Assembly: GCF_032854445.1 (NCBI RefSeq)
Contig: NC_088295.1
Location: 14,559,385 to 14,623,384, forward strand
Direction of reading: 5' to 3'
Origin: Liolophura sinensis
Lineage: Eukaryota > Mollusca > Polyplacophora > Chitonida > Chitonidae
DNA: 64,000 nt
The position numbers and the translations under genes were made by a program. Under the pieces are notes generated by a model. The model saw nothing but the letters and a program-made list of their open reading frames with translations, made no database searches and was not told the origin of the DNA. How positions within the stretch are numbered: position 1 is the first letter of the stretch; each line of letters opens with the position of its first letter. This document shows positions 1 through 64,000 of the stretch, one piece after another.

Positions 1-3000
1 GGATTTATAGATATTTCCTTCAAACATTCAACTGCATTTTGTAGCTAGTCATCTTTTATTTATTTCATTGTTGTTTTATTTCCCAGTTACATGGTGACGA
101 CCAGGTGGAGGAATCTGGACAATTCTTTTTTTCTTAAATAACTGGGGAGTGTTTTGAGTGTGGGTGTTTATGTCAGAGCTAACTTGAGTTCCGGCATTTT
201 TTTATGAATGAGTGAATAAAATTAAGTAGTTTATGTGTATAAAACTACCATCTTGTTGTCGGAGCGTCAGGGGCGCCTTTCCTGGCAGCATGACCTCATT
301 GGGCCATGTAGTCAAGATCCAAGATACAACCAGAAAATGGTTCATCTCTTAAAATGAAACAGGATACATAATTTAAAAATGTTAATATATCATTTAGTCA
401 CAATTTATTTATTTATTTTTATTTGATTTGTGTTTTACGACGCACTCCAGAATATTTCACTTATTCTAAAGACTCTAAAAATACAAATGATTTAGGGACA
501 CTGGAAATTATGTCACGCATAACCAAAAAATGTATTTTGACATTGATAATTAATTTTTGTACATGTTGGTGAATGTCCATTAGCGCAACAAACGGCTCCA
601 GTTTCGTTTATCATTGCTATATGCTAATCTTTTGAAGATATATTTTGGTGTATATTAAAGTACGTAATATTTCAACCTTTATTTATAGCAGCTATTCCGA
701 ATATGGAGCTTTCTAAGGACATACAATATACACCGCCCATGCAGCACGTGTTACATCATATACCTACATTGCTGTGGGGATTAATACTCAGCATTACATG
801 AGGTCACTAGATGATGTCTTAAGACTACGTGTGGGTGTGTGTTTTATTATAAGCTCCGATTAGTTGAGTAGAGAAGAATATTATGTTCAGAAGAAAGATC
901 ACCAAACTGAACACCGGGAAGTCCACGAAACCCTTCTGCTGGACCTTGTCTTTTGTACACAAACAACAAATAACGAATCCACAAATTCATAACCTCCATG
1001 ATCGCAACAGATTCTTCCAAAGATTCCGTTCACTATTGTCTTCACAGTTGTGGGTTGATATTATCTGTGTTACAAGACGGACTACTCAGTTCCTCAGCTC
1101 AGTAATAGGCCCAATGTTGCCGATTAACATGAAGTAAGGCCCCGGGCTGGTTAGATCCGAGCGCCTGGGTCTCTTTGGCACACATCCCACCGACATAGGC
1201 CACAAGACTATGGTTAGAGTCCAACATCTGACGGTCTCTAGCATTAAGGAGACGCTAATCAAATCTAGTCCTGAAACAAAACAAATTACCCGACTAATTA
1301 CATTATATCGATAATTACTGGGGGAAGAAGGGAGATAGTAATTGGCTGAACTGATGTAATTGATCGTCACCTTGCTTTGTCAAAGACCACGATACTTTCT
1401 TCCCTTGCCAGCTCAAGCCTGCGCAGTTGGCAAGCTGGTTGCTTGGTCTCCCTTGGCCCGCCAACTGTATATTCCGTACACAAGCGGAGATCCACGCAGT
1501 CGAAACAACACATTTCATTTGTCCTTTGAACAAGAGTAACAATATCATAATAAATCATGCAATTCAAAACTGTTTCCCATGTTTGACTTGATCGTCTTAC
1601 GTTTTCCAGGAACTCAAATACTGATCTCTTTAGAAGTGCATTATTAGAAGAGGAACTTCTACTACAGTAGATATCATGCTGTCACGCATGTAGGTATACG
1701 CACAAAAATATATGTACACAACCTTTTACATAGCGCTGTTCCACAATATGTTTCTAAAAAAATAGTGAATGACATCTGAAAAAACAGGAACTCCTCCAGA
1801 TTCTGAATAATGATATGGTCATATGCACTGACAAAATCGAACAAAACAGGTCATATATAGTTTCTTGGTGAATACCATGTTGTTGTCTTTGTTGAAATTG
1901 TCAGAATTTCCATTAGATTGCCATGCCAACTCGACTTCCCTTTTCCTTTTGTTGGACACATGTATATGCCGCCATACCAGGAGGATGCTGGCTTCAGTCA
2001 AAATGCCTTGAGCCGGGAAAGAGTTTCTCCAATAAAACTTTTTCTATATCTTTCGTTGACACAAAACTGTAGATGCCTAAAGTAACATGGTAAAAGGGAT
2101 GTTATTTTCCAACCAACATCAGGATTTTCAAATCCAGTTGGGGAGACGTGGAAGCCTGAAGGAAATGGTTACATGGTAAAGATTATGGTAATAGACACCT
2201 CCTGTACTGACAGGTGCACTCGGCCTGATTTTCAGTACTTTCAGTTTGGCGTCATTTAGAGTACTTAATAACCTCGTACACTGTAATATATGGTGGTTCT
2301 GGACTAAGGGATGAAGACCATCACGCCTGCTATGGTTGGATGACCATGTATTCAAGCGTCCTGCATAAAATCGTGTAAAAATGTGTTCAGTATAATTAGT
2401 TTTGAGGTTTGCTTGGAACATGGAGTGATATTCTACTAGAAAATTTTGAGTTTCAGCACCAAATATAATGTTTTGTGACATTTACTTTCCTCAAAATTGC
2501 ACGTTTGTGGGCAAACTTTTAGGTCATTTAGAGTACGTGAAAACCAAACAAATCTGAAGACCTTTTTAAATGAGATGATGAGTTAGGTTTCCTTAAAACA
2601 AGGGGTTTGTAATGGTTTGTTTGATTTGTATATAACAGAGGATTTATGCGTTCTGTATTGTTGTTTACAACTATAACTGGAACATTCACGTGACACCTGT
2701 TTCAGTGTGGCCTGCGACTTCTCTCGTTTCCCTTCACACATAACTATAGAAGTATTCTAATCACCATGTCGGACACACACACAAAACACTTGTTTTGAAA
2801 TCTGACACAACATGTGTTGTTTTCATTCAACAGAGAAATGTGTTACCCCAACACAAACATGTGTTAAAGGTTGAGAAAACATAAAAATTACATAAAGTTC
2901 TGATGAAACAGTGCGAAAAGTAGGTCGTAAATGTGGTCTTTAATATGCTTTTTCGATTTTTCTTTACAGAGGAAAAAACACTTGAAAATAATTTTTGAAA

Positions 3001-3050
3001 ATAATCTCTTGGTATATATTGTCTTTGCGTAATAATGTTATAAATGATTG
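1..3050. other. Intergenic, no supported gene
   Basis: AT-rich sequence with a SINE 3' fragment at about 396-470. Open frames are short and overlap on both strands without homology that I recognise. The 1130-1510 stretch is more GC-rich than its surroundings but shows no clear coding frame. Confidence 0.6.
396..470 (-). repeat. SINE-A 3' fragment
   Basis: TTTATTTATT run, then ATTTGTGTTTTACGACGCACT and AGAATATTTCACTTAT: the 3' end and AAAT-type tail of SINE-A, in minus orientation. Confidence 0.6.
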
Positions 3051-4554
3051 TTGACGGTGGGGTTATTATTGGCCGTGTACTGGCGTTTGCGCAATTTTAT
3101 GCTCGCTGAAGACCAATTTCCTTCCACAAAAACGACGTTGAAGTCTGTAGGTCACATGTGGGGAAATTTGGTAGTAATTATATTCCCACGGATGTTCCGA
3201 TTTACTCTAACCACTAATATCACATCCTTCGTATAATTGAAGAAGTCTTGGTGTGATGTACAGTTGTTCAAATACGACACAAGATTTTTGTTGGAAAGAA
3301 CACAAAATTGTGTTCATATACAACGCATGTGCTTTTTCTGTGTGCAGCTGTACTTGGATAGAAATTACATTCGATTTCGAACATGAATAATTAACATCAT
3401 TTATTAATTTGAAACTTCATTTCCAAGACAATGTGCGTCCTCAGAAAATGCCATTGACAATTTATAACCGTTACTCTTTCACACATACATTTACATCCTT
3501 TCAGTACCGGTACATAAATAAAGGTGTCTGTAGTTCTTTGGGTGGGAATAGGTCTTGGTTCGATCTGGTAATTAGTCTTTGCATGATCGACATGGATTAA
3601 CGGCTGATGAATGGCGTAAACGTCCAAATGGGCTGAGCTGAACCTCTTCTGGATGTGACATGTGTTGACGGCTTATGAGACATGAATGAAAATCTGTTGA
3701 GATTTTGTTTTCCTGAAATTAAAATCCCATGTGGTCATCTGTATGAAAGGCTCTGGCAGAAAATCAAGTCAGAATGCTGGGGCTAAATGACAGGTGTCCG
3801 TCCCTGCGACCGACCCTCCTAGTGGCTGGGCTGTGGTCCACCCCGAGCCCTCAGCGAGACCAATTCGTGTAATCACCCTATGCTCACTCCCAGGCTTTAT
3901 AATCGGACAAACCAGCCGACCATTGTTACCCTCATTAGGCTGTATTCAAACGAAACCAATCAAGTCTGACCGCAGTTAAGCCACGAGGCTAACCATGTGA
4001 AGAGACTGTCGACGTCCTGCAATAAGCATTATCACTGGCTGGCCCAGCAGTTACACCATTACGGGATCATCACTTTTATATGGCCCACAGGTTAGAAATC
4101 GCCGTAAACACCCACGACTCTTTCCCATTGACTCCAGGGAGGATCAGCTATGGCCTAATTATCACGGATGTGCACAATAAAATGACAGTAGTATTTTTGC
4201 GCATCATTTGCCACGAAAAGATTGACAGAAAACAAGTGATAGGGGTATATTATAATGTCATGTCTAAAAAAAACTTCCATCAACCGGAAGACTTTCCTGT
4301 AAAGGCCGTGATATTCAGTTATTTGATTTGATTCATCCCTTACGTCATATTCAGATGGATGTCATATTAATGGGTACCGGTACCATAAATCAGAGAACCC
4401 ATGGGAAAAAATGATCTTTGGTATATTACTGCCAAATTTCCCCACATATGACCTACAGGCTTGAACCTTGTTTTTGTGGAAGACAATTGGTCTATCAGCA
4501 CACCATAAAATTGCGCAAACGCCTGTAGAAAGCCAATAGTAACCTCACCGTCAA
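3051..4554. mobile_element. Foldback-type element FB1 with about 140-bp inverted arms
   Basis: The arm at about 3051-3190 (starts TTGACGGTG, contains GCGTTTGCGCAATTTTATG and CACATGTGGGGAAATTTGG) recurs in reverse complement at about 4405-4554, ending CACCGTCAA. Identity by eye is about 80%. The 1.2-kb interior has no transposase ORF, so this is probably non-autonomous. Confidence 0.7.
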
Positions 4555-4724
4555 AGTGTGGAGTTGTGATTATCGATATATGGTTTGTTTCCTAGGGTTT
4601 AAGTGTACGTATATTTCAATATTATTTCAGTCTTAGCAAACTCGCACGTGATACCATATCAACTCAGAGTATAATTACACTTGTCCAGTATTCTTGCTAT
4701 ATCTTCCGCAATCGAAGAGTTACA

Positions 4725-5009
4725 ATGACAGCCAAGAACATTCCCCGACTAAAGCATAATTCGTTCTTAAATCGTGTAGATTATTGGCAATCTCCAGCTT
4801 TCACAATGGACGCTCAGAATATCGAGCAATCGCAGTTCGAACAACCTCTGCAGCACCCAGATAAAGAAAAATACGCAGGTGACGCAAATGATCGTATTCT
4901 TAGCCCAAACAAATCTTGTCTTTGCCAATTTGCGTGTTTATGGATGTTTATGATGTTTATATTTCAAGCCAGTTCAATAATCCCAGATTTAATCTATGGC
5001 ACTGCTTAA
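4725..5009 (+). CDS. Small ORF of doubtful status, 94 aa, hydrophobic near C-terminus
   Basis: MTAKNIPRLKHNS at the start, then polar sequence, and a hydrophobic segment (FACLWMFMMFIF) near the C-terminus. Not recognised. Composition is protein-like, but there is no splice context or homology to support expression. Confidence 0.15.
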   Translation: MTAKNIPRLKHNSFLNRVDYWQSPAFTMDAQNIEQSQFEQPLQHPDKEKYAGDANDRILSPNKSCLCQFACLWMFMMFIFQASSIIPDLIYGTA

Positions 5010-5146
5010 ATAAGTTCTCGATATCTAAATGTATTTTAGATATATTTACGAGCACATGACTGATGTACATACTTGGAATGTATATCAACCGGTTAAAGGA
5101 AAAGATAACACTAAACCAAATGTTATATGCATCGATATCCCACGAG

Positions 5147-5245
5147 GAGTTTATTTATTTATTTATTTGAGGAAACACACGACTCAAACTCACAGCGACC
5201 GCATTGATGAAATGGCACGCTAACCACCCCGGCCATGGAGGCCCC
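5147..5245 (-). repeat. SINE-A fragment with internal deletion
   Basis: TTTATTTATTTATTTATTTGA tail joined directly to the tRNA-like head (on the minus strand GGTTAGCGTGCC, box-A-like, and GAGTTTGAGTCG, box-B-like). The body between is missing. Confidence 0.65.
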
Positions 5246-5890
5246 CACAAGAACTTTAAGAAGCATAACTTTTTGTTTTTATGATGAATCACAACCCAGG
5301 TATCGCAGTTGAAAATCACTCACATTGAGACAAGATGAAAACGCCACTATGTTGTCAGTTTTAACCAATGAAGCGTGAGTTATTTCCATTATCCGAGGAG
5401 ATAGCTGTTTCCGTTTACGTCACCCGAACTCTGTTTTGTCTTTTAACCTTATGAGCGTGGCTTACCAGTGTTTCAATGTGCTCTACCATGGCGCATCCCA
5501 TCACCTCTTTTCATCAACTAATTCCTGATAAAAAGGTGACCCCAAAAAACTTATACCATTAAGTGTTATTTGTCCTTTCTTTTTTAATTTCGAAATGTAT
5601 ATACTTTCAAATCCAATATGCAAACACCATGCACAAAATAAAAGAAACCAAGTTTGAATGGGATTCTAAGTTATGATTCTGTTTAGTATATTTATTTATG
5701 GGAAAATCATACATGCTGTCAGTACAGTTCGTGGAAACCTAGAGGCTGTCGCATTCAAAGGTCAGAGGCCAGACAAAGGTTTGAAGCTTTTAGCGCAGAG
5801 CTGGCTCAGTCGTAAATATTTATTATCACAAATTACCCCAAGACAAATATAGTGAAGGAACTTAGCGCATGATGGTAGTTTCCTAATTAG

Positions 5891-6196
5891 TCAATCCGAT
5901 AAATTTCCCGTCGTGAATTTATCCCGGGTAATCTGAGCGAGAGACATTTCCCTCCTCAGTCTCATCAGTCTGTTGTCATGGCGCTCGATTCCCAAAGCGA
6001 ACCGGCCAGCCTCGTGGGGGGTCGCTCGTCGTTTCTCAGTAAATCGCATTCTATGATCCAATGCCATCAGATGTCGCCCAGGATCATTTGTTTCCCCGTT
6101 CTCAACTGTGCTAAATGTGGCAGCTCCCCGCACTCGGAAGAGAATTTTCCTTGACATCGGCGTCAACTTAATAATATTTATCGAAAGAAACTGCAT
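5891..6196 (-). CDS. Unrecognised ORF, 101 aa, basic and GC-rich
   Basis: Second half is Arg/Leu-rich and regular (HRMRFTEKRRATPHEAGRF, LMRLRREMSLAQITRDKF) and clearly more GC-rich than the flanks. It may be an exon or a domesticated fragment. I do not recognise a domain, so function is not assigned. Confidence 0.2.
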   Translation of the reverse strand: MQFLSINIIKLTPMSRKILFRVRGAATFSTVENGETNDPGRHLMALDHRMRFTEKRRATPHEAGRFALGIERHDNRLMRLRREMSLAQITRDKFTTGNLSD

Positions 6197-7928
6197 GAGA
6201 GCGACAGTAATCTATTGACCACGTCATAAAGTAATTGGACAGACCCAGTATATATACATAATTTATCTCGACTCCTCCCGTATAACCGAGTTAACGGACT
6301 TAATACATCAAAAGCTCTTCAAGTCATTCGATTTTCTTCAATTATTCATATTTGGACTGTTACTGAACAAGGCCGTATATATTATTTATCTCCCCTTCTC
6401 AGCGGATCGCCCATAATTCCCTCCCCGCAGATCAGGCACGAGAGAACAGGAAGCGAGTGTGTCGTCTGCTTTCACTGGGACAAAGTCCTCCTGAAATAAA
6501 TAGGCAACTTTGATGTAATCGCATTTCCTTCCCATACCTTCTGCAAGTCTTACATGAATAATAAATACAAAACAGCTTTCTGATTATGGAAGTATTAATC
6601 GGATGGATCCTACTTTTTTTCTGCCGCACCGCATCACCACTAAAACCTTTCGTCTAAAAGCTTTGCACACGGATACAGATGGGGTTGTGCCTTTTATTAC
6701 ATGATGTTCAATGGCGGTCTATCATGGAAATTCAATCAACGCCAATTCATGACATTTCATTAATAGGTCACAGATGACTTGATTTCATCCTAAAGCAAAA
6801 TTTAAACAGCTATTATCTGATAGCTTCGCCTTTGATCTTTTGACATGTTATCGTGTACATGGTTGAATAACAACGGATGCCTAATTATCAGAGATCAAGA
6901 TCTGGAGAAAACGACGATCGGCTTAAGTTTAGCCACACTTCTACTTTAAACTTAATGCCATCCTAACTGCAACTATAACTACACCTAAACTCTTTACAAA
7001 GACAAATATCTCGAAACCAATTATCAGATTTAGGCTACAGCCTACGATGTTCACAGTGATATTTGTCCATAAAACTGGCAAAAATCAACTGAAGGCGCCA
7101 CTACTGGGAGTATGCACTATTCCAGACCGCGACTTGTCTACCCAATGATAGTGTTCATAGCAAAAGTCTCCTAATATGGTACGTGAATATTTTATCCACT
7201 AGGATACATATGCATGATTTCTGTATTCTGCTGGCCCGCATGACTAGAGATGATTTCACATTCGAGCCAGTACTTAACGGTCAAGTAGGCCTAACTGTTG
7301 ATTTCCCTGGCAACACAGATCGCTCGCCATATTTGTAGCCAAACAAACGCTGTATGCAAACAAACTTGGAACAGAGACAGAGCAATGCGATGGAGTTTTC
7401 TCTGTGTATTGATGACTGTTCGTTAATATAAACAAAGAAGATGCCTAGATCAGTGGAAACTGGAACTTTGTGTATTGAAGATGATTAAGGACTTAAGCCA
7501 CGTGATCAACAAATTCCCCTTATATTCCTTCATCAGATCAACTATAATTTAACTAAGTGTGCCGGGCGTCGAGTAGCTAATCCGCTCAGATTGTTGACAT
7601 TTTGCTAAAACTGATTAGTCTCTCCAGAGGTGTCGATCCCGTTCTCTAAATTGTACTTTAAAATGTAGACGTGGTATAAGTTTGGTATAGCTATCCAGAA
7701 ATGTTCAGAAAACAATACAGTATTTGCGATGAAATAAAGCGGAAACGTGCTGACGCCATCTGCTGCTATCCCCTATGCCAATTTTGGCCTAGGGATAAAG
7801 ATTACACGTGTGCTTTGAAGTTACGTGTGTCCATTTCCCAACTGCCACACTAGTTTTACCTTCATGCAGTTGGCTTTTTCACTGTATACCTGCATAAACG
7901 AGGATTTTGCTGATGGACTATTTTCCAA

Positions 7929-8360
7929 CACTGGACAAGGCATTGCTTATGGATTTAGAACTTCTTGTTTTATTGTCACGTTTCTATGCAGATACTAACA
8001 CAGTTATCAAGGAATGACATCATAACATAATGTGCTTAAATATAACAAGTGAGCTATGGGTGTCAACAGGTAAGAAACAATAGAGTTATGTAGAGAAAAT
8101 AGTGCTTAGAAATAGTGCCCCTACCACACCCTACCGAGTCTTAGCCAGTAGGGCTTACGCCGTAATCACCCTCAACCCTCTCAGCACTATTTCTCTACAT
8201 AACTACATATTGTTTCTTACCTGTTGACACCTATAGATCACTAGTTATATTTAAGCATTGTGTTATGCCATTCACCTGTTAACGATCCAAGTATCTGCAT
8301 AGAAACGTCGTGAAAATAAACCAAGAGCTTGTAAATCTATAAGCAATGCCTTGTCCAGTG
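7929..8360. mobile_element. Foldback / MITE FB2, 432 bp, nearly all inverted repeat
   Basis: Tips CACTGGACAAGG (7929-7940) and CCTTGTCCAGTG (8349-8360). Arms of roughly 180 bp match in reverse complement (for example GTGTCAACAGGTAAGAAACA at left against TGTTTCTTACCTGTTGACAC at right) around a loop of about 75 bp. No ORF. ATTTTCCAACA flanks at 7920-7930 and about 8391-8401 may be a displaced target duplication. Confidence 0.85.
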
Positions 8361-8579
8361 TACTTCCGTGCCAACTCCTATAACAAATTATTTTCCAACA
8401 GCTATCACACTGTGATTGCTGCTCAAGTTCTACGGTCCACGCTGTTGAGTTTAGAATCCATACGTCTCTTTGTCCATAAAGTACCATACGCATCACTGAA
8501 GAATTTAGCAAAACACTTTCTAAATAATATCTGCCAATCTTCCTCTTTGTCGTTGAAAAAGGCTATTACGCGTATATTG

Positions 8580-8825
8580 AGTGAATGAGTGCTTGGGGTT
8601 TAATGTCGTACTTAATTTTTCAGTCATATGACGACGAAGGAATCCTTACAGTGTATGTAATGTGTCTCCTTGTTGCAGGACGGATTTCCCCCACTCTTTT
8701 ATCTAGTGCTGCTTCACTGAGACGCCTTACCGAAGGCAAGTAAGCCGCACCGCCCGAGCCATTATACTGATACGGGTAAACCAGTCTTAGGTGTGACTCG
8801 ACCCAGGATTGACCCTGAATCTCAC
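8580..8825 (-). repeat. SINE-B, truncated copy
   Basis: Same order as the full copy at 50822-51206: GCTTGGGGTTTAA, CAGTCATATGACGACGAAGG, TTGTTGCAGGACGG, CTGCTTCACTGAGACG, GCATTATACTGATACGGGT-like, then TCTTAGGTGTGACTCGACCC. It lacks the tRNA-like head and about 60 bp of the body. Confidence 0.75.
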
Positions 8826-10185
8826 ATATATTGAATATGACCTCATCTACTCACTGTCAGGAATTTAAGCAGTGTTACCTGATGACGATTTGTATTATGA
8901 GTGTCAACAATGGTGTTGTAACCATAGTTATTAGTTATAGTTGTTCGATAGTATTATTTATTTTACCCCTTATTGGACAGTCTTCAACATTTCAGAGCGA
9001 CACATGTTCAAGGTATTTTACGTTAGAAAAACTAATCTTCATAATTGCATACATATACTGTTATCCATTCCATGTCTCGGTTGTCACGACAGCCCTTTCT
9101 TTTGGCAGAGTGTGGCATATATATTCATTCGCAACACAATACTCAAGTATATTTGACTTTTATATATTTGCAAGGCGGATTAGCGAAAGCTGGATTCGAG
9201 CACAAGCCCTCCATGGCCATGAGCCGGAAACTCGCATCGAGTCCGATCCAGGGAGGCCCGCAACCAATATCTAGGCCTAGTTATGTTGAAATGTCAGTCT
9301 CAGAAACAGGCTCTACTCCTAATGAAATCAAAACGTGGTTTCATTCCTGTAGAAAACTTTATTTATATTTTCAAAGGCGCTGAATTGATAGGCCTATATA
9401 CGGCAAGCAGATTCAACAGCCAGAGCTTTAATACAGCCTTGAATGAATAAATATACATCCTTGATTTAAGATCCCACTGCTTCGCGTATATAACCGAGAT
9501 CAACGTGATAATTACCGTAATACCTATTTTTGCCATGTGCGACACACGCTATTATGTGTTGCTATTCACTCACAACATGTTCATCTTATATTACTTGTAT
9601 CCCGTCTAAGGGTGGACGAGTCTGGAGTAAACCACCACCTGTCCTCCGTGATCTGGATTCGAACCTCCGATCTCAATGCCAATGTGCCGATCTGATCGAA
9701 TCAGCTCCTGCGAGAACAACCGTTCATAAATTTGAGTTCGGATGGTCCTCTACACACAGGTGATTTGGTGATGATGGTCAACGCCTTATAATTTCGAGAT
9801 TACACTTGGAATACCCAGTTATTACCTTCGAAGAGAAAGCCGTCTGGGGCGAGTCAGTGGCATATCTATACACCACAGCACGCCACTGTTTGGGTGGGTG
9901 GCTGTAAATCATGGAGATACAGTTATCTGGACTGTACAATTTACGGATATCAGCCCAATGAAATGCAATTCAGGGGAGATAACGCTCACGGAAAGCGTTG
10001 ACAAATGGCTGTGGAACAGACAACCGTAATCAGCCAACAGACTAGGCATTATTGGGAATCGTGTAATGAATGATAATATTTTAATGAAAAAACGCCCTCC
10101 AGGCATAGACTGTATGGAAAACCAGCCAAACCTAAGAGCGAAGCTTCTCAGGTAAAACATAACAAACAAGAACCTGTCGTCATTG
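8826..10185. other. Intergenic, repeat fragments only
   Basis: A 147-codon open frame at 8831-9274 ends in repeat-like sequence and looks random. A tRNA-related SINE fragment lies at about 9600-9730. No supported gene. Confidence 0.5.
9600..9730 (-). repeat. SINE-C fragment with perfect box B
   Basis: On the minus strand GGTTCGAATCC, an exact tRNA box B, follows a tRNA-like head and precedes ACAGGTGGTGGTTTACTCCAG. It is not a tRNA gene because no cloverleaf closes. A related body (ACAGGTGGTGGTTTGCTCCAG) occurs near 17100-17125. Confidence 0.5.
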
Positions 10186-10191
10186 TTTATT
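10186..10191 (-). terminator. Candidate CHTF18 polyadenylation signal
   Basis: AATAAA on the minus strand, about 510 bp past the CHTF18 stop. It is the first canonical hexamer I found downstream. No transcript evidence is available. Confidence 0.35.
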
Positions 10192-10701
10192 ACAAGTTAT
10201 GGGATCCAACCTGGAAAGTGTTTGACGTAATGGTTACAGTAAAGGTAAGTCTGGTATATTACAAATTACAGCAAAGCTGATAATAATGTACATAATGTAT
10301 AAAAGTCAACACTTTAGCCTGATTATAAACCAAACACATGAACACAGAAAAAGGAGTTATGAACAAGTAAAATATCACTCCCTTAGCATTACTGTACAAA
10401 TTTACCTATATTTATCTATTACACCTGTTACATATCTGCATGAAAAGCGTCTGAGTGGTGAGTATTGAAATAGTACCTCTTTATGTATAACTGAACAAGT
10501 GAACTTCGACACGAACATCTTAGCCTGACATACACCTGAATAAGATAAAGTTAGAGAAAACACTTGCATGTACAGTGGTCAAGTCGTTCTGCTCATAAAA
10601 GTGGTTTAGGTCTATCATAATAATATGACTAAAACTCCAAATTGCATTATTTACATATGATTTCTGATATAGCAGGATACTAGTGAATTCTCTCTGTTCT
10701 A

Positions 10702-10799
10702 TCAGATGAAGTCTTTTACTCTGACATTTCGTCTCACTGCATTTGAAAATCCTTCTTGAAAATGAAACCAGATGTCTGTTGCAAGAATATTCTTCTTTT
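10702..10799 (-). CDS. CHTF18: CHTF18 coding exon 24 (C-terminus and stop)
   Basis: Residues about 891-922, ending [19 protein letters not shown] then VKDFI and TGA at 10704-10702. W-F-F-EG-SNAVRR is the conserved extreme C-terminus of CTF18 that binds CTF8/DCC1 in studied homologues, so the protein is complete. Confidence 0.95.
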
Positions 10800-13700
10800 C
10801 TGAAAGAAGAAAAATAACATTTTTAAACAACAAAATTGACCATCTTGTTTTATAACTCAAGTCTTATAACTTAAACTTAACATCAGTTTTTTTTTGATGT
10901 TTACAAATGGTGTACTTTAAATTAGTGCATCTTTGCAATACATGTCTTTGCCTTAAGGAAAGGAAAATGGGAATTAGTCTTTATTAATTTCTAGATCTAC
11001 TAGAAACTAAATGATGAATCACAAAGAAATTAACGTACCTTCTTCTTTCTTTTTTGCCTCTGGAACTGTTTTCTGGACAACTCGACCAAAGAAATCTTTT
11101 ACGGGCTGAAATTCAAAAACACAACAGTTCATCAATCAAAAAAAAAACAACAAACAAAACGTTAGGGTAGACTCTGATATGGATTATAGTCAAACTCAAC
11201 AAACCCTGTGAATTGTCGTGGGTTTCCCCCAGCATCCTCCCACCATAATGTTGACCGCCACCAGTGAAATATTCTTGAGCACGACAAAAAGTATCAATCA
11301 AACTAGAACTGGATGCAGTTATACAGCCTCAAAGTGATCTGTACACCCAGCTGTAACATGGCGTCCTGATCATGAATCTGGTGTTAGTTTTTCCTTGCAA
11401 GATGTGCTTATGTCGCAAATTGTCATCAAAAATTGATAATTTGCAATTTCCCCCCATATTTGTAGGTCATGTGACAGAAAACTAATACAGCTGTGAAGTC
11501 CAAAATTGCTGAGTGGAAGGGACTGTATATGTACTGTATGTATGCTGAAAATCTGTGAGCTGTCTCAATAAATACAAGATATACAGAGCTTCAAAATTTG
11601 ACAAAAGGCTGATATGCTATATCTTGGCACATTTACAAGAAAGTTATATAATGCATATACACTATTCGTGACTAGGATTAATGTAGAAATATTGTAAGTA
11701 TGCCACCCAACGTAGTTTGACGTCCTGATCATGAATCATGGCCTTATTATTTTCCTGCAATGTATATTTTTGTTGCAAATTGCGATCACAACACAATAAA
11801 GTGCAATTTCCTCCATTTTTGCAGATCATGTGACAAAAAAACTGTTACAGGTCTAAACCTGAAAATCGCTGTATATAAAGGGCTTTACATGTACTGTATA
11901 TTTGGTGAAAACTGTTAACCGGCGTCAAAAAGCACAGGACACGTACGCCTTTGAATAATGTCCAAAGCCAAATTTACCACATTTGACACATTTTAATACA
12001 TATAGTGTAATACAATGTATGGATGGCTACGAAGAATATATATCATGTATATGTTCTCTTAATTATCTGGTTTGCACCGCAGTTGCAATTGGGTCAACCA
12101 ATGCCATTGCAACCTAATGTTCTGCATGTATTTCTGAGAGTCAGAAAGGCCGCTAACCACGCCCCAGTGATTGACAGATATCTACATGTTCTCTGGTCCA
12201 GGTGTTTGTTTTCTGACAACGGCTGAGCTATTAGTAAAGCTGTGCATGGCAGGTTCTGGATTTATACGTGGAAGTATAAACTTGCTGTTACATGGGCCAT
12301 GCTTTTTGCCTTATTTCTTACAAATAGGCATCCTAAGTGTGAGAAAGGATCGCTGTTTCTCACTGGGCATAGCGCAGCATCATCAAGCTTTCTGATCTAT
12401 TTGTGGGAATGCAAATGTTTCAAAGCCGTGTATCTGGTTAATTATTTATTTTTAACCAATAACTTATGCTCTAATATGAAAGATATAAGTGTGCAGAAAA
12501 TGTCTATAGAAAGTTGAAGTGAAAACTGCACCTGCCTCCTGGACTTTCTGAGATATATAATAGAGTAGATGGTAAGGGAGATGCTGGTTAAATTTTCCCA
12601 GACTTGACCTAATTACAGAAGGATTTAAACGCTAAATGACGCAGATGTGTCTCGGGCAGTTGAACCGTGAAGATGACTGATGTCGGGAAATTGACATTAG
12701 GCAGATCACGCCAGGCTTGTATCGCTCACGCCAGTCAGTCACGTCTGAGTTTAATCCCAGCTTACCAAATCTGTCACGTGATTGAAATTTTCTGAATTTA
12801 AATATTTTTAGTACGCTGCTTGGTGTAGTTTGATGCTCTGATCACTTATCTGTTTTTTTTTTTACTTTTCTCTTATGCACAGTTTTGTCGCGAATTACTG
12901 ATAAGTCTGAAAAAGAGCAAATTTCCCCCATACTTGGGGGTCAAGTGATGCAAAACCGCCACAGCTGTAAAGCTGAAAATGGCTGAGTGAAAATGCCTTT
13001 TAAATGCATATTTGTCTAGGATGAATGTGCGAATATTGTAAGTATGCTACCCAATGTAGTTTGACGTCCTGATCATGAATCTGGTCTTATTTCTTTCCTG
13101 TGATGTATAGTTATGCAGTAAATTGCAATCAAATTGAGAAAAAAGCTCAATCTCCATCATATTTGGTGGTCACTTCCCAGGAAACTGTTACAGTTGTGAA
13201 GCTGTAAATCACTGAGTGTAAAGCGCTATACATGTACTCTATGTATGCTGAAAATCGTTTAGCTTTTTACAAAAGAGGGGAAATTCACACTTTCAAATGC
13301 TGCCCAAAGGTTGATTTACCCCATTTGGCACATCTACATACATATGATATATAGTGTACTTACAATACATTAATCACTACTAAGAATGTAGGCTTTCTAA
13401 TTAAGATGGTTATGTATCTTTACATGCATTACATTATTGATTAAGGTAACCCGAAGTGACACCGCATAGGCCAGCAATACCGGCTTGAACCCCGGCATTG
13501 CTGCATCATATTTTTAATGTTTTTTTGGTCACAACCTGAAAACTATACCAAGTACAAAAGTAACTAAATTAAAGATTTGTAATCTGGACACTAAGCAGTA
13601 CTAGACAGTGTTTATTTAATCGTTTTGAGCAGTTTTTAGACCTGATCTACTTTTAAGCTAATTTCATTGGTCAATTACAGCACAACTTGAATAACAAAAA

Positions 13701-16700
13701 GTTTTTGTACAATATAGGTACGGTGATCCACCTAAAACTTGCAAGTGAAATTTCATCTAAAGATCATCAGCTGGTTTAAGCTTATCAATAAAATTCAACA
13801 TGGTTGTTAAATCACATGACTGGCCAAACAGCACAAAACGTCAAAAGCTGCTTCATATGTTGGCTATTAAAAATGCCAAGATTGTTTCATCTACCTTTAC
13901 CGGTTTTGGAGATATTGCAATTTTACGAGCTGACTATGAATAAAAATAATAAGTTTTAAACGCATTTTAAAGGCAAAACTATCAGTCGTAGCTGTGCGAT
14001 CCTGAAGTTAAAAATGAAGATCTTTGTTTAATATATCTACTGAACAATTTTCAGCTTCATAGCTATTACGGTGTCCGGTCACGTGACATTTGAAAAATTA
14101 CACTCAAATGAGCCATAGTTGCAATTTTAAGAAAAAGTATACATCGTAGGAAAAAAACTGAAACCACAGTGGTATTCAGCAGGCCAGGGCCTGATCTAAA
14201 TGCTATCTTATTTTTCAAAATTATCCACAGGTCATCACGTGACTAAAAACGACCAATAGCGTGGAAACTTCGCACCTAGTAGTATTTAGCATTTCAGAAG
14301 GAAACTCTGACTGGTCACAACTCATCCATATAATTTGCATTATAGATTTGAAAACAAAATATGTCAAAGTTGCAATGTAGTTGACAACTCTGTGAGAGGA
14401 GAGGCCAGAAAAAATCTCTTACCCTGACGATCTCCTCTCCCCTCACCACTGGCTGGAGGGTCTGCTTGTGGTTAGGTATGGCTGGGGCTGACGGCTTGGC
14501 TTTACCCTCTGCCCTAGGGCCTGGATTCACGACATCTCCTTTCACCCTGACAGAAAACATGGTACATCATATGTCACCAAATACATAAAAATATATCACA
14601 CAAAACTACAATGTGAAAATCCACAACAAAGCAAAGTTTAAATGATAAGAACTAAATAATGAGCATTTTATTCCAGGTAGAAAGTTTTTTTCAAATACAA
14701 AGAAAATTATTAGATAAAACAATGCTTCAGGTTTCAAGACATTTATTCAAATAGCCATATAGGTACTGAAAATAAGTAAAGTGAATCTTCAATTTAACAA
14801 TCATATTTATGTTTTACTTACTCATTGCTGATTCCGTAAGATGCTTCGCTTCTCCTCATTTTCTCTGTGTCAATCTGGCACAAAAAAGGTCAGTAATATA
14901 TATGTCCTAAATTTCTTGCACCAAACAAAAAGAACAAACACAGAAATCAGTTTCCAAAAATTTGAGAAGAACAGAAAAATCTGACAATCTCCCAACAGCA
15001 ACAACAATAAAAAATGACACTACTACAATGTTCCAATGAAGACCTGTTTTAGTAAGTTTCTGCTCGAGTAGGAGACAGTGACAGTCCCTGGTAGAATTGA
15101 TCACCACAAAGCTAATCTTCACCAATTTTGCTTCAGTGAATTTTGTTGTAAATAAATCCATCCTTAGGTCTTCCTCTCTCTTCAAATAACTCAACATCTT
15201 ACTTACTCCAAAGAAATCAAGAGATATATTCCATGTTGTAAAGATCACTTTATCAGGCAATTAGCCAAACGAGGTAAGAATTACTACATCAAATTCAACA
15301 TTTCACAAATTGAGGCCCAGCATACTTTCTGATGATTTATCTTCTACACAAAAGGTGGAAATGACAAAATCACTTGACACTTTGTGGGTTTTCATTTTTA
15401 ACTCTCACAAAAAGAATATGCTTCTAAAATTAAACCAGAGTACATTATATGCCCAAAGATTCGTGTGTATATCAAAAAGCCAGCGTACATATGAGATTTA
15501 AAGTAGACATTCCTGTCAAAATCTCCACAGTGGATCATGCGACATGTATCATGTATGTTTTGGTTTTAAGACACTATAGGCTACAGCAAAAGTTCCTGTA
15601 ACACCACCCGCAGTCATGGAGATTACCCACATTGATATTTGGCTTTGTGACTTGCTGTAGTGTTTGCCATGAGGAAGATATAGCAAAGGCTAGAAATTTT
15701 CATTTCCTACTGTACTGCACGAAAATATCCAAATATCGCTCCAAAATGTCTGCTTTCAATTCTATGCAAATTGTCTGCAAAGTCTGCTGTATTAATGATG
15801 CTGGCTTTCTCTTCGGTCATTTGTGACAAAAGTCTGGCAGTAACCTGCGTATTATTGTGGGTTTCCCCCGGGCTCTGCCCAGTTTCCTCCCACCATAATG
15901 CTGGCCGTCGTCGCATAAGTGAAATATTCTTGAGTATGGTGTAAAACACCAATCAAACAAATAAATAAATAAATAAATATTAATAATTAATTATTAATAA
16001 TATATCGTGAAGAGAGAGTATGATGAGTACAGCTCGCAACATATGCACAGAAACACTTCAGATTTATACTATATACTGCCAATAATTAAGGTACGAAATA
16101 ACAAATTTTCATCCTCTAATTTACACTTGGATTTAACATATAGGCCCATCTCGGCAACCGTTTTACCATGTTCTGATTCCAAGATGTCAGCTGTCAAGTG
16201 TGCATGATTTAAGAAATGTTTGGACAGGAAAAAATAAAATTCAAATAAATACATTAGCTTCATTTAAATCCATTCCTCTGAAAGCTAAAATAATTACAGG
16301 TATTTGATTGTAGAATGTTATGAATGAAATGAAAGTCTTAAATTCTGGGCAATATACTTGTATTCCTATATGTAACTAAAAAGGAAAGAATCTCTGTACA
16401 TGTAGGCCTATGTACACAAGGATATATACATACAGTAGTAATTTCTCATGCTGAGATGTGGATAGACTAAAGTTAGTGTCACAGAGATTACTTACCTCCC
16501 TTGCTATAAGCTGTTTGGCCGCATAGGTCAGCTGTCTATGCTGTTTCATACCAGGAAATCTCACCACATCCTCCATGTTTCTGAAATAGAGTGCAGGGTT
16601 GACTTGTCTACTGTTACAGTGAGCAGGCTGTGGTAACCCTAGTTCTAAAACGTATTACTGGCATCCTGAAATGCCAGCAATACCAGCTATTTTCTAGATC

Positions 16701-19700
16701 ACGTTATAAATAAACCCTGGTAGAACAAAGGATAATATTCTTGAGTACAGCACAAAACACGAATCAAATATAAAAATATATAAAAAAATAACACAACGGA
16801 TAACTGTACAGCCTTCTGCACACATGCATGGATACTCACGGGTCTAGAACATACTGATAATGTCCCTCTGGTTGTTTCTCCTGATGGAAGGTCATGTTGT
16901 AGGCTATCATGATGCTGACCAGCTGAGCCAGGTCAGCCTTCTCACGAGCACTGTACAGCTGGGTGTTCACCTGTCCCAACACACCCAGTCATATCATTTC
17001 TTCCATTTAGTGCTGATATCGGATTCATAAAGATAAAGAAACCTTCACTGATTGGTTGGTGTTTAATGCTGTACAGCTTCATAGATGAAGGAAAGGCATG
17101 TGCCTGGAGCAAACCACCACCTGTTAGTAACTGACAACTCTCCCTCTTGTAACAAATTTTCACCCATATAGCAAACTTAATTTGTAAGCCATATTGGTGT
17201 ATCTATATACCTGAGATCAGATCCAAGTACCTGAATAACTGAAAAACATCCTCCTTTTTGTGAGGTACTTCACTGCACTAAAACCAACAATTCAAGCAAT
17301 TAATGTATTTAAATAAGCAACCTCAGTTGGCAAAGGGCATGTCCTCAACTGAACAAGTGATGCTTATATAGAAAGAGTAAATAAGAGAACCTTATATATG
17401 TTTCCTGTATACATGTAATATCATGATCTCTGGCTACGAGTTTGTGAAGATCAAACTTGTAGGGAAACCTGGCCTGCACACACATACAGTACAACACAGC
17501 ACAGTGACTTACTGGTCTCAGCGTGGGCTGGATTATGCTCATCAGGGGAGGTAATACATCCAAGACAATCACAGTGGGGTCCAGAAACTTCCTCACACCA
17601 GGCATCATCTCATTCATCAGGCTCGTCACCAAGTTCTCATTACGACTACGCTTTGTCCGGAACTTTCCAACACAAAATGTTAGATTATTTTCATCTTACT
17701 GCGATAAGTAAATCAAGATAGTCTGATAATAAAATTATATGAGACGCTTTGTCAGGCATAACTTTGTCAGACAGCTGATAGCTCAACACCTAGATACCTG
17801 GACATTCTAAAAATGAAAATCTAATTCACAAATGTGTGAAATTAAAATAAAAATATGAGCCATAATTGAAAAACAAAATGATTTTAGAAACTTAAAAAAC
17901 ACTCAATAAAACCAATCATCGTTTTTTAGGAAATCTAAAATGTTAAATATCTCACTTCAAATTGGCTGTGTGGATACTGTATTCTTGGATAGTTGTTGGA
18001 GGCAAACAAGAGGTGAAAAGTGACAGCTATATAAGGGAGGTATCGATACAACGTGTAGTTCTGGGAGCTCAGTACATCGTGGTTGATCACATCAACAAAA
18101 CACAGCCACTCTGTCGCCAGGTTTACCTGAAACAAGCCACGAAATACATAACAATTAAACATACAGATAGTCAAGATTTTACATATGTATTTTGATATCT
18201 TCCAAAAGAGGAGTTATTTACAGTAAACCATGAAATCCCGGAATTACAAATTTTCTTTTCAAAAAAGTTTGTTTCGTGCTAAACTACAAACGGAACTGGA
18301 GATCTATGGTAGTAGATGTGGGAGAGAATAGAATTAAAATACAAAATCAAGACCAAAGATTCATGAAGTCTCTCTCGTGACAGGGAAGTAAATGTGGTAA
18401 TTATTATCATTTTATTCTTCTGGAAATACGCCACAGATACACAACTCACTGCAGTTATCTCATCTGTCCATGTACATTACAAACATAATGGCAGAAGATC
18501 AAACGGAGTGTAAACACACGATGTTTATCAATGCTGAAACTTTCAAATAAACTTCTGAGACAAATATATTTCCTTCTCTAATATAACTGTCTTCATGTTC
18601 ACATAATGCTTAATATAGGTAGTAAACATGCTGATATTTCTGGTATTCAGTAGCAAACAGTGCATGAGTAAAATGTCAAACACATTAGCAATGTAAATAT
18701 GATGTGGTTGTTGTTGTTGTCGTGAAGGATTGCTGTGTGGATTAATTACTATTTTGCGATGTTAATTACACAGCTAAAATTGAAATACCAAGTAAGGATA
18801 ACTTGTTACCTATCAGTTTAACTTGTTGTTGGACACAGTCTCTGTGTCTTTCTCACCCTGATCAGGTAGGTGCCATGTCATATGTTCAGGCTATATGGAG
18901 CGGCCATGTTTATTTCACTCTAACTCTCTAATAAATGGGTTTGTATTATTTGAAGATCTACACATGATATACACCATATAGAGATATAGTAGGAAACTGT
19001 TTTTATTATTATTCTGGATGACTTATGTGAAATCAAACAAATATGATCAAGATATGATGAACTTAGTGTAACTCCATTTTGATGCAGAGAGTACTGGCTG
19101 AAGTGTATAAAGGCAGGAAATTCAAGTAACACAAGGACTTGGTCCAAAATATTGGCTGTGTCCACACCCTTGACTTATCATCACTGACCTGATCACGAAT
19201 TGGAATATATCCACCTGAGGTATATAGAGCCCTGGTCATTATCTTACAATCTGTTTTAATTTGAAATTATAAGATTAAACGTCCTATTTTCTCTGCATGT
19301 CAGTTTTAACCCTCTGTAAACATGGGTCCCCCAGTGCTCCTATAAAATCATGGGGTTACTACTGAAACATGCAGATTTCCATAGGGTTATTCTCTTATAA
19401 CAGTTATACGGTATTTATAAATACCTCAACCCTGATGTCTGGAATATTTGAAGTTAATGAGGGGAAATTACTAATAATGCCTCCACTTGCACTGCTCCGT
19501 AAATTCATGGGGTCACCCCATGAAATCATTGGGTACTAGGGTCACCCTACGAAATCATCAGGTACAAGTGCAAGTCAAACAGTGTGTGTACTTGGCGTAC
19601 GTATACTTCACTAAAGCTTTAGTGAGGCTTTGCTGCTACACTTCCACTAAATATTGGTGATTCAGAAAGATTCACATATTCTTGATCTACAATACCTATC

Positions 19701-22700
19701 TGAGAATGAACTGTTAGACAGAGGATAACAATAAAGCTTACCGCTTCAAGTCTGGGGTCTTTGCACTTGGCCTCCAGGTAGTTCTCGTAGAGCCCCTGTG
19801 TGATTTTCTCGTACTCTCCTGCTGATTGGGTCGTCTCCAGGACCTTGTTAAACCTGAACAACAGAAACACCTTGACTTCATGTGCTACAATGACACATCT
19901 ACATAACCTCCCTTGTGCAACTAGCACCATTTCCTTCCCATAAAATATTATGTGCAGTTACAAGCGGAGATACATGTGCATATCAAAAATGCACCCCACA
20001 ATGAATAAAAACAATTCCCTAACAACCAGAACTACCATCAGTCTGACAGAGACATTTGTTGCAGTCAAGATGAAGTCATCACTCGATCAACACTAATATC
20101 CAAATGCTCATTTTAGGAAGGTCTGCAGTCTGAACATACAAGTACTTCAAAAACTTTGATATGCTTTGTTTGCCTGGTTAAATACGCTGATGTTGACATA
20201 CCTATTTGTTAAGGTGTTGGTCTTCTCCAGCTTCATTCCCTCCCCTGCTAACACATTAAACCTGGCCCTGGGCAGGGAAATAAACAATAGTACACGTTTA
20301 GTTGGATGTTGCTGATGCAGATGAAAATATTAAACCATTACTATTTATCAGTCGAGTTGAAAATTATTTCCATATCCATGTAGAGTTGTAAGTCAATGTA
20401 ATAAGGTATGAAACAACTGGTTTCTGATCTCCACAATTTGATCAGAATTCAAACTACTACAGTGGACATGAAAGCAGTCTGTAACATGCATTAAGTCTTT
20501 CTTGAAAATATTTTTGCTAGAAAGTTCAAAAAGATAATCAAGTTGCTGACATTCCATATTCCAGGACTATCATAAAAATTCAAAATTTCCATTCCAATGA
20601 AAAAGCTAAAGTTCAACAATGAACTACCAGTACACTAACTGGACACCAGGTCTCACCTCTTTGGTTTGGGTATAGTAAAGATCTCATGCCAGACAGAAAA
20701 TAATGACTTCTGTACATCTTTCTGACCCACTGTCATCAATTGGATTATCTTTAAACTGATCTCCTTGTGTCGCTGTCTTAAAAACTGAAACAAATAGTCA
20801 ATTTCTGAGGAATCTAATTATATTTATCACACAGATACACACAATGAGCATTTTCATCTCCACATTCATTCACAAATAGTTCTTTCTGTTAATAGAAGTA
20901 ATTTATTATACAATAGATACATACTGATATAGGTACCATCATGTTGAGTATCATACCATCAGAAACTCGGCCACAAATTCTTATAACCAGTTTGTCAAAT
21001 TATGTACAAGCATAGAACTGAGTTTACACTCCTGGAAAATCTCCATTCATGTATTATATTTATTTCACAGTTATTTCCTTGATGAATGCACACTCACCTG
21101 TAACGTGTTCAAACAGGAGCGTATGTCATTGTCTGTCTTCTCACACAGTGCCAGCAGTGTGTTTGTGTCAGTATTCATACACTCAGCCTTCATCACCTGA
21201 GATTAACATAAAATACGCATCAGGTTCTACCAGTTCTTTGCTGATATCGTAAACTGATTGTATGGATCAGCAAAATTCATACACATACCACATCATTTTA
21301 TACAGAGCAATATAATATTAACTCATTTTCATTGTTAATCACTGACACTCTTTCTATGCATTTGTTCAAATAAATTAACAATTAATACAAATACACATTC
21401 CCTTGATGTTAAGACTTGAATCAGACAAATATTTTTCAAACCTTCTGGTCACACATTTAAATCATGTAACCAAAGATAAACAGTCTCCATGTTTAGATGT
21501 TGTGTTTACATGCCTAGCCAAGTATCTTTGGCTGTGTGAGCAAAATATTCTTCAGTAAGGCGTAAAACTCCAGTCAAATAGAATAAATAAGGTATGATTG
21601 TTTGGAATACCACACCAATTATGCTCATACTACCACACCACAATACTATTATAAAATGTTCTTGCAGGAAAAAAAATACACAGTTCTCAGAAGTTGCTAT
21701 CATGAAGATAATCAGGAAATCTAAAGTCTTAAAGAGAGAAAGTTAACAGTGTTCTGACCTCGTACAGTCTGGTGCTGAGGCCTGGAGGGCTCTGTGGGGG
21801 GAAAGGTCATCACCAGGCCATCTGTCTCAGCTGACGCAAGGCAGGTACATACCTACAGGTAGACACGTACAATTACAATCCAAGATGCACTTAAAACCAG
21901 TGTAATGCAGCACAATTATCTCACATCTGAAACTCAGATAATATCTGTTCAAGAGAAGAAAAGATGCTCATAAACAGATCAAAACTGCAGAATGTTTTCT
22001 GATCACCATATGTTACTGTTCTACTCTATGGAGACTTGTGTTAAACATGCTACCTGCTGAAAATTTATAGCAGTTGTAAACAATTTACCTGTGTTGAACA
22101 AGGCTCAAAACACACACTGACAACTCTGTGAGATCAACAGAACTTCATTTCATCAAATGCTGTTATTTGAGAAATTCACTTTTTTATTTTAATGGTTTTT
22201 ATTCACTCTCCTTACATTCCTTTAATCACCAATTAGCCTGTTATACAGATGACTGGATGTAGCAACACTTAACATAGGCGTCCTGTTGACTTACAGTCAT
22301 TACAGATGCAGATGACTGGACGCAGCAACACTTAACATAGGCGTCCTGTTGACTTACAGGTCATTACAGATGCAGATGACTGGACGCAGCAACACACTTT
22401 TCTCTTTCTTCTTTGAGTTTCCCTCTGGTCGTTTAGTATGGAGAATCAGACACACTGATAGCTGCCTACAAGAAGTCATTATCACAGATATTTGAAGCAA
22501 AATATTTCAAACTATACTAAGTTGGCACCATTTCCTTTTCCTCTTTCTTTAAAGCTTTCTCACGATGTAAATATATGTATATCTTTAACATTTAATCTTT
22601 AACAAATTTCTAGGATAGTCCACATTTACTACAACATGAATGACTTGCAAGTCTTATTTTTATATCTTCCATGAACAATGGAAAAAATTTATTGCACTCG

Positions 22701-25700
22701 TAAACAAAAGTTTAAATTAGTGTGGCAAAATTGGTGCAGTACACTACATTAAAAACCAAAGTTGCTTCTTGTGCACTGACATGTAACTGACAAAGCCAAT
22801 TCATGCCCTTCAATTCAATCAACAAGAGTAGAGTTTGTTAGCAATTTATGATCTCCAATATGATGGAGAAATACCACTTTATGAGACAGATCCTGATCAG
22901 CCATTGTTTCTATTCCACACTTTCCCAAAAAAGCAAGGGATATCAATCTGGGTGTGTGTCTGTCAAGATTGCTTTCTAAAAATGTTTTCCAATTCTGATC
23001 AAATTTTGTGTACAGGTTCACTCGGTTGAACCTCAATAAAATTAGAAAACCAGAATGATCTGTGGGTAAGTTCTACATGTTTAATGAATTATGTGATGGT
23101 CAGTGGTATCTATGCAACAAACACTGCCTAAAACTATTGTCCAATTTTGATAAAATTCGATTCATTTACTGGCCCCTGATCTAGTTCACAAATTATCTTA
23201 TTCCATGCTTAGCATATTTAGCAAAGGATATAACTTCGCTGAATTTGCGTTATTAAATTTAGACATCCTTGCTTTGGCAGGACATCTTTAGACAATGGCC
23301 CCACCATGAGTAGGAGTTCTCTACAGAGACTTGAACTAGTGTTCCTTACAGATAAAATTGTGGGTACGTGCAAGAAAACAGAGACAAATTTGGAACATAA
23401 AATCCAGCTGTGTTCTGTCTGTGTAAGTCTGAGTACCTGAGGAGCTCCATCAATTTCATCAATTATTAAACAATTTGGTCTGGGATCAGAGGTCAACACT
23501 GACTTCATCTGGGTGGCAGCTTCAATTTTTGTCAGAAAAGCTTCTACACTTCTATCATCACTGCAAGAAAAATGCATGGATTAGTAGCTCTAATAAATAT
23601 CCTGTACACAAAACATCAAAGAATTCAGTCATACAGGTAAAACAGTAGTCCTAGAACTAATTCCAAAGTACAGGTTTTAACTTAAAGTCAGATTTGATTT
23701 ATTAATTTATTTGATTGGCATTTCACGCCGTACTCAAGAATATTTCACTCATACAATTGCAGCCAACATTATAGTGGGAGGAAACTGGGCAGAGCCTATG
23801 GAAAGCCACAAGAATTCGTGGGTTGCTGACAGACCTCCTAACATACGACTGGAGAGGGAGCCCAGCCTGAGATGGAGTTGAACTCACAGCAATCAAATAA
23901 ATGACAGGCTCCTGGGTTATTATGCTGCGCTAGCACATTAATCACCAGGCCACCGAAGCCCAAGTGAGACTTGAACTTTCTAATTCTTATCTTTGGGCCA
24001 TTTGAGTTAAAATTGTGATCACACAATAAAGATTACATTCGGGCAAAGCTATCACATTGTGAGTTTACTGGACCATGATACATGTAAAAGCGCTTTAATG
24101 AATAAAATTAATGTACATCAACATTTTACAGTGTGGGCTTTCTTACCTGGCATTCATCTCCACTACATTGTATCCTGCATGGCTGGCTATGACATGAGCT
24201 AGAGTTGTCTTCCCTAATCCTGGAGGGCCACTCAGCAGAGCAACCTGAAAGGCACGGAGGCAAAGTGAACAAAAAACCCTATTTACCTAGAACTACCCAA
24301 CCTTGTCTAACGTTCTCTTTTTGCTGATCATTTTACCAGCCTAGTCATGAAACAGTAAATACGCAACAGCTAAGGCAGAAAATTATCTACCTTTCAACAC
24401 TTGATGACCTGACACACCACTGGACAGGACGAAACACACCACTCCTGAATGCTTAGTGGCTAGGAAAAATACCATGGCAACAACACAAACAAATGGACAG
24501 TTGCTAAATACAACAGCCCCAACATGATCATTTTACTGGAGAATTGTTCCAGCCAATCAAGAGCAGTTTTGTCACATACCATGGTTCAACACATCAAGAA
24601 AACCCACAAGATAGACTTCACACCTTTTGCTCTGGTCTGTTGAATTTGTCAAGTTCATCAGAGACTTCCATCTGAAATTTCTTCTTTTTGACATTTTCCT
24701 TATTTTTCTTCTTTTCCTTCTTTGCAGGTGGCTCTTTTCCAAACACTACAACATCCCACAGCTTGATCCAATGCAGCAATGTGCGGTTGATTAGCTGAAA
24801 ACAACACAAAGAAACGATAGGTTGAGGAAGTTTTTGCACATAAATTTATATTCTCATTGATTTTTTCCACCAAGAGGCTGTTTGTTGGGTGACCATTTCT
24901 AACGCATTACTACATATCTTTCAGCATAGGCATAAAATGTTCTTGGCATATATATGACTTGTCTAACAAAATATTTTGTTGAAATTCTCTCGATTTAAAT
25001 CTTTGCGCAGAATCATTTACATTCAAGCATGATCGTCAAATGGGTAAGCCTATTTTTGCATTCACACCAATACTCCACCTGACACAAAATACGTTCAGTT
25101 CCCTCAGTTATTATACTCTTTCCCTCAAAGAAACAGTGTTAGGGTTACCTTGAAAAGACATGATTCTTCAAAAATATCTCAGTTTGACCACCTTTATAGT
25201 CATGGGAACATTAGTACTCTCATTATTCAACCTTTTCGTGTACAAAAGGGCGATTAGATAAGTTATTATTAGATTTTGGTGACAAAACTGCCATAAAATG
25301 TGTAGTTTTATTAGTTTACACAGAATAATGAATTCATATTATGCTTGAATAAACACCTTGCATATGCAAAAAGGTTGAAGAATTACAGTATAGTTAGTAT
25401 GTAAGCTCTACATGCAAGATCAGGACAGATTTTTCGGCACACTGATATGTTATTACTTTGCCTCTAGCCAACTTCAAATCCCACTAACCCAAGCATAGAT
25501 TTAAATCCATTTAGCCAGCTACCGGTACCTTTTTCTGACCTCTTTATCCCTATATTTCAATGTTAAAAAATGTGTTTAAGGGGAGGTAACTACGTCTCAA
25601 AAGCATCCACTAACAGGCAGTGAATCCAGGCAATGTGAATTTCTTCACTCAACAACATCTTGGTTTTTTTTTTTACAAAGTTGCATCCCTATCCTGGCCC

Positions 25701-28700
25701 TCACCTCTTCACTGAGAAGGTCTGTGTACTTTCTAGGGGCATATTTCTCCACCCAAAGGCTATGTTCTGGGGGAGCGTTCTCCTGCTCTGTCACCACTGG
25801 CCCCAAAAGGTCCTCAGCTGCACTACAATAGGCAAGAAAGATATGAACACTTATCAATAACACCATGCAGCAAAAACACCATGTCAAAAATGAAACAAAG
25901 GCAGTTTGCTAAACAGAAAGCAGGCACATATTCATAAAGAATCCTACAGTGACACTTTTTTTTTGAATACTTCATGCTTTACACAGGACACTTGGGGACA
26001 GAATTTAATTCCACCAATAAATCACTTATTTGTGACAGAGAAATTTGTTTTAAGCAAACTTAGCAAAGCAGAACGAAAGATCGAAGCTTGTAGAGAAAAG
26101 GGGAGACACCTATCAATTGTTAGTAATCACAAAATGAAAATCATTCATGTCAGTGTGTTCTTCATAAACCTAATGACATGTCAGAGGAATCAACAAAAGT
26201 GAGCAGATCTTAAAGATCTAGCAAAACATTTATTTATTATGAAATTGATGTTTTATCCCATACTCAGAAATATTTATTTATACCACAGTGGCCAACAATA
26301 TGGTGGAAGAAAACTAGGTAGAGCATGTGGGAAACCTACAATCATCTACAGGTTTCTTGCTAAACATAAAAAAAATCTTCTTTGAAATTCATCAGCTTAC
26401 CTGTTGATTTCTGCACTTATTCTCTCGGATTCGTCTATAAGTCTCTGCTGTCTCTAAAATGACATGAAACAACCCACAAGCTGTAGACAAAAATGCATTT
26501 CTCACTACACGTATCAAAATATCTCTTTACTTGACAGGCATTTCAAAACATACAAATGAAAAGCCCAAACGTTAAAACCAAGGGGTAAAAAGCATTTGAT
26601 ATCCAAATGAAGAATCTCAAATATGTAAAAGAAAACTGCCCATGTTAAAATCTGAGTCCGGGTAATAAATATGTATTTGGCCTTGTACTTGTCCTTAAAC
26701 TCACCTCTGCCTCGATCTGATCTCTCAGTACTTGATAAGGTGTGGACAGTAGCTGGGCAGAGCGACATGATGTCACCACATTGTCAATCTGCCAAAAAAT
26801 AATGAGCAAATGCAGCTTCAGACTTTAGAAAGTCTATGTACTAGACCTTTTACACAATCCACTACTTAAACATCCATCTGAGATTTAGCACCAATGACGG
26901 GAAGAGCAGAAGGGTGGGAGGGGAGGTGCGTCTGCCATCAGCTCCATGATTTCAAGTCAAGTTCAATATAAATTTTTTAACAGGTTGAAATCAATCTCTT
27001 TAAAGTACCTAATGTCGTTCATAAATCTGACCAACCCTAATTAAACATTATATTTAATATCACTGGGTACAGTGAAAGAATATGACAATCTTTTATAATA
27101 TCTGCTACCCATATTAAATTTTTAATCCATCAGAATGGTCCACAGAAAGCACACCAGCCATATGACCCATACTTTCCTTCTTCTGAGCACAAAATCATTC
27201 AGATTTCAGCTATCGAAGTACCCACCTTTTTCTCCAGGTCCAACTCATCCTGGAGGCTCATGTAGACCCGCCTTCCCTCACTGCCTGTAGTACTGACAAA
27301 ATCACCGCGAGGAATCCTACTCTGAACACGGGGGCGATCGTCCACATCTCAAATACCAAAGAACATGAATTAAACATCTAAACATCCATGAATTCAGACC
27401 CTCAGAGAATCAACAATGAAATATATCTGCCTTGATTACTTTTCCTTTACAAGTATGCAACACCTGAGCTTAAAACATGAAGTGCTTTTTGAGATACCAC
27501 CCTAACATTTATCTCAATAATGATTCCCATACACAAGATACTAAGTTATGAATCTTGTAATTTACAGTAATTAACTGTAGACAAGCATTTACAATGGAAA
27601 ATTCTCCTCATGCTGTACTTTACATATTTGCCAACCTTTGGCTCAAAACATGCATTACTTTCTGAGTTGTGAGCTTTGTGAATTTCTGTCAAGTCAAAAC
27701 AGAACGTCACTCTACTGTTGTCTCCCCGAGATGAGGCCATTTAAAATGAAACTATTAAATCAGTAACCTTCTGAGATTCAGTAAACTAAGTTTAAGTCTA
27801 TCAATCAGCCCACAGCAGACCTACATGTGCCATCAGGCTCTCAATCTCAGGGCTTTTCCAGGCTCATACACAAAACATGTGATTTTACAGTCTTTTTAAG
27901 ACCTGGAAAAGTAACTTTCAATTTTCAGGCTATTTCAGATTTTTTTGACATACAGCATTGATCTTTCATGTGTGGAATTAGAAGCCTATTCTGAAATACT
28001 ACAATTTGACCAGTAGATCACCAGTAATTTCCAATATTAACTTATTTAACATCTGACTTACTATCAACCTTGTCTGCCTCCAACCCCTCCAAACACCAGC
28101 TCTGGAACTTATTTCGGTCAGTCTTCCAAATTTTTTTGGAGATTTCTGGAGAGGGAGGAGGTGTAATCTCGAAGTCATCCTCAGGCCAAACATTGTCAGT
28201 GGTTTCACTTCTCACATCAGCTTTCTTTGAGGACAGTCCATTAAACCTTGCTTTCTTTCTGGCAGGCTCTACAAGTCAAATTTGCTTGTACTTTTAAGCA
28301 TTCTTTGACATGAATCTTTGTTCGTTAAATTCAATGAAATATATTAAAATCAAGTTAACAATACTACTTTACTAGGACACTCAATCATGGTTCTCCATTA
28401 TAGTGTTCTACCCATCTGACGACCTTGCTTGTGCATTATAGACACCTGTTTTAATCACTGACTGTTGAGCACAGGCTGATCAAATTTATTTTAAGACCAC
28501 ATAGGCAAAAGGAAAAAAAAGCTAGCTCTAGCAGACAGAGTTCTCAATGACAAATATACAAATTCCCTAAGTACAACTTTTTTCATGATATCTTACCGAT
28601 GTCTGGCAGAGGGTCTTCCTCTGGCTCACTGTCTGACAAAGGCAGGAAGAGTTCACTCCCTTCTTCAATGTCTACAGCCTTTCGCTTGCCATTCTTCTGT

Positions 28701-31700
28701 CCTTTGTCCAGCCTTGCCCCACTTGGGCTGTCCACTGGAGTCAGTACTAGACTGGAGTTCAACTCGTCACATCCAGCTTTGCCCTTGGTCTTTGGTGTTG
28801 TAAATTTTAAACTCTTCTTAGCAGCTACCTGAATATCATCAGGTTCTGCCATAAAAAAATATATACATATATATATATTTTCATTCAAGATGGAAGTTTA
28901 ACTACATGATATTTTCCTGTAACATTATCATGATGATGTACAATGTGTATAAAATATCAAAGAATATGTAATTGACAATTATGAGCCAGTTTCATAAAGC
29001 TATTTCCACTTTATTATTTCTTTATCTATTATGGTTTCAAACTGAAAGCCTATTGTTCTTGCTTGGAATATCAAAATTATTCTTTTGAGAAAGCACTTCT
29101 CGTTGTTTTTCTGATGTTATGTTTTGCAAAATTTTATTCAGCTAGGGATGGCCTAAACCATGTCAGAGTGTGCTCTATTTAAAAACAGACACCTATGTAC
29201 CTTATCTTTTTGTCTGTCGATTTATCACAAGTACGCCATTCTCTTATTCCTATGCCACGTGGGCCCCAAGATTACTTGGTGATGCCCAAAACTAACGGCT
29301 GTACTTTGACGATGGTTTGGGGCCATCTTTAGATGAACAAAATTCTGATAAACCTAATGTCAGAAAAACCTCAGACTATATTGTGTATTCCAGCATAATT
29401 AAGACCAAATTTTGCTTCATTCCAAATCCGTTTTCTACTTTTTGTCTATCTTAGAAACTTTTTGAAATATAGTCAAAAATAGTTATACAGTTTAGAAATT
29501 ATGTAATTTCAATGGACTATACTTCGAAAATTACGACCTAGAAATCTGAATTTGCATTAAACTGTACTTTGTAGCCACAGGCCCTTCTGTCAAATCAGTA
29601 GATCATCCGTACGTGCTTATACCACAAGCAGTACCCATACCCTAGATCATATTAAAACTCCACCTCAATTATGCTGAATGTACTTGAAATAAAGCATTCT
29701 TTTGCCCGTTTTGCCACAAACTGCCTCAACTGATGCTATCTAACACATTCTGTCCTTTATGTGTGAAGCCTTGGCATATTTTTCCCATAAGAAGACACAT
29801 TTCAGCCTGACATGGGAATTAGACCACTTCTATGGTAAATCAGGGCGATTACTATCCCAGAATGCACCTTGATAGATAGTTGCATACGTGACTTTGCTTG
29901 AACATTTCGGCAAGTATAATGAAAGGTCATATCTCCAAATCCAGCTGATTGTTGTAGTATTCGCTGCAATTTACAAGGACTAATCCCCGTCAGGCCAAAA
30001 TGTCTCTTTTCTGGAAGAAATATGCGTTGATTGGCCATATAAATGGCAGATTGTGTTAGATACATGTAGAAACTGCAAAGGCAGAAAGCTTTATTTAGAG
30101 TCCATTCAGCATAGCTGAGGTGGGGTTAGGGGGGCCTAGGGTATAGGTACTGCACATGGTATAAGCATGTATGGGTGATTTACTGATTTGATAAAAGGGC
30201 CTGTGTTTGTAGCCCAAGGTAAGGCCAAACTTAAAATATTACATGACTCATGTTATGGGACCGACCCTTTCAATAAGGCCCGGGCTAAAATTCTTTTTTT
30301 GTGTTTTTACAGGTGCCAAATTTTTTATTTTATTTCATTTAATTACTTTTTTCGCCTGTCATTTGAAATGTCACTCTGTTTACAGGTGACGGGTGCTTTT
30401 TCCAGATATAAAATTTCCTCTCCTGCTGTTGAGCAAAGCCGACCATAATGCACTTCGAAGGGTATACCATATCCACTACCCATAGATCGGATACCTGTGA
30501 AGTGTTTTCACCTGTATCTATTTGGATAAACATAAAAGAGCGTTGCATAGTTTTAGACAAATGAACTGATGACCAGTGTCTTTATGTTTCCATAGGGGGT
30601 CGAGATTTCAAATTAATTACTCATTTTATGAGATAATAATTGCAAAATGTTCAAGGAATTCTTGTAAACATCGCAGCTGTCAGTGTCTTATGACGGCAAA
30701 ATATAGAATTCTCCGTGGTCCAATTCTTTTTGCCACACTATATCTTAAAAACACACCTAATCTCGCAAAACTGAATTGCTGAGAATTGTGAGGCTCTGCT
30801 TATAACCGGCGCAAAATGTCTACAAATACTGATGAAACCTGGATGCAGACCTATACCTCCCAGGACAAGTCACTCAAGCTATAGCTGAGGTGCCACTTAT
30901 GCAGATCCCCTAGTTTATTTTTTGTGAATTAAATTAATTGTCATGGACGGGTATAATCACGGTGATAAATTGAGACCTTACATCATAATATCTGCTGTAA
31001 GAAGATCAAAATTATATATGAGTTATGTATCAAGATCAACAAGATTTTTGTTTTGTTATATCGCCCATATTGATTTCTGTCACTCATACAAGAACGTTAC
31101 ATTGACCGCATTATCTGTGTATGGTCAGCCAGAGACTGATAAAGTCATTGTAACTGCAAGAAGATAAACGAACACACATGCATATCAATAACTGAATAAG
31201 ACCGGTATAACATCTAGTCCCGAAGGACTCATTTTCTTATATTGGCCTAGGGTCATTTGAGTCTTGACGCTAACAGTATTAATTTCGTACTCAACGAAGG
31301 TCCAGGCCAATTCTCTTTGTTATCCAACAAGTCTCGTGTAAATATAAGACGCTAACCTAAAGACCTGCTTTCCACACCCACCGCACCGCCACCATATGTC
31401 ACTACCTAGAATAGATTTATTATACAGTTACATGTACGCCTATGCGTATATCCTGCTTCATAGTGGAGCAATAGGAAGATGGCGGCTACGGCCGAGAAGC
31501 GCGTCCTGTGGAAGCTTTCATGGCTATGATAAATCTATCCTGAAGTGAGTAGGGGCATACGGTGGCAATGCAGAAGCCTTGGATGACTATGCCACGCTCT
31601 TTTACATTTTTTCTGATGCTCGTGTAATCATGGCTGGGTCCCATTGGCCCTGGTGGGAAGGTCTGAAAAGTTTCGGAAAACAGTTGATTACTAACCTAGC

Positions 31701-32791
31701 ACGCCTGTCCAGTCACTTCTTTACAATTCTTAAGGTCCTATGGCACCTCACTGTTAAAATCCCGAGATGTGGATCATCCCAAAGGTAAATAACCATCCAC
31801 ATTTATTGATGTCCAGCATCTCTGGACATAGCTGGACACAAAACTATCCTTCCCTACTAATGCTAGTTATGATGTCCTTTTGTTATTATACAATCATGCA
31901 ACGACTGGTTTTAGTTCCCTTGACATTAGATGTTCAAATCGCACGCCAGGAAACCAAACTAGAGCATAAGCTGTTGTTTTGAGATGCGTGACCTCCACAA
32001 ATGACAGCAGTACAGGTCAGCGGTTGTGTATCCAAGCTGCCTAGTGTCTCTTTCGTGCCATGTAGATGGAGGCCATTCCGTAAATGACAAGTGAGCAGAG
32101 ATGCTGGACTTTAATAAATATGGATGTATATTTTCCTTTGGGATGACCAACATCTGGGGTTTTTGACAGTCACGTGCCCTAGGACCTAGCTCTGTCGGGC
32201 GGTGATTATGTATACTATCACAGCCCTGTCTTGTTCCATAAGCTTACCTTGAACACCTCTTTACTTCCCTTGATGGCTTCAGTATACTACTGCTGGGCAC
32301 CAAATAATTTGTATGTCCATTCGTAGCAGAGTTGTCTCTGCTATCAGTTCCAAGTAGGTTTACTAGTGATGACACATGGGAACACCTACCTGGAATTGGT
32401 AGCAGAAACAACTGTGCTACGGACGGACAGACAAATTATTTGGTGGGACCAAGACATGAACAGACGAGCGTCAGTACAAATATAAAAGAACATGGCGTAG
32501 TCATCCAGGGCTAGCGGTGCGGTGGGTGCGGAATAGGTTGGTGTCTTATTTGCACGAGACTTGTTCAATAACAAAGAGGATCGGCCTTCACCTTTGTTGA
32601 GTACCAAATTCATGCTGTTAGCGTTGAAACTCCAACGACGCTAGGTCAATATAAGAAACGGAGTTGGAGCCTTTCGGGGGCTATATAACATTTAAACACA
32701 GATCACATTCGATCGTGTTGTCCCAAAACTTACCTCCATAATCATCCAGAGCATCCAGTTCATCTGCATACAGCTGGTCAAACTCATCCAT
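10702..32791 (-). CDS. CHTF18: CHTF18 / CTF18, large subunit of the CTF18-RFC clamp loader (24 coding exons)
   Basis: CTF18 replaces RFC1 in an alternative RFC complex (with RFC2-5, CTF8 and DCC1) that loads PCNA in the nucleus, linking replication to sister-chromatid cohesion and checkpoint signalling. Coding exons join in frame at 32734-32791, 28597-28845, 28062-28268, 27226-27347, 26705-26788, 26401-26453, 25705-25822, 24624-24794, 24147-24244, 23437-23560, 22358-22465, 21759-21852, 21098-21196, 20657-20784, 20202-20267, 19742-19853, 17956-18126, 17513-17662, 16840-16970, 16496-16580, 14822-14874, 14423-14546, 11039-11105 and 10702-10799. All introns are GT-AG. The product is about 922 aa, against about 975 in human. 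Seen: acidic N-terminus, SLWVEKYAP entry motif (about 279-287), Walker [10 protein letters not shown] (360-368), Walker B LIIDEID (418-424), sensor-1 [32 protein letters not shown], and a C-terminal FSNAVRR tail (CTF8/DCC1-binding region in the family). Three single-base frameshifts in exons 11 and 12 must be corrected to read through. Confidence 0.95.
11039..11105 (-). CDS. CHTF18: CHTF18 coding exon 23
   Basis: 67 bp, residues about 869-891: [19 protein letters not shown]. The KDFFGRVV motif is conserved from human CTF18 (EKDFFGRVV). It follows a 3.3-kb intron containing degenerate tandem repeats. Donor GTACGT. Confidence 0.93.
11195..11302 (+). repeat. SINE-A partial copy in CHTF18 intron 22
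   Basis: GTCGTGGGTTTCCCCCAGCA, TCCTCCCACCATAATGTTG, AGTGAAATATTCTTGAGCAC and TCAATCAAAC follow SINE-A in plus orientation; the tRNA head is missing. It starts about 90 bp upstream (in transcript order) of coding exon 23. Confidence 0.7.
11352..13345. repeat. Degenerate tandem array, units of about 355 bp, in CHTF18 intron 22
   Basis: Four units start at about 11356, 11713, 12826 and 13056 with GTTTGACGTCCTGATCATGA or variants. Each then carries a CAATTTCC-CCAT-TTTG segment, GTCATGTGAC-like and CTGTTACAG-like blocks, and TATGTATGCTGAAAATC. Units 1 and 3 end AATATTGTAAGTATG-CACCCAA. Unit 3 is internally deleted, and about 800 bp of other sequence separates units 2 and 3. Confidence 0.75.
13346..14422 (-). 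other. Remainder of CHTF18 intron 22
   Basis: AT-rich intronic sequence between the tandem repeats and exon 22. I see no further structure that I can support. Confidence 0.6.
14423..14546 (-). CDS. CHTF18: CHTF18 coding exon 22
   Basis: Residues about 827-868: a Pro/Ala/Lys-rich linker ending [17 protein letters not shown], aligned with the human NHEQRLEHIMRRA region. GC content is higher than in neighbouring exons. Donor GTAAGA. Confidence 0.88.
14822..14874 (-). CDS. CHTF18: CHTF18 coding exon 21
   Basis: 53 bp, residues about 810-827: [17 protein letters not shown]. It continues the helix that precedes the flexible C-terminal linker (human IEVEKMRRAEAS). Donor GTAAGT after two bases. Confidence 0.92.
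15850..15985 (+). repeat. SINE-A partial copy with (AAAT)n tail, CHTF18 intron 20
   Basis: TGTGGGTTTCCCCCGGGCTC, TCCTCCCACCATAATGCTGG, GAAATATTCTTGAGTATGG, ACACCAATCAAAC, then (AAAT) repeats at about 15957-15985: the 3' tail of the element in plus orientation. Confidence 0.8.
16496..16580 (-). CDS. CHTF18: CHTF18 coding exon 20
   Basis: Residues about 781-809: [19 protein letters not shown] and AAKQLIARE. Equivalent to human ELCRFPELPARKPLTYQTKQLIAREIE. Donor GTAAGT, phase 0 end. Confidence 0.95.
16728..16775 (+). repeat. SINE-A 3' fragment, CHTF18 intron 19
   Basis: AATATTCTTGAGTACAGCAC and AAAACACGAATCAAATA correspond to the last 40 bp of SINE-A. Confidence 0.55.
16840..16970 (-). CDS. 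CHTF18: CHTF18 coding exon 19
   Basis: Residues about 738-781: [39 protein letters not shown] and YVLDP. Conserved in CTF18 (human ...QLYSTREKQQLASLVGTMLAYSL...). Donor GTGAGT. Confidence 0.95.
17040..17150 (-). repeat. SINE-C related fragment in CHTF18 intron 18
   Basis: Shares ACAGGTGGTGGTTT-GCTCCAG with the copy near 9610-9640 and ends in ACCAACCAATCAG on the minus strand. Family boundaries are uncertain. Confidence 0.35.
17513..17662 (-). CDS. CHTF18: CHTF18 coding exon 18
   Basis: Residues about 688-737: [19 protein letters not shown], then [20 protein letters not shown] and LRP. Matches the collar helices ending in the family's L-P-KLRPV motif. Acceptor TGTTGGAAAG, donor GTAAGT, phase 0. 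Confidence 0.93.
17956..18126 (-). CDS. CHTF18: CHTF18 coding exon 17
   Basis: Residues about 631-687: [35 protein letters not shown] and [23 protein letters not shown] is strongly conserved in CTF18 (human LPVAFHVLFASSHTPRI). Phase 0, 171 bp, donor GTGAGA. Confidence 0.95.
19742..19853 (-). CDS. CHTF18: CHTF18 coding exon 16
   Basis: Residues about 593-630: [20 protein letters not shown] and [17 protein letters not shown]. Corresponds to the human segment containing AGEHEKVVQGLFDNFL, in the clamp-loader collar. Donor GTAAGC. Confidence 0.93.
20202..20267 (-). CDS. CHTF18: CHTF18 coding exon 15
   Basis: 66 bp, residues about 571-593: [20 protein letters not shown] variable linker. Phases join exon 14 (AG+G) and exon 16 (AG+G). 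Donor GTATGT. Confidence 0.82.
20657..20784 (-). CDS. CHTF18: CHTF18 coding exon 14
   Basis: Residues about 529-571: [12 protein letters not shown], then [20 protein letters not shown] and PKPKR. The [13 protein letters not shown] segment matches CTF18 after the AAA+ core (human KDQRRGLFSVWQEVF). Donor GTGAGA. Confidence 0.93.
21098..21196 (-). CDS. CHTF18: CHTF18 coding exon 13
   Basis: Residues about 496-528: [20 protein letters not shown], then [28 protein letters not shown] is the hallmark of the CTF18 lid subdomain; DIR is the sensor-2 motif. 99 bp, phase 0 at both ends. Confidence 0.95.
21530..21592 (+). repeat. SINE-A 3' fragment, CHTF18 intron 12
   Basis: AAAATATTCTTCAGTAAGGCG, ACTCCAGTCAAATAGAATAAATAA-like tail. 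Plus orientation. Confidence 0.55.
21759..21852 (-). CDS. CHTF18: CHTF18 coding exon 12 (contains two compensating frameshifts)
   Basis: Residues about 464-495: [24 protein letters not shown] and LSTRLYE lie in frames 0, +1 and 0. One base is missing near 21815-21819 (GCCTGG where GCCCTGG is expected) and one is extra near 21781-21784. Net length is unchanged and the exon joins both neighbours in phase. The corrected run matches the family length exactly, including the FPP and PSRL motifs. Confidence 0.88.
22248..22395. repeat. 63/64-bp tandem duplication covering the 3' end and donor of CHTF18 exon 11
   Basis: Units begin at 22248, 22311 and 22375 with GATGACTGGA. Two complete units (63 and 64 bp) and a third that is part of exon 11 proper are nearly identical. 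Each complete unit contains the last coding bases (ICND in translation) and a GTAAGT donor, so a decoy donor lies 63 bp downstream at 22294-22289. Its use would bring an in-frame TAA directly after the normal junction. Confidence 0.9.
22358..22465 (-). CDS. CHTF18: CHTF18 coding exon 11 (sensor 1; contains a +1 frameshift)
   Basis: Residues about 429-464. Opens AAISV and closes [13 protein letters not shown], the sensor-1 strand with its Asn. As sequenced, frame 0 after AAISV reaches a stop within about six codons. Removing one T near 22449-22453 restores [17 protein letters not shown] through to the end, with spacing equal to the family. The donor GTAAGT at 22357-22352 is duplicated downstream by a 63/64-bp tandem repeat. 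Confidence 0.85.
23437..23560 (-). CDS. CHTF18: CHTF18 coding exon 10 (Walker B)
   Basis: Residues about 387-428. SDDRS begins the exon and [13 protein letters not shown] ends it: a Walker B with acidic DE pair in the CTF18-specific IDEIDGAP context. Acceptor TTTTTCTTGCAG. The donor GTACTC is weak, but frame and homology support it. Confidence 0.95.
23694..23965 (-). repeat. SINE-A, nearly full length, CHTF18 intron 9
   Basis: Best copy in the window. Minus sense: a tRNA-like head (GGTGATTAATGTGCTAGCGCA as box A region, GAGTTCAACTCC as box B), a body with TCCTCCCACTATAATG, AATATTCTTGAGTACGG, and a CAAATAAATTAATAAATC tail. About 270 bp. Confidence 0.8.
24147..24244 (-). CDS. CHTF18: CHTF18 coding exon 9 (Walker A)
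   Basis: Residues about 355-387. Carries [18 protein letters not shown], a complete Walker A P-loop with catalytic Lys and Thr, followed by [11 protein letters not shown], the strand that leads to the next RFC-box. Donor GTAAGA, ending after two bases. Confidence 0.95.
24624..24794 (-). CDS. CHTF18: CHTF18 coding exon 8
   Basis: Residues about 298-354: [20 protein letters not shown], then a Lys-rich insert ([15 protein letters not shown]) and DKFNRPEQK. The WIKLWD motif is typical of CTF18 between entry motif and Walker A; the Lys-rich loop varies in the family. Phase 0 at both ends. Confidence 0.92.
25705..25822 (-). CDS. CHTF18: CHTF18 coding exon 7 (start of AAA+ module)
   Basis: Residues about 258-297. 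Ends with [20 protein letters not shown], the RFC-type entry motif (W-V-E-K-Y-A-P) that begins the AAA+ domain of clamp-loader large subunits. Donor GTGAGG. Confidence 0.93.
26226..26372 (-). repeat. SINE-A partial copy, CHTF18 intron 6
   Basis: ATTTATTTATT, TTGATGTTTTATCCCATACTC, CAGTGGCCAACAATATGGTGG and GGTAGAGCATGTGGGAAACC in order: diverged 3' half in minus orientation, ending about 30 bp before exon 6. Confidence 0.7.
26401..26453 (-). CDS. CHTF18: CHTF18 coding exon 6
   Basis: A 53-bp exon, residues about 241-258: [17 protein letters not shown], continuing the helical linker. Starts in phase 0 and ends after two bases (AG), completed to Ser by exon 7. Donor GTAAGC. Confidence 0.82.
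26705..26788 (-). CDS. CHTF18: CHTF18 coding exon 5
   Basis: Residues about 213-240, containing [19 protein letters not shown], a helical linker before the AAA+ core. Phase 0 at both ends. Donor GTGAGT. Confidence 0.85.
27226..27347 (-). CDS. CHTF18: CHTF18 coding exon 4
   Basis: Residues about 172-212: [15 protein letters not shown], then a stretch ending [11 protein letters not shown]. The acceptor TTTGAG has a weak polypyrimidine tract and the donor is GTGGGT. The RIPRG segment resembles the conserved pre-AAA linker of CTF18 proteins (family knowledge). Confidence 0.8.
28062..28268 (-). CDS. CHTF18: CHTF18 coding exon 3
   Basis: Residues about 103-172. Begins with a basic RKKAR patch after the splice, then [16 protein letters not shown] and [13 protein letters not shown]. 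Donor GTAAGT. Disordered N-terminal region of the protein. The frame is fixed by both neighbours. Confidence 0.8.
28597..28845 (-). CDS. CHTF18: CHTF18 coding exon 2
   Basis: Residues about 20-103. A low-complexity, Lys/Ser/Glu-rich, probably disordered N-terminal segment containing [10 protein letters not shown] (NLS-like) and [12 protein letters not shown] (acidic). Acceptor TTTTTTTATGGCAG, donor GTAAGA. Phases join exon 1 (G+AA = Glu) and exon 3 (G+AG = Glu). Confidence 0.85.
29568..30216. mobile_element. Inverted-repeat element FB3 in CHTF18 intron 1
   Basis: Left arm about 29568-29745 and right arm about 30060-30216 match in reverse complement: TTTGTAGCCACAGGCCCTT against AAGGGCCTGTGTTTGTAGC, and ACCCATACCCTAGATC against CCTAGGGTATAGGT. 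Arms are about 75-80% identical by eye, spacer about 310 bp. No TIR ends with a target duplication were recognised. Confidence 0.65.
31215..32682. mobile_element. Large foldback element FB4 in CHTF18 intron 1
   Basis: About 1.47 kb. Left arm 31215 to about 31830 and right arm about 32095-32682 align in reverse complement throughout: CTTATATTGGCCTAG / CTAGGTCAATATAAG, ACAAGTCTCGTG / CACGAGACTTGT, GGATGACTATGCCACG / GTAGTCATCC, CATCCCAAAGG / CCTTTGGGATG, TCCAGCATCTCT / AGAGATGCTGGA. The tips are short palindromes (AGTCCCGAAGGACT). A 179-bp MITE interrupts the left arm. No transposase. Confidence 0.85.
31388..31566. mobile_element. Nested MITE inside the left arm of FB4
   Basis: Absent from the otherwise matching right arm. 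Its ends are inverted: GCCACCATATG ... CATACGGTGGC, with AGAATAGATTTATTA against TGATAAATCTATCCT. The core holds AAGATGGCGGC (31476-31486), a YY1-like motif, followed by 15 further open codons. Confidence 0.7.
32734..32791 (-). CDS. CHTF18: CHTF18 coding exon 1 (start codon)
   Basis: The ATG is at 32791-32789 and opens [19 protein letters not shown], the short acidic N-terminus typical of metazoan CTF18. The exon ends one base into codon 20 at a GTAAGT donor. It is separated from exon 2 by a 3.9-kb intron filled with inverted-repeat elements. Confidence 0.85.
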
Positions 32792-33010
32792 TTTCCCTCG
32801 CTGTGTCTACTGTAGAGCATTCAGCTCTGTCGTACATTCTTGATTTGACCGTTCTATACCTACATCCTTACCGTCCTACAGCAACGAAAAAACGCCATCA
32901 TGTTTCCCGCGTATTTCACCGTGGACCTTCATACGTAAAAGAGTTAACTTTAAGGGGAATAACTCCCGGTTTACGCGTAATTTTGTGTTCTATTGTCAAC
33001 AAAAAATATT
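32792..33010 (-). promoter_or_regulatory. Putative CHTF18 promoter / 5'UTR with consensus E2F site
   Basis: TTTCCCGC at 32903-32910 (read on the plus strand) is an exact E2F consensus, about 112 bp upstream of the ATG. CTF18 is a replication-phase gene, so E2F control would be expected; that is inference. The surrounding 200 bp is locally CpG-rich compared with the AT-rich flanks. The transcription start is not visible, so the UTR/promoter boundary is unknown. Confidence 0.45.
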
Positions 33011-33723
33011 AGTTTCACCTATCACATCTCCGCGTAACTGAATACCACTGTTAAAATTTAAATATTTTTGTTTACTTCATAGCTTAATTCAATCACACAA
33101 AGAAACAAAACTTGGTGATTGATGCTCTTATAAAATGAAGGCCTTCAACCATGTATATTTTGGGCTTGAAAGTGGTAACATTATCCCTCCAACCTTAAAA
33201 ACTGTCTACAGAAACAAATTACAAGTTTCGAACACCTGCTAGATTTCTCTCTTTTTTTTTCCCCATCTCTCTCATCATTTTGAACATTGGCTTTTTTTCC
33301 TCACTTAGGCCTTTTTTCGTACCTGTGAATGTTTTATTTACATTCTTCTGTCTCATTGTTTTGTTTGATACTTAGGCCTACATAATGGAACTCAGATTTA
33401 TGGGTGGTAGGAAGTGTGCAGAACAAGAGAGATGCCAAGAGCAGGACCTGACTTCCTGACAAAAACAGAGATGAGCAACGAAGAGCAGAATTTTGTAAAG
33501 ATGCACTTTCAGTAGCACATAAATGCTTTAAAATGATTCTTCTGATGCCAACACTTAATTTATCCAATGAGAAATTAATAAAAAATTCACAACAAAAATC
33601 TTAATTGAATCAATCCCACAAAATTCACTGGATAAAGGTTAGACTTTGGGTGAAATACAGTGTTGTTAAGGACTGCAAACACATGGAACACGACGCAAAA
33701 TTCCTAAGATTCGATCAACTGGG
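33011..33723. other. Intergenic region between the two genes
   Basis: About 700 bp between the CHTF18 promoter and the possible end of the neuregulin-like transcript. AT-rich, with pyrimidine-rich tracts near 33240-33310. I see no gene in it. Confidence 0.5.
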
Positions 33724-33729
33724 TTTATT
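33724..33729 (-). terminator. Candidate distal polyadenylation signal, neuregulin-like gene
   Basis: AATAAA on the minus strand, upstream of (in coordinates, above) the CHTF18 promoter region. One of several hexamers in the interval, so assignment is tentative. Confidence 0.25.
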
Positions 33730-36700
33730 TAAAAACTGAAAGTCAACAGAAAGTACAAATATTTCAACATGAATACATGTACATAAATTGCAAACATTGT
33801 AAACTTTTCAGCCTTTTACAAGCTTGGGGAAACAGATAATAATTTAAATGACAGATGACAGCTGGGATTAGCCACACAAGACATGACCATGATGTTTCTG
33901 ATTATAAACATGAAAACATGTGTACATGGCAGATTAATTAACTAAATCAGAAATTGAAAAATGTAAGAATTTTTTTTAATTATCTCCTGCTGTGGCATGA
34001 ACCAATGACACGGCAATCCAACTCAGCAAAGTGAAATGACATGTTTTAATTATGCATGTAATAAAGTTGAGAGGAACAGCTAAAGAAAATCTAGACAACC
34101 TTTTCTAAAACTATTAAGTTGTTCTATATATGTACATCAAAATGTATAGTAAGGTCATATTTTCATGTACCATCAGCCATCTGTGGGATCTTGACTGACA
34201 TCCTATAACAGCTGCCTCTTATGACCTTTTTAATTTACAATTGCTTGCTAAAATTATCTAAATGTATTTAATTATATCTTGCAATCCATATCAACTTTTA
34301 CTTAAAGTATTGTCGAAACATCGTCAGTGGGATTAAATTCTGGATCATTTTGTATCATAATAAGCACTGATATTTTTATATATATCCATGTATACAACTA
34401 CAAAATACCTTGTTCGTTTAAAATCACATACGCGTGTAAAACAAAAGGTGGGCAAATAAGAATCCCATCTATAAAGGGAATTGTCATAAAAAAATTCCAA
34501 CACTGAGCAATATAAATTAAACAAACATAACTTGACGAAGGAATTGCTTTAATCCTTGATTAATTTTGTCTCATCTTTGGTGCTATTATACATGTTTTAT
34601 TATCTTTATTTTCACAAGCCAATAAGTTTATAACAGGAAAACATTCTGTTAATCATGTTTTGGTATCAGAATCATACAAATTCTGTAAGTTTGCTAGTTT
34701 CTTAGCCATTATTATAACAGAAATGGAGGCAGTCCTCCTTTTACAGTGCTTGTCCATCTGAATAAAGAACTGAGTAACAATAAACTTGTAACATTGTTGC
34801 CAGCTATGGCAACATCAAACCTAGTTGTTTGACACTGGTAACCTTGGTGGAGTATTAACAATGCTCCTAATTAACTCTATATAACATCCCACTGATAAAG
34901 GTTGTACACCCTACTCATTCGGATCACACAAGGATGATTTACAAGTGAAATATCACATGGACTATTGGCAAACAGAGCCATAATAAGGACAAGTGCATTG
35001 TTCTGGCAAACATTGACACAGCAAGTTGTTAACTGAAAGAAAAACTTCAAAGAACCTATGCCTTCAGCACAAAAAGTGTGAATGATTTAGTATACAAGGC
35101 TTGTCTGGTAATGTATTGCTGGCTGGAAGTCTTCAGTTCTTTTAGACAGGTATTTGTAAGAAATGGTAATTTCATGTAAGGCTACACCCAATACCAAACT
35201 AAGTTTATATCCACCAAATTTTCTAAACAAATACCGAAAAATACTCTTTATGAAAAACACAAGAATGTCTGATACACAACTACCCTAATTCTTCTCAAAT
35301 TTGGGACAGATATTAGTAGTGTTGAAAGTAGAATATTACATTTCTTTACCAGCCTTTTGGAAAAGTAAAGATATGAGTTGATGGTCTAATCATGTGAGAT
35401 AAAAGAAACTCAATATTCCTGCCCGAATCACGCATATATTGGCTAAAATGACCAGACCAGGGGACCCAAATTTTGCAAGAAATATGGTATATGGTATAGT
35501 TTCTCATGAGCAACTGTTACAAATTTTTGACTTACAAACAATTTATGTTGCAAATGTAAACATACTGATACATTTCAACTGGGTCCGTCCATTTTGTTTC
35601 TTTTTTACAAGTGTCTTTTGCACCTAGGGTTAATATACAGAGCTATGCCATTCAATGTCAGCCCTTGGTTTAGAGACTTGGCAAATCTTGTTAAGGTGAC
35701 ATACTTCTCTCGAGAAATACTTTTTCATTTGTTGGGATTCATGAAAATTTCATCTTTAGTTTACATTTTATTTTTTTTTCTATTTGTTGTAGATAGTGTT
35801 TGAAATAAATGATTAAAAAAAAACTTTCAAAAAATGTTTGAGTTTGCCGGAACAAGAGAGGTGGGTTACCAGGACTGGCCCTGTGCATATACCGGTGTAT
35901 AATACTGGTTTATACGAACCAGCCATAAAATCTAACAGAGTAAAATAAACCCATGCAGATAACTGAGGATGTTTCCCATATGTATTACAGCAGTAGCCTA
36001 AAAGAGCTCAGAACAATTATATACAATGGGTTATTTAACCTTTTTGTCATTCTTTACAACTCATTCAAATGATCAGAAAGCTGAGTTAACATATACAAAG
36101 TCACAACATTCATAATGGACATAATGTTTGATCGTCAGCAAAATGGAGAATGGAATGCTGTTCTTAACTTAAAATCATATATTACAATCATCTTTACAAT
36201 TTACATATAGTTGGGTCATTGCGACATCATGTATGTTGCATATGAACAATAGGTCACCCAAATGGTGCAATGGATGACACAAGTTTGCAACACACATACA
36301 CAGTATTAAAGAGATTTACACCCATAGTTATATATCACTTATTATGGCAAATTTTCCTTTATATACACACATTTAATTCAATAACATACATACAAATTAT
36401 CACCTATTTAGAAGATAATTAATCATAGTGTAACTTCAGCTATATTAACAAAATGCAAGCATAAGAACAATGACAATTCAACTATATAAATACACATTTA
36501 TTTGCAGATAACTCCTAACTTTGAAATCACTAATACCTTCAACCTGAGGAATTCCATTTCCACAGGCTGGATGTCATTTGTGACATGGTAGACTACCCTT
36601 TACACAAACTCACTAACAATAGATGGCAGTGGTAACAGCTTTAAATCAGTGCAAGCTATTAATTATCATCTAGATAAACTTAACTATGAACAATTTATTA

Positions 36701-37528
36701 GCAGTTCCTGATTTAAACATTAAACACATGGTGTGCAACAGGCATTCATAGGGATTTTCAGATGCCAGAGACATGACAATGTCCTTAAATGTCAAGAAAA
36801 AATATGATGGCCTATCATGTTACCTAAATGGTAAGAATAAAGAAAAACACTAATTACAGGTAAAATATATAGTGTACCTGTACGTGCACGTCTTGACAGA
36901 CAGGGCACAGCACTCATGTTTTTATTATGAGATTCAGCGCAAGCAAACATTTTCTTGAAATAAATTTTTAGTTTACACACTAACAAAGAGAAATGTGATT
37001 TTATATACAATGGATACACCACATGGAGCTGAAATGCACTATACTTAGTTAAATCTACCTTAGCTGGATAGTGCATAGGCTGTAACAACTAACAAATATA
37101 CAGGTATTACCCACAAGGCCTAAATTTCATATAACAAGAGTATACATTGATAAAAGCTGTCATTAATAGCAAAATCTTTCCTAAAATGGCTGCTATGTTT
37201 GTGCAAAAATATTTCTAAAACATGTTTATAAAATGAATTTTTAAATTTCAATGCAAAATCAAGCATCTTAGCGTATAGCATTAAAACGAAAAAAAAAATA
37301 GAAAACAAAAAAACCTTAAAATTCAGACAAAGGTGAGCTGGTGTCAAACATGAACTTTGTAACTGTACAAACGTTTAGATTTTCACGTGACAAAATTAAT
37401 GTTAAATGCAATAGAAGTAACAGTAACATCTTAAATAATTTACATCTTTGTAACGAAGAAAAAATGTGAAATGTGAATGCAGCTTTTTATAGGGTGGGAG
37501 GTGTATTAAGAGACAAGGGGTGGGTGTC
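33724..37528 (-). other. Probable long 3'UTR of the neuregulin-like gene
   Basis: The 3.8 kb after the stop codon is AT-rich, without supported exons, and only short open frames occur. Several minus-strand AATAAA hexamers exist; the one at 33724-33729 is followed by non-repetitive DNA and would give a UTR of about 3.8 kb. The actual end is unknown. Confidence 0.35.
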
Positions 37529-38545
37529 CTACAGAGACACAGGATCCTGGTCATCCCTTACATCTCGTAACTTGTCCCCAATAGGTGGAGGTGGTGGACT
37601 TTCCAAGTTCTCACTGAACAGGCGGAAATCAGCTGGCTCATACAGCTGGCTATTCACAAAGTCATCATCCATGTCAAGTGCATAAGGATTACAGGCATAC
37701 TGCGAGATGACAGGTGTGCCGTGCTCGTCCCACGACAGATTCCCGTCCGATCCCTTAGCGTGGTGGTTCTCTAGTGACAATATAGCAGGCACCCCTTCTG
37801 GGTCAGCCAGACTAGTGCTGCTGGAACTACTGTTAGAGTTGCTACTGTCCTCACTCGAGCTGTCCTCATCCTCATCATACAAACCTTTATCTGCCTCAAC
37901 ACCATTGCAACTGACACCAGCCGGGCGAGTCTGGGAGTTTTCCTCAACCATGGCCTCCTTGTGTGCCCCCGAGTTCTGCCTGGTGGCGCCCTCTACTGGG
38001 ATTGACTCGCTAAGGTCCTCCTCACTGATGTGCAGGTCGACCTGCAGCTCTGGGTGTTTAGCCGTCAAATCCTCCTCTTCGTCACTGCTATCCTCCTCAT
38101 CTCCCAGCATAGCAGCATTGGCAAGCGGCAATGCCACACCATTCAGGCCACCATCATTGGCAACTCTGGAGTTTTCCGCGGAAACTTCGCCTGAGAATGT
38201 GGATTCTTTGGGAAGACTTGAAGAGGAATTGCAGGATACAGAATCTGGGGAGTTCACAGAAGTGTCCTTGCCTGTTGGCAAGTCCGAACCATGAGCTGTA
38301 TCGGGAGAGTCTCTGCCATCCACAGCAGAAGGTGGATCGTCAGCTTCCAATGAGACAGCATTTAGTCTGTACCTCGGTGGATGTGCGTTTGTTGACTGAT
38401 TGACTGGCTTCTCTCGCAGATGCACTGGTGAGCTGTTTGGAAAGTGTGCAAAAACATGGTTGGCCACAACAGGTTGTATGGGTTGGTCATTGACAGGTTG
38501 TCCACTTTCCATGAGGATGAACACACTCTCATCAGTCTGGGTGGT
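37529..38545 (-). CDS. Neuregulin-like terminal exon: acidic, Ser-rich cytoplasmic tail
   Basis: One exon of 338 codons plus stop (TAG at 37531-37529). Starts TTQTDESVFILMESGQ. Contains acidic/Ser blocks (DEEDSSDEEEDL and DEDEDSSSEDSSNSNSSSSS, CK2-like), a PPPPPIG stretch and Tyr-containing C-terminal motifs (ACNPYALDMDDDF, NSQLYEPADF), ending DPVSL. I do not recognise the sequence motifs of vertebrate neuregulin tails. A 195-codon open frame on the opposite strand at 37707-38294 is a shadow of its codon bias. Confidence 0.9.
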   Translation of the reverse strand, partial: TTQTDESVFILMESGQPVNDQPIQPVVANHVFAHFPNSSPVHLREKPVNQSTNAHPPRYRLNAVSLEADDPPSAVDGRDSPDTAHGSDLPTGKDTSVNSPDSVSCNSSSSLPKESTFSGEVSAENSRVANDGGLNGVALPLANAAMLGDEEDSSDEEEDLTAKHPELQVDLHISEEDLSESIPVEGATRQNSGAHKEAMVEENSQTRPAGVSCNGVEADKGLYDEDEDSSSEDSSNSNSSSSSTSLADPEGVPAILSLENHHAKGSDGNLSWDEHGTPVISQYACNPYALDMDDDFVNSQLYEPADFRLFSENLESPPPPPIGDKLRDVRDDQDPVSL

Positions 38546-41500
38546 CTACAACAGGTAAATATAGTGGTCAGACAGGTAAAGCCTCACTATAAGCTCCAGG
38601 AGGCAGGTAATCATTTACAACACTTCACTTTCAAGGTTTACTTAAAGCAATAACAACAATAAAAGCAAACTGAAAGAAAACAACAATAAATAGCATATAC
38701 ATTTACCAGAAATACAAAATTATAATATTACACACAAAAATTTACAGTACAAAGTTACCAGTAGAATTATTGCTTTAATTCAACGATTTGTCTTTCGAAA
38801 GTTAAGATCAGTACTAGTAATGCACAAAATGCAAAATGCAACTGGAAATTGAGTGCAGCAAAAAGTTTCAACATGCTGTTTCAAGTTAAGGGCTTCATGC
38901 TGAACAGTTAAGACATGGGCAAAGTGATATCAATAGAAAAAAACAAAATAAGCTGTAAATACAAATGTGTAACAGAAGATTTTATGAGCTGTGATAAATT
39001 GTACACATATTCAGACTTCGATAAGGCCGGATTTTACCATGGACATCTTCTTAGGATTGGAAGAGTTAGCTGCTGAATCGACCTCATCTCTGAGGAGAGG
39101 TTTGTAGGACTCATTAACATCCCGTCTCCTCTCTTCCCTCCGTTTGTAAAAACTTGTTCTCTTCTGCCTAAATCAAACAGGGTGTAACTGATATGTAATA
39201 CTGGAGTACTTTCATCAATAATGACTAATCTGTAAAGAATCCACTCTTCTTGGTCTGAAAGAAAACTTATATCCTAGTTGCACAATAAAAAAGGCAAAGC
39301 CTTGTAAGATGTAAGTAAAAGTAATTAGATTAGGAATCTACTGGTAAGTCAGTAAGTGTTTTGATTGAAGTAACAAAATATAGAGCAAGATTAAATGCTT
39401 ATGTCTTGTAGACATGAAATTTAAGTAAATACTTTAAAGCAAACCAAAAAAATAACAACACATTTCATCTAACAGTAAATTCACTTTTTGATTAATTTAT
39501 TTATTTATTTGATTGGTGTTTTACACCAGTCTCAAGGATATTTCACTTATACAACGGTGGCCAGCATTATGGTGGGAGGAAAACCATGACCATCCACAGG
39601 TTGCAAATTCACTTTTCGAAGCAAATTTCCAAGATCCATAAACCAAAGAAAAATAATTTTGTTGACTGACTACCTGACAACTCATACAAATTTCATTCAG
39701 AAGTAATTATTGAAGTAATTATATATAGGGTCACATATATATATGTACTAAGCAAGCTAACAAAATAATTATCAGAATCAGAATTGCTGGATATCTAAAT
39801 TTCTTAAGTTTTTGAAGATGTCAACAGCATACGTAGGTTACTATGGACACGGAGAAGGAGGTACTTACTTGGCCAAGTAGTAAGACAGTATACAGATGAC
39901 TATGAAGACCAGGCAGGCAATCACTATGCCTATAACTATTAAGGTACGGTCACGTTCAAGTTTTGCTTTGGCTGGAAATAAACCATGTCTGTCTTACATA
40001 TACGGTTAATCAGTGTTATATTGGAACAGGAGCTTTGTGGCTGCTGCATATACCCCCAACTCTGGCATGCTGACCATGGCATACGTGCTGGTCCTCCAGA
40101 GATGAGGGTTACCACAACAACCAATGGTTACCATGGTAATGCATGCTTTTCAGAATCGTCCATCTCATGCAAACAAAAGTTTGTGATCATTTGCTTTTTA
40201 AATCTGAAATGAGTATTTAATAAACAAACATTTTTATCAACATTAGTATGTTTAAACTGAGTGGTACATTATCACCATGGCAACCAATGAAGCACAATTA
40301 TGTTTTCCATCAAGCCTAACAAATGCAAATGATTTTTATGCAACATAAACATTCTAAAAAATGGAAAATAATAAGCTGACAATTAACAGGGGAATTTCAG
40401 ACAAGCTGAAAACATGCCATGTACTTCTTCAATAAACAAAAACAAAAGCAGCATTCAGTTGGTTAGATTTTGCATTGAAACTTCAGGCTTACCAATCACT
40501 TTTTACCAGCTATAAATAATTCAAACGAAACAAATGGCAATGAAATATAAACATGACAAAACACTGAGCTAGAAAAACAAATGTCAGCATTATCACACAT
40601 ACACATCACAGAGAGAGAGAATCGAACTCTTCATCAAGTTGTAACTCTTTTACATCTAGTTAGAAGAGGACAATAGACACCTTTGCACACACATTCAGCT
40701 TCTGAACAAAAGAAATTGTAAAGCTCTCTACACAATAAAAAGCCATGATTTTGCAACCACCAAGGCTGTTTTACATTTCCTTAACACAGCACACACTTCT
40801 AAGGGCTGCAATGGAGCAATTTGATATCCTATTGTAAACCTTAGATCCTGAGCTGTGCTCAGAACACATCATGAGTGAATACATTTACACTGAATCTGTG
40901 AGATGTTTTACGTTACTAGCGGTATAAGGGCATTTGAATTCCATCCTTCATTTATGGACACTGCTGGAATCCATTCCTTAACAATGAAAGTTGCCATGAA
41001 AGAAATCTATTTGATGTGTACTCTAACAAGGTGTCTGCAAAACAGCCAAGGTTTTATCTGCTACAATATCTACATTTTAATTTCAGCAGGGTGAAGTACA
41101 TTAGGGTGAAAATTGCTCAATGAATGAAAATAAAACAGAATAATCTGTCCTAAAAGCAATTCCAAAAACATCACTCATACTTAGATGTTGGGATTTGCAA
41201 GACTATCAATCACTTTGTGATGTAGGGATTTGCAAACCTATCAATCATTCTGTGACATTGGGATTTGCAAGACTATCAATCATACTGAGATGTAAGGATT
41301 TGCTAAAGAGGTAAGTTTCAGAACAACTCCAGTACAAATCAGAATTACACTGTATTTGTACCATTCAAGTGGAATAATGTACTTGGCAATCAACACTGGT
41401 GCCAAAACCAAGTGGCAATGGAATCTGGGATGCATTTCTCAGTTGTATAATGCTGGGATAGCTACATGTGCAGTACTGGTAGATCAAATGATGCCATGAA

Positions 41501-44500
41501 TCTATTGGAGCATTCTTAAGTTTTCAATTTCATCCTGAATGAAATGGTACGCACATTGACACTTTGACATATAAAAAGCATGCAGAAAAAAAGCAACCAT
41601 ATGTACATACTTTCAAATGGTCCAAACACTCTGAAGACATCCCTATATTCGCAGCGTTTTCCAGAAAATTCCTGAGAGCACCTAAATATGAGCAATGATA
41701 ATGAAAGTGTTATTGTAGAGAGATGGATGGCAAGGAGTGGCAAGCTCAGAGGATTACAGGACAGAAGACGCTGAGAGAATGGACACCACCCCCGGAGTTC
41801 TGAGCCACACCCATGCCTGGGAGCCACGTCTCACTCTACTATTACCTGTAAGCAGGACTGAGGTTATCTAGCACAGACTTTTACATACGGACAGTGATTA
41901 TACGTTCTAAAAAAGGACCACACAGAAGGCAGGTTATTGTTGTTCCAGGTGTAAACAAGCCTTGCCAATCAAGTTCTGTGGTTGATCTTCAAGCAAGGCT
42001 ATCAGCAAGTACTTAAGACAGAGTACCATCACACCAGCCCATCTATAGGCCGCCTGCTGCAAAACACATGCCACATCAAGGTCATATCAAGGACAACCAA
42101 ATTGGATTCTGCTTTCACACAACTAGGTTAATATGAACAACAAGTTTCAAAATCCATAACAAGTTGTTATTCTGTTTTAGTGTAAAAACAATTTTCAAAT
42201 TATCTCCAACTTTGACCACAACAAGGGTTAATTTAAGAACAACAAATCTGTCAACACCATGCAGACAGGCCTAGGTTTGAATTTTGTATGCATTTAAAGA
42301 CTAACAATAATGGACATTTCTTTGAAATCACTGCCAGTGTCGAGTAGGCATGGACAGTTTACCTGACACCTAATGGGCAGTCCCCTCAACAGGGGGGTAA
42401 TCCTTTAGTGAGGTAAAACACTGAACAGCCAACAGCCAGTCTGGCAGATCAAGACAAAATATCAATTTACATCTGAAAATGGTGACAAGGTCAGAAAAGG
42501 CTCCTCATTGAGAAACTTGATGGTAAGGCAGTCATATTGCGCCTGGTGTAGATGGAATCAGTCAGTAATAGTACAATGTAATTGGAAACAAAACTTGGCA
42601 TGCCATGCTCAAAGATCAGCAACAGGGAACATGTGTTTGGTGGGCCTGATCCCACCGTCCTACCCTCTCGTGGTGGTTCCTCTGTATAGGGGTATATGGC
42701 CTGCTGATGCTGACATCGGTCCCCACCATGGGTGATAGGACACCTGTAACACCAGCAGCAGCACAACTTAGTATGGTTTCAAACAATTAGTCACCTCTCT
42801 TTCTTCTCAGGTAAACCATGATGAGATGAATACTTGTCATACAAAATGGTAATTATGGCAACAAAATCTACACTTTTCCAACACTTACTTAGGCTTTGGC
42901 AGAAAAAAACCTCTGCAGCTGTTTATATCTGTTTCCACAAATTTTGCATCACAAGCCCTTCCAGCAACCAGAATACACTAGGCATTACACTATACATAGG
43001 AAGAAAATTCCCTCCTCTTTGCCCTACACATCTTCACAAAGGATCAGACACAAGTTATATCTGCAGTAATGCCTTCAGCTTTTAAATCTCTTAGACTGTT
43101 TCCTTTTAAATTAAATAGCAGTATATCATAGTAACATTGTAACAATTTTAGGGGGTGATCAAAATCACTCCCTATAACTCACCATAAACTAGCCTTATGA
43201 CTCTGAGCTTGAAATTATACCTTTATTTGAGCTGATTGCCGCATGAGATGAGGTAAGGTAAATGATATCCACAAAATGTGCTATTTTATGATACTCCCTC
43301 TTTATGTTATACACTAACCCGAAAATGAACAGACAAGCCTTGGTAAATTGATAAATGGGATCAATCTCTCTCTCAAAAACTCACCTTCAACTAGTCGGAT
43401 CAATCTGAGTTTAAAATATATAGTTTTACTTACACCGATTTATAAGGCCTTTAATATTCATAAAATGTCTTGAATTTATGATATCCCCCTCTTTGTATGT
43501 TGGGTGAACTGTGCACTAACCGTACACAAACAGGAATTCCTTGATAAGATAATGAATTTGCAATATTACCCTCCTTTACAGACATTTTGAACATAAAACT
43601 TAATTGACAATGGCTGGACCAGTAGGCTGTAGTAAAACTGGGCCTTCGCAAAATTTTAATCCCAAAAGAGTGAGAATATTTTTAACTGTCTTTATGCCTT
43701 ACAGCACCAATTATCATTGTCACAAACCTGGTAGATAAAAATTACAAAAATAACAAATGAAATTTTGGATTAATTTCATTTATGCAATCTATACTTTCAA
43801 TAAATATAGTTTCTCATTATATTCATATTATGAACTAAATAGAATGTTTAATGAACATTAAAGTTCATGGTTTAGTTTATTTTTGTTCAATGTACTATGC
43901 CACTACATATATAGAGGTACAGTAGAAATCTTACCGACAAAATCGTTCACCCAGATCCTTTGAATAGAAACACTTTCCCCCATTGAGACAGAGACCTCGG
44001 TGAGCCTTCCTGCAAAGAGTAAATCTAGGGGAGGTCTGCTCCACAGGAACTGTTGTGGTGGTGTCTGCAAACATGAATCGAAAGATGGAATTACCACACA
44101 TGTAGTGTTCACCTGCATGCTGTTTTTATACCTAACACCTGGCTGAGCTATGCACACTCAAAACCACTAACTTGCATATTATGCCAGCCAATGACCATAT
44201 TTAATGATACTTTTACACTCATCCACATCGTCAACTTTAATGCAGTTTAATACTTCACAAATATAAACCATAAAGCAACAATACATCAACATAGTACAAC
44301 ATGGATGTACTCAGTGAGAACAACAAAAAATCAAAATCTGCATTATGTCATTTCTTCAATGGGTATAAAGGCTCTATGAATAGTAAGTTAGTTAGGATTT
44401 TGATATGTTATTTTCCAGGTAACACAATTTAATACAGCAGCTATATTTATTTTCATCAAGTATTTACATTTAAACATTGACTCACCTGATTTGCTTGTTA

Positions 44501-47500
44501 CTGAAAACAAAAAAAAAAATAATATCATGAACACATGCACCCACAAAGGCATGTCATAATGACAGGTCTGCTTAGGATATACAGAATTATCTCCCTTTAC
44601 ATTTCCCACACAATACACACTACACTTCATGATAAAAAAGTGCTTCTGCCAGACTGTTTTCATTGGTCAGAATCTAGCTTTTACAAACAGCCAAAGAAAT
44701 GTCGACAGTGTGTCTTGTGCCTACAGCTGGTAAAAAAAAAAACACGTCCCAAAGTGATTCTCCGGTTTTAAGTCAAACTTGTCTGTTTAGTACTATGAAG
44801 GAGGTGGTCTAATTACAGTTGGGCATTGGGTGCAGTTTCCCCAAAGACCTCAAACCGGAGTTACGCTGTATCAGGGAGTTGGAGGAGAGCCAATGTCAGG
44901 GTCTGCTTTACTATACCACTTGTTTCCTTCACCAGGTAAACACATGGAGACAAGCAGTCTGAAACTTCACTCTTCTGGGAACTGAGGGAAGAAAGCAACA
45001 GAACTGTACCGAGATAGAACACTAAACTGGAAATTCAGAGGTATCTTCGACATTAAAGAACAAAACTCTGATCTAAATGAGGGAAAAGAATCTCTCTGCA
45101 CATCAGGCAAATCAAGACAGAAGTTTGCAGGAGAATGGAAAGTAACAGCTCTAATTTGGATGAGCATTATGAAAAGGAGATAAAGTTTGCCTGCAGGTGT
45201 ACATTCACAAACCTTTCCATCCAAATCCAAAGAAGACATTTTTATGACATAACCAAGAAATTTTCATTATGAAATTTACTACGATCGAGAGTAAAACATA
45301 ATTTACAAGTTCAAAACAAATTCAAATCTTTCTGCTGAGAAACAATGGGTAAACATGGTAAATTAGGCCTATTAACCCAAGATGACAGACATCTGTACAC
45401 ATTTTTGACACTTATTAGATCGAAAGTGTGAATCTCTAATAATAAGCATATATAGAAAGTACAGCAAATGGACAAAAGACTGAAGAAACCTGAAAGCCTG
45501 CAGCATAGTTTGCTACTGATTTATGTAAGGCTGTAAGAGGTAGAAATTACAAAAAAGAAAATCAGATGAGAACAGATGTATCCAAATGCTAGTGGACTAT
45601 GCACAACACAACCAATGTTGTGACAAATTAGCAAATAAAAATGTATACATCAAATTCCATAAATCCTCATCCCTGCTAAACCAATTCCACTTTTGCCAAT
45701 GAAGAGATACAGTTTTTCAGGCCCCTCAACAGCAGTATGAAAAACCTAACATATACCACATAGTTTCAGTTTGTTTTCAAGGATTTGGTGATCTGACCTT
45801 ACTAGTACAGGCAGAACCAATAAACATGCCTGTATCAGATGGCCTAGTGCTATGTGCTAAGTTTATGCTCAGGACCACCTGGCAGAGATGTGAGACAAGA
45901 CATAAACAAGCTACTGCTGGCCAAAAGTTAAGGAAAACAAACAGCCTAAAAAATGGAAGTGATTTAAAATGTTTAAAGCACAAAGGACACACTAGTGAAA
46001 AATACTTGAAATTCTCTTCGTCCCTTATGTTTATTTATTGCTTTGCTTATCGGTTTAATCTGGACACACTATCTGGTGTGCTGCTGGCGGCCTATCAAAA
46101 ACCCTGTGTATATAGCCACTGTCCCTGCCACCCTGTCCAGCTAGCTATAACATACATGCTTGGCCCTTGGGTTGCAATTAAGTTGAAAAATGGCCCCAGT
46201 CAGAGGTGTTGATAAACTGTATCCATTAGGATGGGCCAAAGTCTGGAGTTTATCAAAAACCCCTGTGGATCATGTACCTAGCTCCCATCTGCTAGTCTTA
46301 TCCAGCAGCATTTCTGCTTAGATTGCCACAAACACCAGACAAGACACCCAGACATATAACCCCACTCTCACAACAAGGCCATCTTAATTGCAAGGAAAAT
46401 ACCAACATGAAGTATACATCAGATTAACACTGTTTAATACTAGTATAACAGAGTTACAGCATATACATAGTAAAACTAGAGCAATGGTGACAGTGTGATA
46501 CCTGGCAAATTATCATAGGTAACCACTGGAATATAACTTCTTGCTAATTTATCCCAGTTAGGTTTCCATCCTGTTTACACAAATGCATTAACAACTTACA
46601 TGTACATGGCCCTATCATCTTGGCTTAATTTCAGTTAGGTAAAAATATGCTCTTATGTTATTTGCAATGCAAATGTCACTTGTCTATAAACACCAACTAC
46701 AAAAATATTTCAATTTATTTTTGCTCAATTTTTCAATCACATAAAATGCATTTTCTAATCATATGGTGAACCAGTGAATTCACATCAGGTTTCTGCACAT
46801 TAAAATGCAGACTGTACGATTTCTCCATTCCAAATGCATGCACAGCATTTGCTAAACAGGCCTTGACACAAACTATTTTGGAAAATATTGATGTTATGTC
46901 ACTAATACCCACAGTGTCTCAACAGATCACTATAGACTGTTACTATGTGTAGGATATAACATCCTTTATTCTTTTTGCTTAAAATCCCATTTATAGTCAA
47001 AATACTCCTCGTCCGATATTTAGGACATCTATGCAGCATACATTATTAAATCTGTACCTTCTATATCCACTGTTCTTTCCACGTGTTTGAGGACATTTTC
47101 TGCAACACATTTGTACTCCCCTTCAGCTCTTCTTGAGGCCCTTCGGTACTGCAAGCGAGATCCTCGTCTGTAAAAGATAATATCACCAACATTACCAATC
47201 GGCCATCCCAAATGTAAAGTGGTCCACCAAAATATTTCTAAAACTCAAGTGTTGGACAGTCACTGTTGCTGAAGGGAGTCTCACTCAAAGTCTATCATTT
47301 TACTGGATTTTGCTTTGTGTGCCAAAACCACTCTCCATTTCTACCTTAAGACTTAACACAGCAGATGGTGATTAATTCTCCTTGACTTCCTTGAAAATGA
47401 TCAGCAATTTCCCAGTACCTTATACATATTTTAGGTCAACTAAAGTTTCCTTTTTGGCTTTGTGGCAGCAGCTAAGACTAGAGGCCTGAAAGAGTATACT

Positions 47501-50500
47501 GGAGTGACTTTGATGTTACATATTATATCTTTTAACATGAATGGAATCAGTTGTGTAAGTATTTGTTTTTATTATTAATTCGTCTCTTATATTATCTAGG
47601 AGATATGCACCCATTACTATGCTAAACAGATAACACGCTTCTACCTCTAGCAAGATATTTTCCCTGCTCTTTATGCGCAATTACAGATACTGTCACCTTT
47701 GCCTGATAAGAATATACCACAATCTACAGAGAAGTCTCAGCTTTATAAGAACAATATACCACTAGAGATTATATCTTTATGATATTTCCATCTCTGGTTA
47801 ACACAAAATACAGACATCATTTCTTTCTGGGATTCCTATGCCATTGGTAGAACACAGTGTGAAGATGTGATGATGGTAATATGGCTTCAAGAGCTTCATT
47901 CTCTTGGAGAGGGATGAACAGCAGAAAAATGGCCTCTGAACAGATAGCATGTGCCAGTTGATAGGATTTTAATGAACCAATCTGGAAAATCCATCCTGAG
48001 CCTGGAAATGTCATTAAATGTCAGTAATGTATGGAGACTAAAAGGGACCATGCCCCATAAAGTTCTGTCCAAAAGAGCTAGTGAAGTGTAAAATGTCTTT
48101 GAAGATCCTGAGGAAACCCAGGAACAAGTCACTTTTTGCTGAGAAAGATTGTTAGCCTTTGGAGAACCACTTGTCAGAAATATCATCTGCATTTATCACT
48201 TGGTTAGACAGTTGGGGGAGGAGGGAGGTTGTGACTTCAGGAAGCCCCCCTAGGGAGAGGGGACCAGACCTTAATAAGCATGTGCTCTAGGCCCCTACCT
48301 AATGATGGCTTGTGTCAGAAGATTGGAGGCAGTGGAGTGTAGCCATCTTAGCAAGAGAGTTTTATACCAACAGGTTGATGTGTCAAGTGGGAGTTCGAAA
48401 AGTTAACTAGAGCTAAGGTGCTAGACAACAGCTGGGGGATCAGCACAGATCTGTCTAGAGCCCTGAGCAGCTACACATTAAGCAAACCATAAAGATAACA
48501 GCCTTGTAAAAAACATCAACTGAAGAAAAAAAACCTGGTTAGGACAGACGGTCTCATCTGAAGCGTAGAGCCCCCACTTATGTTGCTCCATCTTACCACC
48601 ACTGATGTGCACAATTTATGAGCACTCACAGTCATCAGTCTCATAGCCACTTACTTAAAAAAAAGGAAAAAAAGAACACGGTTGTCTGGAAGAAAGGTAA
48701 TATCTACAGAAACCAGACAGTCCTTCTGGCAGCTAGTTCCACGTAAGAGCATGTAGGGAAGAGACAAATTCATGAAAATACACTGTATTTAACACACCTT
48801 TAATCGAAATATTTTTACAATTGAAAAACCCTTCTTTTAGACAGTAAGACCTTGGAATTTAGGCAAAACGATCATTGCATATTTAAATTCAACATGTTAT
48901 CATCCATGGTGTCCAATAAAACTGTTACACTTCAAAATGCTACCTCAAAGTTCAGTTTACATAGTTCTGGTAGGAAAGGTTATAGCGTGATCAAATTCAC
49001 ACTGGGTCGTCATGATGTAAACTTAGTATGCTCAGTAATAGTATAACTTTAATTGTAGGGTCAGTTCTTAAATGTGATGCTCATGATGGTGTGACAATGA
49101 AAGTGATGCTCATGATGGTGTGACAATGAAAGTGATGCTCATGATGGTGTGACAATGAATGTGATGCTCATGATGGTGTGACAATGAATGTGATGCTCAT
49201 GATGGTATGACAATGAAAGTGATGCTCATGATGGTGTGACAATGAATGTGATGCTCATGATGGTATGACAATGAAAGTGATGCTCATGATGGTGTGACAA
49301 TGAAAGTGATGCTCATGATGGTATGACAATGAAAGTGATGCTCATGATGGTGTGACAATGAAAGTGATGCTCATGATGGTGTGACAATGAAAGTGATGCT
49401 CATGATGGTGTGACAATGAAAGTGATGCTCATGATGGTATGACAATGAAAGTGATGCTCATGATGGTGTGACAATGAATGTGATGCTCATGATGGTATGA
49501 CAATGAAAGTGATGCTCATGATGGTGTGACAATGAAAGTGATGCTCATGATGGTGTGACAATGAAAGTGATGCTCATGATGGTATGACAATGAAAGTGAT
49601 GCTCATGATGGTGTGACAATGAAAGTGATGCTCATGATGGTGTGACAATGAAAGTGATGTCCATGATGGTGTGACAATGAAATCCTGAATCAGTCAATCG
49701 ATTAAATCCAAAGAACTGACATTGTAGAGTCTGGCTCCACTCAGCCAATGAAAAACTATGGACTTTATGTCCTACCTACCATCTAGGAACTCAGAATGTC
49801 AGGGGATAGAATCAAGGGTCTGTTGCATATATCTGTATTATAAATAGTAGTAGTAGTCACACACAATTTCTACAGTAAGTAATCCGTTAAGAGAATGGAT
49901 CTGACTGACAAATCTATAGCAGGATTTTGTCTGGCAGTCAGTGGTCTTTCCTGCAGACTCATCTAAGGTGATCAGGTTCAGTTTAGCCTGTAAGAATTAC
50001 CTGATACAACACACAAGCTCAGCCACGTGGGGCTCTGTTAGTATTATCAACACACAGCTCAAGATAACCAGTTTAGTTAGATCAATAGTCCCACACACTG
50101 AGTCCACCGCAATAGGTGTCTATTTAATCCAACAAGGCAGTGTTTCTGTGCCACTTAGTTACACTTACAGCTATGTCAGATTCGTTGAAGATGCTCCGAT
50201 GACCTTTTAACATTTCACTCAATGTGGTTATCAGAGATGGGAAAAGCACTGTGAAAATGTCAACAAAACTGGAGCATTATCTTTACTCATCAAAGGGTTC
50301 AGAAGAGAGACTGGCTTACTGTAGCCTGGGTACAAGGTAGATTCAGCTGTGGGTGCTCTGTGACCACATGGCAGCCAGGCTGGTGAAGCCAGGTTTACAT
50401 AAGGTAGTACATCTGGGAGGGCTGACCCTTGGCAAAAAGAGGCTGGTTAGCTGGGAAAGGTGCAGCCACATTAAGTGGCTGGGGAATTCCAGCAACAGAG

Positions 50501-53455
50501 ATAACTGCTTACTATCACCTGCAGACAGAAAATCAGCTCTCTGTCTACCAACACGATACAACTTTAACCGACTTACTATGACGAAGTACAGCTCACAACT
50601 TGGAACGCATCCTTGCATCCATATATACCTCCCCTTGCTTTCCCAATCAATGTCAATGGATCACTTAAGAACTCCCTTTGCATAAGTGCAAAATTGTAAA
50701 GTAATGATATGCATTTTATCCTACAACCCAAAAAACCTTTCCACTGTCCGGTACAGTGGCAGTTATATTTGGTCTGAAATCCTGACTCATCATATAGTTG
50801 TGTGGTAACATGCAATACCTCGTATCAGTGAGTGAGTGAGTGAGTGAGTGAGTGCGTGCTTGGGGTTTAACGTCGTACTCAACACTTTTTCAGTCATTTG
50901 ACGATGGAAGGAATCCTTAAAGTTTATGTAATGTGCCTCCTTGTTGCAGGACGGGTTTCCACCCCTCTGTTAACTAGTGCTGCTTCACTGAGACGACTCA
51001 CCGAAGGCAAGTAAGCTGCTCCGCCCAAGGCATTATACTGATACGGGTCAACCAGTCGTTTCACTATCCCCTTCATGCTGAACGCCAAGCAAAGAAGTTA
51101 CAACTTCCTCTTTTAAAGTCTTAGGTGTGACTCAATCAAGGATTGATCCTGGATCTACCGGTCCCGAAGCAGACGCTCTACGAACTATGCTATCCGGGCC
51201 GGTCAATACGTCATATGAACATTAGAGGACAGAAGGACCCCAGTAATTCATTGATGATAGTACATTTATTACCCCCAGTAAACAATTAAGGATATGGTAT
51301 GACCCCGAGTAGACATTTAAGAATATGGTATGACCCCAGTAAATGATAAAAAGAAACAAGAAAAAGTATAACCAGTGTAAACCAGCATAGGCCTCACCTT
51401 TTAATCTGGAATTCTTACCAGGCCATGGGATAAGCCATTTTAGAGAAACCAGAAAGACGATGTTGTGTCATCTGTAACCTACACTCTTCAGTATTAGAGG
51501 CAAGACGCTCCTTTGTCATGCCAAGTACGATCCTTCTTATCATTACAACCAAAGGCCACAAAATGGCCTTTGGGCAAGATAAAATTAAAGAAAAATCAAT
51601 GAATGCTACAAGAATAAAATGTAAAATCCCCCTCTGTAATTTTTTCCCAATGTTTTCAGGATTTTTTTAGGTTTTTTGAGATTTTATATTTCAAGCTTTT
51701 CAATCACTTATAAAAAATACCACAAATTAGATGATTTTTAAGTTTTATTTTTATACCCTCCTATACCTGCTGGGAAAAGCAAAAAAAAAACAAAAAACAC
51801 TTTAAATTGGTGTGGCCTTGGGAAATATTACATGCAATATCACCTTTACAATAAATTTAGTAACATTCAACATGTAGGTATACATGCACAAATAATGACA
51901 CTAAACATGAATTAGTTCTTTTATCTTTATATTATTCCTTGATAGACGCCACAGTATTCTGTAAAGACCATTATATACAAGACCCTGATAATTCCTCGAT
52001 TCATGAAGGAGATAAACATATTTCCTTGTACTCATTTACCATCAAGTCTCAATCTAATGCCAAGTCTACATTACCTTTTATCCGTATTCATCAAACTATG
52101 CGACCATAATGGAAAAGTCAAAAGTTCCTATTTTAATAACGTTACCTTACCATTACTGCCATAACATGCATGTTACAGAGACATCTGTGGTATTTACAGA
52201 GAATGGTTACCAATAAACTTTCCCCTAAAATTTTGGTCTCATGACTTGGACAGTGAGGTTTATGATTGACTTGCACATGCAGCATGATCGAACAAAACTA
52301 CAAAGATCAACAAAAATATGTCAAATGTACTCCTGTTAAATAGGACGTCATGGGAATCTGACCTTTTTTCTCGATGAGTATGGCTTTACCAGTCTGAAAG
52401 GCATTCTGGCCAAGCATTTTATTTGGGATCTTTTTTAAATCAATTCTATGAAAATAATGCAGACAGAATTGTCCAAAAGGATCCAGGTGGCATGAGTATG
52501 GTTAAGAATAAAGCTAAGCAATGTGCACTTTGGTCATAAATTGAAAGCAATCCCATGGCACTGACCCAACTGAAATATCTCAGAGTCTGCTCGAAATCCA
52601 CTGGCCAGGGCAGTAAGCTAGCATATCCAAGTAGTCTGTGGGAGGTCATATGAGGAAAGCTGGACCCCTGGGAGAGTATAGTCAGCTGTAACAGCACAAC
52701 CCTAGGGAGAGGCAAAGTACTGGGCCAGATAAACACACCCCAGCTGTAATTGAAGTATTTCCCTTTCTCAGCATCATAACCATCAACCCTAAACAAGGTT
52801 CAGGGACCTCACTACCTAAGTACTGTCACTAATACCCTATTAACACCAGTTAGCACCAGCAAATTGCCACATCTTCATCCTTACCAGGACTTCTGCACAT
52901 GTGCTTCTCATGACAGATAAAGGTAGCTTGTCAAAAGAAAGTAACTGTACAAATCAAATTCATATCCCCTTGGACAAACCTCCCAGAGCCTCAGATTATT
53001 TATTTCATTTTCACCTATACTCAAGAACTGAAAATGTGAACATTGAAAGAATTAAAGCAGCTAGTTAAATAGCTGATAAACTATGGAAGCCTTCAGTGGA
53101 TGTACATTATTGTTTAACAAAAATATAGGTAACATTAAAAAGTTACCATCCTGCTCGAATGTATGTTGACATGGCAACTTTAGGCCAGACACTAGAGCCA
53201 ATCAAATTCAAGTGATATTTAATGACTGGCAAGTTACATTTATAAAAGAAATTGAAAAAAAGACAGGAATTTGAAAAGATTTCACTTACTTTCCCTTCTT
53301 TATCCTCATTCCCTTGGCCTTGCTCAGAACCTTCCCATCCTTCAGCCACGTTATCTTTGGACGAGGATATCCGGACGCAGAGCATTTTAATGTAATTTTA
53401 CTCCCCTCCTTCACAGTTATACTTTTTAATCTTTTATTAATCCTCGGTGGTTTTG
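37529..53455 (-). CDS. Neuregulin-type ErbB ligand precursor (Ig + EGF + TM), 5' end not found
   Basis: Membrane-tethered precursor predicted to release an EGF-domain ligand for ErbB receptors. Exons: Ig-C2 (53290-53455, 47058-47167), optional microexon 44486-44500, EGF first half (43935-44064), EGF second half from either 42664-42743 or 41611-41681, transmembrane (39869-39971), juxtamembrane (39038-39167), cytoplasmic tail and stop (37529-38545). Splice phases agree throughout. The visible part encodes about 577 or 574 aa depending on the EGF exon, without the microexon. EGF spacing is C-x7-C-x5-C-x10-C-x-C-x8-C with NGG-CF--KDL after the second Cys, and Arg directly before the sixth Cys, as in ErbB ligands. 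Ig followed by EGF, TM and a long tail is the neuregulin layout. Drosophila Vein has Ig+EGF but no TM. Signal peptide and N-terminus lie upstream and are unidentified. Confidence 0.88.
39038..39167 (-). CDS. Neuregulin-like exon: basic juxtamembrane region
   Basis: Encodes QKRTSFYKRREERRRDVNES, then YKPLLRDEVDSAANSSNPKK and MSM. The cluster of Arg/Lys just inside the membrane is a stop-transfer signal and recalls KTKKQRKKLHDRLRQS of NRG1. Donor GTAAAA, phase 0. Confidence 0.9.
39488..39602 (-). repeat. SINE-A partial copy in neuregulin-like intron
   Basis: TTAATTTATTTATTTATTTG, ATTGGTGTTTTACACCAGTC, AAGGATATTTCACTTATACA, GGCCAGCATTATGGTGGGAGG and CATGACCATCCACAGGTTGC: the 3' half of SINE-A in minus orientation, between the juxtamembrane and TM exons. 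Confidence 0.8.
39869..39971 (-). CDS. Neuregulin-like exon: transmembrane segment
   Basis: Encodes KAKLERDR followed by a hydrophobic run of about 23 residues (TLIVIGIVIACLVFIVICIL) and SYYLAK. Charged residues flank a single-pass helix. The extracellular stalk is very short (about 15-20 residues from the sixth Cys). Ends AA at GTAAGT. Confidence 0.93.
39972..41610 (-). other. Neuregulin-like intron between EGF exon B and the TM exon
   Basis: 1.6 kb, AT-rich. Includes a 35-bp tandem repeat at 41184-41306. I found no further in-phase exon. Confidence 0.6.
41184..41306. repeat. 35-bp tandem repeat, 3.5 copies
   Basis: Three full units starting at 41184, 41219 and 41254, plus a half unit, built around GGGATTTGCAAGACTATCAA. 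It lies about 300 bp downstream (transcript sense) of alternative EGF exon B. Confidence 0.85.
41611..41681 (-). CDS. Neuregulin-like alternative exon B: EGF cysteines 5-6 and stalk
   Basis: Encodes CSQEFSGKRCEYRDVFRVF then GPFE. C-x8-C with G-K-R-C at the end, completing the EGF fold begun in exon 43935-44064. Acceptor CATATTTAG, donor GTATGT. Ends with one base (A), joined to CC of the TM exon to give Thr. It has the better donor of the pair and is the EGF exon proximal to the TM. Confidence 0.92.
42664..42743 (-). CDS. Neuregulin-like alternative exon A: EGF cysteines 5-6 and stalk
   Basis: Acceptor TGGTGTTACAG, then G|TGT. Encodes CPITHGGDRCQHQQAIYPY and TEEPPRE: C-x8-C with Arg before the last Cys, close to NRG1-beta (CPNEFTGDRCQNY). 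Ends with one base at GTAGGA, a weak donor. Start and end phases equal those of exon B at 41611-41681. Including both would break frame, so use must be mutually exclusive. It predicts a stalk three residues longer than B. Confidence 0.72.
43935..44064 (-). CDS. Neuregulin-like exon: Thr-rich linker and first half of EGF domain
   Basis: Begins TTTTVPVEQTSPRFTL, then CRKAHRGLCLNGGKCFYSKD and LGERFC. This gives EGF cysteines 1-4 with x7, x5 and x10 spacing. LCLNGGKCF--KDL closely resembles the NRG signature (FCVNGGECFMVKDL in NRG1). Ends CG at a GTAAGA donor; the next exon supplies G to make Arg before cysteine 5. Confidence 0.95.
44486..44500 (-). CDS. Candidate 15-nt microexon in the Ig-EGF linker
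   Basis: Fifteen bases flanked on the minus strand by a long T-rich tract ending GTTTTCAG and by donor GTGAGT. Included between Ig-b and the EGF exon it would add V-T-S-K-S with frame kept (G+TA ... G+AC). Skipping it also keeps frame, so it would be a cassette exon. No transcript evidence. Confidence 0.5.
44501..47057 (-). other. Neuregulin-like intron between Ig and microexon
   Basis: 2.6 kb. Several open frames on both strands reach about 90-128 codons, but none has paired splice sites in phase or recognisable domains. Confidence 0.5.
47058..47167 (-). CDS. Neuregulin-like exon: second half of Ig-C2 domain
   Basis: Encodes RGSRLQYRRASRRAEGEYKC, then VAENVLKHVERTVDIE. The D/E-G-E-Y-x-C F-strand motif supplies the second Ig cysteine (compare DSGEYMC in NRG1). 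Acceptor CTTTTACAG, donor GTACAG, ending with one base so it can join either the microexon or the EGF exon in frame. Confidence 0.93.
49074..49682. repeat. 29-bp minisatellite, exactly 21 units
   Basis: 609 bp with no indels. The unit reads GTGATGCTCATGATGG followed by T(G/A)TGACAATGAA(A/T). Apart from a GTGATGTCC change in the last unit, variation is confined to those two positions. Not coding: 29 is not a multiple of three and stops are frequent. Confidence 0.97.
50822..51206 (-). repeat. SINE-B, full-length copy with (TCAC)n tail
   Basis: Minus sense: tRNA-like head GGCCCGGATAGCATAGTTCG then TAGAGCGTCTGCTTCGGGAC, a conserved body including TTGCCTTCGGTGAGTCGTCTC and CCTGCAACAAGGAGGC, and a tail of TCAC repeats at 50826-50850. 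A 5'-truncated copy occurs at 8580-8825. Confidence 0.85.
53290..53455 (-). CDS. Neuregulin-like exon: first half of Ig-C2 domain
   Basis: Encodes KPPRINKRLKSITVKEGSK, then ITLKCSASGYPRP and KITWLKDGKVL. The B-strand Cys and the W 12 residues later define an Ig C2/I-set fold. It is Lys/Arg-rich, like the heparan-sulfate-binding Ig domain of NRG1; binding here is inference. It needs one base from a missing upstream exon and ends after two bases at GTAAGT. Confidence 0.92.
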
Positions 53456-54859
53456 CTGCAAAGAGAAAAGGCAAGTCAGATATAACATATTGTCTGAGGA
53501 GAGGTACAAGAGCAGTGCTGTATCACAGAAATCTCACTGTCAGTCAACGCATTATTAAGTTGGAGTTAAGATTTCCTTTAAACAAATGTAAAGATTGGGC
53601 ATGACAAAAATAACACTAGCGGCTGCTTGATAAAGATAAGCATTCCAGAAAATTATGATACCTTTACAGACTACACACACGTGATACATAAAAGTCTTCC
53701 AGATCATATGTTTAATTGAAACTTCCTTGAAGACATGCCAATTTAAGCACAAGGCATTTGACTCAGAGGCAGGGAATCAACTGTCAAAATGACTCATTTT
53801 TTTGTTCCATTTCAGATATTAACAATTTCTGTCTTCTAGACTGTTATATCTAGAAGATCACAAACACAACACATAAAAAGGCACAACTGTGGTGTAGCAG
53901 ATGATTGCTTCAGCACATTTTCTGCAGCAAAATGGATTGGTTTTATACATATGTTTTTATAGAAGAGAATGGCACCACTGAAGCAATTTCAAGTAAAATT
54001 GTGTGAAACCTTTCCTCCCTGGAGAATGGCGACAAGTATCACCTAGGGAAGTTTACTTGTTGACTTCAGTGTCCTTAAGTAACTGAGACATGTAAGTGAG
54101 ACACCAGATAAAATAAAATTGTCAACAGCTACACTCCATTTAGCTGGAACCTGATTCTCCTGCAGGTTTTACCAGACCAGATGGTTCAGCTTTAAGCTGG
54201 CTGCTCAGCTTCTCCTCAGCAGGCCAACTGACACATCTAATCATAACAAATTCCTTAATTCTACAGGCTAAGCTCAACAACTAAACCAGTCTTAATTCTT
54301 GTAAAAATAACTTATAACACTAAATCAGATGCTGCCACTTTTCTTTTTTTAAGTTTCTACTTTTCATTCATAAGTATCAACACTAAAGCTCTACTAAGTT
54401 TTGTACTGCAACATCCAAAGCAATGGGTGGGGGGGGGGGACTCAAAGTGCAAAAAACGCTACCATATACAGATCTGTGTTTACATGCATGTACTTTTATG
54501 CATGTACATGCAAAAACTTTCTTTTGAAGTTCCACAAGTCAAAAACTGTTCTTGTGCAGCTTACTCCTATACAGAGTAATCCCTGTGACTCATTGGGTGT
54601 TCTTGCATGAACCTTATTTGAGAACTTCATATAAATAAACAAGGAAAGAAAAATTGCTATGTTACTTGTATGCAGAGAGTTTATTAACTTGACAAAAACC
54701 AGAATTAAGCAGGGCAGAAAAAACTAAAATCAAGGGTAAAAAGTAGAAAAGCAATCTCATATACCATATTATTGCATGCAAGTTCTGTTTCTTTTTCAGA
54801 TTTATTTTTTCACTTTGTATTTTATTTTTTTAATCTCTGTTCTATGGGTTTGGTCTTAC

Positions 54860-54939
54860 CAAGGTTAACTCTTTGAATTTTATCAATGTTTACATGTGTG
54901 AACTTGAGTACATGCTGTAGCAGATCGCACAGTGACCAC
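54860..54939 (-). CDS. Weak candidate upstream exon of the neuregulin-like gene
   Basis: On the minus strand, acceptor TTACCAG, 80 bp open without stops, donor G|GTAAGA. The one-base end phase is what the Ig exon needs (G+CA = Ala, giving NLAKPPRINK). Predicted WSLCDLLQHVLKFTHVNID then KIQRVNL. Only phase, splice sites and openness support it. The chance of a random match is substantial. Confidence 0.22.
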
Positions 54940-57900
54940 CTGGTAACATTTACACCCAACACTACAGGATTACACAGATAGACACCTGGCATAAAGCTTC
55001 ACGCCATACACCTCTTTGATCCTGGTCCCACTTCATCCCATTATCGTCAGGTCATTAAACAGCAACTGATAAGCAGTCTAGATGAAATAAGCTTATCTGC
55101 TAGGAATGGTTGCATGACACACATGTAACTAGCATCTGTCTAACAGGAGAGATTCTGCCAGAAGAAAGCTGATGTAACTGATATTAACCAACCAGTTCAT
55201 AAGGTACCACTGTTCAGTCATTACTCTCGCACAGATGACGCTCGGGTTTCTAGAGAAACTTCTCAGAAATTGGAAAACCTTTAAGCATGTATAACTTTAG
55301 TTTCTACCGGGAATGCTTTGACACAGAGACCATATAACCTCTTGAAGGTGAATAACCCCAGCCTGGCTTACCTGAAGAAGTGTGACGATAGCCACTCTCA
55401 TAATTCACATCAAGGTTTTACCACTACTATGGCCAAATGTAAGCCAGACAATAGCTTTGCATTCATATGTAACAATATGTCACTGATAATCTTCTCTAAT
55501 GTACCTGTTACAAACATAACTGTTTGCCAGGTGTACATTATTTTGTGGTCAATTCAACAATATTGCAATGCTGTCCTCATCCAACCTTTACCACAGTCAA
55601 TGTACATGTACAACCTTTGGAATGGTATATCAGCCAGAGTATTTCTTGCTTCCCTGATTTCGACCAAACATACAAACTCCACTTTGAACTTCATAAAGTT
55701 GCATGCAATCAGCACCTTAATATCACACACCTCAGCCATTCCACACCTTTTGAATACTGTGTTTACTGCAAAAATGTGTCTTAAAAAGCATGCTTAGAAG
55801 CAATTATAAGTCATAAAATATTACTTTTGGAGCTGAAACTTACATATTTTCAGTAGGCTGTCCTACTACCTTTCAAACAATATCCTCATACATCTTGTTC
55901 ACATCAACAGAGCTATCTCAAATCTGGTAAAATGAGAACCGTAGAAATGGACGAATTGTTAGGCTGAATACTGTATGTGCTCTCATTTTCATTCCATATC
56001 CAAAACACAAATTAACGCATGCAATGTATACCAAACTGTACTTCCTTATGTTCTACATGTAGTTGTTACATGATCTGTTGGCACACACTCTACTTAATAA
56101 GTTTGTCTTGAACAGCGGCTGTACCAATATTGAGCAAGTACTAACAGATGAACCTCAACACCAAAGCCAAGATGCCATCCAGTACGTGTAATTAACACCG
56201 ATATAACAAGAACTGCAAATTAGCCATGCATGTATTCAGTATGCAGGAACCCATAATTATCTGGTTTAGTGATCAGGCTAATTAATCCCAATCACATGAC
56301 AACTGGATTTCTTACATAATACATTTGGCAACTTTGACAGCCAGCCAACCACATGTATGTTCGATCCCACATCTTATGGTAAAGAAATCATGTCGATACA
56401 AAAGCTTAATTGAGAACTGGTCAGAAGCCAGAATATAGCAGCAGACCCCCTGCAAGTTGTTACTTTGTCCTATATATACATGTACCCGCGTGCTCATTAT
56501 ACCCAAGCATGATAGCTCAGGCCATCCACCCACAGGTTATTCCAAGGAAACCCTACCATGCCCTTGCAAGAAAACTTGGAAGAAGGTTTTATGCTGTACA
56601 GCTGTGTCCTCCAAGTATCAAGACAGTTAATGGCTTCAGTTCTTGACCTACAAAAAATGTCTTGTCAAAACTATGCAAAGGGCAAGACATTTTCTGAACA
56701 AATTTGTCTAGCCGGGAAAGTGAGAGGGCTTTAACTGTGGTATTAAAGCAGCAGCCAGAGTCTAACAACTGATTGTGGAGCTATGTTGAGCATGCGTTGG
56801 CTGTCAAGCCCTATCGCAGAGCTCACTGGCCCTGTTCACAGGCTACAAGAAAAACAGCTGTTAAACAAACAAAAGACACACTATCACTTCTTAAAAGCCA
56901 ATGCAGGATCACAGGAGCTGTCAGTTATGCCATACTATCAGCCTGTTCTTCTACCAGAAGCGTCCTTAGAAGTTGACTGACTGATGGCATCTTGCACACT
57001 CCTGTTCCCTCAGCAGTCAACCCTGTGCCAATTCTGACATGTGTTAGTCCCAATTGCCAAGCGCCATTGTATAATTTACAGGAATGCCTCTGTCTTCAAC
57101 AGAGTACTCTACACACATAAATACATGCATATGCTCTACTCCAGTTTCTCCCCATGGTACTGTGTAAGCTGGACTTGTATGCTGGAGTATTCATTACCAG
57201 GATACCAGTACATGCATGGCCAGCCTGTGACCCTTCCATCTATACTGCTGCCTGCTTTTGTCCTTGACAGTGACTAAGGTCAATTTCCAACTGTGTCTGA
57301 TATATCCCAAGGGTAATATGGAAGGGTACTCAGGCAACTTCCATCACACTCCATTGCCCAGTGTGATGTAAAGACACCACTTTTTGACCCTCTTCGCATT
57401 TCAATTAAATTAACATTAAGTCCACCTTCTGGTTATTCTTTCCAATCACTGACTTTTCAAAGCTTAGCCTTGTAATTTCAAAATCTTATTTTAGTCATTT
57501 TCTTTTAGTCAAAAGTACATGAAATTTGTCAAACATACCATGCATGAACAGCCCACAAAAACTGAAAATAAAATTAACATCACCTGTCTTAATTCTGTTT
57601 TAAGTGTTCTTTTTCACACATTACCTACACATATAAACCTAGAGGAACACTTATGACATGCAAACTTGGTGAAGCATCAAGGCTTTGTATGGCTGGAATC
57701 ATGCCACTGACAGTTCTCAACACCTTACCAATTGCTTCATGCTTAACCAAGATAAGTAACACCATAAGCTTCTTATGCTGACACAATATAACGTGTAAGT
57801 CTACACAAAGAATTTCGCTCTACAGGGGAAAACCCCTCACCTGCTTTCAAACAAAGACAGTAAAGCCAGAAATCATTTCTTAGAACCTCAGACAAAATGT

Positions 57901-60900
57901 CAAGACAAATCATAACAGCAAAACCGACAAAAATGGAATATCATTATTTGGAGTAGTCACCATCAAGTGGCTTGCATCTCAAAGATCAACAATGTATATG
58001 TTTTGTCGAAGAAGTACAGAATTAAATCTAGATTTCCATCATTATGCATCATGTTACCCACAGTGCCATGGCAACCCAATGTCTGGCTAGTGGCTGGTGG
58101 CTCCTGTAGTATCTGTTATTATGGAATGGAGACGTGATTGGTCATAATTATGACAAATTTTCCTGGAAAAGGGAACAGTGGCAAACTGAAATGGAAGCCT
58201 TCAGGGTTTGGCATGCATTGTATACACCCATCAGAGCAGAAGGTATTACCCCTATGCAATATGCCATACAAGAAAACAAAATACACTCATATTTACCAAG
58301 AGTAAAATAAACCGCCATGACCAACAGAAACATTCTAATTAGAAAAAAGAAAACATGTACAATAACAAGAACCATGAATATAAGAAAGAATCAATCCAGC
58401 AACATCAGTAATATATCCCAGTAACATGCCAAATAAAACAGAACTGTCAACAACAGGTTTAGTACAGTACATCTGTATACATTTAGCTTGCAGAATGTAA
58501 TAATGATATTAATTTCCACTTTCCAACAGTTGAAAACTCAACCAGCAGATTGTTGCTCTTCCCAAACGCCCCCAGAACAGACTGTTACAAACTATTAATA
58601 GCATTTAGATGAAGATGAAGGCTTATGGAAAACAATAAAGTGACACATGAACACAAATTGAAAATTGAGACTGTAAGCAAAACTGTCAAGTGACTGCTAA
58701 GTAAGCATTTGTAAGTTCAAGTAGGCCTATTTATACCAAAGAAGCAAACACAATGAGGAATATGATTCCAGCCTCTACATACAGTAAATCTTTAATTAGA
58801 CCAAACAATATTTCTTACAATGAAGACAAATGTCATATGGTGGCTTTGCTACATTAGCATGGACTACAGAGGCACCAACACGCTTCAGCACAAGTGAATT
58901 TGGCCTCTCTGATTGCAGACTACAGAGGAACTGTACTAGCTGACAAGATGTTATTTTTCCCTTCACCTCCCAGTAGAGTGACATTCAGAACCAGGTGGCT
59001 TCAGACTGTACCAAATCTATATAGACCTTCTGTGCAACACTTGTTGCTTTCAAAAATAATAAACCTTTACAATAAGAATATTTGGGGCAGATATAAAAAC
59101 CATGTAGACTTCATACATGTAGATGTGAATGAGGAATTGGCCCAGAAACACAGATCTACAGATGTATTTAGTAGGAGTAGGCTGTGACTTACAGGCTGAG
59201 TTCCCAGTGGAACACCAGATGATGATTGTATACAGATGCTCACACCAAGAAACCACTGAACAGCACAAACACGTGTTTACCACAACCAACTGTCTGACAA
59301 CCTGTAGAGTGAAGGCTCAGTCGCAGTTCTTATGCTCTTCTCGGCACAAACAGTGCAACTTAACCACCAGCTGAGTGCAAGAGGCGATAGTGGTTATCTT
59401 GTGGCACATTGTTCAGATAAATTACAATGTAACAAAAATACTGCTGCTACATTCCAACAAACCTCCAAATACTGACTCTGGTGCACAGGTACTCACAAAG
59501 AATTAAACATCATGATAATAGATTACAGTCATGTTTCACATACACACACAGCCCATGGCCAATTTGGGCTAAAGGTCAAAAGATATGTACTGTGTTCTTT
59601 TAAATCACTGCAACACACACTCTGGTGTTAACTGCCTGATCAGTTCATCTACATCCATGATCCATCTGTCTCGCTTGACAACGTGCCAAACAATGGTTGC
59701 TAACAGTTATTACAAAATATTTACACTCTCAGGAGATTCAAACACTGTGTGAATCTGTCTACCACATAAGGGCAATATCAAGGCTGAAGAATGACAATTT
59801 TGGGAAATGTAATTGTAAATACAATACCACAAGCATTAAACATGTAATGGTAAAAAGTGAAAAATGATAAAAAAAAAATTTTTTTTGGCAATTGCAAAAT
59901 GCTTTAAAACAATCTACCGACTGAAGTACTATATGTACATGTTTTAGCCAATAACACATGTACGTACATGTATATGCATGTACATTTGGCATGTTCTTAA
60001 TTCCGTCCAGGGCTATTAGAACTGAATGTCACATATTATTTCCGATATATAAGATCCAGTAAGTTGAAACAAACCTAAAGAGAACAGGGCAATGAGATCT
60101 AGGCACATTAACTTCTACATTGCATCACACAAGGCCACTAACAGCTAGGGGCATCAAGCATGTGCCTTACTGTGCAGGGAAATATAAAACCAGCACGGTA
60201 TGCCAGAAAATCACACATCCTATAATTTATTATCAAACTACAGTATCATTCTATGTACCAATCACATTTTTACACTTTTCCCCTATATTTTGCCGCATAT
60301 ACAATAAACAATGAATAATCAATAATCTTATCAAATCAACCTAAATGACAAGAAAAATTTATGCTTTTGCACCAAGTTAAGCTGAGCCGAATAGTGGCCA
60401 AGTTGTTTACAGCCTGAAATACTAGCAAAGAAATGGACACAAATTAGAAATCCTTGCAATCAATCACAAGTCTTATCCGTAAACTGACAAATATTAAATA
60501 TTCCACACATCATCTGAGCACACAAGAATTAATCCTCTCAGCTTGCTACCGGCTGTAGTCCACACTTGTATGAAGTATTAAGTAAGTAGTTTGCAGGCAC
60601 AAACACACCCGCCTCTTGTCACAGGCTAATCCATTAACACGGTCAGAACTCAAATAATTTGACTCCACAATATAAACTCTCCACAAACACTCACTCATAG
60701 TTCCTGCAACACACCAACTGTTGACAAATTCTTACATTCATAATATCTGACAGAGACATCGCCAAAAAATGTTCACACCACCACCAAAATTACTCTTGAT
60801 AATCAATATTTTTTCCATTAAATGGGCAGTGACAGCCACCAAAATTGTAAAATCTAGATGTACACAATTAGCGCAGATACAACCGTGCACTTTTTATACT

Positions 60901-62829
60901 CAAATTGTCAATTAGCCTTCCAAATCATTCTTACTTCACTACCATTCTCTTCCCTCTGAAGAATTCCTTCTCTCCTTGAAAACCAACATGTCACAATATC
61001 CAGTAATAGTTTGAATCTAATTTCTTTGACAATATCTTCATAATTTTGGCATGGTAACCATTACCAAGTGCACAAACATTTAAACATTTCAGGATAATAT
61101 TTTTTTAACTTCACAAAAACTCCAGGTTGAAGGCTAGCACTAACTAAACTTTGACCAAGCAGCTGTCAGGCAATGCAACCTTCAGATTAAGATTAAGCCT
61201 CCCTGGCGGCCAGTTTGTCTTGTTATTAAACCAATGAAGCATAGCTGTCACAGTCAGAGAACTCCAGTCAACCACAATCCCAGTGAATAGCCCACCATGA
61301 TGTAAGAGAGCAGCTGCCTGTCAGCCAGCATCCTTATAGCCCTTGTCATCTATAAACCCCACACATACTTAATAGTTCTCAGCTGATGCTTCTGTAAACA
61401 TCCATTTGCCAAATACACTGTCCAGTCTCCTCAATAAACACAAACTGTTTCCTGAGTATGATAGAAAAAAAGACCTGTTGTTGTAGGTTATCAAGAATCC
61501 TGGGGCAAATTCAACCAGGTTTTAATTATCCAGGGTGCATTAATTTCACAGACAACACCAAAATGTGACTACCAAGTACAAGATTCAGTAGATTCTTGAA
61601 AGTTTCTTCTTGATAACCCTGCGATGAGGCTACCGTTTTGCTGTATCTTTAGGAGCTTTACCGTGCAAGTTCTTGGTGCAAGTTTGGTGCAAAGGGTCAC
61701 AGAAAATGTCTAGGTATATCCATAAATAAATTTGCACTTGGTGTTTTTTTCCAGCCGTACATGTATGAGAAGAGTTCATGTAAGCAATGTCATCGAGATA
61801 CATATAGACATCAACTAAAGTTCACTGACAAATAGGAGGGATTCTGTCATAGCCAGAGGATTGGTTGCCATTCACCCAATCGCACAGTTTCTGCATCCAA
61901 TTGGTTTGTGTCAGAAACACAGCATGAGATGAGGATTTACACCATTAACCACTGGCCTGAAAACATCAATAAACAAGGGACAATTTGGCAGAAAATTACC
62001 ATAATGGAGAGCAGTGTGAATTGAATGGCCATTGATTTCTGCTGGTGAATTCTGGACACTTCAGGAAGGTGGTCAGCTTCTACCTAGAGCTACATGTTCT
62101 TCCAGGGGGTACAGCCACCAACTGGCCCTGGTCCAAGTACATGGCTACACAATACCCTACCTTGCTGCCATAAATCAGCTCTGTTTACACTGCCAGACAA
62201 GGTTTCCAGCCCAACATTAGCTGAGCACATCCTCTGACAGTCATTCCAATATCAAACAGCAGAAACCTACTTCTTATAGGACTACATGGTCATGACCAAA
62301 AATTAGAATCTTTTTTTATACCATTTACTGTATTTATAATTTAGTTGAACATTTCACTATATGTAAATATGATCGAACAAAACATTCTACATTATTACTA
62401 CAAAAACAGTTGACTCACGACTGGGTGGAACATGTCAAAAACAAATAAGGGACAGTAATGTTTAATTACGAAGGTGAAAAAACCCTTGTTTGTAAGCATA
62501 AAGGAATGTATAAAATGTTGGGTTAGTCCGTAAACAACCTAATGCCTGAGCAGAAAAACAAGGAGATGGCAAGGCAAACAGTTACAATTCGTTACGATTC
62601 ATATTGCCTGTCATCAAATTACGGCCTGCTCCTGTGAAATGTGGCATGCGTGTACAGATGCAGACATGTACAGAACATTCACAGTTTACCACTGTTTGAT
62701 CCTCCCACACAATGACCTGAAAAATGGGGACTGAAGGTCCGGTGCACCACTCATTAGATACATTCCTCACATGAAATAATTACCTATACGTAAACATTGG
62801 TAGACAAATTTTGTCAAAGGATTACACCA

Positions 62830-62857
62830 GGAATATATATATATATATATATATATG
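62830..62857. repeat. (AT)n microsatellite
   Basis: An uninterrupted TA run followed by a GTATACATGTATATG stretch. Confidence 0.9.
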
Positions 62858-64000
62858 TATACATGTATATGTATAAATGTAAATGCATTAATGATGTAGA
62901 CTTAGCAATGCATAGACAAAAAATTGCCTCATATTCTGAGCAATGAATGTCTAACGACACTGCTATTAATGGAAGGTTCTTCAGCAGAATTGACCTTTGT
63001 GACTTCCGTTCGAGCCAGTGTATTGTAATTACTGATATCAATTACAGTACACTCTAGTATAAATAGCCATGTCTAATTTGTGATGTTTTGGACATAGGTC
63101 TACATTAATTTCCACGCTGACAGCTGAGACAATAATCAATCATGCACGGCAAGAGATCATCTTCTATACGAAGCATTAGCATATCACATTCACACTGATG
63201 ATATCACACCATGTGTTCATAATACTTTTCAGGCTTAAACGTTTGCTGTGACGTCACACTGTTTTCTGTGTAGTTGATTATTTTTGAAGAATCCACGCTT
63301 GCAAGTTTGTGGTTTGAGTGGTTATGGTTCAGGAGTTGTACCCCTGAGTGCGTCTTCGGCTGGTGTAAGGTAGAGGCTGATTCGAATTCACGAACACAAG
63401 GCTTCAATACATTCCAATATCCCACTGAGTTATCCAGGAAGACCATGCAACCTTCTCCTTTTAGACAATGTTTGTTACGACATCAACCCTTTGTCTAACC
63501 GATCATAAGAATGTCATATATGACAGTTTCGTTCTTTGCATTCATTTCAATACACCAAATGATGCCAGTGTGAGAAAAGACAGAGTGGCGTCATCAATTC
63601 TCTTAGGCACATACATGAACAGCAAAACAGTTTGTACTCAGCTGAACTGGTGAGCCTAATTCGTGGCATTCTCATTATAAACATATTGGATACCTCCAAG
63701 GTATGTCAAGGTGTGAGTGTGTATAATCTACTATCAGGCTTTCCCAGATTATATGCAAGCTTCAATCAATTCAAATTTACATTCCTGCATAACTAATCAT
63801 AGAACTAATCACTGTCCATAATCTTACACACCCAGTGTATGCTCATGTAATAAGCTACATAGAGTACAACTGACTGGACTCCCACTGGCTAAAAGTTCAA
63901 ATGCTGTTGCACTAAAACTTCATGTAACACCGTCACGAAAGATCAACCATGCCATGCATTTTATTCCACTGTGCAGATAATCCGGCTCAGTGGGCTGGAA

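What the first reader, a model, noticed from the sequence alone, without database searches (positions are those of the whole stretch)
41611..42743. Mutually exclusive EGF C-loop exons in an invertebrate neuregulin-like gene
Two exons, 42664-42743 and 41611-41681, each carry EGF cysteines 5 and 6 with C-x8-C spacing, Arg before the last Cys, and a distinct stalk. Both start needing two bases and end with one base, so each joins the same upstream EGF exon and the same TM exon, and using both breaks frame. Vertebrate NRG1 makes alpha and beta isoforms, with different receptor affinity, in the same way at the same place. Exon A (CPITHGGDRC) resembles NRG1-beta; exon B (CSQEFSGKRC) differs. If expressed, a spiralian ErbB ligand has this switch, either ancient or convergent. 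I know of no description in molluscs, but I could not search.
Basis: partly seen in the sequence, partly recalled or inferred. Interest (0 to 1): 0.88.

Follow-up and report, generated by a model that had tools for sequence, protein, structure and literature searches.

The report
Chiton neuregulin with two EGF-loop exons
A chiton's neuregulin-type growth-factor gene carries two interchangeable exons for the receptor-binding loop, laid out like the alpha/beta exons of mammalian NRG1, so this switch may exist outside vertebrates, but no RNA evidence was available to show that both are used.

Summary
On the minus strand, exon A (42743-42664) and exon B (41681-41611) each encode EGF cysteines 5 and 6 as C-x5-G-x-R-C. 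Both fit the same flanking exons in frame, while using both or neither shifts the frame. The gene is a neuregulin-type ErbB ligand: I-set Ig domain, ErbB-ligand EGF domain, TM, long tail. The genome is the chiton Liolophura japonica (632 scaffolds; 4 of 5 contig lengths seen agree to the base). The shared EGF exon is 130 nt and the TM exon 103 nt, the lengths in the Nrg1 exon names E130 and E103. A and B (80 and 71 nt) have the same length modulo 3 as alpha E68 and beta E59. Chance is unlikely: the loop motif is expected at about 1.5e-4 to 6.6e-4 per intron of this size. Splice sites of both exons lie in the neighbours' range, and A and B are too diverged for a long-dead copy to remain intact. 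Expression, cross-species conservation, receptor preference and ancient versus convergent origin could not be tested. 'A is NRG1-beta-like' is only weakly supported.

The parts
53290..53455 (-). Ig domain, first half (exon 166 nt)
   Evidence: AG/GT borders and frame; with the next exon I-set PF07679 71.1 bits
47058..47167 (-). Ig domain, second half (exon 110 nt)
44486..44500 (-). 15-nt spacer exon (VTSKS); weakest part of the model
   Evidence: frame and strong splice sites only
43935..44064 (-). shared EGF exon, Cys 1-4 (130 nt)
   Evidence: PDB ErbB-ligand hits; the Nrg1 EGFc exon is named E130 by length
42664..42743 (-). exon A: EGF Cys 5-6 CPITHGGDRC plus stalk QHQQAIYPYTEEPPRE (80 nt)
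41611..41681 (-). exon B: EGF Cys 5-6 CSQEFSGKRC plus stalk EYRDVFRVFGPFE (71 nt)
41579..41584 (-). TGCATG, 27 nt past the last base of exon B; candidate RBFOX-type splicing site (motif function recalled; one of 3 TGCATG in the intron)
   Evidence: inference only
39869..39971 (-). transmembrane exon (103 nt)
   Evidence: the Nrg1 TMc exon is named E103 by length
39038..39167 (-). cytoplasmic exon 1 (130 nt)
37529..38545 (-). last coding exon, long cytoplasmic tail ending DDQDPVSL*
   Evidence: no Pfam match over cut-off

Best explanation
The gene makes two membrane-anchored neuregulin-type ErbB ligands that differ only in the last EGF loop and the stalk next to the membrane. The splicing machinery joins the EGF exon either to A or to B, and then to the TM exon. 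SHOWN: gene structure by sequence, frames, splice-site quality, no second copy found. INFERRED: both junctions are used in vivo. Exclusivity is probably enforced mainly by frame: transcripts with both or neither stop early and would be removed or give truncated products. The two exons lie 982 nt apart, so steric blocking is unlikely. INFERRED: the swap changes receptor binding strength or choice and stalk cleavage, as alpha versus beta changes potency in vertebrates. The genome holds three loci with ErbB-type L1 exons, so choice between receptors is conceivable.
For: Frames and exclusivity. Motif far above chance. Acceptor and donor scores: A at percentiles 98.4 and 97.4, B at 93.5 and 93.2 of all AG and GT on this strand of the window, inside the range of the other exons (acceptors 86.5-99.9; donors 88.4-100). 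A and B agree at 14 of 31 nt in the loop and 26 of 71 overall, ungapped, and all 4 shared loop residues (C, G, R, C) use different third bases. In a simulation of neutral decay with indels, an intact exon survived in 1 of 20,000 (A) and 3 of 20,000 (B) at 0.5 substitutions per site, and 0 of 20,000 each at 1.0. The stretches around A and B each match only themselves in the genome (that search skips simple repeats and very common words). Both joined EGF domains find ErbB ligands first among PDB chains. EGF and TM exon lengths equal those in the Nrg1 exon names. ErbB-type L1 exons at C4, C11 and C12.
Against: No transcript was seen. No second species was seen. At low divergence an intact dead copy is common enough (1,712 and 1,922 of 20,000 at 0.1 substitutions per site), so a recent death of A or B after long use is not excluded. 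The splice-site matrices are approximate and recalled. Pfam EGF is below its cut-off with both exons (A 18.2, B 20.9; cut-off 21.5). The N-terminal exon and signal peptide were not identified.
Confidence: 0.7

Rival explanations
1. One of the two exons (more likely A, whose loop is less typical) is a recently disabled or unspliced duplicate and only one ligand is made.
For: No RNA evidence. The Pfam EGF score with A (18.2) is lower than with B (20.9). A has His where ErbB ligands usually have Tyr or Phe in this loop (recalled).
Against: Reading frame, both splice sites, Cys pair, Gly and Arg are intact despite strong divergence from B. A's splice sites score higher than B's.
Confidence: 0.15
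2. Both exons are used but not as a clean switch: A followed by B, or reading on from A, gives a soluble truncated ligand with a complete EGF domain, like the '3' stalk NRG1 forms.
For: A+B keeps EGF-A intact and stops in the TM exon before the membrane span. Vertebrate Nrg1 has soluble '3' stalk isoforms (PMC3176322, passages).
Against: Such a stop lies upstream of further junctions, a usual target of nonsense-mediated decay (general knowledge). No AATAAA/ATTAAA within the 982 nt after A.
Confidence: 0.1
3. Exon A is a chance open stretch with splice-like ends.
For: Relaxed C-x8-C segments with any in-phase GT are not rare (0.037 per intron of this size).
Against: Full motif expected 1.5e-4 to 6.6e-4 per intron; no simulated case in 25.6 Mb also had an in-phase GT.
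Confidence: 0.03

Closest known systems
Vertebrate NRG1 EGF-alpha (E68) / EGF-beta (E59) exons
   Same: Alternative exons for the end of the EGF domain, between an EGFc exon named E130 and a TM exon named E103 (names give lengths); 68, 59, 80 and 71 are all 2 mod 3. [quoted passage not shown]
   Different: Chiton exons are each longer, have different loops and stalks, and neither can be assigned to alpha or beta by sequence. Expression not shown.
C. elegans lin-3 splice variants S, L, XL
   Same: Invertebrate EGFR ligand with alternative splicing between the EGF domain and the TM segment (PMC519001, passages seen).
   Different: lin-3 uses an alternative donor and an inserted exon that lengthen the stalk; the EGF loop itself is not exchanged.
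Metazoan NRG-type ligands (EGF + I-set + TM), including one in Crassostrea gigas
   Same: Same domain set; the survey's table lists C. gigas 1 neuregulin-like, L. gigantea 0 (PMC4914847, passages seen).
   Different: That paper's main text has no occurrence of 'splic' or 'exon'.

Membership tests
NRG-type ErbB ligand (EGF + I-set Ig + TM, as defined in PMC4914847) | I-set immunoglobulin domain | tested here: met
   PF07679 71.1 bits, cut-off 23.7
NRG-type ErbB ligand (EGF + I-set Ig + TM, as defined in PMC4914847) | EGF domain of ErbB-ligand kind | tested here: met
   First PDB hits are EGF/TGF-alpha chimeras, NRG1, EGF, epiregulin (best E 3e-8 with A, 4.6e-8 with B). Pfam PF00008 itself stays below cut-off (18.2 and 20.9 v 21.5)
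NRG-type ErbB ligand (EGF + I-set Ig + TM, as defined in PMC4914847) | transmembrane segment | tested here: met
   LIVIGIVIACLVFIVICILSYYL read directly in the 103-nt exon; no TM predictor was run
Vertebrate NRG1/NRG2 proper | neuregulin intracellular domain (PF02158, accession recalled) | tested here: not met
   No such match up to E 10 for the joined TM and tail (414 aa), nor; HMMER's filters can drop weak matches. So it is filed as NRG-type, not as NRG1
Mutually exclusive exon pair | same intron, same phases, using both or neither breaks frame | tested here: met
Mutually exclusive exon pair | exons derived from one another | tested here: inconclusive
   4 of 10 loop residues and 14 of 31 nt identical; too little to tell
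Mutually exclusive exon pair | transcripts contain one or the other, never both | not testable with these tools
   no RNA data available
NRG1 alpha/beta switch by descent | position between EGFc and TM exons with compatible phases | tested here: met
   Lengths 130/103 equal to E130/E103; all four alternative exons 2 mod 3. Phases of the mammalian introns themselves were not read here
NRG1 alpha/beta switch by descent | one exon orthologous to alpha, the other to beta | tested here: inconclusive
   Bits do not separate them

The most novel reading that the evidence does not exclude
The two-exon C-loop switch of neuregulin is older than the split of protostomes and deuterostomes and has been kept in chitons and vertebrates, making NRG alpha/beta one of the oldest mutually exclusive exon pairs, and a ligand splice code that predates the vertebrate set of four ErbB receptors.
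Probability: 0.2. Interest if true: 0.85.

Novelty: new member of a known kind. Interest (0 to 1): 0.6.

Why it matters
Alpha/beta loop choice sets the potency of NRG1 in vertebrates. A matching exon pair in a chiton means that either the switch is ancient or evolution hit on the same solution twice at the same intron. Both can be tested with published chiton RNA-seq and genomes. It would also give a simple animal in which to ask what the loop swap does.

Tried and rejected
Third copy of the loop exon: none by this motif in the intron or elsewhere on either strand of the window. Paralogous gene in the genome: none found; beyond this locus the best matches are E 0.06 (with B) and 0.17 (with A). 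Of the three weak matches cut out as loci, L004 and L005 read as long multi-EGF or repeat-rich frames and L006 as a frame without an EGF pattern (my reading); the other weak matches were not read. Exon A or B as part of a repeat: each stretch matched only itself. Related loci in GTDB genome contigs, in case of host contamination: 93 pattern matches, none confirmed. RNA structure as a switch: folds around A and B are not better than shuffles (z -0.13 and -0.64); a stem that would cover A's acceptor is in A's fold but carries no weight. Steric exclusion: held unlikely, A and B are 982 nt apart. Signal-peptide exon upstream of 53455: 6 hydrophobic starts listed on the minus strand; only the one at 54760 was looked at by eye and it has no convincing in-phase donor; left open. 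A single-ErbB-receptor reading, suggested by the receptor-IV family hits (3 on C4, 4 on C10), was dropped after ErbB-type L1 exons were read at three loci. Of these three, only C4 also has domain-IV and furin-like matches near it, so C11 and C12 may be partial; the C12 family match spans two stops. The C10 domain-IV and furin-like matches lie where no L-domain match was listed and were not counted as receptors. Literature: searches (1 of 1 listed; 20 of 44; 0; 12 of 123; 3 of 3; 15 of 16; 15 of 65; 10 of 10; 8 of 42) showed, by title and start of abstract, no paper on a mollusc neuregulin splice switch. Lists were capped, the library holds only open-licence papers, and no sequence-database annotations could be consulted. 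Passages were also seen of PMC13085346 and PMC5687690 (nothing used) and PMC12005716 (no occurrence of neuregulin; reports a partial genome duplication in L. japonica).

Full report
WHAT IS THERE. The minus strand of the window holds nine coding exons, eight per transcript since A and B are alternatives: Ig1 53455-53290, Ig2 47167-47058, a 15-nt spacer exon 44500-44486, EGF exon 44064-43935, exon A 42743-42664, exon B 41681-41611, TM exon 39971-39869, cytoplasmic exon 39167-39038 and last exon 38545-37529. All intron borders are GT/AG. The joined frame is open from the Ig domain to the stop with A (582 residues) and with B (579 residues). It shifts and stops early with both exons (200 residues) or with neither (144 residues).

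WHICH ANIMAL. The window lies in a genome of 609,464,459 bases in 632 contigs. The Liolophura japonica assembly is reported as 609,495,693 bp in 632 scaffolds (PMC11068029, passages seen), 31,234 bases more. Of the five contigs whose lengths were shown, four equal scaffolds of that paper's Table 3 to the base (58,388,612; 32,819,725; 31,077,156; 25,057,479); the fifth, C10 (36,632,598), is near but not equal to scaffold_6 (36,638,032). A row of 8 molluscan haemocyanin domains is present.

WHICH GENE. The first domain is an I-set Ig (71.1 bits). The EGF domain joined to A or to B finds, among PDB chains, ErbB ligands first: EGF/TGF-alpha chimeras, NRG1, EGF, epiregulin. Pfam's general EGF model stays just below cut-off with both (18.2 and 20.9 v 21.5). 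A hydrophobic TM segment and a tail of about 380 residues follow. This is the NRG-type architecture as defined in PMC4914847 (passages seen). The vertebrate neuregulin intracellular domain was not found, so I do not call it NRG1. No second gene of this kind was found in the genome.

SAME EXON GRID AS NRG1. PMC3176322 (passages seen) uses Nrg1 exon names in which the number is the length: EGFc E130, alpha E68, beta E59, TMc E103. Here the shared EGF exon is 130 nt and the TM exon 103 nt, and A and B are 80 and 71 nt. All four alternative exons are 2 mod 3, as exons joining phase 2 to phase 1 must be. This places the chiton pair in the corresponding intron. It does not show that the pair itself is inherited.

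MORE THAN CHANCE. In 64 kb on both strands only A and B have AG|G-Cys-x5-Gly-x-Arg-Cys. The expected number per 3,963-nt intron is 1.5e-4 (Markov model, from a single event in 25.6 Mb) or 6.6e-4 (202 genome matches, control 116). Splice sites of A and B fall within the range of the neighbouring exons (approximate matrices). A and B share 4 of 10 loop residues, and all four shared residues use different third bases; DNA identity is 14 of 31 in the loop and 26 of 71 overall. If they come from one exon, the duplication is old and both copies stayed intact: in a neutral simulation an intact exon remained in 1,712 (A) and 1,922 (B) of 20,000 runs at 0.1 substitutions per site, 102 and 79 at 0.25, 1 and 3 at 0.5, and none at 1.0. 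This argues for long selection on both, but not against a recent loss of one.

HOW IT LIKELY WORKS. Splicing joins the EGF exon to A or B, then to TM. The 982-nt gap makes simple steric exclusion unlikely, so frame, probably with regulated splice choice, keeps the products apart. A TGCATG lies 27 nt past exon B. One such hexamer within 100 nt is expected by chance about once in 40 such stretches (arithmetic, equal base frequencies), so this is a lead only. The loop and stalk exchanged are those that in ErbB ligands contact the receptor and hold the shedding site (general knowledge). Three loci carry ErbB-type L1 exons (C4, C11, C12; best PDB hits are EGF receptors with E 4e-22, 5.2e-18 and 2.2e-13), while C8 reads as insulin-receptor type (my reading of the letters). 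Only C4 shows further receptor domains nearby. So both altered strength and altered receptor choice are possible.

A OR B LIKE ALPHA OR BETA? Bits with A / with B: NRG1 3u7u (beta-type) 35.6 / 34.8, heregulin-alpha 1hre 26.4 / 31.4, EGF 1ivo 30.7 / 34.1, Spitz 3ltf 18.4 / 26.5. A leans to beta only relative to the others; B is the more general ErbB-ligand loop and nearly equals A against beta. I do not assign either.

NOVELTY. Searches, whose lists were partly capped, showed no account of such a pair outside vertebrates. The closest invertebrate case seen is lin-3, where the stalk but not the loop varies. The library is open-licence only, and isoform annotations in sequence databases could not be consulted, so 'not in print' is limited to these searches. 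The kind of switch is known from vertebrates; the new part is its presence in a mollusc genome and the identical neighbouring exon lengths.

LIMITS. No RNA, no second species, no receptor assay. The exon model before 53455 is open.

Noticed in passing
window 49074-49682: Minisatellite with a 29-nt unit, 21 copies, 96% matches, in the intron between the two Ig exons.
   Followed up: no
window 23218-23577, minus strand: Exon-like ORF; 72 residues of it were searched and match chromosome transmission fidelity protein 18 homolog over residues 3-47 (E 2.6e-13, PDB 9uiq): a neighbouring CHTF18-like gene. Pfam gave no match for the whole ORF.
   Followed up: partly
G000 contigs C99 and C632: C99 carries COX1 seven times about every 15.5 kb (one copy shorter), C632 once: looks like a mitochondrial concatemer left in the assembly.
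   Followed up: no
G000:C4:15.09-15.11 Mb, C11:20.63 Mb, C12:9.33 Mb: Three loci with ErbB-type L1 exons in the chiton genome; the survey paper's table lists 2 EGFRs each for L. gigantea and C. gigas. C11 and C12 may be partial.
   Followed up: partly
window 41579-41584: TGCATG 27 nt downstream of exon B, a possible RBFOX-type site; expected by chance about once in 40 such 100-nt stretches.
   Followed up: no
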